From Silicimonas sp. (GTDB lineage: Bacteria > Pseudomonadota > Alphaproteobacteria > Rhodobacterales > Rhodobacteraceae): DNA of 45,571 bases. Of the stretch, positions 1 through 45,571 are shown piece by piece. The position numbers were made by a program, and so were the translations under genes. Positions within the stretch are counted from its first letter, which is position 1; the number at the start of each line of letters is the position of its first letter. The notes under the pieces are model-generated. The model did not search any database, had not been told where the DNA came from, and saw only the letters and a program-made list of their open reading frames with translations. The DNA lies in assembly GCA_013003245.1 (NCBI GenBank), contig JABDJX010000231.1, positions 1 through 45,571 on the forward strand. The letters are read 5' to 3'.

Positions 1-325
1 AATCAACCTTGCGCATCTTCAGCCCGAAACCGACGTTGTCGGCCACGCTCATGTAAGGAAAAAGCAGATAGTTCTGAAACACCATGACCACACCGCGGTC
101 TTCCGGCTTGTCGTTCAGAACCGAACTTCCATCGAACGTCACATCCCCCGATGTCGGCTCCAGAAGTCCCGCAATCATCTTCATTGTCGTGGTCTTGCCG
201 CAGCCCGAGGGACCAAGCAGCGCGGTTAACTCACCCGTTGGAATTTCCAGCGACAGACGGTCCAACGCAGGCGCATCAGCACCGGGGTAGACCTTGGTCA
301 GTTCTTTGATCGAAACGTGGGTCAA
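1..325 (-). CDS. ABC transporter ATP-binding protein (partial, truncated at the left window edge)
   Basis: Reverse-strand translation gives LTHVSIKELTKVYPGADAPALDRLSLEIPTGELTALLGPSGCGKTTTMKMIAGLLEPTSGDVTF...MVFQNYLLFPYMSVADNVGFGLKMRKV, with a Walker A motif (GPSGCGKTT) and Q-loop. A TTG start overlaps the stop of the upstream permease. Confidence 0.9.
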   Translation of the reverse strand, partial: MTHVSIKELTKVYPGADAPALDRLSLEIPTGELTALLGPSGCGKTTTMKMIAGLLEPTSGDVTFDGSSVLNDKPEDRGVVMVFQNYLLFPYMSVADNVGFGLKMRKVD

Positions 326-1149
326 ATCTGGCCAAAGCCTCCGACTGCACCGCTGCGCCCAGAGAGATGTTTGGCGGTGAGCAATAGAATAATGATGCCG
401 GGCAGGATATAGATCATGCCGATCGCACCTGTGATATCATTGCGCCCTGAAGTCGCGAAGTTGAAGAGAAGTAGCGGCAGGGTTTCGACCCGTCCGCCGC
501 CGATGAGCAGCGTCAGGATATACTGGCTCCACGAGACGAGGAACGCGAACAGGCCACCGACAATGATGCCGGGGCGGATGGCAGGCAGCGTGACATACCA
601 GAAGGTTTTGAGAGGTGAGGCCCCAAGACTGCGCGCCTGCGCCTCATAAGCCGGGTCGTAGTTGGCGAAGATGCCCGCCATCACCAACACCATGTAAGGC
701 AGCGTCGGGATCAGGTGGACAAGGATCACCCCCGAGACGGTGTTGGTCAGTCCCATCGAGATAAAGATCGAATGAATACCCAAAACCACTGCGATGCCAG
801 GCACAATGATGGGTGCCAGGATCAGAAGCTCGACAAGCTCTTTGCCACGAAACTTGTACATGCCAAGCGCGCGGCCCGCTGGCACGCCAACAAGGATCGA
901 CAAAACGGTCGCCACTACAGAAATCCAGATGGTGAGCCACAGGCTGTCGATCACGCCTGCGGTGTCCGACATGGCGTATTCCCACGCGCGCATTGACCAG
1001 TTCTTTGGCAGGAGGTCCGGATAAAACCAGCCCTTGGCAAAGGACCAGATCGCCAGCGGCACCAGCGGCAAGATCAGCCAGGTGATCAGCAGTGCCCCGG
1101 TCAAAAACCGAAAACTGCGGACGCCAAAACTTTCGCGTGTAGCACTCAT
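322..1149 (-). CDS. ABC transporter permease (PotC-like)
   Basis: 275 aa, multiple TM segments, EAA-loop-like EAQARSLGASPLKTFWYVTLPAIRPGI; next to the ATPase and a second permease. Confidence 0.9.
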   Translation of the reverse strand: MSATRESFGVRSFRFLTGALLITWLILPLVPLAIWSFAKGWFYPDLLPKNWSMRAWEYAMSDTAGVIDSLWLTIWISVVATVLSILVGVPAGRALGMYKFRGKELVELLILAPIIVPGIAVVLGIHSIFISMGLTNTVSGVILVHLIPTLPYMVLVMAGIFANYDPAYEAQARSLGASPLKTFWYVTLPAIRPGIIVGGLFAFLVSWSQYILTLLIGGGRVETLPLLLFNFATSGRNDITGAIGMIYILPGIIILLLTAKHLSGRSGAVGGFGQI

Positions 1150-1151
1150 GC

Positions 1152-2009
1152 CTATCCCCTGATCCGGCGGCGCGAGTAGCGCACGTAAAAGTAAATCATC
1201 ACCGCACTGAGAAGGGCGATCACCATCGCCATCGCCATCGCTTCGGGGCGTGCTGCCAGATCAACGTCGGTGTATTTGCGGTAAGCCAGCACGGGCAGGG
1301 CTGCGGGGAAGTTCGCACCCAAAATAGCGGGGATCTCGTAAGCCCCGAAAGTAAAGGCAAAGACCATCACACTTGCCGAAAGTACGCCGGGGAAGATCAG
1401 CGGCAAGAGCACGAAGCGGAAGGTTTGCCACTTGGTGGCACCTAATGAGCGCGCGACGCTCTCAAAGTCTTCGCCCAGCGACTGCATGTTGGCCAGAACT
1501 ATCACGCCGATGAAAGGCACTTCCTTCCAGACGTATTGCAGAATGATCCCAATGGCATACGGGTCAAACACAAGTGCCGGAAAATCACTGGGCCGCGCGA
1601 TCAGATTAAACTCTGCTGCAAGGCGGGCGAAACTGCCTGATTGCGAGAAGAGGTACAGGATACCAATGGCACCCACGAGGTGTGGCACTGTCAGGTTAAG
1701 CTGAAACAAGAAATTCACCACACCGCGTCCCACAAAACTGCGCCTGAGAAGTAGCGCCGCACCAATGGCGAGGATCGAGGAAATAACCGTCGAAGTGAAG
1801 GCGATGTGGAACGTCAGCAGAAACGACAGATAGAACTCGCGGTCGGTAAAAACCGACACATAGGCCTGAAAATCTGGTTCGGTCAGCCCGATCACCGGCA
1901 TGTAGTTGAAACTGCGCATCAGGCCGATCAGAAGGCCACCAAAGAACAGCACGACGATGATGAACATCGCCGGCAGGAGCAGCAGAAAAATCTTGGTTCG
2001 GTCGGACAT
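1152..2009 (-). CDS. ABC transporter permease (PotB-like)
   Basis: 285 aa, multiple TM segments, EAA-loop ESVARSLGATKWQTFRFVLLPLIFPGV. Confidence 0.9.
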   Translation of the reverse strand: MSDRTKIFLLLLPAMFIIVVLFFGGLLIGLMRSFNYMPVIGLTEPDFQAYVSVFTDREFYLSFLLTFHIAFTSTVISSILAIGAALLLRRSFVGRGVVNFLFQLNLTVPHLVGAIGILYLFSQSGSFARLAAEFNLIARPSDFPALVFDPYAIGIILQYVWKEVPFIGVIVLANMQSLGEDFESVARSLGATKWQTFRFVLLPLIFPGVLSASVMVFAFTFGAYEIPAILGANFPAALPVLAYRKYTDVDLAARPEAMAMAMVIALLSAVMIYFYVRYSRRRIRG

Positions 2010-2066
2010 CAGCTCCCGATCACGTCACAGAAAGACCCACGGCGCGCACGCCGTGAGAGCCGGGAC

Positions 2067-3296
2067 TTATTGGCCGACGTTTTCGATCCAGCCTTGTTCA
2101 ATGGCCGAAATCCAAGATGCCTGAAGTTCGGGCAGCGCGTTTTTTGCCAGTTCTTCTTTTGAGACCACGTTGGGGTGCGCCACGATTGTCCCAAAGTCCG
2201 CCTGCACCGCGTCACTGGTGCGAGAAATCTCGATGGCAGGTGATGCGCCCCAGACATCCGGTCGTGCCTTTTGATACTGCGCCTCGCCAGACAGCAGGAT
2301 GTTCTGCAGCACCAAAGCCGCCGCCTTGTTGGGCGAGTTGAACGGGATGATCGTGTAGTTGGTGTTTCCGATCGTGCCGTCGGTCAGACCATAGCCTTGG
2401 GTTGTTGGCGGGAAAACACCGTTTTCGATGTTCAGACCAACACCGGACGGTTCATAGTTGAACGTCAGGTCCACTTCAGAGTTCGCGTAAAGCTGCTCCA
2501 TTGCGGCAATAGAGGCCGGATAGGTCGCGCCTTCACGCCACAAGTAGGGTTCCATATCGTTCAGAATGTTCCACGTCTTGGCGGCCACTTCGTCATACTT
2601 GGCCTGATCGAAATCACCCAAAAGCGCGTCCACACCGCCAGCGGCGTGGTAGAACACATGGCGCACAAAAACCGATCCGTTGAAGTCAGGTGGTGCGGGG
2701 TATGTGAAACGACCGGGGTTTTCCTTGACCCATGCGATGAGTTCACCAATCGAAGTTGGCGGATTGTCCAGCCGCGCGGTGTCATAGGCAAACGCAAACT
2801 GCGCCTTGGACCAAGGTACTTCGCATCCATCAACAGGCACGCCAAAGTCGTTGGCAATCGCCGGGTTCGACCAATCGACAAAAGCGTTGTTCGGCAGCAC
2901 ATCAGTGTAACCACAGTAAGCCAAATCACCCTGTTTCATTGTGCGGAAATTCTCGCCGTTGATCCAGATCATGTCGACAGAGCCCTTGTCCATCACGCCA
3001 GACTCTTTTTCGCCAAGCACGATGTTCACTGCTTCAACCGTATCGCTTAGACCAACGCGGTTAAGCGTAATTCCATAGTTATCTTTCAACCGCCCGCCGA
3101 TATATTCGGTCACATATTGGTTGATGTTGTCCGAGCCGCCCCAAAGGAACCAGTTCACCTCACCACCCTTGGCCATCTCGACGATCTCGTCCCACGACAT
3201 GGCGTTCAGGGCCTCGCCATCCGCCGTGTCTGCAAAGGCGGCGGGCGCAAGCATCAGGCTTGTGGCCAAAAGGGCCTTTATCAGGTGGTTTTTCAT
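2067..3296 (-). CDS. ABC transporter extracellular substrate-binding protein (YnjB-like)
   Basis: Signal peptide MKNHLIKALLATSLMLAPAAFA, then GGEVNWFLWGGSDNINQYVTEYIGGRLKDNYG. Start set at the ATG preceding the signal peptide rather than the longer ORF start at 3329. Confidence 0.85.
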   Translation of the reverse strand: MKNHLIKALLATSLMLAPAAFADTADGEALNAMSWDEIVEMAKGGEVNWFLWGGSDNINQYVTEYIGGRLKDNYGITLNRVGLSDTVEAVNIVLGEKESGVMDKGSVDMIWINGENFRTMKQGDLAYCGYTDVLPNNAFVDWSNPAIANDFGVPVDGCEVPWSKAQFAFAYDTARLDNPPTSIGELIAWVKENPGRFTYPAPPDFNGSVFVRHVFYHAAGGVDALLGDFDQAKYDEVAAKTWNILNDMEPYLWREGATYPASIAAMEQLYANSEVDLTFNYEPSGVGLNIENGVFPPTTQGYGLTDGTIGNTNYTIIPFNSPNKAAALVLQNILLSGEAQYQKARPDVWGASPAIEISRTSDAVQADFGTIVAHPNVVSKEELAKNALPELQASWISAIEQGWIENVGQ

Positions 3297-3490
3297 TCGT
3301 GTGTCCTCCCAGTTTTCTGGACCAGCCATGTGATTTTGCCACCACGTTACTGGCCGCTATTCAGCAACGCTCTCAAGCAACGGGACGCAAGGCCTGAGGT
3401 GAGAGGGGCTTATGTTCAAGTCCACAGGAACGCCTTGGTACTGTCAAGCGCGCCGCCCAGATTTTAAGTCAGGAAAAGCTGATCAAAAAA

Positions 3491-3916
3491 TTAGGTTCCC
3501 GCATAGACAATACGCAAAAAGGCCTCGCCTTCACCCTCATATTTCACCTTGGCCCAAAGCCCGATCAAAATTTCCTCGTCGGTCAGATCTCGGGTGTAAA
3601 CCTGTGACTTAATGAAGGTGCCGTCGCCCGGTTCTTCATCAAGTTTCACACGCTTCGGCGTTAGATCGGAAAACCGCAAATACATATAGGCAAACGCCAT
3701 CAGATGCTGTTTGTTGATAGACAGCAGATAGGTTTCAATATCCTGCACAGCAGCCGTGACAGCAGCAAAGCTACCGGCCTGTCTGGCGCGTTCCAAATCA
3801 ACAAAGAGCGCGAACAGTTTCTTGTCACTAAGGGTGAGCCCGCCGCTATCAGACTTTTTTACACCGTGAGTGATCAGTTTGTCTTTCACAAGCTGGTAGA
3901 TGCTTTGTTCCATCAT
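3491..3916 (-). CDS. hypothetical protein, 141 aa
   Basis: Open frame with plausible protein composition; no family recognised. Confidence 0.65.
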   Translation of the reverse strand: MMEQSIYQLVKDKLITHGVKKSDSGGLTLSDKKLFALFVDLERARQAGSFAAVTAAVQDIETYLLSINKQHLMAFAYMYLRFSDLTPKRVKLDEEPGDGTFIKSQVYTRDLTDEEILIGLWAKVKYEGEGEAFLRIVYAGT

Positions 3917-4045
3917 GCGGCACTAGCAAAATCAAAAATGCTACGAAAGAAAAACCTTCAAGCGGATAAAATGTGTCGGTCTGCTAGGTAGGCTAAGTTG
4001 CCATAGAAAACAATCGTTGGAACGGCAACTTGGGTGAGAGGCTCG

Positions 4046-4861
4046 TCAGCCTCGCTTCCTAAAAATCGCGATCAATGCAGCGACAACGATGTTCAAGGCG
4101 ACATACAAATAAAGCCCCACCTGCGGGCCGTCGGCATCGAAGCGATAGACCGGCAGAACCACAAGAACCGTGTTTTGAACACCGTGCATGATCCACGGCA
4201 CCGAAAGCTTGTTACCGGAGAGTTCAAACAGCCAGAGAATCTGAACTGAGAACGCCATGGTAAAGATAACAAACACCAGAAACGGAATGTAAATGTGCGG
4301 GTCGCCCGGAATGATCCAAAGCGGCAAATGCCACAGTCCCCATATCGCTCCGAGCAAGAGGCTTCCCCAAAGAAAACCCAATTGCTCTCGCATCGGGCGC
4401 TGTGCATAGCCGCGCCATCCAAATTCCTCTTGCCCACCTCCAAATATCATCATGGATAGAAAGGCCGGAACCAGCCAGACGATTGCCGGATATCCCAAGT
4501 CTGAGGGAACCATGCTCCCTGGCAATTCGTCTATGCCCAAGATGGAAACCAAAGCCACCGTCAACCAAGCAAGCGCGACTGGCAGGACGAACGCGGTGCC
4601 AAGGATAAGTGGCTTCATACGAATATCGAAGCCGCTCTTGATTAATGTCCACGCAGCCCGCCAACCACCACTGCGACCAAGCAAGAACAGCGCGACGATC
4701 AGTGGAGCAAACGGAAAGAAAAAGCTTGTGAACCCGTTGTATCCGGCACCAGCAATCGGCGTCTGCACTCCGGTCCATGTTAGAAAAGTCGGAATAAAGA
4801 ACAGCCAGGATATGGCAAATGTTAGTACGAAGTAGCTCAGTATCGGGCGCTCATCCTGCAT
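4046..4861 (-). CDS. CPBP family intramembrane glutamic endopeptidase (Abi/CAAX protease-like)
   Basis: Motifs GGGQEEFGWRGYAQ and GAIWGLWHLPLW match the CPBP EExxxR and FxxxH motifs; polytopic membrane protein. Confidence 0.88.
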   Translation of the reverse strand: MQDERPILSYFVLTFAISWLFFIPTFLTWTGVQTPIAGAGYNGFTSFFFPFAPLIVALFLLGRSGGWRAAWTLIKSGFDIRMKPLILGTAFVLPVALAWLTVALVSILGIDELPGSMVPSDLGYPAIVWLVPAFLSMMIFGGGQEEFGWRGYAQRPMREQLGFLWGSLLLGAIWGLWHLPLWIIPGDPHIYIPFLVFVIFTMAFSVQILWLFELSGNKLSVPWIMHGVQNTVLVVLPVYRFDADGPQVGLYLYVALNIVVAALIAIFRKRG

Positions 4862-5037
4862 GGCTCACCCCCTCCCCAAAAGAGCGTACTAGGTTGCGTG
4901 CGCGCTGTCACCGCAGGCAGGCTGGATGGTTGCTCTGTCCAACCAGTGTCCCTAACGCAGGCATTCCTTCTTAGAAGCCGATGTTCGGGACTATCGAAGC
5001 ATTTGACGGTTCGGGCTCTGTGCCGACACTCGCTTAC

Positions 5038-5068
5038 AAAAAAGCTCCACTAAAAAGTGGAGCTTTCG
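5038..5068 (-). terminator. intrinsic terminator of rpmB
   Basis: AAAGCTCCACT-taaa-AAGTGGAGCTTT inverted repeat; on the minus strand the stem is followed by a T run. Lies directly 3' of rpmB. Confidence 0.85.
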
Positions 5069-5089
5069 AAATCGTCGAATTGAGCGCAA

Positions 5090-5377
5090 TCAGGCGGCAG
5101 CTTGCGCCTTTTTGATCTCTTTCTTGACCTTCAACGCGTTTGCCGAAAGCTCTGCGTCTTTTGCCTTGAGCAGGAAGGCGTCCAGACCACCGCGGTGATC
5201 GACGGTGCGCAGAGCCGAGCTTGACACTTTCAGCCGCACTGTGCGGCCAAGCGTTTCAGACATCAGCTTTGTTTCGGTCAGGTTCGGCAGGAAACGGCGA
5301 CGCGTCCGGTTGTTCGCGTGGCTTACGTTATTTCCCGTCATCGGGCCTTTTCCGGTCAATTCGCAACGGCGTGCCAT
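5090..5377 (-). CDS. rpmB: 50S ribosomal protein L28
   Basis: [33 protein letters not shown] is the canonical L28 N-terminus. Confidence 0.97.
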
Positions 5378-5508
5378 GATGTCGTCCTCGTTTTCGTCAA
5401 AGGGCGCGGATCGCCCCACAATATGAAACGGGCAGCGCAATAAGGCTGCCCAAGAATCCGTCTGCGGGGGATAGGGTGAAATTTTAAGGCCGTCAAGACC
5501 TCTGGGCG

Positions 5509-6504
5509 CTATTTCGGCAGCAGAATGTCCAGCACTTGAGCGGCTGCCGCAGAGGGTGCGCGCGTGCCTTTGGCCACGTCTGAACGTAAGGTCTCGATCG
5601 CCGCATCGGCCTTTGGATCATGCTGCAAGCGGCGCAACAGGCCAAGACGCACTTCGTCCTCGAACCAGCCGCGCGCCTGTTCTGTGCGGCGCGCCTGCCA
5701 AAAGCCTGTTTCCTTGCGGAATTCGGCCAATACCTGCATCGCCTCCCATGCCGTGTCCACGCCGTGCATATCCAGGGCCGACACCGGCATCGCCATCGGA
5801 TAGCCCTCTGGATCACCTTCACGCTTGCGCATCAGGCGCAGCGCGCCCGCATAGTCGGCCACAGTGCGCGTCGCGGCGGCTTTCAAGTCGCCATCGGCCT
5901 TGTTGACCAGCACCAGATCAGCGATCTCCATGATCCCGCGTTTGACACCCTGCAATTCGTCGCCCCCCGCCGGGGCAAGCAGCAACACAAAGAGGTCCGA
6001 CATCTCTGCCACAATCGTCTCGGACTGGCCGACACCAACGGTCTCAATCAACACCACGTCAAAGCCAGCCGCCTCGCAAAGTGCTATCGCATCCCGAGTT
6101 CGCCGTGCCACGCCGCCAAGCTGGGTCTGGCTGGGTGAAGGCCGGATAAAAGCTAACGGTTCACGCGACAACCGCTCCATTCGGGTCTTATCGCCCAATA
6201 TCGAACCACCAGAGCGGGTGGACGAAGGATCTACCGCCAAAACGGCGACGCGCAGACCCTGATCTGTCAGCATGCAACCAAAGGCTTCGATAAAGGTCGA
6301 TTTGCCCACGCCCGGCGTACCCGAGAGACCAATGCGCAAGGCTTGCCGCTCAGGATCAGCCACAGCCTCAAGCAACGCATCGGCTCGGGCGCGATGATCC
6401 GTGCGCCCGCTTTCTACCAGCGTGATCGCGCGCGCCAAGGCGCGGCGGTCGCCCGCACGCAGTTTTTCAGCCAAGTCCATCACGTCTTCCATCGGCGCGG
6501 ACAT
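5509..6504 (-). CDS. meaB: methylmalonyl-CoA mutase-associated GTPase MeaB (ArgK family)
   Basis: [20 protein letters not shown] (P-loop), [42 protein letters not shown]. Confidence 0.93.
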
Positions 6505-6571
6505 TGGCCCGCGCGCGCGGCACTGTCCAGAGCAGGCTGGACCTGAGCGCGCGGTTCGCTATGGCTAGGGC

Positions 6572-8962
6572 ATGACCCGACTGCCCGTTGAAGATGCCAT
6601 TCCCGACCTGCTTGCCGCGCTTGCCCGCGACAGGCTTGGCGTGCTGCAAGCCCCACCTGGCGCAGGTAAGACAACGCGGGTGCCTTTGGCGATGCTTGAG
6701 GCGGGGCTTTACGAAGGCAGGATCGTCATGCTGGAACCCCGGCGCCTTGCAACCCGTGCGGCGGCAGCACGGATGGCCGAAACCTTGGGCGAACCAGTGG
6801 GCAAAACCGTTGGCTTTCGCATGCGTGGCGAGGCCAAGGTATCGGCTGCCACCTGTATCGAGGTGGTGACCGAAGGCATCCTGACAAGGATGATCCAGTC
6901 GGACCCGACACTTGACGGCATCGGCGCGGTGATCTTTGACGAGTTTCACGAGCGCTCGCTCAACGCCGATCTTGGATTGGCGCTTGCCTTGGAGGTTCGC
7001 GACACGCTGCGCCCTGATCTGATCCTGCTGGCGATGTCGGCCACGCTTGATGCAGAGCCGGTGGCCGATCTGATGGGCGCGCAGGTGATCACATCCAAAG
7101 GGCAAAGCTTTCCGATTGAGACGCGTTGGCTGGATAAACCGCTGGGACCAAAGGCGCGTTGGGACACTGAGATGGCCACCTTGATCCGGCGCGCCCTGAG
7201 CGAAACTGACGGGGGTATCCTCGCCTTTCTGCCCGGCGAAGGCGAAATCCGGCGCGTGGCGCAAGCGCTTGGCGGCATCTCCGGCACAACGGTCCTGCCG
7301 CTTTATGGTGCTCTGGCATTCAAAGCTCAACAGGCGGCGCTGAGACCGATGCAAGGGCGCAAACTGGTGCTGGCCACGGCCATCGCCGAAACCTCTTTGA
7401 CGATCCCCGACATCCGGGTCGTCGTTGACGGCGGACGCGCGCGACGGGCACGATTTGACTCCGGCTCGGGCATGTCGCGGCTGGTGACCGAACGGGTAAC
7501 GCGGGCCGAGGCCGATCAGCGCCGTGGCCGAGCAGGAAGGTTGGCCGAGGGCACGTGCTACAGGTTATGGACGAAGGGCGAGGAAGGCGGGCTCGCCCCC
7601 TTCCCGCCCGCTGAGATCGAAGCGGCTGATCTATCTGACCTTGCGCTTGAGCTGGCCGAATGGGGCGCCGACGACCTGAAGTTCCTGACACCGCCGCCCG
7701 AGGGCGCGCTTAGCAACGCGCGCGCGCTGCTGGTCAGCCTTGGCGCGCTTGATAAGAAGGCGCGCATCACAGCGCACGGGCGTGCCTTGGCAAAGATGCC
7801 GTTACACCCGCGTCTGGCGCATATGCTGGCAACAGCCGGTGCGGCGGCGGCCCCGCTTGCCGCGCTCTTGGCGGATCGCGATCCCTTGCGTGGCGCGGGC
7901 GCCGACCTCAACCTGCGCTTGGCGGCTATGAAAGACGGGCGGCGCGAGCCTGCATTGCACCGCATCTTTGAGGAGGCAAAGCGACTGGAGCGGCGCGCGC
8001 CACCAACGACGATCACCAACGCCGCCGCTCAAGCGGCCCTTGCTTATCCCGACCGCATCGGGCTGCGGCGCCCCGGCGATGATCCACGCTGGCTGCTTTC
8101 GGGCGGCAAGGGCGTAAAAATGGACCCAAGCGATCCGCTGGTCGGCCAACGCCTGCTGGTGGTCACCGACACGGATGGACACCCCACCGAGGCGACCGTG
8201 CGCACCGCGCTGGCCATCGCCGAAAGCGACTTGCGCAACGTTCTGGGCGATCTGATTGAAACTGTCACTTTTGCTCAATGGTCCAAGCGTGACGGCAAAG
8301 TCTTGGCATTGATCGAAGAAAGACTGGGCGCGATTGCCTTGTCGTCTAAGCGGTGGGACACGGCACCCGATGATACTCTGGCTGCCGCAATGCTTGATGG
8401 CGTGCGCCAACTGGGTTTGCCCCACTCTGATGCCGCTGAGCGGTTTCGGGCGCGTGTGGCCTTGGTGCGAAGCGCAGGACACGACCTTCCCGATGTGACC
8501 GACACCGCCTTGATGGATAGTTTGGAGCATTGGCTGCTGCCGCACCTCGGCAAAACGCGCAACAGCGGCGCATGGAAGGCCTTTGACACCTTGCATGCCC
8601 TGCGCGCGATGCTTGACTGGTCTCAGACCCAACTGCTGGATCGCGAAGCGCCGGCGCATTTTGAAACGCCGCTCGGTCGGAAGATCGCCATCGACTACGG
8701 CGCGCCTGATCCGGAAATCAGCGTGCGCCTGCAAGAGATGTTCGGAACAACCCGGCACCCAAGGGTTGCCGGAAGGCCGTTGCGGGTGACGCTGCTGTCG
8801 CCCGCCAACCGCCCCTTGCAAACAACAATGGATGTGCCGGGCTTTTGGGCTTCTTCGTATCAGGACGTACGCAAAGACATGCGCGGCAAATACCCCAAGC
8901 ATGCATGGCCGGACGACCCGACCATCGCCGGTCCGACGTTACGTCCCAAGAGGCGCACTTAG
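6572..8962 (+). CDS. hrpB: ATP-dependent helicase HrpB
   Basis: 796 aa; GAGKTTRVPLAML, DEFHERSLNADLGLAL, SATLDA, QRRGRAGR motifs and the HrpB C-terminal domain. Confidence 0.95.
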   Translation: MTRLPVEDAIPDLLAALARDRLGVLQAPPGAGKTTRVPLAMLEAGLYEGRIVMLEPRRLATRAAAARMAETLGEPVGKTVGFRMRGEAKVSAATCIEVVTEGILTRMIQSDPTLDGIGAVIFDEFHERSLNADLGLALALEVRDTLRPDLILLAMSATLDAEPVADLMGAQVITSKGQSFPIETRWLDKPLGPKARWDTEMATLIRRALSETDGGILAFLPGEGEIRRVAQALGGISGTTVLPLYGALAFKAQQAALRPMQGRKLVLATAIAETSLTIPDIRVVVDGGRARRARFDSGSGMSRLVTERVTRAEADQRRGRAGRLAEGTCYRLWTKGEEGGLAPFPPAEIEAADLSDLALELAEWGADDLKFLTPPPEGALSNARALLVSLGALDKKARITAHGRALAKMPLHPRLAHMLATAGAAAAPLAALLADRDPLRGAGADLNLRLAAMKDGRREPALHRIFEEAKRLERRAPPTTITNAAAQAALAYPDRIGLRRPGDDPRWLLSGGKGVKMDPSDPLVGQRLLVVTDTDGHPTEATVRTALAIAESDLRNVLGDLIETVTFAQWSKRDGKVLALIEERLGAIALSSKRWDTAPDDTLAAAMLDGVRQLGLPHSDAAERFRARVALVRSAGHDLPDVTDTALMDSLEHWLLPHLGKTRNSGAWKAFDTLHALRAMLDWSQTQLLDREAPAHFETPLGRKIAIDYGAPDPEISVRLQEMFGTTRHPRVAGRPLRVTLLSPANRPLQTTMDVPGFWASSYQDVRKDMRGKYPKHAWPDDPTIAGPTLRPKRRT

Positions 8963-9025
8963 GCGTTTTTCGCTTGCCTGCCCCAAGGTCAGCTATGGTT
9001 TGTAGCAAAAAACAGGGGGATTATC

Positions 9026-9973
9026 ATGAGATATCTTATCACGGCGCTTGCAATCAGTCTGGCAGCGCCCGCAAGCGCAGACACGCTTGGACCATACACA
9101 GACCTGCTTGTCTTCGGCGACAGCCTGAGCGATCCGGGAAACATCGATCAATTAACCCAAGGCACCACGCCATACCCGGAATACTACCCAAATGGTCAGT
9201 TCACTAATGGCGATACATGGGCCGTACAACTTGGCTCGGGCCTTGGCGAGAATTTTGCCTTTGGCGGCGCACGCGCGGTGGACAACGGCGATGCTGTGCC
9301 TGACCTTTTCGCACAGATCGACATCTTTGATGCCGTCGCCGCATCACTGGGTGACAACCCGCTGACGGCGATCTGGACCGGCGGCAACGACATGCGTGAC
9401 ATCACCTTCGGCTTTGCCACCCAAACCATTTCCTTTGAAGATGCGTTCGCACGCGCAGCAGAGGTCGCCACAACAATTGCCGGCAGTGTTGCCAAACTTG
9501 CAACGACCTATGGGTTGGATGACTTTGTTGTCTTCGTCATCCCAGACATAAGCGTTGTGCCCGCAATTTCCGGAACCCCGCTTGAAGGATTTGTCTCTGC
9601 GCTCTCTGATTTCGCCAACCAGACACTTGTTTCGGCTCTTGAGGTTGTCAGCCTTACGCTTCCCGACATCGAAATCCAGATGTTCGACTCGAATGCGATT
9701 GTCCGCGGTATCATCGCAGACCCAAGCATTGCCGGCGTGACAAATACATCCGGACAGTGCCTGATCCAGACCACGGATTTCACAAGCTACTGCGGTGATG
9801 AAAACGCGTCAGACTATCTGTTCTTCGACGATCTGCACCCAACCGAAGGCGTGCACACGCTCATCGCCGATGCTTTCGCCGCACAGGTTGTGCCGCTTCC
9901 GGGCGGCATGTCACTGGCCCTTGGCGGGTTTGCCTTGCTGGGCTTTGCCGCCCGTCGAAAGCGTGCTGCATAA
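9026..9973 (+). CDS. SGNH/GDSL hydrolase with signal peptide and VPLPGG C-terminal sorting-type signal
   Basis: Signal peptide MRYLITALAISLAAPASA, block I FGDSLSDPGN, IWTGGNDMRD, block V DDLHPTEGVH, C-terminus VVPLPGGMSLALGGFALLGFAARRKRAA. Confidence 0.9.
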   Translation: MRYLITALAISLAAPASADTLGPYTDLLVFGDSLSDPGNIDQLTQGTTPYPEYYPNGQFTNGDTWAVQLGSGLGENFAFGGARAVDNGDAVPDLFAQIDIFDAVAASLGDNPLTAIWTGGNDMRDITFGFATQTISFEDAFARAAEVATTIAGSVAKLATTYGLDDFVVFVIPDISVVPAISGTPLEGFVSALSDFANQTLVSALEVVSLTLPDIEIQMFDSNAIVRGIIADPSIAGVTNTSGQCLIQTTDFTSYCGDENASDYLFFDDLHPTEGVHTLIADAFAAQVVPLPGGMSLALGGFALLGFAARRKRAA

Positions 9974-9975
9974 AG

Positions 9976-10416
9976 TTACCAGCGTTTAAGCGCGGCCTCG
10001 TCTTCGGACTTGGCCGCGACCCAGTCCTCGCCATCCGCTCCCAGCTCTTTTTTCCAAAAGGGCGCGCGTGATTTCAGGTAATCCATCAGAAACTCAGCCG
10101 CGGCAAAAGCATCGGCGCGGTGGCGCGACGCCGTGGCAACCATCATGATCTGCTCGCCGGGGTTTAGCGCGCCAAACCGGTGGATAATCAGTGCATCGCT
10201 CAGCGACCACCGCGCAAGCGCCTTCTCCCTGATCTTGGCTAGCGCTTTTTCCGTCATGCCCGGGTAATGCTCGATCTCCATCGCACGGAGCGTGCCACCT
10301 TCGTCGCGCACAAGGCCCGAAAAGGTAACCACCGCACCGGCCCCTTGGGCTGCATCGGTAAAGGCGCGCACCTCGTCCCCCATATCAAAGGGCGCGGACT
10401 GAACGCGAACGCTCAT
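9976..10416 (-). CDS. moaE: molybdopterin synthase catalytic subunit MoaE
   Basis: GAVVTFSGLVRDE...LRAMEIEHYPGMTEKAL...HRFGALNPGEQIMMVATASRHRADAFAAAEFLMDYLKSRAPFWKKE. Confidence 0.95.
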   Translation of the reverse strand: MSVRVQSAPFDMGDEVRAFTDAAQGAGAVVTFSGLVRDEGGTLRAMEIEHYPGMTEKALAKIREKALARWSLSDALIIHRFGALNPGEQIMMVATASRHRADAFAAAEFLMDYLKSRAPFWKKELGADGEDWVAAKSEDEAALKRW

Positions 10417-10661
10417 CCGCCCGTCATAGGCGGGAAAAAAGCCACTTCGCGCGCCCCTCCAAGCGAGGCGCTCATCTCGGTCAGGTCCTGATCGATGGCC
10501 ACGCGCACCGACGACATGTCGGAAAACGCCAGAGCGTGCGCCTCTGACCTGCCTTTCAACTCCTCGACCAGATCGGCCACAGTCGCGGCGTTGGTATCAA
10601 TCTGTTCGACACGTGCACCGATGCGTTCACGCAGCCATGCAAAATAAAGAACGTCGATCAT
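10413..10661 (-). CDS. moaD: molybdopterin synthase sulfur carrier subunit MoaD
   Basis: MIDVLYFAWLRERIGARVEQI...C-terminal VAFFPPMTGG (GG terminus); 4-bp overlap with moaE. Start set at the internal ATG. Confidence 0.93.
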   Translation of the reverse strand: MIDVLYFAWLRERIGARVEQIDTNAATVADLVEELKGRSEAHALAFSDMSSVRVAIDQDLTEMSASLGGAREVAFFPPMTGG

Positions 10662-11320
10662 GCGTCCTCCTTCAGAAACGGCAGCGCCTTGCGGAAGTAA
10701 TCGATGCCGGTCACCAGTGTCAGGACTGCGGCGATCCAGAGCAGGATGATCCCCACCCACCAAGTGATGCGGGCTGCCATATCGATCAGCCTCAAGCCCA
10801 CCGGATCGTCGCCGCCTGCAAAAATCTCTTCGACAATCGTCGGGTCCATTCCGGTCATGCGGTCAAGCAGCATGTGCCCGAATATGCCGGTACCGAAAAG
10901 CACCGCAATCGCCACCATCTGCGCAGTCGTCTTCCACTTGGCAAGCTTGGTGACCGCCAAAGTACCCGCAGTATCGCCCAGAAACTCGCGCAGACCCGAA
11001 ACAAAGACCTCGCGGAAGATAATCACCGTGGCCGGCAACAGAATCCACGGGTTCATGCCCGCATAACCGGTGATCACCAACAGTGCGATCACCACCATCG
11101 CCTTGTCGGCAATCGGGTCCAGCATGGTTCCAAACTTCGTCTGTTGCTTCCAAAGACGCGCAAGATAGCCATCAAAATAGTCGGTGATCGCGGCACCAAC
11201 GAACAAAAGCAGCGCGAACCAGTCCGCATAGGGGCGGCTGAAATAAAGAAACATCAACACAACACCGGGTGCCGCCAACAGGCGCCCAACGGTGAGGATA
11301 TTCGGCAGGTTCCATTTCAT
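10658..11320 (-). CDS. pgsA: CDP-diacylglycerol--glycerol-3-phosphate 3-phosphatidyltransferase
   Basis: CDP-alcohol phosphatidyltransferase motif DYFDGYLARLWKQQTKFGTMLDPIADK. Confidence 0.95.
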   Translation of the reverse strand: MKWNLPNILTVGRLLAAPGVVLMFLYFSRPYADWFALLLFVGAAITDYFDGYLARLWKQQTKFGTMLDPIADKAMVVIALLVITGYAGMNPWILLPATVIIFREVFVSGLREFLGDTAGTLAVTKLAKWKTTAQMVAIAVLFGTGIFGHMLLDRMTGMDPTIVEEIFAGGDDPVGLRLIDMAARITWWVGIILLWIAAVLTLVTGIDYFRKALPFLKEDA

Positions 11321-11414
11321 GGCCTTGGTTTAAGCCCAGCACACGAAAAGGGAAAGGCCCCAGGCGCCTGGGCCACCGCTTGGTCTTTCATTGGTCGATA
11401 AATATGGCGGGGGT

Positions 11415-11434
11415 CCGGGGGGCAGAGCCCCCGG
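11415..11434. repeat. intergenic GC palindrome CCGGGGGGCAGAGCCCCCGG
   Basis: Perfect arms CCGGGGG/CCCCCGG around GCAGAGC-type core, between the pgsA start and the uvrC stop; core shared with 16485-16499. Confidence 0.7.
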
Positions 11435-11472
11435 CGCGGCGACGAGCGAAGCTCGGCGCAAAACCCTTAATC

Positions 11473-13329
11473 TTAGTCCGCGTGGAAATACGCATAAATC
11501 GTTTCGGCCAGTTTATCCGAAACACCCTCAACAGCCTTCAGATCAGACAGTGCCGCACGGCTGACCGCTTTGGCCGACCCGAAATGCGCCAAAAGCGCGC
11601 GTTTTCGCGCCGAACCAACGCCCGGCACCTCGTCCAGCGGCGTGGCCCCGACCGCCTTGGCGCGTTTCGCGCGGTGCGCGCCAATCGCAAAGCGGTGCGC
11701 TTCGTCCCGCAGACGCTGGATGAAATAAAGCACTGGGTCGCCACGTTTTAGCGCAAACGGACGCTGGCCTGTGCGGTGAAACTCTTCCTTGCCGTGGTCG
11801 CGGTCAACGCCCTTGGCCACACCCACCATCGCCACGTGCTCGACGCCAAGATCGCGCATGATCTGACGCACGGCACTCACCTGCCCCGCGCCACCGTCGA
11901 TAAGCAGCAAATCGGGCCACGCGTCGCTCTCGCGGTCGGGGTCTTCCTTCAACAGCCGTTTAAAACGACGGTTCAGCACCTCTTTCATCATGCCAAAATC
12001 GTCACCCGGCGTCAGGCTCTCATCCTTGATGTTGAACTTGCGGTACTGGCTTTTCAAAAACCCGTCAGGCCCCGCCACGATCATGCCACCGACAGCATTG
12101 GTCCCCTGTATATGCGAGTTGTCGTAAACCTCGATCCGTTTGGGCGGCTCATCAAGATCAAACGCCTCGGCGATACCTTTGAGAAGCTTGGCCTGCGTCG
12201 CGGTCTCGGACATTTTGCGTGCAAGGCTCTCGCGCGCGTTGCGCAAAGCCCCTGCAACCAGTTCCTTCTTTTCACCGCGTTGAGGCACCAGAATTTCTAC
12301 CTTGCGCTCGGCCTTCACGCTCAGCGCCTCTTCCATCAAATCCACGTCTTCGATCGCATCTGACAGGATGATCTGACGCGGTGGTTCTTTGCCGTCGTAG
12401 AACTGACCAAGGAAGGCCTGCATCACCTCGGCTGCTTCGGCGCCGCCCGTGCGCGGATAATAGTCGCGGTTGCCCCAGTTCTGATTGGCGCGAATGAAAA
12501 AGACCTGAATACAAGCCTGCCCGCTTTCCATATGAAGCGCCACGACATCGGCCTCGGCCACGCCCGATGGGTTGATCGCTTGCGTCCCCTGTACAAATGT
12601 CAGAGCCTTCAGACGGTCGCGCAAGGCGGCGGCGCGCTCAAACTCATGAGCGGCGGCGGCCTCTTGCATCTCCTTGGCAAGGCTCTCTTGCACACCAGTC
12701 GTCCGCCCCCGCAAGAACCGCTTGGCGTCGCTGACCAAAGCGCCATAGTCCTCTTCGCTGATGTAGCCGACACAAGGGGCGGCGCAGCGTTTGATCTGGT
12801 ACTGCAGGCAGGGCCGCGTACGCGCCTCGAACGTGGCATCGGTGCAATTGCGCAGTAAGAACACCTTTTGCAATTGGTTCAGCGTACGGTTGACGGCACC
12901 TGCACTGGCGAAGGGGCCAAAGTAATCGCCCTTTTCCTTCTTCGCCCCACGGTGCTTTTTCAACGCAGGAAAGACATGCGCGCTTGGCAGTAGAATGTTC
13001 GGGAATGATTTGTCATCACGCAGCAGGACATTGTAGCGCGGTTTGAGCTGCTTGATCAGGTTCTGCTCAAGTAACAGCGCTTCGGACTCGGTCGCCGTTG
13101 TCAGAAACATCATTGAAGCCGTATCGCGGATCATCCGCGCAATGCGCGGGCTGTGTCCTGTCGGGCGCGCATAACTAGTCACGCGCGCCTTCAGGTTATT
13201 CGCCTTACCAACGTACAAAACAGCGCCTTGGGCATCTAGCATCCGATAGACGCCGGGCGAGCCATCGATCCCTTTCAGGGCAGCTTGAATAACCGTATGG
13301 CCGGTTTTTGAGGGCGCAGTTTCTGACAT
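11473..13329 (-). CDS. uvrC: excinuclease ABC subunit UvrC
   Basis: GIY-YIG-type N-terminus ([28 protein letters not shown]), UVR motif, C-terminal HhH domain ([25 protein letters not shown]). Confidence 0.97.
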
Positions 13330-13407
13330 AATTAACGTTGGTTATGATTCTCTTTTGGCCTGCACATATTGATTGTCAGTGACAAGTATAAAGCTTTCCA
13401 CGAAAGC

Positions 13408-13416
13408 TGTGGATAA
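13408..13416 (-). promoter_or_regulatory. perfect DnaA-box-like 9-mer (TTATCCACA on minus strand)
   Basis: Plus strand reads TGTGGATAA, directly abutting a perfect AGCTTTC-cac-GAAAGCT palindrome (13392-13408) in the uvrC upstream region. Confidence 0.4.
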
Positions 13417-13477
13417 CCTTATGGAAAAGAACATCATGTCCAGAAAAATCCCCTTGATTTCAGAGCCTTTGGTGTAA

Positions 13478-13496
13478 GTGCCTAATTTTTAGGCAC
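13478..13496. other. perfect hairpin GTGCCTAA-TTT-TTAGGCAC in the uvrC/SDR intergenic region
   Basis: 8-bp perfect inverted repeat with a 3-nt loop in AT-rich surroundings; function unknown. Confidence 0.5.
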
Positions 13497-13644
13497 ATAT
13501 TTAAACCATTGTTTTTAATTACTATTTTTATACCCGAACCTCAAATCACTGAAAACATTAAAGATTTCCTAACGGATCTGTGGCTTGCAGATCGCGCGGT
13601 GCAAAACTTTCGATTAGTGGGACCGATTGTGGGCAGAAACCGGC

Positions 13645-14430
13645 CTATTCCACCCCCTGAACATCCGGCGTTTGCCATGCAAGATGCTGTCCGCCGTCAA
13701 CACAAAGCAACTGTCCGGTAACTGCCGTAGCGTCAAGAAAGTAGCCCAGCGCCCGACAGATATCGTCAGGCCCAGCACCACGCTCCAGAATCGTCGCCGC
13801 GCGCTGGTTTGCAAAATGCTGTTCTGACTGCCGCACCCCTTGCATGGTCGGGCCGGGACCGATCGCGTTGACCCGCACTTTGGGCGCCAAGGCTTGAGCG
13901 GACGTCTGTGTCAGTGCCCACAAACCCATCTTCGCCACAGTATAGGACATGAAAAACGGTGTCAGCTTGCGCACACGCTGATCGATCATGTTGATGATCA
14001 GCGCGTTAGCCGTGGGCTCGTTCCATTCCCCGCCCACATCAGGTTCCGGCGCTTGGGCCGCAAACGCCTGAGTCAAAACGAATGGCGCACGCAGGTTGCT
14101 TTCCATCGCGCGGTCCCAGCTTTCGCGGGTCGCGGTCTCAAAATCATCATGCTCAAAGATGGACGCCGAATTGATTAAAACCGAAAACGGACCGCCAAAT
14201 GTCTCGGTTGCAGCGGGCAACAATTCTTGCGTTTCAGACTCAACCAGCAAGTCCGCCTTCACCGCCTCGGCACGACGGCCCATTTTCCGGATAGCCGCCA
14301 CTACCTCATCAGCGTCATCCCGCGACGTGTTAAAGTGCACCGCCACATCAAAGCCACGCTCGGCCAGATAAAGCGCCATGGCGCGGCCGAGGCGTTTGCC
14401 TGCTCCGGTTACAAGGGCCTGTTTATTCAT
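13645..14430 (-). CDS. SDR family oxidoreductase
   Basis: MNKQALVTGAGKRLGRAMALYLAERGFDVAVHFN (TGxxxxxG Rossmann motif) and YTVAKMGLW active-site YxxxK. Confidence 0.9.
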   Translation of the reverse strand: MNKQALVTGAGKRLGRAMALYLAERGFDVAVHFNTSRDDADEVVAAIRKMGRRAEAVKADLLVESETQELLPAATETFGGPFSVLINSASIFEHDDFETATRESWDRAMESNLRAPFVLTQAFAAQAPEPDVGGEWNEPTANALIINMIDQRVRKLTPFFMSYTVAKMGLWALTQTSAQALAPKVRVNAIGPGPTMQGVRQSEQHFANQRAATILERGAGPDDICRALGYFLDATAVTGQLLCVDGGQHLAWQTPDVQGVE

Positions 14431-15374
14431 CCGTGCGCCATAACAACAATTGTGATGTAGCTGATATATAACGCGCTGAGCAAAAAGCCCCAGCGGCGTG
14501 TTAGATCGAGTTTCTTCGAGAAGACGAAAGGCGCGATGATCACCGACGCACCCAGCATGATCCAAAGGTCAAATCTCAGAAAATCAGCTTGCACTGGAAT
14601 GTCGCCAAAAAGCGTGGCCACACCGATGATGGCCAGCAGGTTGAACATGTTCGAGCCGATGACGTTGCCCAATGCTACGTCTGCCTGCTTACGGATAGCG
14701 GCCATGACCGTCGTGGCAAGCTCGGGCAGCGAGGTTCCAATCGCCACAAGTGTCAGGCCAATGACGCTGTCTGAAACCCCAAAGCGCTGCGCAATTTCAA
14801 GCGAAGATTTGACCAGCAGGTCCGCGCCCAATGGCAACCCGATCAACCCCAAAGCCAGATACAAGCTGATCTTCCGCCAGCGCATGCTGGGGTCAGCCCC
14901 CTCGACGTCTTCTTCTTTGGCCGACCGTCTGTGGGCGAGCGCCGAGCGCGCCTGATCTCCAAGGATGAATGCAAGCAAAACCAAGAAGATAATCCCATGC
15001 ACCCAAGTTAGCGGACCAAGGAAACATGCAGCGATAAAAACCAGCGTCGCCGCCAGCATGGTGACATAGCTTTTGCGCGTATCGAACGTGGATGTATGCA
15101 GCCGCGAGATAATTGCAGGCACCCCAAGCACCAGAAGGATGTTAGCGGTATTCGAGCCGACAACGTTACCAAGTGCAAGGCCGGGTGCGTCGTTCAGCAC
15201 CGCGTCAATCGAAATCAAAAGCTCAGGCGCCGAGGTGCCAAAGGCCACAACGGTCAGGCTGACGATCAAAGCGGGCACCCCGAGGCGCAGCGCCGAATTC
15301 ACCGCGCCACGTACCAGAAAATCACCGGCAAAAAGAAGGATAACCAGACCCAAAGCCGCCGTCAGCCAAACCAT
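14427..15374 (-). CDS. calcium/sodium antiporter (CaCA family, YrbG-like)
   Basis: Duplicated alpha repeats: VVAFGTSAPELLISIDAVLNDAPGLALGNVVGSNTANILLVLG and LVAIGTSLPELATTVMAAIRKQADVALGNVIGSNMFNLLAIIG. Confidence 0.93.
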   Translation of the reverse strand: MVWLTAALGLVILLFAGDFLVRGAVNSALRLGVPALIVSLTVVAFGTSAPELLISIDAVLNDAPGLALGNVVGSNTANILLVLGVPAIISRLHTSTFDTRKSYVTMLAATLVFIAACFLGPLTWVHGIIFLVLLAFILGDQARSALAHRRSAKEEDVEGADPSMRWRKISLYLALGLIGLPLGADLLVKSSLEIAQRFGVSDSVIGLTLVAIGTSLPELATTVMAAIRKQADVALGNVIGSNMFNLLAIIGVATLFGDIPVQADFLRFDLWIMLGASVIIAPFVFSKKLDLTRRWGFLLSALYISYITIVVMAHG

Positions 15375-15378
15375 CGGG

Positions 15379-15546
15379 TCATGCCTTTCCGCAAGGACAT
15401 GGCCCTTTGCCAATCTTGTGACGTCCGCACTTTGGACAGGGTTGCGAGAGTTTCGCCATTCGCTTTGGCAACAGCAGCCGCAGTTTTCCAAACATCGCAA
15501 GAACAGCGATGAAGATCAAAAACAGCGAAACAATTTTCAGCATCAT
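15379..15546 (-). CDS. small membrane-anchored zinc-ribbon-type protein, about 55 aa
   Basis: MMLKIVSLFLIFIAVLAMFGKLRLLLPKRMAKLSQPCPKCGRHKIGKGPCPCGKA: N-terminal TM helix then CPxCG...CPCG; sits tightly between the antiporter and the S49 peptidase. Confidence 0.7.
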   Translation of the reverse strand: MMLKIVSLFLIFIAVLAMFGKLRLLLPKRMAKLSQPCPKCGRHKIGKGPCPCGKA

Positions 15547-15553
15547 GCGAAGA

Positions 15554-16354
15554 CTAAACCCCAAACCGCGCGAATGCCGCGCGGTCTTCGACCTCGGCCA
15601 TAGCATCGCCCGCCATTCTTGCGCCAAAGCGTGCAAAGAAAGGGCGTTTTTGCTGGTAGACCTTGAAGCCAACTTTGTCGCCGAAAACCTCTTTCATTTT
15701 CGGCACCAGATGCCCGACACCATCGATCAGACCCGTCGTCAGAGCCTGACTGCCAACCCAGACATCTCCGGTGAAAAGGTCAGCGTCGTCATCCAATTTG
15801 TCGCCACGACGCGTTTTCACATGATCAATGAACTCGGCATGGATATGCTCTTGCAACTGCTTGATCCGCGCGACGTCTTCAGGCTTCTCGGGCCGAAACG
15901 GATCGGCCATGCTTTTCGATTTGCCTGCCGTATAAACCCGCCTCTCGATCCCATAGCGCGCAATCAACTCGCTCAGACCAAAGCCCGCGGAAATAACTCC
16001 GATTGAGCCAACGATAGAATGGCGGTCCACCCAAATCTCATCTGCCGCAGCCGCAATGTAGTACCCGCCCGAGGCCGCAACATCCTCGACAAAGGCATAG
16101 ACCTTCACGTCCTTTTCATCAGCCAGCCGCCGGATACGCGCTGAAATCAACGAGGATTGCGACGGGCTGCCGCCGGGCGAGTTGATCGACAAAGCCACCG
16201 CATCGGGCTTTCCCTTGGCGAAGGCACGCTCGATCAAAGCGGCAAGCCCGGAATCCGACAGGGTTGCTCCGCGCCCCTGCGCCGCGATCACACCTTGCAG
16301 GCGCAAGACGGCCACTTTGGGCCCGGACTTCATAAATGGAATAAAACGCCTCAT
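15554..16354 (-). CDS. S49 family peptidase (SppA/SohB-like)
   Basis: INSPGGSPSQSSLISARIRRLADEKDVKVYAFVEDVAASGGYYIAAAADEIWVDRHSIVGSIGVI. Start placed at MRRFIPFMKSGPKVAVLRLQG. Confidence 0.92.
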   Translation of the reverse strand: MRRFIPFMKSGPKVAVLRLQGVIAAQGRGATLSDSGLAALIERAFAKGKPDAVALSINSPGGSPSQSSLISARIRRLADEKDVKVYAFVEDVAASGGYYIAAAADEIWVDRHSIVGSIGVISAGFGLSELIARYGIERRVYTAGKSKSMADPFRPEKPEDVARIKQLQEHIHAEFIDHVKTRRGDKLDDDADLFTGDVWVGSQALTTGLIDGVGHLVPKMKEVFGDKVGFKVYQQKRPFFARFGARMAGDAMAEVEDRAAFARFGV

Positions 16355-16484
16355 GGCGACCCATCTAGGCCGCAATCGCCTCGGCAACAAGGGCCGCACG
16401 TATTTGGACTCACGAAACGGATGACATGGCTCCTGCCTTCTTCTTGGTAAAAATATTTCGGGGGAGCAGCGCCAAAGGCGATGC

Positions 16485-16499
16485 GGGGGCAGAGCCCCC
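16485..16499. repeat. intergenic GC palindrome GGGGGCAGAGCCCCC
   Basis: Same 15-nt core as at 11415-11434, located 3' of nadE and 5' of the S49 peptidase gene. Confidence 0.7.
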
Positions 16500-16530
16500 A
16501 CCCCGCGACTGCGTCAGCAGGCGCAAAGCC

Positions 16531-18195
16531 TCAGCTTGGGTCGCGCCAGCGATTCACAATGGGATATCGCCTGTCCAGCCAGAACGCACTTTTTGTCAGA
16601 CGCGGGCCGGGCGCGGACTGAAAGCGTTTGTATTCCGCGAGATAGACCAGATGTTCGATCTTTTTGACCATGTCGCGATCATAGCCCTTGGCCACTAAAT
16701 CCGCGACAGAGCAATCGTCATCTACCAACCCCTCAAGCAGCACGTCGAGCACCTCATACGGCGGCAGGCTATCGCTGTCCTTCTGGTCGTCGCGCAATTC
16801 TGCTGTTGGTGGTTTGTCGATGACGCGCGGCGGGACAACCTCACCACCGGGTCCCTTCATCCAGTCGCGGTGATTGGCATTGCGCCAGCGGCAAGTCTCA
16901 AACACCCGCATTTTATACAAGTCTTTGATCGGGTTATAACCTCCCGCCATGTCGCCATAAATCGTCGCATAGCCCACCGCGACTTCGGACTTGTTGCCGG
17001 TGGTCAAAAGCATCTCACCAAACTTGTTTGACAAAGCCATCAACAGAACGCCGCGCAGGCGTGACTGGATGTTCTCTTCCGTCAGCCCCTCCTCGGTACC
17101 GGCGAAAAGGTCCGACAAGGCCTCTGTCACCGCAGCGCGTGGCCCGGCAATGGACACCGTATCAAGCCGCGTGCCCAAATTGCGCGCCACTTCACCGGCA
17201 TCTTCAAGGCTCTCGTCCGAGGTATATTCTGACGGCAGCATCACACAGCGCACGTTTTCCGGCCCGATGGCATCCGCTGCGATCGTGGCGACGATGGCGC
17301 TGTCTATCCCGCCAGAGAGGCCCAGCAACACTTTTTTAAAGCCGGTTTTGCGCAAATAATCTCGCAGGCCCTCAACCATAACGCGATAGTCCTGCTCCCA
17401 AGCGTCGGGCAATGGGGCGATCTCACCCGGCAAGGCGCGCCAGCCATCTTCGGTTTCCTCAAAATCAACATGCGCAATCGCCTCGTCGAAAACAGGCAAA
17501 CGCTTCGCCAACTCGCCACCGGGGTTCAGCACAAATGTCGCCCCGTCAAAAACCTGATCGTCCTGTCCGCCGATCATGTTGAGATAAACCAGCGGCAAAC
17601 CCGTCTCGACAACGCGCGCCACCATAACGTTCAGTCGCGTGTCAAATTTCTCGCGATAGTAGGGCGATCCATTTGGCACCAGCAGGATCTCCGCACCCGA
17701 TTCTGCCAAAGCCTCGGGCACCTCTTCGTGCCAGGCGTCTTCACAAATCGGTGTCCCAACCCGCACCACGCCAAGGTCATAAGGCCCAGACAAGGGCCCC
17801 TGATTATAAAGGCGCACCTCGTCAAAGACGGTCTCATTGGGCAATTCGTGCTTGAGAACCTGGCGCACCAGCTTGCCGCCCTTGCCGATGTGATAGGCGT
17901 TGTAAAGCTTGTCACCCTGCAATAGTGGCCCACCGATACCAATCGCCGGACCATCAGCACACGTGGCAATCAAAGCGTCGATTTTCGCCATGGCATCAAG
18001 CGTGAACGCAGGTTTCATCACCAGGTCCTGCGTCTGGTAGCCGGTGATGAACATCTCGGGCAGCGCGACCATATCGGCACCCGCCGCTTTGCCCTCTTCC
18101 CAGGCCCGGCGTGCAAGAGCTGCATTGCCCTCCAGATCACCCACGGTGGGATTCATTTGCGCAACTGTTAGGCGAAACCGTTTTGCCAAGACCAA
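16531..18195 (-). CDS. nadE: glutamine-dependent NAD+ synthase
   Basis: N-terminal nitrilase-type amidase domain (MNPTVGDLEGN..., LPEMFITGY, PICEDAWH) and C-terminal synthetase domain (LGLSGGIDSAI, TGNKSEVAVGYATIYGDMAGGYNPIKDLYK). Confidence 0.96.
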   Translation of the reverse strand: MVLAKRFRLTVAQMNPTVGDLEGNAALARRAWEEGKAAGADMVALPEMFITGYQTQDLVMKPAFTLDAMAKIDALIATCADGPAIGIGGPLLQGDKLYNAYHIGKGGKLVRQVLKHELPNETVFDEVRLYNQGPLSGPYDLGVVRVGTPICEDAWHEEVPEALAESGAEILLVPNGSPYYREKFDTRLNVMVARVVETGLPLVYLNMIGGQDDQVFDGATFVLNPGGELAKRLPVFDEAIAHVDFEETEDGWRALPGEIAPLPDAWEQDYRVMVEGLRDYLRKTGFKKVLLGLSGGIDSAIVATIAADAIGPENVRCVMLPSEYTSDESLEDAGEVARNLGTRLDTVSIAGPRAAVTEALSDLFAGTEEGLTEENIQSRLRGVLLMALSNKFGEMLLTTGNKSEVAVGYATIYGDMAGGYNPIKDLYKMRVFETCRWRNANHRDWMKGPGGEVVPPRVIDKPPTAELRDDQKDSDSLPPYEVLDVLLEGLVDDDCSVADLVAKGYDRDMVKKIEHLVYLAEYKRFQSAPGPRLTKSAFWLDRRYPIVNRWRDPS

Positions 18196-18313
18196 ACTCC
18201 TCGTATTCGACGACCCATTTAGAGCGAGATCGTGCGAAGGAAAAGCCGTTGCGACACTGGGACAGCTACTCTAGTTTGGATACACAGGAAAAGTCGGGAC
18301 CATAACCCGACAA

Positions 18314-19741
18314 TTGGAGATGATGGGGAACCGCATGGAATCGCGCATTAGCACCGGACTAGTATTTACTGTTGCGCTGATGTTTGCCACGGGCGTTGCA
18401 GCTCAGGAAGGCCAGGTCGTTACAAAGCAATACGACGATGGTGGTGTGTACGAAGGCACCTTCAAAGACGGCAAGCAACATGGGACCGGAACATATCGAT
18501 TACCCAATGGGTATGTTTATGAAGGCGAATGGGTCGACGGCGAAATTCGCGGCCAGGGTAAAGCAGAGTTTCCGAATGGATCGGTATACATAGGTGAATT
18601 CGCCGCAGGCAAACCAGAAGGTCAGGGTCAGATCACCTTTGCCGACGGTGGCACCTATGAAGGTGGCTGGCTAGACGGCAAAATCAATGGTGACGGTGTC
18701 GCGGTTTACGCCAACGGCGTGCAGTATGAAGGCACTTTTGAGGCCGCTTTACACAATGGTCAGGGCCGGATGGAAAGCCCGAATGGCTACACCTATGAGG
18801 GCGATTGGGTCCGTGGCATCAAGGAAGGCAATGGCACAATCACCTATCCAGATGGTGCCGTTTACGAGGGCACCCTCGTGCGCGGGGTGCGCGAAGGCAC
18901 CGGCAAGCTAACCATGCCAGACGGTTTGATCTATGAAGGCGAATGGGCCGATGGCCAGATCAACGGTCAAGGCGTTCTGACCCAACCCAATGGTGACGTG
19001 TACGAAGGCACGCTCGTGGACGGCAAACGTCAGGGCGAAGGCAAAGTGACCTATGCCAATGGCGACGTCTATGAGGGCACGTTTGTTGACGATCAGCGTC
19101 AGGGCAAGGGCAGCTTTGTCGGAACAGACGGCTATCAGTACACTGGCGACTGGACTGCCGGGCGCATTGAGGGACAAGGCGAAGTCACCTACCCCGACGG
19201 CTCTGTTTACACTGGAAGCTTCAAAAATGATTTGGCCGACGGACGCGGCAAAATCGTCTATCCCGATGGAAACACCTATGAGGGCGCTTGGGTCGGCGGT
19301 GTGATCGAAGGCGAAGGCGTCGCTACTTACGCCAATGGCTTGGTTTATGAGGGCGAGTTTAAAGACGCGCGCATGGACGGTCAGGGAAAGATGACCTTTG
19401 CAGATGGCTATACCTATGAAGGGGGATGGTCCGAAGGACAGCGCTCTGGTCAGGGTATCGCAAAGTATTCAGACGGAACAGAGTATCAGGGCACGTTCAT
19501 AAACGGTCAGCGCGATGGTATTGGCAAGATTATCATGCCAGATGGCTTTACCTATGAAGGCGAATGGAGCAGCGGCGAGATCGACGGTACCGGCATTGCG
19601 ACCTATGCTAACGGGGATGTCTACGAAGGCATGTTCGTCAAAGGGCGGCGTCAGGGCGAAGGCACAATTCGCTATGCGACAGGCGAAGAGCGTAGCGGAG
19701 TTTGGGAAGATGGGGCACTGGCCGAGGAAAGCTCAAACTAA
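18314..19741 (+). CDS. secreted/periplasmic MORN-repeat protein (18 full 23-aa repeats plus a partial 19th)
   Basis: Signal-peptide-like ISTGLVFTVALMFATGVAAQ, then tandem (V/T)YEG(T/E)(F/W)xxGxxxGxGxxxxxDG units. Start may be 18314 (TTG) or the ATG at 18335. Confidence 0.9.
   Translation: MEMMGNRMESRISTGLVFTVALMFATGVAAQEGQVVTKQYDDGGVYEGTFKDGKQHGTGTYRLPNGYVYEGEWVDGEIRGQGKAEFPNGSVYIGEFAAGKPEGQGQITFADGGTYEGGWLDGKINGDGVAVYANGVQYEGTFEAALHNGQGRMESPNGYTYEGDWVRGIKEGNGTITYPDGAVYEGTLVRGVREGTGKLTMPDGLIYEGEWADGQINGQGVLTQPNGDVYEGTLVDGKRQGEGKVTYANGDVYEGTFVDDQRQGKGSFVGTDGYQYTGDWTAGRIEGQGEVTYPDGSVYTGSFKNDLADGRGKIVYPDGNTYEGAWVGGVIEGEGVATYANGLVYEGEFKDARMDGQGKMTFADGYTYEGGWSEGQRSGQGIAKYSDGTEYQGTFINGQRDGIGKIIMPDGFTYEGEWSSGEIDGTGIATYANGDVYEGMFVKGRRQGEGTIRYATGEERSGVWEDGALAEESSN
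18446..19690 (+). repeat. tandem 69-bp (23-aa) MORN coding repeats
   Basis: Direct reading of the protein track: 18 successive 23-residue units, for example VYEGTLVDGKRQGEGKVTYANGD / VYEGTFVDDQRQGKGSFVGTDGY. Confidence 0.85.
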
Positions 19742-19858
19742 GTAAACTTTAATGAAAATTAACCATTCGCCGTGCAAACTTCTCGAAGCTGCCCAAATCT
19801 CGCCCAACCAAAAGGTGATTACATTTGCGTTCTGCTACCTTAGGTTGTAAAATTTGTA

Positions 19859-20077
19859 TTGGATGAGTGCGAAATGTTTTTCAGAGAAAGCCCAGAAAGC
19901 TTAAGCGAAAAAAACCATCTGTTCCGCTATGTCTACTTCTTGCTAAGTAGTGTTCGGCTCAGAACATATGGTCAATGGAAAGCCGAGGGGGAACCAAATC
20001 CTTTCGTTTCGCAAAAACGGAGGCGGCGTCAAACGTCCCGGCAGGAAATTGTCGACATTTTTCAAGATAAGTTTTGA
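19859..20077 (+). CDS. hypothetical small protein (about 67-72 aa)
   Basis: MFFRESPESLSEKNHLFRYVYFLLSSVRLRTYGQWKAEGEPNPFVSQKRRRRQTSRQEIVDIFQDKF; open, protein-like composition, no family recognised. Confidence 0.45.
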   Translation: MDECEMFFRESPESLSEKNHLFRYVYFLLSSVRLRTYGQWKAEGEPNPFVSQKRRRRQTSRQEIVDIFQDKF

Positions 20078-20106
20078 GCTGACGTAGCGACCACTTTGGA
20101 TCATTA

Positions 20107-20772
20107 TCACCACGGTATTTCAAGACCTGCAAAGTCGTAGAACCGCCCGGTCTGCCCAACTTCAAGCCCTTCAAATACATCAATTAATTGACTTGCCGCT
20201 ACATCTGGCTCGGTTGTTTTGTGGCGCGCCGCATACTTCTCGGTAAATCTCGTGGCCACTGTCCCGGGGTGCAAACAAACCGCGATTGCCTGCTTGTGCG
20301 TACGCTTTAGTTCGATCGAAGCGCCATGAATGAGTTGGTTCAGGGCGGCCTTTGACGCCCGATACCCATGCCAGCCACCCAGTTTATTATCACCGATCGA
20401 CCCCACGCGGGCGGACATGGCGGCAAAGACAGACCGTCGATCCTTTGGCAACAGGTGCAGGGCATGTTTCAACACAAGCATCGGCCCGATCGCATTCACT
20501 TTGAATTGTGCGACCAACGCCGCTTCGGACACATCGCGGATCGCTTTCTCGGGCGGCGCACCAGTTGGGGTAAGCGCTCCTGTCGCCACGAAAATCAAAT
20601 CGAAGGTATTGTCCAAACAGCCCAGCAAACGCTCGACTGAGGTCTCGTCCGTAACGTCAAGCCCATCGGACGACCGCGACAAACCTGTGACCCGAAACGA
20701 ACGGCTCTCCAACTCGGTTCCAATGGCCGCACCTATGCCGCCTGATGCGCCTATCAAAAGTGCGTTTCGCAT
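20107..20772 (-). CDS. SDR family NAD(P)-dependent oxidoreductase (CsgA-like)
   Basis: MRNALLIGASGGIGAAIGTELESRSFRVTGLSRS, FVATGAL, YRASKAALNQL. Confidence 0.9.
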   Translation of the reverse strand: MRNALLIGASGGIGAAIGTELESRSFRVTGLSRSSDGLDVTDETSVERLLGCLDNTFDLIFVATGALTPTGAPPEKAIRDVSEAALVAQFKVNAIGPMLVLKHALHLLPKDRRSVFAAMSARVGSIGDNKLGGWHGYRASKAALNQLIHGASIELKRTHKQAIAVCLHPGTVATRFTEKYAARHKTTEPDVAASQLIDVFEGLEVGQTGRFYDFAGLEIPW

Positions 20773-21034
20773 GCTCAATGCCTTCCCACAATAGGGCGCA
20801 TCTAGCGCAATACGAAATCTTGACCAGTACGATTCTGAGCGCCGAAGGGCTGCACAGGCTCGGCAGGAATTCGCCTTAAATCGCCACAATTGCAGGACAA
20901 TCCGACCCAATTCCACTCAAATTGTCCAGGATTCTGTGTTAGAGACATCTTTTTGACATTTTCCAGCCATTACGAGGTCAGAACTGTCTAGCCAAAAATG
21001 CACAGGACGTTTTCGCAATCGCATGGTTCATTGA

Positions 21035-22348
21035 ATGAAGACTTATTTTTCTCAGTTCTTTTCCCGTGACGAGGGTGCTCTCACCGCCTTCGGCCTGATC
21101 CTTACCATTGCCATGATTGGTATTGGCGGCCTCGCGCTTGACTATGCAAATGCAATCATGATCCGCACGCACCTTCAGGTGGCAGGTGACTCGGCTGCAC
21201 ACGCAGCGATTTTTGCCCGCGACACTGAAAGCGAAGAAGATGCAAAGGCCATCGCCCTTGCAGTCGCACACCGGTCCCTCCCTCCTGAACGGTTTGGCGA
21301 CACAATTCTGGCAGACGATATTATCTTTGGTGTCTGGGATGATGCCACCGATAGTTTCGTGCCCACACCCGGCGAAAGAGAAGCTGTTCTGGTCAACACG
21401 CAAAGGCTTGCGTCGCGCGGTAATGCGATGGCGACCTACTTCCTCAATTTTGTCGGCATTGAAGAGATGGACGTTGTGGCTAACTCGGTTTTCATAACCT
21501 ACCGTCCGACCTGCTTTCGCGAGGGTTTCGTCGCCGAAGACCGCGTAGATGTGCAGTCAAACAACGCATATCGTGAAGGCTACTGCATCCATTCAAATTC
21601 GCACGTTGAGCTGAACTCGAATAATATTTTTGAAGACGGCGTCATCGTCTCAATGCCTTACAAGTCCGATCTTGTTATCCCCTCCAGCGGAATGACCAGC
21701 AACACCGGGCTTGAAAACGCGCTCCGCAGCGGCTCCTACAAGCTGCGCATTTTGCAACGCATCGGCGATGTGATTGACGACTATGATGATCCATCGTCCA
21801 AACACTACCGGCCCGGCTATTTCGACCTTCCCATTCAAACGACCAGCCTGAGCGTGAACCAACAGCTTGACGCGGGAAGTTGGCAGGCAGGACAGATTCA
21901 TACAGCGTCATGCAACGGCAATCAGCGTTTGCGGATCAGATCGGGCGCAACACTTCGGGATGGCGTGATCGATACAGATTGCCGCATTGTGCTTGGCTCG
22001 AATGTGACGCTGGAGAACGTTCTCATCGTTTCAACCAGCACAGCTTTGCGGGCCATTGATGGGGCAGCAGGCGTGACCCTTGGTCTTGACGACAATTGCA
22101 GTGCTGGTGGTGGCGTTCAAATCGTCACGCGCGGCGGAGTTCGGTTTACTGCAAACCTAAACATGTATGGGGTTCAGGTTCTGGCGCTTGATCTGATCGA
22201 TTTTGAAGCCAACGGAAACGGAGTCGAGGGTGTCAGCTTTGTCACAGCTGGTGAAATTGACAGCACATCGAACATGGACATGGGCTTTTGCGATGGCGAA
22301 GGCATGGAAACCAATTTCGAGGCCGAGTATTTCCGAATGCACCGCTGA
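21035..22348 (+). CDS. TadE/TadG-like pilus-assembly-related protein
   Basis: N-terminal SRDEGALTAFGLILTIAMIGIGGLALDYANAIMIRTHLQVAGDSAAHAA is the TadG-like hydrophobic N-terminus; the long C-terminal region is rich in beta-solenoid-like short repeats. Confidence 0.75.
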   Translation: MKTYFSQFFSRDEGALTAFGLILTIAMIGIGGLALDYANAIMIRTHLQVAGDSAAHAAIFARDTESEEDAKAIALAVAHRSLPPERFGDTILADDIIFGVWDDATDSFVPTPGEREAVLVNTQRLASRGNAMATYFLNFVGIEEMDVVANSVFITYRPTCFREGFVAEDRVDVQSNNAYREGYCIHSNSHVELNSNNIFEDGVIVSMPYKSDLVIPSSGMTSNTGLENALRSGSYKLRILQRIGDVIDDYDDPSSKHYRPGYFDLPIQTTSLSVNQQLDAGSWQAGQIHTASCNGNQRLRIRSGATLRDGVIDTDCRIVLGSNVTLENVLIVSTSTALRAIDGAAGVTLGLDDNCSAGGGVQIVTRGGVRFTANLNMYGVQVLALDLIDFEANGNGVEGVSFVTAGEIDSTSNMDMGFCDGEGMETNFEAEYFRMHR

Positions 22349-22359
22349 GCCATGAGCCT

Positions 22360-22395
22360 TTGACAAGGCGAGCATCAATCCCTATCTTCGCCCCT
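22360..22395 (+). promoter_or_regulatory. sigma70-type promoter of the leucine leader (TTGACA - 17 nt - TATCTT)
   Basis: TTGACA at 22360-22365, 17-nt spacer, TATCTT at 22383-22388, then 7 nt to the ATG at 22396, which puts the expected TSS at or next to the ATG. Confidence 0.65.
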
Positions 22396-22473
22396 ATGAA
22401 CCAGGCTTCCCACATACTGACCCCGCGCGTCCATGCTGGTGCCGACCTGCTTCTTCTCCTTAGCCGCCTCTGA
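22396..22473 (+). CDS. leucine-rich leader peptide (MNQASHILTPRVHAGADLLLLLSRL), candidate leuL-type attenuator peptide
   Basis: 25-codon ORF with five consecutive Leu codons (ctg ctt ctt ctc ctt) plus a terminal Leu before TGA; lies upstream of cupin-leuA and overlaps strong inverted repeats. Confidence 0.75.
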   Translation: MNQASHILTPRVHAGADLLLLLSRL

Positions 22474-22514
22474 GCGTGCCTGTTGGCGCGACTGCTCAGA
22501 GGGTATATCGCGCC
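22467..22514 (+). promoter_or_regulatory. candidate attenuator: two mutually exclusive hairpins
   Basis: Hairpin A: CCTCTGAGC (22467-22475)/GCTCAGAGG (22494-22502), inner CGTGCC-TGTT-GGCGCG stem. Hairpin B: GGCGCGA (22485-22491)/TCGCGCC (22508-22514). B reuses the 3' arm of A's inner stem. Confidence 0.65.
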
Positions 22515-22540
22515 AAAGACACTGCTAAGGACCGACACCG

Positions 22541-22897
22541 ATGAAATCGATTAATCTGTATGAAAAGCTTGCGCTGTTTGACAGCCATTGGGACCCGCAT
22601 GTGGTCGCCAGCTACAATGACAACGATATCATGGTGGTGAAATTCAAAGGCGAATTTCCGTTCCACAAGCATGACACCACCGACGACTTCTTTTTGGTGC
22701 TGGAAGGGCGCGTGACCATGGATTTTGACGACCATGATCCCGTGACGTTCGGACCCGGAGAGCTTGTCGTCGTGCCCAAGGGCGTCGTTCACCGGCCTCG
22801 TGCGAATGCTGAGGTAAAGGTGCTTTTGATCGAGCCCAAAGGCGAGCCAAACACGGGCGACAGCGGTGAGACCCCCGCGCCCAAGCCACATATCTAA
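22541..22897 (+). CDS. cupin domain-containing protein
   Basis: GEFPFHKHDTTDDFFLVLEGRVTMDFDDHDPVTFGPGELVVVPKGVVHRPRANAEVKVLLIEPKG, cupin motifs 1 and 2. Confidence 0.92.
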   Translation: MKSINLYEKLALFDSHWDPHVVASYNDNDIMVVKFKGEFPFHKHDTTDDFFLVLEGRVTMDFDDHDPVTFGPGELVVVPKGVVHRPRANAEVKVLLIEPKGEPNTGDSGETPAPKPHI

Positions 22898-22908
22898 GGA
22901 CAAGACCT

Positions 22909-24477
22909 ATGGCCGACAAAGACCACGTAGTCATATTCGACACCACCTTGCGCGACGGAGAGCAAAGCCCCGGTGCCACGATGAGCCACGATGAAAAGCT
23001 TGAGATCGCTGACCTGTTGGATGAGATGGGCGTCGATATCATTGAGGCGGGGTTTCCCATCGCGTCCGAAGGTGACTTCGCCGCGGTGACCGAGATCGCG
23101 AAGCGCTCCAAGAATGCCGTGATCTGCGGGTTGAGCCGCGCCAACTTCAAGGACATCGATCGCTGTTGGGAGGCCGTGCAGCACGCCGCGCGCCCGCGCA
23201 TTCATACATTTATCGGCACATCGCCGCTTCACCGTGCGATACCGAACCTGACCAAGGACGAGATGGCGGACCGCATTCACGAGACCGTCACACACGCGCG
23301 CAATCTTTGCGATAACGTTCAATGGTCACCCATGGATGCAACGCGCACCGAGTGGGACTATCTGGCGCGCACAGTTGAAATTGCGATCAAGGCGGGTGCG
23401 ACAACGATCAACATCCCCGACACTGTGGGCTATACCGCGCCCAATGAAAGTGCGGAGTTGATCCGCCGCTTGATTGCCGAAGTGCCGGGTGCTGATGACG
23501 TGATTTTCGCCACGCATTGTCATAACGACCTTGGTATGGCGACCGCCAATGCACTGGCTGCTGTGGATGGCGGCGCACGCCAGATCGAGTGCACGATCAA
23601 CGGTCTGGGCGAACGCGCGGGCAACACGGCCTTGGAAGAGGTCGTCATGGCGATGAAGGTGCGCGGCGATATCATGCCCTACAAGACCGGCATTGATACA
23701 ACCAAGCTGATGCACATCTCGCGCCGCGTTTCCACGGTTTCCGGCTTTGCCGTTCAGTATAACAAGGCCATTGTCGGCAAGAACGCCTTTGCGCACGAAA
23801 GCGGCATCCACCAGGACGGCATGCTGAAAAACGCCGAGACGTTCGAGATCATGCGCCCCGAGGATGTCGGTCTGTCAGAGACGAACATCGTTATGGGCAA
23901 GCATTCGGGCCGTGCGGCCTTGCGCTCGAAGCTGAAAGAGCTAGGCTTTGATCTGGGCGACAACCAGTTGAAAGACGTCTTCGTCCGCTTCAAGGCTTTG
24001 GCTGACCGCAAGAAGGAAGTCTTTGAAGACGATCTGATTGCGCTGATGCGCGATCAGGAAACGGGTGAAGAGTATGACCGGATCAAGGTAAAGTTCCTGC
24101 GTGTCATCTGCGGCACTGAAGCACCGCAATCCGCTGACCTGATCCTTGAGATTGACGGTGAAGAAAAACGGACGACAGCTCAGGGCGACGGCCCCGTAGA
24201 CGCGACGTTCAACGCAGTCACACAGCTTTTCCCGCACGATGCGCAACTGCAGCTTTACCAGGTGCACGCCGTGACCGAAGGAACCGACGCGCAAGCCACC
24301 GTAAGTGTGCGCATGGAGGAAAACGGCCGCATCGCAACAGGACAGTCCGCAGACACCGATACGGTGGTCGCATCTGCCAAGGCCTACGTGAACGCGTTGA
24401 ACCGGTTGGTGGTGCGACGCGAAAAGTCTGATCCCAACGCGGACGTCAAGCAAGTGAGCTACAAGGACGCCGGATGA
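22909..24477 (+). CDS. leuA: 2-isopropylmalate synthase
   Basis: FDTTLRDGEQSPGATM, HCHNDLGMATANALAAVDGGARQIECTINGLGERAGNTALEEV, GKHSGRAAL, C-terminal LeuA regulatory domain. Confidence 0.96.
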   Translation: MADKDHVVIFDTTLRDGEQSPGATMSHDEKLEIADLLDEMGVDIIEAGFPIASEGDFAAVTEIAKRSKNAVICGLSRANFKDIDRCWEAVQHAARPRIHTFIGTSPLHRAIPNLTKDEMADRIHETVTHARNLCDNVQWSPMDATRTEWDYLARTVEIAIKAGATTINIPDTVGYTAPNESAELIRRLIAEVPGADDVIFATHCHNDLGMATANALAAVDGGARQIECTINGLGERAGNTALEEVVMAMKVRGDIMPYKTGIDTTKLMHISRRVSTVSGFAVQYNKAIVGKNAFAHESGIHQDGMLKNAETFEIMRPEDVGLSETNIVMGKHSGRAALRSKLKELGFDLGDNQLKDVFVRFKALADRKKEVFEDDLIALMRDQETGEEYDRIKVKFLRVICGTEAPQSADLILEIDGEEKRTTAQGDGPVDATFNAVTQLFPHDAQLQLYQVHAVTEGTDAQATVSVRMEENGRIATGQSADTDTVVASAKAYVNALNRLVVRREKSDPNADVKQVSYKDAG

Positions 24478-24492
24478 TCACCCGATGATTCT

Positions 24493-24509
24493 GGGGGGCA
24501 CCGCCCCCC
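24493..24509. terminator. GC-rich perfect hairpin 3' of leuA
   Basis: GGGGGGC-ACC-GCCCCCC, 16 nt after the leuA stop; no T run, so terminator function is uncertain. Confidence 0.45.
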
Positions 24510-24734
24510 GGATAAACACGCCCCATTTCCGCCCGATTTACTGCCTTGAAAACGTGCATTTTTGGCTATTGTTTATTGTATCCGTCCAATAAGGGATCTC
24601 GCACCCGGATAACCCCGCAGTTTGGAACCGATAAACGTACACTTCGCCAAATTGCCGCCACATTTCTGCCCTAACAATGTCTTCAAGGTCGAGCGTGTCC
24701 CTCCAGGAAATCGGCCTTGTGTGTGTAAACGGTA

Positions 24735-24974
24735 ATGGTGGTAGCGATGGTTCGCTCGCGTCTTGATACAGTTTTGTCTTTCTGCGCTGATACGCTCAGC
24801 GCCTTCTCTCGTAAGCAAAACACTGCGCCCGGTGGGTATGCCGCATTTTCGGCCCCCGCCAATCTAAACGCGCGCCCTTCAAAAAATATCTCTGTCGCTA
24901 CCACTCCTCAATTGCGCGTGATTGATCGCAATACGCGGGTCAGGTCCAGGCCACGTCTCGACGATTTTCTCTGA
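24735..24974 (+). CDS. possible small hypothetical protein (79 aa)
   Basis: Only sizeable plus-strand ORF between leuA and a strong downstream plus-strand terminator; no recognised family. Confidence 0.3.
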   Translation: MVVAMVRSRLDTVLSFCADTLSAFSRKQNTAPGGYAAFSAPANLNARPSKNISVATTPQLRVIDRNTRVRSRPRLDDFL

Positions 24975-25039
24975 ATAAGAATGCTCAGCGGACACCGTGG
25001 CGCGAGTGATTGCGCGCCTGGTCCGGCTGGGTGGGGCAA

Positions 25040-25075
25040 GGCGCGTTCCAGTGGGGATTGGAACGCGCCTTTTTT
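25040..25075 (+). terminator. strong intrinsic terminator
   Basis: Perfect 11-bp stem GGCGCGTTCCA - GTGGGGAT - TGGAACGCGCC followed by TTTTTT. Confidence 0.92.
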
Positions 25076-25215
25076 ATTTAAATTCAAATGGTTAAGCGGA
25101 AAAATAGTTTGAAAAATCGTGTGGTTTCTTCGCTTTCGCCACATTTTTGCCGCAATTTTACGGCAATTTTTTCACAATCGGGGCTGGGTCTCTGACAAGT
25201 AAGTAAGAGTAATGG

Positions 25216-25449
25216 GTGGTTGTTATGTGTGGGTTTAAACATTGTCGCAAATCGGGTCGCTGTTTTCTGGCAGGCGTGTCGCCTTGCCCGGAAGTTCCGG
25301 CAAAGAAGCCGGAAATTCTCTCTCAATTGGGATTGCACTATGAAGGGTTTCTTGAGCCCAATGCGTTGCTGTCCGCGCTGGGCGTTGAGGCCATTGACCT
25401 GGATACGGCAGCCTCTAACTCTCCCGTATTAAAGGAAAAGGCCGCCTAG
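25216..25449 (+). CDS. hypothetical small protein (75-78 aa), Cys-containing N-terminus
   Basis: MCGFKHCRKSGRCFLAGVSPCPEVPAKKPEILSQLGLHYEGFLEPNALLSALGVEAIDLDTAASNSPVLKEKAA; GTG start at 25216 or ATG at 25225. Confidence 0.5.
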   Translation: MVVMCGFKHCRKSGRCFLAGVSPCPEVPAKKPEILSQLGLHYEGFLEPNALLSALGVEAIDLDTAASNSPVLKEKAA

Positions 25450-26374
25450 GCCTTTTCAAAAACGCAAAGAGACCGTCGAGAAATGCTTTGCGGGCTTTTG
25501 GACTTTCCATCATCAGTTCGTGACGCGCATCATTGATGACCGTCAACTCTGCGCTCGGCCAGTTTGAATGCATTTTGGTGAGGACGGAGGCATCGACGAT
25601 GCCCTCCAAGGTGCCGACGTAGATTTGCGTTGGCACATTGGGCCAAGATTCACTGGCAAGCCGCGCACATTCGGCCTGTGCTTCCAAAAACCAATGAACA
25701 GAGGGGCCACCGAGCGCAAACTGTGGAACAGTGCTGAGCTGACGCTTGAAATAGTCGAAATGGTTGCGATCCGTCGTCAGAAGATTGCCGTCAAATCCAC
25801 TCTCGGCCACATAGGCGGCTTCACCAGCGCCCGGGAGATACTCCAGCCGCTTGCCTGTCATCCGCGCCCAGGTTGGCAAAAACGCAGCGCTTAAACGTTT
25901 GGCTGCAGGGATCTGGATGCCCCACATGGGCGCCGAGAAAACCGCACGTTCAACGTTCAGCCCTTCGATCAAAGCGCGCAGTCCGATGTTGCCACCAAGC
26001 GAGTGCGCCAACAGAAAATACGGCTTGGGAAGGTCGGCGTCAGATGCCGCAGTGACCAGTTCGGCCACATCCAATTGGTAGTCAGAAAAGGTGCCCACGT
26101 GCCCCAAAGCCGGATCGTCCGCAAGCCGGTCCGAGTACCCCTGCCCACGCAAATCAACTACGGCAACAGCATAAGACTGTGCCGTCAAATCTCTGATAAC
26201 GCGTCCATATTTCTCGATATATTCAGTGCGCCCAGGTATGAGCAGAATCGTACCACAGGCCTTTGGGACCGGCCAAAGGCCAATCCGCAGGCGCACGCCA
26301 TCACGCGCCGTGCGCCAAATCACCGACCCATCGGGTGGCGCTTCTGCAAGGTCCGCGTGGAACGGGGCCTGCAT
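25415..26374 (-). CDS. alpha/beta hydrolase (monoacylglycerol lipase / lysophospholipase-like)
   Basis: LIPGRTEYIEKYGRVIRDL, VVDLRGQGYSDRL, LLAHSLGGNIGLRAL nucleophile elbow. Confidence 0.9.
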   Translation of the reverse strand: MQAPFHADLAEAPPDGSVIWRTARDGVRLRIGLWPVPKACGTILLIPGRTEYIEKYGRVIRDLTAQSYAVAVVDLRGQGYSDRLADDPALGHVGTFSDYQLDVAELVTAASDADLPKPYFLLAHSLGGNIGLRALIEGLNVERAVFSAPMWGIQIPAAKRLSAAFLPTWARMTGKRLEYLPGAGEAAYVAESGFDGNLLTTDRNHFDYFKRQLSTVPQFALGGPSVHWFLEAQAECARLASESWPNVPTQIYVGTLEGIVDASVLTKMHSNWPSAELTVINDARHELMMESPKARKAFLDGLFAFLKRPRRPFPLIRES

Positions 26375-26664
26375 TACCCCAAAGCAGGAGCCAGTCGCAT
26401 TGCCGCTCCCATATCGCCGTCAACCGCCAGTTTTTGGGTCATGAATGCGGTTGTGGGGTTCAACTCGCCAGACAAGATATCCTGAAACGTATCGGCGTCC
26501 GCTGTCATGGTCACCTCGGCCTCTTCATCCCCTGCCCGCGCGCCATTTGCATCCAGCATGATCGAGCCCTCACCCTCGATCACAAATTTGGCTGTCCCGT
26601 CAAATCCGCTGTCCGCCAGCTTTTCGTTCAGTTTTGCCACGGCCTGTTCAATTACGTCGCTCAT
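26374..26664 (-). CDS. SCP2 sterol-binding domain-containing protein
   Basis: FVIEGEGSIMLDANGA...ADVTMTADADTFQDILSGELNPTTAFMTQKLAVDGDMGAAMRLA-type SCP2 signature (read from ORF); stop shares a base with the next gene's start. Confidence 0.9.
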   Translation of the reverse strand: MSDVIEQAVAKLNEKLADSGFDGTAKFVIEGEGSIMLDANGARAGDEEAEVTMTADADTFQDILSGELNPTTAFMTQKLAVDGDMGAAMRLAPALG

Positions 26665-26735
26665 TTAAAGAAGTCCTTCACTTGGCTGTTATGGGTCTCG
26701 ATTTCACCCAAATATACGCTAAACTCACTATTGTT

Positions 26736-27296
26736 ATGCGTTGGATTTCGACATTTCTCAAACAAGTCGTTGCGGCAGTTCTGGCTGGAACGCTGTTTTT
26801 TGGTGCGGCTCTGGCCGATGAAGCCGAGCTTGAAGCCTTGTATGAAGGGCTTTTGAACGCAGAAGGCGCAAATGCGGAACAGATTGTTGGTCGCATTTAT
26901 GAGATTTGGTCAAGGTCAGGCTCAGACTCGATGGATTTGCTTTTGGAACGCGGACGCGAAGCGTTGAACGAAGGTGACACCAAACTTGCGATCCGCCATT
27001 TTTCAGCACTGGTCGATCACGCACCAGACTTTGCCGAAGGCTATAACGCGCGCGCGACTGCCTATTTTCAGGCCGGACGCTATGGACCTTCGCTTGAGGA
27101 CATCAGACGGACTTTACAGCTGAACCCGCGCCACTTTGGCGCGATGAGTGGGCTGGCGTTGATTCTTGAAGAGATTAACCGCCCCGAAGATGCCCTTGCC
27201 GCGTGGCGCGAAGTTGAGACGATAAACCCAAGTCAGGAAGGGCTTGCCGAGGCTTTGGTCAGGCTTGAACGACAGGTCGAAGGCCGCAGGCTTTAG
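26736..27296 (+). CDS. tetratricopeptide repeat protein with signal peptide
   Basis: MRWISTFLKQVVAAVLAGTLFFGAALA, then TPR units (AIRHFSALVDHAPDFAEGYNARATAYFQAGRYGPSLEDIRRTLQLNPRHFGAMSGLALILEEINRPEDALAAWREVETINP). Confidence 0.88.
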   Translation: MRWISTFLKQVVAAVLAGTLFFGAALADEAELEALYEGLLNAEGANAEQIVGRIYEIWSRSGSDSMDLLLERGREALNEGDTKLAIRHFSALVDHAPDFAEGYNARATAYFQAGRYGPSLEDIRRTLQLNPRHFGAMSGLALILEEINRPEDALAAWREVETINPSQEGLAEALVRLERQVEGRRL

Positions 27297-28185
27297 CGCC
27301 TTGTTCGACGGTTTCACAGAAGACCGCATTGAAGGGGACGGCGCCATGCTTTTTGTGCGCCATGGCGGCAAGCGAGACGGTCCGGGCGTGGTTTTGCTCC
27401 ACGGTTATCCCCAAACCAGCGCGATGTGGCACGGGGTGGCGCCGTTGTTGGCTGAAGATTATCACGTCATTTGCCCTGATCTGCGAGGATATGGGCGCTC
27501 AGACAAACCAGCCAGTGACCCAAGCCACGCGCCCTATTCCAAACGCGCGATGGCCGCTGATATTTGCGCGGTGATGCGCAGGCTGGGACATGTGCGGTTT
27601 CTGATCGGGGCACATGACCGGGGCGCCCGCGTGGCGCATCGTCTGGGGATGGACACGCCAGAGTGCGTGGAGGCGATGACCTTGCTCGACATCGCGCCCA
27701 CGCGCGAGATGTATGCCAATACCTCTGATACATTTGCCCGCGCCTATTGGCACTGGTTCTTTCTGATCCAGCCCGCGCCGATGCCAGAAGATCTGATCCT
27801 GAGCGACCCGGAGACATTCTGGCGGCGTAAATGCACGATTCAAACCAAGGGCGAGACACCGTTTTCACCGGAGGCCGAGGCGGAATATCTGACATACTTT
27901 CAAGGCAATGCCATTCACGCCACGTGCGAAGACTACCGCGCAGCCGCAACCATCGATATTACACACGACAACGCGGATGAAAACGCCAAACTGACAATGC
28001 CTCTGCAAGTCTTTTGGGGCTCGAAAGGTATCATTGGCAAGGCGTTTGATCCTTTGGCCCTTTGGCGATTGCGCGCCGAGCGGGTTGAGGGGCAGGCATT
28101 GGAGACCACGCATTACATGGCAGAAGAGCGCCCGGAAGAAATTGCTAGCCTGATGCGCGCGCAGTTCAAGAAATACTGGCCCTAA
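27244..28185 (+). CDS. alpha/beta hydrolase, haloacetate (fluoroacetate) dehalogenase-like
   Basis: LLHGYPQTSAMWHGVAPLLAEDYHVICPDLRGYGRSDKP, IGAHDRGARVAHRLGMD (HDRG nucleophile Asp), YWHWFFLIQPAPMPEDLI. Exact start uncertain because the 5' end overlaps the TPR gene. Confidence 0.82.
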   Translation: MPRLWSGLNDRSKAAGFSALFDGFTEDRIEGDGAMLFVRHGGKRDGPGVVLLHGYPQTSAMWHGVAPLLAEDYHVICPDLRGYGRSDKPASDPSHAPYSKRAMAADICAVMRRLGHVRFLIGAHDRGARVAHRLGMDTPECVEAMTLLDIAPTREMYANTSDTFARAYWHWFFLIQPAPMPEDLILSDPETFWRRKCTIQTKGETPFSPEAEAEYLTYFQGNAIHATCEDYRAAATIDITHDNADENAKLTMPLQVFWGSKGIIGKAFDPLALWRLRAERVEGQALETTHYMAEERPEEIASLMRAQFKKYWP

Positions 28186-29261
28186 AGCCGCGCGCCCACC
28201 GCGTCAGTGACGGCCTTTGTGCCCATGTCGCCGCCAAACTCCATCGGGCGGATCTCGTTGGCTGCAAATCCCTCGTCGACCGCCTTATCGAGAGCGCGCG
28301 CCGCATCCGCGTAGAGCGTCTCGCCAGAGGTCTCAGCCAAATAATCCAGCATCAAGACCCCACTCAGGATTGCCGCCAGCGGATTGGCGTTGTCCTGCCC
28401 CATAATATCCGGCGCGCTGCCGTGCGCGGGCTGGAAAAGGCCGTGCTTATCCCCAATCTCGGCGCAGGCCGCCATGCCCATGCCGCCCACAAGCCCGCCT
28501 GCAAGGTCAGACAGGATATCGCCGAACATGTTTTCCATGACCATCACATCGTATTCCCACGGCTGTCGAATAAGGTTCAGCGCTTGGGCATCGACATAAG
28601 CGTGGTCGCTCGCAATGTCGGGATACTGCGGTGCAACTTCGTCGAAAATCTTGCGAAAGAATGCCATCGACGCAAAAACATTTGCCTTGTCGACGCAGGT
28701 CATCCGCCCCCTGTGCCCGCGCGCTTTGCGGCTTTGTGCCAGCTTGAAGCCAAAGTGATGCAATTTCTCGGTCGTCTTGCGCGTGATCCGCAGGGTGTCT
28801 CGCACCTCGTCATCGCCGATGATCTGCGCCCGACCGTGGGCCGCTGCGGAATAGAACAGGCCTTCGGTCGACTCGCGCAAAATGACCATGTCGATCTTGG
28901 TTGCGCGTGGATCAGCCAGGCGTTGCGGCGCATTGGGAAAGGCTTTGACCGGGCGGACACCGGCATAAAGACCAAAACGATCCCGCAAGCGCAGGTGCGG
29001 TGCAATTTCGGTTCCATCGTCATGCCGGATGGACGGAAGGCCGATGGCGCCCAAGAAAATCGCATCCGCCTCGCCTGCCAGCTCTTCGCCGCCCTCTTCG
29101 ATGTCGCGCCCAGTCTTGGCGTAAAACCCCGCTCCAGCTTCGATCTCTTCATACTCCAAAGCTGCGGCACCCGCCCCGGTCAAGGCGGCATCCACCAAAG
29201 CCAGCGTCGCGTCGGCCACGTCAACGCCAATACCATCGCCTTTTATCACTGCAATTTTCAT
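28182..29261 (-). CDS. isocitrate/isopropylmalate dehydrogenase family protein
   Basis: MKIAVIKGDGIGVDVADATLALVDAAL, DMVILRESTEGLFYSA, DNANPLAAILSGVLMLDYL, FGDILSDLAGGLVGGMGMA. Confidence 0.9.
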   Translation of the reverse strand: MKIAVIKGDGIGVDVADATLALVDAALTGAGAAALEYEEIEAGAGFYAKTGRDIEEGGEELAGEADAIFLGAIGLPSIRHDDGTEIAPHLRLRDRFGLYAGVRPVKAFPNAPQRLADPRATKIDMVILRESTEGLFYSAAAHGRAQIIGDDEVRDTLRITRKTTEKLHHFGFKLAQSRKARGHRGRMTCVDKANVFASMAFFRKIFDEVAPQYPDIASDHAYVDAQALNLIRQPWEYDVMVMENMFGDILSDLAGGLVGGMGMAACAEIGDKHGLFQPAHGSAPDIMGQDNANPLAAILSGVLMLDYLAETSGETLYADAARALDKAVDEGFAANEIRPMEFGGDMGTKAVTDAVGARL

Positions 29262-29390
29262 CTATTGGCCTTTGTTCCGGGCGATCGCATTTATTAAGGT
29301 ATACTTTAATTCAAGTATTCCACCGCCCCAAGCAAGCTTTATCTTGGGAGATGGGTTGAGCGATGCGGCACGCGCTTTATCTCACCGCGC

Positions 29391-30938
29391 ATGAAGACAC
29401 TTGTTTTGATCCTTGGAGACCAGCTTTGGCTTGGTTCTCCTGCCCTAAAACGCGCGAGAGAGACGGGCGCAAAGATCCTGATGGTCGAGGCCACGGACGA
29501 GGCCACATACATCCCTCAGCACAAAATGCGCCTTGTCCTGTTCTTTTCGGCGATGCGCCACTTTCGCCAAGCTTTGGAGGATGAGGGTTTTGATGTCACC
29601 TACAGCGAACTGACGGACAGCGACACATGTGCTTCAATTGCCGATGAGTTGGGCCGGCAGATTGAGGCCGAGAGCATCGAACGGGTTGTTTGCGTGACAC
29701 CCGGTGATGCCCGCGTGGGTGCCGCGATTAAGGATGTATGCAGCCAAGCAGAAGTGGAGCTTGAGGCGCTGGACGACACGCATTTCATCAGCACAGTCAA
29801 AGACTTCCGTGATCACGCCGAGGGGCGCAAATCACTGATCATGGAGTATTTTTACCGCGAGCTTCGTAAGCGCACCGGTATTCTGATGGACGGTGGCGAC
29901 CCAATTGGTGGCCAGTGGAATTTTGACAGCGACAATCGCGACACCTTTGGCAAAGACGGCCCACCTGACATTCCGCCGCCTATCGCTTTTGAGCCGGACG
30001 CCATTACGCGCGAGGTGATCGAAATGGTGGAAGAGCGCTTCGCCGACGCGCCTGGAAAACTGGAAAACTTTGCCTATCCCGTCACCGCCGGCGATGCGGA
30101 AAAAGCCTTGGATGATTTCATCGAAAACCGCCTGCCGCATTTTGGCAAATATCAGGATGCGATGGTGACGGGCGAAGCGTTTCTCTATCACTCTCGGCTG
30201 TCCACCTCTCTGAACCTGCATTTGCTCGACCCACGCGATGCGATCAACGCGGCGGTCAAGGCGTATGAGGACGGGGATGCGCCGCTTAACAGCGTCGAGG
30301 GGTTCGTGCGGCAGATACTTGGATGGCGTGAATTCATTCGCGGCATCTACTGGACGAAAATGCCGGACTACGCCGAGATGAACGGCTTGGGTGCCGATCA
30401 GGACATGCCCGCGTTTTTCTGGACCGGCGAGACTGACATGGTTTGCGTGAAAGACGCCGTGACCCAGTTGAACGACCACGCCTACGCGCATCACATTCAG
30501 CGGCTGATGGTACTGGGGCTTTTTGCCATGCTGCTGGGCGCGCGCCCCTATGACGTGCACCGCTGGCATATGTCTATGTACGCCGATGCCATTGACTGGG
30601 TGTCACTTCCCAACGTGTTGGGGATGAGTCAGCATGGCGACGGCGGCATCGTGGGCACCAAGCCCTATTCGGCCTCTGGAAATTATATCAACAAGATGAG
30701 TAATTATTGCAAAGACTGCCGCTTTAAGCCGGGCAAGGCCACCGGCGACGACGCATGCCCGTTCACCACGCTTTACTGGGATTTCCTGGACCGCAATCGC
30801 GACGCTTTCAAATCCAACCACCGCATGGGGTTTCAGATGAAAAACCTCGACCGGAAATCTGATGAAGACATTGACGCGATCCGGGTCCGCGCAGAAGGGT
30901 TAAAAGAAACATTTACCGAAAAAACTTACCTGATGTGA
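29391..30938 (+). CDS. cryptochrome/photolyase family protein, FeS-BCP (CryB/PhrB) type
   Basis: MKTLVLILGDQLWLGSPALKRA...YIPQHKMRLVLFFSAMRHFRQAL; C-terminal NYCKDCRFKPGKATGDDACPFTTLYWDFLDRN, compatible with [4Fe-4S] ligation. Confidence 0.9.
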   Translation: MKTLVLILGDQLWLGSPALKRARETGAKILMVEATDEATYIPQHKMRLVLFFSAMRHFRQALEDEGFDVTYSELTDSDTCASIADELGRQIEAESIERVVCVTPGDARVGAAIKDVCSQAEVELEALDDTHFISTVKDFRDHAEGRKSLIMEYFYRELRKRTGILMDGGDPIGGQWNFDSDNRDTFGKDGPPDIPPPIAFEPDAITREVIEMVEERFADAPGKLENFAYPVTAGDAEKALDDFIENRLPHFGKYQDAMVTGEAFLYHSRLSTSLNLHLLDPRDAINAAVKAYEDGDAPLNSVEGFVRQILGWREFIRGIYWTKMPDYAEMNGLGADQDMPAFFWTGETDMVCVKDAVTQLNDHAYAHHIQRLMVLGLFAMLLGARPYDVHRWHMSMYADAIDWVSLPNVLGMSQHGDGGIVGTKPYSASGNYINKMSNYCKDCRFKPGKATGDDACPFTTLYWDFLDRNRDAFKSNHRMGFQMKNLDRKSDEDIDAIRVRAEGLKETFTEKTYLM

Positions 30939-31030
30939 TGCCAAACTAAGCGGCGCTGATGGTGGCCGTTGACGCCAGACGATGCCACCGTTTTGTGCCT
31001 GACATGGCATCTGTACCATCCAAACCCAAA

Positions 31031-31065
31031 TGATAGCGCAACCAACAACAATGCTTGCGCTAACG
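31031..31065. promoter_or_regulatory. tandem LacI-family-like operators upstream of pckA
   Basis: TGATAGC|GCAACCA (31031-31044) and TGCTTGC|GCTAACG (31052-31065), centres 21 bp apart; together they contain the inverted repeat TAGCGCAA...TTGCGCTA. Confidence 0.45.
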
Positions 31066-31145
31066 TGTCGTTGCGCCTGTTTTCATTGGAAACGAAGCCA
31101 TCTAGATACCTTGTAAAAGTAGAATGCTTATGGAAGGCCATCGAC

Positions 31146-32744
31146 ATGGAAAAGGGACGGGTAAACCCAAATTTCACCCTGACGGATCAGGGGATCAAGG
31201 GCTTCGCTGCAGCGTACTACAATCTGACCGAACCGGATCTAGTGGCGCACGCGCTTGACCGCAAAGAAGGCTCGCTTGGAGAAGGCGGCACCTTGATGGT
31301 GACGACAGGCAAATTTACTGGACGTTCGCCGAAGGACAAACACGTTGTCATGTCTCCCTCCACCAAGGATACGATCTGGTGGGAAAACAACGCGCGCATG
31401 GAGAAAGATGCCTTCGACCGCCTGCATCAGGATATGCTTGCCCATGTCAAAGATCGCGATCTTTATGTGCAGGACCTTTACGCGGGCGCCGATCCGAAAA
31501 CGCGCATCAACGTGCGGGTAGTCTCGGAACTGACATGGCACAATCTTTTCATTCGCCATTTACTTATTCGCCCGGACCGACAGGCATTGGACAGCTTCGA
31601 GGCAGATTTTACAATTCTGAACTTGCCCAGTTTCTTTGCTGACCCAGAGCGCCATGGCTGCAGAACCGAGACGGTGATCGCGCTCGACTTCGACCGTAAG
31701 CTGATCCTGATCGCGGGCACCGAGTACGCCGGAGAGAACAAAAAATCGGTGTTTACCATTCTGAATTATCTGCTGCCTGAAAAAGGCATTATGCCGATGC
31801 ACTGTTCGGCCAACCATGCACGCGGCAACCCTGTCGACACGGCAGTTTTTTTTGGTTTGTCGGGCACGGGAAAGACCACACTTTCCGCAGATCCCAATCG
31901 CATTCTTGTGGGAGACGACGAACACGGCTGGTCGAACGAAGGCATCTTCAACTTTGAAGGCGGTTGCTATGCCAAAACAATCCGCCTCTCGCCCGAAGCC
32001 GAGCCAGAGATTTTTGCAGCAACCAAAATGTTCGCGACCGTGATCGAGAACATGACCGCTGACGATGAAACAAAGACGCTGGATTATGAAGACGATAGTC
32101 TGACGGCGAACATGCGCGCGGCCTATCCAATGCACTATATCGCCAATGCATCGGAATCCGGACTTGCGCGGCACCCCAAGAATATCGTGATGCTGACATG
32201 CGACGCGTTTGGCGTCATGCCCCCGATTGCAAGGCTAACACCCGCACAAGCGATGTATCATTTTCTGTCGGGCTTTACCTCGAAAGTCGCCGGGACGGAA
32301 CGCGGTGTAACAGAGCCCGAGCCGACGTTCTCTACCTGCTTTGGTGCGCCTTTCCTGCCTCGCCGTCCAGAGGAGTACGGACAGATTTTGCAAGACAAGA
32401 TCGCACGCCACGGAGCGACGTGCTGGCTTGTTAACACGGGCTGGACAGGCGGCGCCTATGGAACAGGCGAGCGCATGCCAATCCACGCCACCCGAGCGCT
32501 GTTGACGGCCGCCTTAGACGGCACGCTTGCCTCTCGCACGTTTCGCAAAGACCCCTATTTCGGCTTCGAGGTGCCGGTAACTGTGCCTGGCATCGACGCC
32601 GAGCTTCTTGATCCACGAGGTACGTGGAACGACCCGCAAGCCTATGATGCGGCCGCGCAAAAACTCGTGGCAATGTTTGCGGAAAACTTTGAACAGTACA
32701 CGCCTAACATCAACGCCGATGTCCGCGCGGTGATGCTTGGCTGA
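31146..32744 (+). CDS. pckA: phosphoenolpyruvate carboxykinase (ATP)
   Basis: [52 protein letters not shown]. Start set at [10 protein letters not shown]. Confidence 0.96.
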
Positions 32745-32746
32745 GT

Positions 32747-34849
32747 TCAGGCAGAGAGTGCTGCGACAATAGCATGTCGGGTGATCGGCAGGCGCGTGAC
32801 GCGTACGCCAAGTGCGGCACGAACCGCATTGGAAATTGCCGCACCAGCGGGGCCTTGTGAGATTTCACCTGCCCCAAGAGGGGGAGCATCGGGATGTTCG
32901 ATTAATTCGACCGTTATCTTTGGGACTTCGGAGAATTTCAAAATCGGGTAGTCGAGCCAGCTTTCGGTTGAAACCGAGCCTCCCAACAAACCGGCCTCCT
33001 CTTTTAGGGTCCAACTCGCCGATTGAATGATCCCGCCCTCGATCTGGTTTTTCGCGCCGTTCGGGCTGACAGCTTCTCCAATGTCGGCCACGCAAACCGC
33101 GTCCGTCAATCGCACATCTTCCGACACATCAACGCGCATCGCAACGGCGCAATAGCCGGACATGTTCTTGTAGCGTGAATAGGCAATCCCCCAGCCGGTT
33201 CCCTCTTCTGGGTTGGTTTGCCAGCTGTGCACAAGCGACTCTAACCGGTCCAGAACTGCAATTGCGCGGGGATCGGACAAATGCTTGCGACGGAACTCAA
33301 ATGGGTCGGCGCCGATCTCGGCCACGATATCGTCGATCAATGACTCGATGGCGATTACGTTTGTATAGGCTCCCAAGGAACGCAGCGATGAACTTCGATA
33401 TGGCAAATCGCGTACCAGGCGCTTGTTGAGGCGTACGCCCGGGATGTCGTAGCCAGGAATTGCGTTACGGTCAGCGCCACCCCCCCTTTCAATTGGGACA
33501 TCTTTGGCTGGAGCAGGATGAATTGGATTTGCGATGTAGGACGCGGCGCGCAGGTTCGGCGTTCCGTTCGCGCTGGGCCGTCTGCCATGGGGTGCCGAAT
33601 GGACCATCACATTCATCGTTTGCAGCCGACCGTCGTCGTCTAGACGCGCTTTGACACGTGTCGACATTGCCGGTCCCAAGGGTTCGCAGTGAAACTCATC
33701 AAACCGCGACCAGACCACCTTGACGTGCCGCCCGGGGACAGACTTTGCAAGCAAGACCGCGTCGAAAGCGGCGTCGTCGGACCCGTTGTGACCATAACTT
33801 CCAGCGCCCGGCGCATGGATGACTGTGATGTGATCCTCGTCTATCCGAAGCGCCATAGATAAGGCCGCGCGAAGATGGAAAATGCCCTGACTTTGCGTCC
33901 AGACGGTTACGTTCTTGTCTTCCCAGATCGCAACGGCTGCTGCCGGGCCTATAGAGCCGTGAAAAAGAAACGGGCGCGACGACACCGTTTCAAAGAAGCG
34001 GCCTGCGTTCAGGTCGGGTTCGCCCGCCTCAAAAACAGTTTCTACATCAGCGGTCGAGTTGGCGATTGCCTCGACGACATCGAACGGCTCAATGTCGTCT
34101 GGTGTCCATCGACCGTGCGCTCTGGCCCAGTCTGCAGCGCGTGCGGCGTCATCGGGGCTTTTTGCAACAACGCCAAGAAACGATCCATCCCGAACCACCT
34201 CGACGACACCCGAACGGCCCATCAGCACGTCTTCATCCATCTCAAGCAACTCAGCAGACAGGCGCGGTGGATGAACAGGGGCACCAAAAAGCATGTTTGG
34301 GAACGATAGATCATGGACGAAAGGTGCGCCCACAAGTCGATCTTTCAGATCAATACGGTCCAAGTCGCGAAATGCTTGCCACCTTTGATCGGGCGGCTTT
34401 GGGTTAGCGATTGGCGCAATTGCGGTGGAAAAGTCGAGCGTTGGGGCAATCTCTGCAACCGACAACGCACAGACTGCATCTCCGTGCCATATGCGCGCAT
34501 CTCGAAAGGCCAAGTCTTCTGCAGGCAATTCCAACCTGTTTGCAGCCGTTTCAAGAACGAGGTGCCGAAGCGCAGATGCTGCCCACCGTAACGCCTGACC
34601 TCCAAAGGTCAGCGACACGCTGCCTGCTGTCAGCCCCTCGTTCGGCGAGCGATCGGTACGGGCGGTCTCAAGGTGGACGTCCGCAGGGTTCATATCAAGT
34701 TCGTCAGCGATGACCATGACAAGGGCCGTAAGATTGCCCTGACCCAATTCGACCCGGCCTGTGCGGAAGAAGATTTCGCCTGCCTGATCAACACCAACCC
34801 AGTCGCCCAGTTGGGGATTTGCGATCAGCGGTTGCGGCGCCTTTTCCAT
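32747..34849 (-). CDS. xanthine dehydrogenase/aldehyde oxidase family molybdopterin-binding subunit (IorB-like)
   Basis: TGRVELGQGNLTALVMVIADEL, GAGSYGHNGSDDAAFDAVLLAKSVPGRHVKVVWSR, C-terminal LGAGEISQGPAGAAISNAVRAALGVRVTRLPITRHAI (catalytic GE motif). Confidence 0.88.
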   Translation of the reverse strand: MEKAPQPLIANPQLGDWVGVDQAGEIFFRTGRVELGQGNLTALVMVIADELDMNPADVHLETARTDRSPNEGLTAGSVSLTFGGQALRWAASALRHLVLETAANRLELPAEDLAFRDARIWHGDAVCALSVAEIAPTLDFSTAIAPIANPKPPDQRWQAFRDLDRIDLKDRLVGAPFVHDLSFPNMLFGAPVHPPRLSAELLEMDEDVLMGRSGVVEVVRDGSFLGVVAKSPDDAARAADWARAHGRWTPDDIEPFDVVEAIANSTADVETVFEAGEPDLNAGRFFETVSSRPFLFHGSIGPAAAVAIWEDKNVTVWTQSQGIFHLRAALSMALRIDEDHITVIHAPGAGSYGHNGSDDAAFDAVLLAKSVPGRHVKVVWSRFDEFHCEPLGPAMSTRVKARLDDDGRLQTMNVMVHSAPHGRRPSANGTPNLRAASYIANPIHPAPAKDVPIERGGGADRNAIPGYDIPGVRLNKRLVRDLPYRSSSLRSLGAYTNVIAIESLIDDIVAEIGADPFEFRRKHLSDPRAIAVLDRLESLVHSWQTNPEEGTGWGIAYSRYKNMSGYCAVAMRVDVSEDVRLTDAVCVADIGEAVSPNGAKNQIEGGIIQSASWTLKEEAGLLGGSVSTESWLDYPILKFSEVPKITVELIEHPDAPPLGAGEISQGPAGAAISNAVRAALGVRVTRLPITRHAIVAALSA

Positions 34850-35322
34850 CAGCCCGCCCCCACCGCTTTCGTCTGTCGCGCGGCTTCGATGGCGTCAAGG
34901 ATGCGTGCATGTGAACCGCAACGGCAGAGGTTGTCGTCAAGAGCCTTGGCGATTTGGCTTCTGTCGGCGTCGGGATGCTCGCCAAGCAGCGCCTTGGCTG
35001 TCATCAGGATACCCGAAAGACAATACCCACACTGGCCCGCCTGATGGTCAAGAAAGGCTGCAACAAGCGGATGCGGTGGCTTGCCGTCAAGGCTTTCTGC
35101 GGTTTCAATTTTTGATCCCGCAACGTTGGCAAGCATCACATCGCAGGACTGTACTGCCTTGCCGTCGACGATGACAGTGCAGGCGCCGCAAGTACCCTGC
35201 CCACATCCAAACCGCGCGGCACGCAGGCCAAGCTCTTCTCGCAGAACATAAAGCAGCGGCGTCGCAGGATCGCTTTCAACCTGCTGGTTCTTTCCGTTAA
35301 CAATGAGGTCAATGCGCGACAT
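34849..35322 (-). CDS. (2Fe-2S)-binding subunit of Mo-hydroxylase (IorA-like)
   Basis: FGCGQGTCGACTVIVDGKAVQSC and QAGQCGYCLSGILMTAKALL...LCRCGSHARILDAI, both [2Fe-2S] motifs. Start set at MSRIDLIVNGK. Confidence 0.93.
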   Translation of the reverse strand: MSRIDLIVNGKNQQVESDPATPLLYVLREELGLRAARFGCGQGTCGACTVIVDGKAVQSCDVMLANVAGSKIETAESLDGKPPHPLVAAFLDHQAGQCGYCLSGILMTAKALLGEHPDADRSQIAKALDDNLCRCGSHARILDAIEAARQTKAVGAG

Positions 35323-35338
35323 CCTGCGGTTTGACCTC

Positions 35339-36796
35339 CTACCACTCAGCCGAGATGTATTGCGTTTCCATGAATTCCAGCATGCCCTCGTGGCCACCTT
35401 CACGGCCAAGACCCGACTGCTTGGTGCCGCCAAAGGGTGCCGCGGGATCAGAGACGAGGCCCCGGTTAAGGCCGACCATACCGTAATCCAACCGCTCACA
35501 AACCTGTATTGCGCGTTTCATGTTTTCCGAGAAAACATAAGCCACGAGACCGTATTCCGTATCGTTGGCGCGGGCGATAACATCTTCCTGATCGGTGAAG
35601 GTCTGAAGCGCGGCGACCGGGCCAAAGATTTCATCGTGCACACAATCAGCCGTCTCTGGTACGTTCGACAGAACGGTCGGCGGATAGTAAAAGCCTTTCC
35701 CTTTGGGTGCTTCACCGCCAACTTCAACCTTGGCTCCCTTGGCAACCGCGTCCGCAACGAAGGCGGCAACCTTGTCTCGGGTATCGGCATTTACCAGTGG
35801 TCCAACGTCGACAGAAGGGTCCGTCCCGTTGCCCAGCTTGAGTGCACCCATCCGCTCGCTTAGACGATTTGTAAATGCCTCGGCGACGCTCTCGTGAACA
35901 TAAATGCGGTTAGCCGCTGTGCACGCTTCGCCGAGATTGCGCATCTTGGCCAGCATAGTGCCTTCAACGGCGGTCTCGATATCCGCGTCCTCAAACACGA
36001 TGACCGGCGCGTTGCCGCCAAGCTCCATCGCAGGCTTCAAAACCTGATCGGCGGCTGATTTCAAAAGCTTGCGCCCGACAGCAGTTGAGCCGGTAAAGCT
36101 GACGACACGCACGCGCGGATCGTGAAGCATGTGATCGACCAATGCGCCCGTGTTGCGCGACGGCAGGACATTGACAAGACCCTTCGGAACTCCTGCTTCT
36201 TCAAGAATTGGCATCAGCGCCAGCATGGTCAGCGGCGTTTCGGACGCAGGTTTGATTATGACGCCGCAGCCAGCCGCCAGCGCGGGCGCGATCTTGCGCG
36301 TGCCCATGGCAGCAGGATAGTTCCACGGGGTGACCAGCACCGCCAATCCTGCCGGTTTGTGCTGAACAAGAATGCGCGCGCCCGATGCCGGTGCGTGGGT
36401 GATCAACCCGTCGGCACGTACTGCCTCTTCAGCGAACCAGCGGAAAAATTCGGCGGCATATGTCGCCTCGCCCATGGCATCGGTACGCGCCTTGCCGTTC
36501 TCCAGCGTGATCAAGTGCGCAATGTCTTCCAGCTTTGCCGTCATCAACTCCCACGCGCGGCGCAGCACCTCTGAGCGGTGGCGCGGTGTTGTTGCAGCCC
36601 AATCGGCCATCGCGGCCTCTGCGGCATCAAGTGCGGCATCGGCGTCGGCAGTGTTTGCAGACGCGACAGAGGCCAGAATTTCTTCGGTGGCCGGGTTCAG
36701 CACATCAAAGCGCTCGCCTGAATTAGCCGGGCAGAATACACCGTTGATGTACAGGTCGGTTTTCAAATCGGTCTCGGTTCTGATCGTATCGGGCAT
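35339..36796 (-). CDS. gabD: NAD(P)-dependent succinate-semialdehyde dehydrogenase
   Basis: VTPWNYPAAMGTRKIAPALAAGCGVIIKPASETPLT, VSFTGSTAVGRKLL, ELGGNAPVIVFEDAD, GEACTAANRIYV, GLNRGLVSDPAAPFGGTKQSGLGREGGHEGMLEFMETQYI. Confidence 0.9.
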   Translation of the reverse strand: MPDTIRTETDLKTDLYINGVFCPANSGERFDVLNPATEEILASVASANTADADAALDAAEAAMADWAATTPRHRSEVLRRAWELMTAKLEDIAHLITLENGKARTDAMGEATYAAEFFRWFAEEAVRADGLITHAPASGARILVQHKPAGLAVLVTPWNYPAAMGTRKIAPALAAGCGVIIKPASETPLTMLALMPILEEAGVPKGLVNVLPSRNTGALVDHMLHDPRVRVVSFTGSTAVGRKLLKSAADQVLKPAMELGGNAPVIVFEDADIETAVEGTMLAKMRNLGEACTAANRIYVHESVAEAFTNRLSERMGALKLGNGTDPSVDVGPLVNADTRDKVAAFVADAVAKGAKVEVGGEAPKGKGFYYPPTVLSNVPETADCVHDEIFGPVAALQTFTDQEDVIARANDTEYGLVAYVFSENMKRAIQVCERLDYGMVGLNRGLVSDPAAPFGGTKQSGLGREGGHEGMLEFMETQYISAEW

Positions 36797-36814
36797 CGGC
36801 GGGTCCTTTACAGG

Positions 36815-37828
36815 TCAAACAAGGTGTTCCAGCGGCGCTTCAAGCCGGGCGGCGAAGGCGTCAAGCATGTCTAGCGCAGCGGCAGACTGAAGCGTAGCGC
36901 CAAAGGACAGGCTGATCGTGAAATCCCTTCCGTCACCACCGCCAAGCGTTATCGCGGGTGCATCTTCGGTGGCAAGTGATACACCAGTGATCCGTGTGCC
37001 CGTCATATCGCGCAAGAAAAGCGACGGCTTGGCGTCATCCTCGGCCAAGCGCGGCCGCGTAGGGCGCGTGCGGTCGGGATCTGCATAAAGAAACGGCGCG
37101 CGATCCGCAGCACTGACCAAAGCGATAACAATCCGCGTTTCGGTATCTTCCAGTGTTGCACGCAGGGCGGCAGCGGCAAAGCCTGCGACCAGAGCATGAG
37201 GCTCAAGCACGATGCCAGCGTCTTCTTTCATCTGCGCGAGAACTGCATCGAAGGCAGCGCTGTCGCAGCTTGCCGTTACAAACGAGCGGGACGACCCGAT
37301 TGTTATGTCTGCGCGCTGGCCCATGGCCGCAAGTGTGTCGATATCAGCGGCGTGAAAGGGTTGTGCGTGTCCCGCCTCGGCAAGGCGCGCAAGGTCCAGA
37401 CCCTGCTCGCGTGCAAGCCGGCGTGCCTTTGGTGAAGCAAGGATACGGCCCCCTATCCCCGTTGGGGCCGCAGGACGGGAAGCGTCTTTGGCGGGTAGAG
37501 GGACTTGTTTCGGAGGTTCTGAAACGACCTCTGGTTCGGGCGCAAGGTCTGGCTCGGACTTCGATGCAGGCACGCTTCCACTTCCGGCGGCTGTCTCAGA
37601 TATCATCGCGATCTTCTGCCCTACCGGCACATCATCGCCAGCCGCTGCTATCACATCGGTTAGAAAGCCATCCGATTGCGCTTCGACCTCAGAGACCGAT
37701 TTGTCGGTTTCCACCTCGAACAGAACATCGCCCACCGAAACCGCATCACCAGGATTCTTTAGCCAAGTCAAAAGCTTGCCAGTCTCTTGCGCCATTCCTA
37801 GCGCGGGCATGATTACCTCTACCGCCAT
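36815..37828 (-). CDS. 2-oxoacid dehydrogenase E2-like lipoyl protein with degenerate acyltransferase domain
   Basis: Lipoyl domain (VEVIMPALGMAQETGKLLTWLKNPGDAVSVGDVLFEVETDKSVSEVEA), E3-binding domain (ILASPKARRLAREQGLDLARL), short C-terminal domain without HxxxDG. Confidence 0.85.
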   Translation of the reverse strand: MAVEVIMPALGMAQETGKLLTWLKNPGDAVSVGDVLFEVETDKSVSEVEAQSDGFLTDVIAAAGDDVPVGQKIAMISETAAGSGSVPASKSEPDLAPEPEVVSEPPKQVPLPAKDASRPAAPTGIGGRILASPKARRLAREQGLDLARLAEAGHAQPFHAADIDTLAAMGQRADITIGSSRSFVTASCDSAAFDAVLAQMKEDAGIVLEPHALVAGFAAAALRATLEDTETRIVIALVSAADRAPFLYADPDRTRPTRPRLAEDDAKPSLFLRDMTGTRITGVSLATEDAPAITLGGGDGRDFTISLSFGATLQSAAALDMLDAFAARLEAPLEHLV

Positions 37829-37829
37829 G

Positions 37830-38813
37830 TCAGATGTCGCCTGCCATCATGCGCCGTGCAAGTTCGACAACCCGTTCTGGTGTCGGTACGGTCAAATCCT
37901 CAAGCGCAGGAGAGAACGGGATCGGCACATCCATCGCACCCATGCGCATAACTGGCGCATCAAGATGATAAAATGCCTTCTCCGCAATACGCGCAGCAAT
38001 CTCGGCCGTCACGCCATAACTTTGGTGGCCCTCATCGACGACAATGGCCCGGCTGGTTTTCATCGCACTTTCGATCAGCGTTGCCTCATCAAGCGGCACA
38101 ATGGTGCGTGGGTCGATAACCTCGGCGTCAATCCCGTCGCCTGCCAGCGTCTCGGCCGCCTTTTCACAGACCTGCCGCATCGAAGAGGTGCCAATGAGCG
38201 TAATATCAGTGCCCGCGCGCAGCACCTTGGCCTCACCAAATGGGATCAGATACTCCTCTTCCGGTACGGGCGCCTTGTCCTGGTACATCAACTTGTCCTC
38301 GAAGATGACCACCGGGTTGTCGTCCCGGATCGCGGTTTTCAGCAAGCCCTTTGCCTCGTAGGCAGAAGACGGCATGGCCACCTTGAGACCCGGGATATGG
38401 GCGACAAGGGCTTGGAGAGATTGGCTGTGTTGCGCCGCCGAACGCCGTGTCGCACCCATGTTTGTCCGCAGCACCAGTGGCACGTTCAGCTTACCACCGG
38501 ACATATAGTGCGTCTTGGCAGCCTGATTGCAAAGCTGATCCATCACCAAATAAAGAAAATCGCCGAACATCAGGTCGACCACAGGTCGCATGCCCGTCAT
38601 TGCAGCCCCCACGGCCAGCCCCATGAAACCCGGCTCGGCAATCGGTGTATCGACCACACGTTCCGTGCCGAACTCCTCGACAAGGCCAGAAAGGATTTTG
38701 AAGGGTGTGCCGGCTTCAGCCACGTCTTCACCAATGATAAAGACGCGTTCGTCGCGCCGCATCTCTTCGGCCAGCGCCTCGTTGACTGCCTGCGAGAGTG
38801 ATATTTCACGCAT
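37830..38813 (-). CDS. 2-oxoacid (acetoin-type) dehydrogenase E1 component subunit beta
   Basis: MREISLSQAVNEALAEEMRRDERVFIIGEDVAEAGTPFKILSGLVEEFGTERVVDTPIAEPGFMGLAVGAAMTGMRPVVDLMFGDF. Confidence 0.92.
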   Translation of the reverse strand: MREISLSQAVNEALAEEMRRDERVFIIGEDVAEAGTPFKILSGLVEEFGTERVVDTPIAEPGFMGLAVGAAMTGMRPVVDLMFGDFLYLVMDQLCNQAAKTHYMSGGKLNVPLVLRTNMGATRRSAAQHSQSLQALVAHIPGLKVAMPSSAYEAKGLLKTAIRDDNPVVIFEDKLMYQDKAPVPEEEYLIPFGEAKVLRAGTDITLIGTSSMRQVCEKAAETLAGDGIDAEVIDPRTIVPLDEATLIESAMKTSRAIVVDEGHQSYGVTAEIAARIAEKAFYHLDAPVMRMGAMDVPIPFSPALEDLTVPTPERVVELARRMMAGDI

Positions 38814-39843
38814 GTTTCGCACCGTTCGCAGTTGCATGGGTGATGTCAGTGAAGACATGCATGTCAACCTCTGAAGCGTCCGGGTAGGCTGCCTTCAGCG
38901 CATAGTCGACTGCCTCTTTTGCGTCGTTTGTAATTTCGTCGCGGATCGCCGCCAACTCTTCAGCTGAGGCAATGCCTTCTTTCGCTAGACGATCTCCGAA
39001 AAGCGTAATCGGATCGCGGTTGGCTTTCCAATCGGCCTCTTCTTCCTTGGTGCGATAGTACTCCCTGTTAATGTCTCCAACGTGGTGGCCGTGATAACGA
39101 TAGGTTTCGAGTTCGATGAAGAACGGCCCCTCGCCTTTCCGGCAGCGCGCGACCAGCCTCTCGGCCAGTTCATTAACCGCAAGAACGTCTTGACCATCGA
39201 CAGTGTGAGCCTCAATCCCAAAGGCCTCGGCTCGCGCTGTGATTGAGCCTGCAGCGATCTCATCGGTACGCGTGTATTCCGAGTAGCCATTATTCTCGCA
39301 GGCATAGATGACCGGTAGCTTCCAAAGTGCGGCCATGTTCATCACTTCGTACCACAGACCCTGCGCCGTTGCGCCATCGCCAAAAAAGCACACCGTGACA
39401 TCGCCCGTCCCCAATTTCTTGGCAGTAAAGGCCGCACCCGTTGCAATTCCCATCGAGCCGCCGACAATGGCATTGGCGCCAAGATTGCCGTTCGATTGAT
39501 CGGCGATATGCATAGAGCCGCCTTTGCCGCGGCAATAACCTTCTTCCTTGCCCAGAAGTTCGCAAAACATCGCTTTGAATTCGGCTCCTTTCGCAACGCA
39601 ATGTCCGTGACCCCGATGCGTCGAGGTAATCTTGTCGTCGGGCGTCAGCGCCTCGCAGATACCCACAGCAACCGCCTCCTGGCCCGAGTACATATGCGTC
39701 AGACCGGGCATTTTGGCCGAAAGATAAAGCTGGTTGGCCTGATCCTCGAACGCACGGATACGCGCCATCTGACGATACATCCGAAGATAATCTTCGGTGT
39801 TGGTTTTGGCGCTGGCTTTGGCCACGGGTTTTGCCTTTGCCAT
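38806..39843 (-). CDS. 2-oxoacid (acetoin-type) dehydrogenase E1 component subunit alpha
   Basis: STHRGHGHCVAKGAEFKAMFCELLGKEEGYCRGKGGSMHIAD, TPP motif GDGATAQGLWYEVMNMAALWKLPVIYACENNGYSEYT. Confidence 0.93.
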   Translation of the reverse strand: MAKAKPVAKASAKTNTEDYLRMYRQMARIRAFEDQANQLYLSAKMPGLTHMYSGQEAVAVGICEALTPDDKITSTHRGHGHCVAKGAEFKAMFCELLGKEEGYCRGKGGSMHIADQSNGNLGANAIVGGSMGIATGAAFTAKKLGTGDVTVCFFGDGATAQGLWYEVMNMAALWKLPVIYACENNGYSEYTRTDEIAAGSITARAEAFGIEAHTVDGQDVLAVNELAERLVARCRKGEGPFFIELETYRYHGHHVGDINREYYRTKEEEADWKANRDPITLFGDRLAKEGIASAEELAAIRDEITNDAKEAVDYALKAAYPDASEVDMHVFTDITHATANGAKHA

Positions 39844-39847
39844 CGGC

Positions 39848-41155
39848 TTAGTACCGGTTTGCAATCGGCAGGTCTTCGGCAGGGAACAGGCTGATAACCT
39901 CGCACCCAGTGTCTGTTACGACCACTTCCTCTTCGATGCGTGCGGCCGAATATCCGTCCTTTGCCGGGCAATAGGTTTCCAACGCAAATACCATGCCAGT
40001 TTGGATCTCCATCGGGTTATCCAGCGAGACCGCACGGCTGATAATAGGCCGCTCGTGCAGCGCCAGACCCAGCCCATGGCCAAATTGAAGTCCGAAAGCC
40101 GCCAGTTCATTTGGAAATCCAAGACTTTCCGCAGTTGGCCAAAGCTTGGCAACCTGATCCGTGGTCACACCGGGTTTAATTGCACCAATTGCATCGTCCA
40201 GCCATTCGCGCGCGCGCACATAGGCATCGTTTTGATCCGGCGTCGCACGGCCGATGTTGAAGGTCCGGTAGTAGCATGTGCGATAGCCCTGATAGCTTTG
40301 CAGAATGTCAAAGAACGCCTGATCGCCGGGGCGGAAATATCGGTCGGTGAAGTTGTGCGGATGCGGGTTGCAGCGCTCGCCACTGATTGCATTGATTGCC
40401 TCAACATCATCCGAGCCCATCTCGTAAAGCATCTTGTTGGACAGCGCGACGATGTCGTTTTCGCGGATACCCGGCTTAAGCTCCTCGTATATCATGTGGT
40501 AGACGCCATCGACCATCGAAGCGGCTTGCGTCAAAAGCTGGATCTCGTCCCAATTCTTGATCTCGCGCGCGCTCAGCATGATCTGCTGGCCATCAACCAC
40601 GTTGATCCCAGCCTCTTTCAACGCATGGAACATGGCCGTTTCCGCATAGTCGACGCCAACCGGCATCCCCTTCATGCCCGCATCTTCGATCAGCCCGGCA
40701 ATCTCTTCCGCATAAAGCTTCATCAGGCCAAAGCTGGGTGGGATCGTGCCACGCATGCCCACCACACCGGCGCGGCAGTGATCGGGAACCAACCAGTCAG
40801 CGTACTTCTTGTGATGCACGGCGGCTGAACCAAAGTCCCAGACGTAAGGCGCATCATCTCCTGTCATCAGGCAGAAGCGGCACATCTTGTCCCGCTCCCA
40901 TTCGCCGATCTTGGTGCCGGAGATGTAGCGTATGTTATTGACGTCAAAAAGCAAAAGAGATCCGGCATCCGACGCCTTTAACGCCTCGCGCGCCCGGCTC
41001 AGCCGATACCGCCGCAGTCGATCATGATCCACGCGTCGCTCGAAATCGACCGAGGTATGACCCCAGGCCGGCAAGCGGCCCTCCCACTTCCAATGCGGTT
41101 CCAGATCCTGAGGTGTCAGTATGTTCGGTGTAAGAGCGGTGTTATGCGTGTTCAT
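39848..41155 (-). CDS. M24 family metallopeptidase-fold protein (creatinase/prolidase-like; specific function unknown)
   Basis: Pita-bread motifs: FFDILQSYQGYRTCYYRTF, FGHGLGLALHERP, FALETYCP, ARIEEEVVVTDTG. Confidence 0.85.
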   Translation of the reverse strand: MNTHNTALTPNILTPQDLEPHWKWEGRLPAWGHTSVDFERRVDHDRLRRYRLSRAREALKASDAGSLLLFDVNNIRYISGTKIGEWERDKMCRFCLMTGDDAPYVWDFGSAAVHHKKYADWLVPDHCRAGVVGMRGTIPPSFGLMKLYAEEIAGLIEDAGMKGMPVGVDYAETAMFHALKEAGINVVDGQQIMLSAREIKNWDEIQLLTQAASMVDGVYHMIYEELKPGIRENDIVALSNKMLYEMGSDDVEAINAISGERCNPHPHNFTDRYFRPGDQAFFDILQSYQGYRTCYYRTFNIGRATPDQNDAYVRAREWLDDAIGAIKPGVTTDQVAKLWPTAESLGFPNELAAFGLQFGHGLGLALHERPIISRAVSLDNPMEIQTGMVFALETYCPAKDGYSAARIEEEVVVTDTGCEVISLFPAEDLPIANRY

Positions 41156-41241
41156 CGGTTTTCTCCTTGGCGGGATTAGCTCTGGCCTTGCATCGTTGCC
41201 ATTTCAAATAGGTCATCTGATCGTCTTTTGGGATCAAGAAT

Positions 41242-41256
41242 TGTCCAAACTGGACA
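41242..41256. promoter_or_regulatory. palindromic operator candidate TGTCCA-AAC-TGGACA
   Basis: Perfect 6-bp inverted repeat with a 3-nt spacer in the only substantial intergenic gap (41156-41279) of the right-end minus-strand block, upstream of the M24 gene. Confidence 0.45.
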
Positions 41257-41279
41257 TTGCATGCGTGAGATTCCAACTT

Positions 41280-42350
41280 TCATTTCAGCAACCTCGACAT
41301 CATCCAATCGGCAGACTGCGGGCGATACTTGTAAGGACGATTGTTCACCACATGGGTGCCGTCTTCGACCATGTTGAGCGTCGCCTCGCCACCACAGGCC
41401 TCGGCAAGTTTTTGAGCGTGGTCAGGTGGCAAGACGCGGTCAAGTGCACCGCCGACGATGTAAAGCGGACACCTGATCTGCCCGGCAACATCGGCAAGCG
41501 ACATGCGCGCGGCAACGTCGCGCGCAGCATCTTCGTTGTCCACATGACACCGTGCAGCAAAGGCCGCTCGGGTTAGGGGGGGAGCCCGGTCAAAAGCTTC
41601 GGCAAAATCAAACGGACCAGTCAATGAAATGCATGCACGAACGCGGGTTTCAAATGCAGCCGCACGCGGCGCAGAGTAGCCACCAAGCGAGACGCCCCAA
41701 AGCCCGATGCGCGAGGTGTCAATATCGTTACGGGTCTCAATCCAATCGATGACGGCGGCGACCGGGCGCTCGTATTCCGGTTCTATTGGAAGCGCATATT
41801 CCGCCTCACCCTGCCCCGGGCCATCGAAAGCAAGCGTGGCCATGCCGCGAGCAAGAAAGATGTCCTCGTTCGTGCGCATCTCTTCTTTCGCGCTATCAAG
41901 GCCCATGCACATGACCACGACCGGCGGGCGATCCACACCGCGAGGCTTTCGCAAAACAGCGGCAAGGGTGCTGCCTTCGTAGGGAATGATAATCCGTTCG
42001 CCGGGCGGGTCGAGATATGGCAACGCGCGTCCATGTGCCAAGATGGCCTTGTTATGGGCAGACATCATTTGCACCTTGTCGTGCGTGAAAAGAAACTTTC
42101 CAAAGTGATGACATACTGCGGCGCGGGCAAAGTGACTTCCAGCGCTGAGGTGATGTCCCCCCTCTTCGGCAGTTTTGCCGAGGGATTCGTGAACCTCGCC
42201 ACGCGCAACCCAAGCCGCGCACCATTCATCCCATTTCGTGATCGATCCTGTCACGTCCTGAAAATCGGCAAGTGGCACTCCGTTCGTCACCATGCGGTGC
42301 GTCCAGTGCTGTGCCGCCGAAGCAACCCGGGGATCAATTGTGTCCGTCAT
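41280..42350 (-). CDS. alpha/beta hydrolase, 2,6-dihydroxypseudooxynicotine hydrolase-like
   Basis: Helical N-terminal region, then VVVMCMGLDSAKEEMRTNEDIFLARGMATLAFDGPGQGEAEYALPIEPEYERPVAAVIDWIETRNDIDTSRIGLWGVSLGGYSAPRAAAFE (GVSLGG nucleophile elbow). Start set at MTDTIDPRV. Confidence 0.8.
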   Translation of the reverse strand: MTDTIDPRVASAAQHWTHRMVTNGVPLADFQDVTGSITKWDEWCAAWVARGEVHESLGKTAEEGGHHLSAGSHFARAAVCHHFGKFLFTHDKVQMMSAHNKAILAHGRALPYLDPPGERIIIPYEGSTLAAVLRKPRGVDRPPVVVMCMGLDSAKEEMRTNEDIFLARGMATLAFDGPGQGEAEYALPIEPEYERPVAAVIDWIETRNDIDTSRIGLWGVSLGGYSAPRAAAFETRVRACISLTGPFDFAEAFDRAPPLTRAAFAARCHVDNEDAARDVAARMSLADVAGQIRCPLYIVGGALDRVLPPDHAQKLAEACGGEATLNMVEDGTHVVNNRPYKYRPQSADWMMSRLLK

Positions 42351-42793
42351 CCGCGCCCCACCATAACTGCCCCTATGATCACAAGGGCGATACCTGCCAG
42401 ACGTCCTGCGCTGACTTCGCGCACTGCAAGGCCGAAGGCGCCCAGATGATCGATGATCGTCGAGCCGATGAGCTGTCCGGCCACGATGCAGACAAAGAAA
42501 ACCAGCGCGCCAGTGACCGGTGCGATGACAACGCCCGCGCCCACGAAGATAGCACCAACAATACCTGCAAAGATGACCCACCATGGCACGGTCGACAGCG
42601 TGCTGGTGTTTATTTCGCCACCCCCCATGAACGACACGAATATGAGGATACAAAGGAATGCAATACCGATCGAGATTGCGGTCGCGCCATAGGCACTCCC
42701 GATGCCGCGCGCAAGAATCGCATTCAATGGAGGCTGTATCGAGATCATCGAACCTACGACCGCCGCGGCCAGCATATAAAAGACGACTTGCAT
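42347..42793 (-). CDS. DMT family transporter (YdcZ/DUF606-like)
   Basis: 148 aa, about 5 TM segments; SMISIQPPLNAILARGIGSAYGATAISIGIAFL, AGQLIGSTIIDHLGAFGLAVREVSAGRLAGIALVIIGAVMV. Confidence 0.88.
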   Translation of the reverse strand: MQVVFYMLAAAVVGSMISIQPPLNAILARGIGSAYGATAISIGIAFLCILIFVSFMGGGEINTSTLSTVPWWVIFAGIVGAIFVGAGVVIAPVTGALVFFVCIVAGQLIGSTIIDHLGAFGLAVREVSAGRLAGIALVIIGAVMVGRG

Positions 42794-42794
42794 G

Positions 42795-43574
42795 TCAGAT
42801 GGCCTTTGCGCGCTGTTTTTTCAGATCGGCGAGGTGCGGATATTTCTCGGTCAGAAGCGCACCGTGGTAATAGGTCGGGCGGAAAGGGGCTGTTTCGCGA
42901 ATGTATTCCAGCCACGACTGAACGCGCGGCAGGCCGTCCCAAAGGTGGCCGAGGTTGATGTCATCCATCCGCACGACCACCGGCATCACCGCGATGTCCG
43001 CCAGTGATAGCGCCTTACCCATAGTCCAGGGTCCGCCGCTTTCATCGATCCAGCGATCAAGTCGTTCAACGCCACGTCTTAGCCGCCCAAGCGCCTCGTC
43101 CATGTCTGCTTGCGGAAAGCCCGTGCGCCCCATGCGCATCAGAAACTCGCGACGTAAAGGCTTGCTGTCACAAAGCGCCTGAAATTCCTGATCCGACATT
43201 GCCTGAAAGTGCGGCAGGAAGGCGCGATTGTAAGACGGAATACGAATCGCAGGTGTGGGCACCTCGTCAATAAAGCGCATCATGGCACGCACTTGCGCAG
43301 CACCCATTGGATCGACTGGGCGCATTGTCGCAATATCGGGAAAGATGTCTTCGAGGTATTCCAGTATAACCGCGCTGTCGATAACTGGCCGTCCGTCGTG
43401 GACAAGCGCAGGCACTACACCGTTGGGATTGATCGCCAGATAGTCGGGTTTGAGTTGATCCCCCGAGAACAGATCAAGTTTCTTCTCTTCAAACGCCAAC
43501 CCTTTGGCGTGAAGCATATAGCGCACCCGCTGCGAACAGGTGGACTGGGGCGCGTTATAAAGAACAAAATCCAT
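42795..43574 (-). CDS. glutathione S-transferase family protein
   Basis: N-terminal thioredoxin-like domain YNAPQSTCSQRVRYMLHAKGLAFEEKKLDLFSGDQLKPDYLAINPNGVVPALVHDGRPVIDSAVILEYLEDIFP. Confidence 0.92.
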   Translation of the reverse strand: MDFVLYNAPQSTCSQRVRYMLHAKGLAFEEKKLDLFSGDQLKPDYLAINPNGVVPALVHDGRPVIDSAVILEYLEDIFPDIATMRPVDPMGAAQVRAMMRFIDEVPTPAIRIPSYNRAFLPHFQAMSDQEFQALCDSKPLRREFLMRMGRTGFPQADMDEALGRLRRGVERLDRWIDESGGPWTMGKALSLADIAVMPVVVRMDDINLGHLWDGLPRVQSWLEYIRETAPFRPTYYHGALLTEKYPHLADLKKQRAKAI

Positions 43575-43575
43575 G

Positions 43576-44601
43576 TCAGTCCCAGTTCAGAATGCGCGGC
43601 AGTTTGCGGTGCTTGGCAAGTGTTCCGACTATGCCGAGCGGAAAGAACATAAGCGATATCATCATGATAAGGCCAGTTGCGAGAATGTTGATTTCAGAGG
43701 CACCAAGGGTTGCGACGAAGAATTCATTGAAAGCAAGAATGAGGATCGCCCCAACCACCGGCCCTGCAACAGTGCCCTTCCCTCCCAGAATGCACATCAG
43801 CACCATGTTCACCGAGATAAGGATGACGAGAAAGATGTTGGGGCGGATATAGGTCAGATATTCGCCCCAGACGGCCCCCGCCATGCCAACGAAGAAGGCC
43901 GAGATCGCGAAGGCGAAAACCTTGTAGAAGCGTGTGTCGATGCCCGCACTTTCGCTTTTGATCTCGTCCTTGGAAATGGCGCGCAGGCCCAGCCCGAATT
44001 TCGAGTGTTTGATACGATAAGAGGCCCAAACAGCAAAGGCGGCCATCAGAACGAATGCATAGTAGTACGGCAACTTCGCCCATTGTACCGGCAGGTCATT
44101 CGCTTTCAGCGAGACGCCCGCAGCGCCGCCCACAAACTCCCAGTTCTCGAAAAAGATGCGGAAGATCATGACGAGAGCCAGCGACGAAATGATGAACGAC
44201 GGACCGCGCACCCTGAGTGTGATCAACCCGATCAGATAGCCAAAGCCAGCCGCAACAAGGCCCGCAAGCGGCGCAAGGATGATCGTCGAAATGCCGTAGC
44301 GGGCAAAGATCATGCCGGCGAAGTAGCCGCCGATGGCAAAAAAGACGTTGTGGCCGAGTGAAATGTAGCCAGTGAAGCCTCCCAGAATGTTCCAGCCCGA
44401 CGCCATCACGACATAGCAAGCGGTGTAAAGGACAAGGTGAAGAAGGTAGTTATAGTTGCCGATGAACTGCAACGCTGGCAACGCCAGAAGGATCGCCATC
44501 AAAAGCAATGGAAACCAGGTTGCGCGGGATTTGTCTTGTGCAGAGGCAAGCGTCTCATTGTAGGCAGTGCGTTGTTCAAGTATGGAGGCTGTATCTGACA
44601 T
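43576..44601 (-). CDS. branched-chain amino acid-type ABC transporter permease (LivM-like)
   Basis: NILGGFTGYISLGHNVFFAIGGYFAG, GLGLRAISKDEIKSESAGIDTRFYKVFAFAISAFFVGMAGAVWG. Start set at MSDTASIL. Confidence 0.93.
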   Translation of the reverse strand: MSDTASILEQRTAYNETLASAQDKSRATWFPLLLMAILLALPALQFIGNYNYLLHLVLYTACYVVMASGWNILGGFTGYISLGHNVFFAIGGYFAGMIFARYGISTIILAPLAGLVAAGFGYLIGLITLRVRGPSFIISSLALVMIFRIFFENWEFVGGAAGVSLKANDLPVQWAKLPYYYAFVLMAAFAVWASYRIKHSKFGLGLRAISKDEIKSESAGIDTRFYKVFAFAISAFFVGMAGAVWGEYLTYIRPNIFLVILISVNMVLMCILGGKGTVAGPVVGAILILAFNEFFVATLGASEINILATGLIMMISLMFFPLGIVGTLAKHRKLPRILNWD

Positions 44602-45479
44602 CACGCAAGCTCCGGTTTTTCGCCAAAGAGGCCCTGTGGTCGCACCAGAAGAACAACAAAGAGGGCGACGAAAAACGTCAGCGTGGACCATGTGGCGCCA
44701 AAGAAGAAACCAACGAAAGCGGCGATGACGGCAAGGATATAGGCTGCAAGAACCGTTCCAAGGATCGAGCCCATGCCGCCAAGGACAACAAGGCTCATCA
44801 GAACGGCGATCCACTCCCAATGCTTGGCCGGAAAAAAAGAGAAGACAAAGGAAATCAACGCACCAGCAGCACCGGCAAGGCCGACGCCGATGGCAAAGCT
44901 GACGAGGCCCACAAAGTTGACGTTGACGCCCAAAAGCTCGGCGGCCTCGCGGTTTTGCGTTGTGGCCCGGATGGCATAGCCGAAGCTGGAATACTTCAAA
45001 AAGAGCGACAGCGCCCCAATCAGCGTCAGCGAGACCATGCCGGCGTAAAGCTGGCCTTTGGGGATAAAGACGCTGCCGATAAAGAATGCGTCGGTTGCGT
45101 AGTCAGGGGAAGTGACCCGCTGCGTGTTGGTGAACGCCGCGCCCAAGGCACCTTCAATCACCATCGCCAATGCAAAGGTAAGAAGGACCGTCATCTCGGA
45201 ATACTTGGCCGAGTGCGCCTCTCGCTCAAATACAAGCTTGTAAAGCAACACACCGGTCGCCGCGAGGAGGAGGGCGGCCACAGGCAACATCACCATCGGG
45301 TCAACATCGTAAATACGAAAGGCCCAATAGGCGGCGTAGGCTCCCATCATAATCAGCGCAGGATGTGCAAGGTTGACGATGCGCATAACACCGAAGATCA
45401 GCGATAGGCCTGCTCCCATAAGAGCGTAGACACCGCCAAGCGCCAGACCAAGCACGAGTATCTGGACAAGATCCGCCAT
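44601..45479 (-). CDS. branched-chain amino acid-type ABC transporter permease (LivH-like)
   Basis: LALGGVYALMGAGLSLIFGVMRIVNLAHPALIMMGAYAAY, IRATTQNREAAELLGVNVNFVG. Confidence 0.94.
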   Translation of the reverse strand: MADLVQILVLGLALGGVYALMGAGLSLIFGVMRIVNLAHPALIMMGAYAAYWAFRIYDVDPMVMLPVAALLLAATGVLLYKLVFEREAHSAKYSEMTVLLTFALAMVIEGALGAAFTNTQRVTSPDYATDAFFIGSVFIPKGQLYAGMVSLTLIGALSLFLKYSSFGYAIRATTQNREAAELLGVNVNFVGLVSFAIGVGLAGAAGALISFVFSFFPAKHWEWIAVLMSLVVLGGMGSILGTVLAAYILAVIAAFVGFFFGATWSTLTFFVALFVVLLVRPQGLFGEKPELA

Positions 45480-45571
45480 CAGGCCGCCTTTGTCCCGCCA
45501 AGGTACAGTTCTTGGATCCGCGGGTCTGAAATAATCTCCTCGGCAGGCCCGTCGAAAAGCGTTCTGCCCAG
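45479..45571 (-). CDS. branched-chain amino acid-type ABC transporter ATP-binding protein, C-terminus only (LivF-like)
   Basis: Reverse translation of the window edge: LGRTLFDGPAEEIISDPRIQELYLGGTKAA*, a typical Liv ATPase C-terminus; stop overlaps the livH start (ATGA). Confidence 0.85.
   Translation of the reverse strand: MGRTLFDGPAEEIISDPRIQELYLGGTKAA

Follow-up and report, generated by a model that had tools for sequence, protein, structure and literature searches.

A conserved leader RNA precedes a cupin gene and leuA in the window analysed here, a stretch of 45,571 nucleotides of Silicimonas sp. DNA, and is probably a cis-regulatory leucine leader, with a leaderless open reading frame (ORF) of 25 codons as the basis of ribosome-mediated translational attenuation. 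Its distinguishing element is a base stem, S0, which joins the last codons of the Leu run to the ribosome-binding site of the following gene and encloses a pseudoknot that contains the leader stop codon.

Anatomy of the leader locus

All features of the locus lie on the forward strand. The sigma-70-type promoter (22360-22388) consists of a -35 box, TTGACA (22360-22365), a spacer of 17 nt and a -10 box, TATCTT (22383-22388), and 7 nt separate the latter from an ATG at 22396. This codon opens a predicted leaderless ORF of 25 codons plus TGA (22396-22473), identified from the sequence together with the frame-blind test described below, which encodes MNQASHILTPRVHAGADLLLLLSRL. The C-terminal end of the peptide reads LLLLLSRL and includes a run of five Leu codons (Leu18-22; CTG CTT CTT CTC CTT; 22447-22461) as the putative regulatory codons, followed by the TGA at 22471-22473. 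The position of a CATATC or His-Ile motif found in relatives is occupied here by CACATA (22411-22416, +16 to +21 from the leader ATG). In all these respects, namely promoter, spacing, ATG, ORF and five-Leu run, the coordinates of the original prediction agreed with the sequence.

In the minimum-energy fold of the window, TCCTTAGC (22457-22464; codons Leu21-Leu22-Ser23) is paired with GCTAAGGA (22524-22531); these are the 5' and 3' strands of S0, with a pair probability of 0.98 in the window domain. The 3' strand contains the cupin Shine-Dalgarno (SD) sequence, AAGGA, 9 nt before the cupin ATG. Within S0 lies stem-loop A (22467-22502), whose arms CCTCTGAGC (22467-22475) and GCTCAGAGG (22494-22502) form 9 perfect pairs, with the TGA located in the 5' arm just as originally described. 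Stem B (22483-22516), formed by TTGGCGCGA (22483-22491) and TCGCGCCAA (22508-22516), makes a pseudoknot with A; it corresponds to the inverted repeat GGCGCGA/TCGCGCC, which is present as reported but extends over 9 perfect pairs, not 7. The alternative to stem B, with which it is mutually exclusive, is an inner hairpin (22476-22489) between GTGCC (22476-22480) and GGCGC (22485-22489).

Domain and profile matches bear out the predicted identity of the two downstream genes. The first in the operon is a cupin gene (22541-22897; 118 aa; Pfam Cupin_2), which is optional in relatives, and the second is leuA (22909-24477), encoding a 2-isopropylmalate synthase of 522 aa with matches over the cut-offs to NF002087 (848 bits) and TIGR00973 (665 bits), the profile match assigning it to the bacterial equivalog type. 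At their junction the cupin stop TAA overlaps the leuA SD within TAAGGA (22895-22900), so that leuA is likely to be translationally coupled to the cupin gene in the window; several relatives also have a cupin stop that overlaps or adjoins the leuA SD. On the upstream side, a gene for a TadE/G-like protein with DUF7867 (21035-22348) ends 11 nt before the -35 box. Between this gene and the leader is a short gap in which terminator prediction made no call, and read-through from the gene into the leader is therefore possible. Further upstream, a long ORF (18314-19741) carries many YEGxWxxGxxxGxGxxxxxxG repeats, which look MORN-like by eye.

Taken by itself, the fold of the window does not stand out (z = -1.12; a fold as good is reached by 29 of 200 shuffles), and promoter-like sites in the region are near chance (2 found versus 1.1 expected from shuffles). 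Because neither the single fold nor the promoter-like sites do better than shuffles, the case rests on comparison: what argues against chance at the sequence level is the recurrence of the leader across genomes, the pairing and covariation of its stems and the frame-blind test of its ORF.

Distribution and conservation

A search for the cupin gene yielded seven genomes of the same family, including that of the window, in which cupin and leuA are adjacent, and all seven have both stems and a Leu-rich end, with the TGA falling in the 5' arm. We built a covariance model, R1, from these seven loci, supplying stem A as the only structure, and searched the family at E values up to 0.1 with one genome sampled per genus. 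The leader was matched in 338 of 348 Rhodobacteraceae genomes, nearly always by a single match per genome, and the inspected matches with sufficient DNA all lay directly 5' of leuA or cupin-leuA; one further locus (L071) gave no gene match within its 565 bases. By its own terms, the original prediction would have been refuted had the Leu run and the two stems not been conserved 5' of leuA; they are conserved there, and it passes this test.

A broader model, R2, matched 38 of 191 genomes sampled across Alphaproteobacteria, belonging to more than 30 family-level groups, and coordinate comparison placed a match next to leuA in all 38. A strong leuA match was obtained in 96 of the 191 genomes of this sample, in which weaker versions of the leader are also visible under the R2 threshold. 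When the sample was phylum-wide, 21 of 22 matching genomes were Alphaproteobacteria. Furthermore, a DNA pattern that made no use of leuA gave at least 80 matches when 85,488 species of bacteria and archaea were scanned with it. The 80 matches listed look alphaproteobacterial, by name or, in a few records whose titles say no more than Proteobacteria or Pseudomonadota, by resemblance; among them are Gluconobacter, Asaia, Acidomonas, Caulobacter, Rhodovibrio and many Rhodobacterales, and all 78 of those listed that have enough downstream DNA precede leuA or cupin-leuA. The leader was likewise found in Acetobacteraceae, Caulobacteraceae, Rhodospirillales and others. Rfam 15, including its leucine attenuator family, had no match at gathering score, either in the window or among 13 related loci, and the matches obtained at permissive E-values were set aside as chance.

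Two kinds of variant were observed. Three loci of one genus (g24; L331, L332 and L334) in the same family carry a rewired leader 5' of leuA that the covariance models missed; it ends LLLLTLR-stop, has a TGAGCGG hairpin, and its base stem is altered on both strands (CTTCTTACG / CGTAAGAAAG). The second variant stands 5' of leuA in further families of Alphaproteobacteria (L178, L180, L182, L187, L191, L193 and others); it contains a conserved CTTCGACTTA or CTGCGACTTA plus GCCCCTGA and reads (L)RL..P-stop, with an Arg CGA codon within the Leu stretch; some of these variants fall under the model threshold.

The leader ORF and its start

In the frame-blind test, the ATG was picked by its distance from a -10-like hexamer, ignoring frame. 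The ATG so defined by the promoter is in frame with the hairpin stop, with no internal stop, in 87 of 88 loci. Codons -4 and -6 encode Leu in 113 of 113 loci through a mixture of synonymous codons, the last nine codons contain 3-6 Leu in every one of these loci, and the UGA stop is invariant, whereas the central part of the peptide differs widely among relatives. In addition, the leader favours Leu codons that the downstream gene uses less often (CTT, 39% versus 12%; CTA, 9% versus 0%). The original proposal of a leucine leader ORF is supported.

Of the 58 single-ATG loci in which a TAnnnT-type hexamer is present, 47 have its end 7-8 nt before the ATG. This conserved spacing fits the leaderless start originally proposed and predicts a transcript that begins at or beside the leader AUG. 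At a nearly fixed distance from this putative transcription start we also observed the CATATC motif, or His-Ile encoded by other codons: CATAT occurs at offset 15 in 48 of 82 loci and at offsets 17-18 in 8 more, counts which imply that the motif is partly a nucleotide-level signal. Candidate roles include an operator, a pause or a leaderless-initiation element, and its conservation is not explained by the translational attenuation model.

Stems A and B share no strand and can form a pseudoknot

Statistics for the two inner stems were taken from an alignment of 98 distinct sequences that had been fitted to stem A only. In stem A, 99.7% of cells are paired and 5 pairs are changed on both sides; for stem B the corresponding figures are 90.2% and 3, making eight such pairs in all, and 0 of 500 shuffles reach the observed pairing or covariation of the two stems. 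The partner-permutation signal of stem B is weaker (z = 2.7) because its GGCGC core hardly varies, its flanking pairs being more variable. The equivalent of the inner hairpin (22476-22480/22485-22489) is paired in 97.1% of cells among relatives.

A and B have no common strand, as B joins the loop of A to sequence 3' of A, and they can therefore coexist as an H-type pseudoknot, which S0 encloses. The competition for GGCGC that the original prediction had described does exist, but the competitor of B is the inner hairpin and not stem A. Strict competition between A and B was rejected on this ground, and with it the idea of a mutually exclusive terminator switch. Intrinsic termination was also rejected as a candidate: none of the 113 loci has a U-tract, defined as an 8-mer with at least 6 T between stem A and the gene, and no terminator was called there in the window. 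The earlier remark that no U-tract follows hairpin B thus extends to the whole set.

The base stem S0 lies at the start of the next gene

Since MAFFT alignment across the SD region misaligned the 3' strands of S0, this stem was examined by partner permutation. The native stem score of 18.6 compares with 16.4 ± 0.21 when partners are permuted among genomes; a separate run of 1000 permutations gave z = 9.9, and 0 of them reach the native score. Compensated variants include TCCTAAGCC/GGCTTAGGA (L135), CTGCTAAGC/GCTTAGCAG (L101) and TTCTTAGTTG/CAACTAAGAA (L108), and the two strands remain complementary in genus g24.

The gene order of the window, with a cupin gene under the leader ahead of leuA, had been put forward as the controlled operon. 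This order is true of the window, but the cupin is optional, intervening between leader and leuA in 16 of 115 tabulated leaders. Cupin homologues without a neighbouring leuA (L005, L008, L009 and L011-L022) further indicate that association with leuA is not a general property of the cupin. Where it does intervene, the S0 3' strand falls on the cupin SD, lying 4-10 nt before the ATG in 15 of the 16 cupin-first loci, those scoring at least 15. In leuA-first loci the 3' strand lies mostly 7-11 or 14-23 nt before the ATG. As judged from these positions, S0 is placed at the start of whichever gene comes after the leader. The fit varies: the Leu codons pair exactly with the SD in the window, as in other cupin-first loci, many leuA-first loci have a 3' strand that borders on the SD without including it, and the S0 score is below 15 in 25 of 99 leuA-first loci.

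In local folds of 86 loci selected for having S0, the mean pair probability of the stem is 0.88. When the 5' strand is masked, the 3' strand becomes more exposed (from 0.06 to 0.55 in these loci, and from 0.02 to 0.34 in the window), an effect that a control mask does not have. Whole-leader folds with a ribosome mask gave a modest gain in SD accessibility (0.54 to 0.63) that hardly appeared in the window and was similar whether the mask stood at the stop or at the stall position; as they do not separate stalling from stopping, these folds were set aside as main evidence.

A model of translational attenuation and its alternatives

The location of S0 between the Leu/Ser codons and the next ribosome-binding site makes translational control the best reading of the locus. 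The original prediction, which missed S0, had left the mode open between Rho-independent, Rho-dependent and translational control. The anatomy, conservation and covariation of the leader, the placement of S0 by the start codon and the lack of a U-tract are computational results, and the transcription start, stalling, the direction of regulation and coupling are what the model infers. Transcription would begin at or beside the AUG of the leaderless ORF. The last codons of the run, Leu-Leu-Ser, would supply the S0 5' strand, and the 3' strand would be, or abut, the ribosome-binding site of the next gene; the two would be drawn together by the pseudoknot (stem A with the UGA, and stem B) or by an extended hairpin A. 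With leucine plentiful, the ribosome would complete the ORF and depart, S0 would form, and the cupin or leuA start would be blocked. With charged tRNA-Leu scarce, the ribosome would wait on the Leu codons and cover the S0 5' strand, so that the ribosome-binding site would emerge open. In the window, translation of leuA would follow via coupling to the cupin gene.

The model has weak points, in that the SD is not always in the stem and S0 is weak in about a quarter of the leuA-first loci. A 3' strand at 14-23 nt before the ATG leaves the SD free, and a block there would therefore need to be steric. The S0 5' strand is covered, too, by a ribosome that sits at the stop codon, which makes the contrast between on and off states a matter of dwell time. 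Counting further against the model, mutations in the leuA leader peptide of Streptomyces coelicolor, which belongs to the actinobacterial LEU element discussed below, are reported to be inconsistent with classical attenuation in PMC1262725, whose authors favoured a regulatory protein for this reason.

Transcription attenuation could take two forms here. In one, Rho-dependent or pause-coupled, the position of the leader ribosome would decide termination, with S0, A and B shaping the RNA. A leader ORF with alternative structures and no U-tract is compatible with it, and Rho has been suggested for U-tract-less cys leaders in Actinobacteria (PMC1262725); termination alone, however, does not require S0 to be kept near the start codon of the next gene, and we regard this form as unlikely. 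In the other, classical Rho-independent attenuation, stem B would serve as terminator and stem A as anti-terminator. The usual ingredients, namely Leu codons, a stop in a hairpin arm and a downstream stem, are in place, and the same logic operates in Caulobacter ilvBN (PMC4117421), yet the lack of a shared strand, of any run of at least 6 T in 8 in the 113 loci and of a called terminator in the window makes it highly unlikely.

The strong primary-sequence conservation of stem A and GGCGC, the compactness of the pseudoknot and the regulatory protein proposed for the LEU element (PMC1262725) could instead point to a ligand, tRNA or protein that binds the pseudoknot, riboswitch-like or protein-controlled, with a secondary role for the leader peptide. 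Against this, Leu identity is kept despite synonymous variation, the promoter-defined ATG is in frame, genus g24 rewires the sequence yet retains the Leu run and S0, and the conserved bases are mostly paired or coding, all of which render such control distinctly unlikely. Nor do we expect a mainly trans-acting RNA or peptide with minor cis control, an extremely improbable reading even though a leaderless leader ORF with trans roles, that of peTrpL/rnTrpL of Sinorhizobium, is known in an alphaproteobacterium (PMC7298713, PMC10117765): the peptide varies greatly in its central part, conservation is centred on RNA pairing and Leu codons, and among the pattern matches listed the leader is always beside leuA where this could be tested. 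Extending the preferred translational model to the class, we are slightly inclined towards a class-wide leaderless leucine leader in Alphaproteobacteria, with a pseudoknot-buried stop and Leu codons that would lock the next ribosome-binding site, as a translational amino-acid attenuator architecture common with Actinobacteria, by descent or convergence, whose lock may be moved to any first gene.

Comparison with known systems

The enterobacterial leuLABCD attenuator represents classical transcription attenuation with a U-tract terminator. In common with it, the leader described here has a Leu-codon leader peptide, proposed to sense charged tRNA-Leu, before leuA; it thus shows the classical feature of a leader ORF rich in codons for the regulated amino acid. 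It differs in having no U-tract terminator and no Rfam match in the loci searched, and the absence of both an intrinsic terminator and shared-strand stems means that it is not a classical transcription attenuator. Translational attenuators of the ermC type respond to an antibiotic with the nascent peptide, and do so without a pseudoknot domain like that of the leuA leader. Pairing of a leader-coding strand with the downstream SD region, as in ermC, is present in the form of S0, and a stalled leader ribosome that opens a stem hiding a downstream SD would be shared with ermC under our model. The signal differs, being an antibiotic there and, as proposed, amino-acid supply here.

Alphaproteobacterial leader ORFs for amino-acid genes are known from trpL/rnTrpL of Sinorhizobium meliloti, where trpL is leaderless (PMC10117765), and from Caulobacter ilvBN; these are transcription attenuators for Trp and Ile/Val, respectively, and their RNA is different. 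A 2013 Rfam-based survey concluded that amino-acid attenuators may have arisen in gamma-proteobacteria with very few transfers (PMC3766115). Our literature search found no description of an alphaproteobacterial leuA leader, though Vitreschak et al. 2004 (FEMS Microbiol Lett) may mention one, and the leuA leader RNA of Rhodobacteraceae and relatives seems to be undescribed in these bacteria. Leucine control in Alphaproteobacteria is poorly described, and here a single leader, absent from Rfam, is near-universal in Rhodobacteraceae.

The closest anatomical parallel comes from Actinobacteria, in which a LEU element 5' of leuA was predicted in 2005 (Seliverstov et al., PMC1262725) and Corynebacterium glutamicum is reported to have a leuA leader peptide containing four Leu codons (PMC4046766). 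The LEU element and the leader described here both comprise a leader ORF with a Leu run, a base stem between Leu codons and SD, a pseudoknot above it, an alternative hairpin on the same base stem and leuA as the target, with no obvious terminator. They belong to different phyla and are likened here by anatomy, which they may share by descent or by convergence. In the alphaproteobacterial leader the leaderless promoter geometry is conserved, a cupin gene may intervene, and the S0 3' strand is in many cases located immediately 5' of the SD, whereas in the LEU element it lies on the SD. The old puzzle of how the actinobacterial element acts becomes testable in genetically tractable alphaproteobacteria, for which cupin-first versus leuA-first loci and the rewired genus g24 provide natural variants. 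The leuA leader has the anatomy of a LEU element and most likely acts as a translational attenuator of the ermC type that senses an amino acid.
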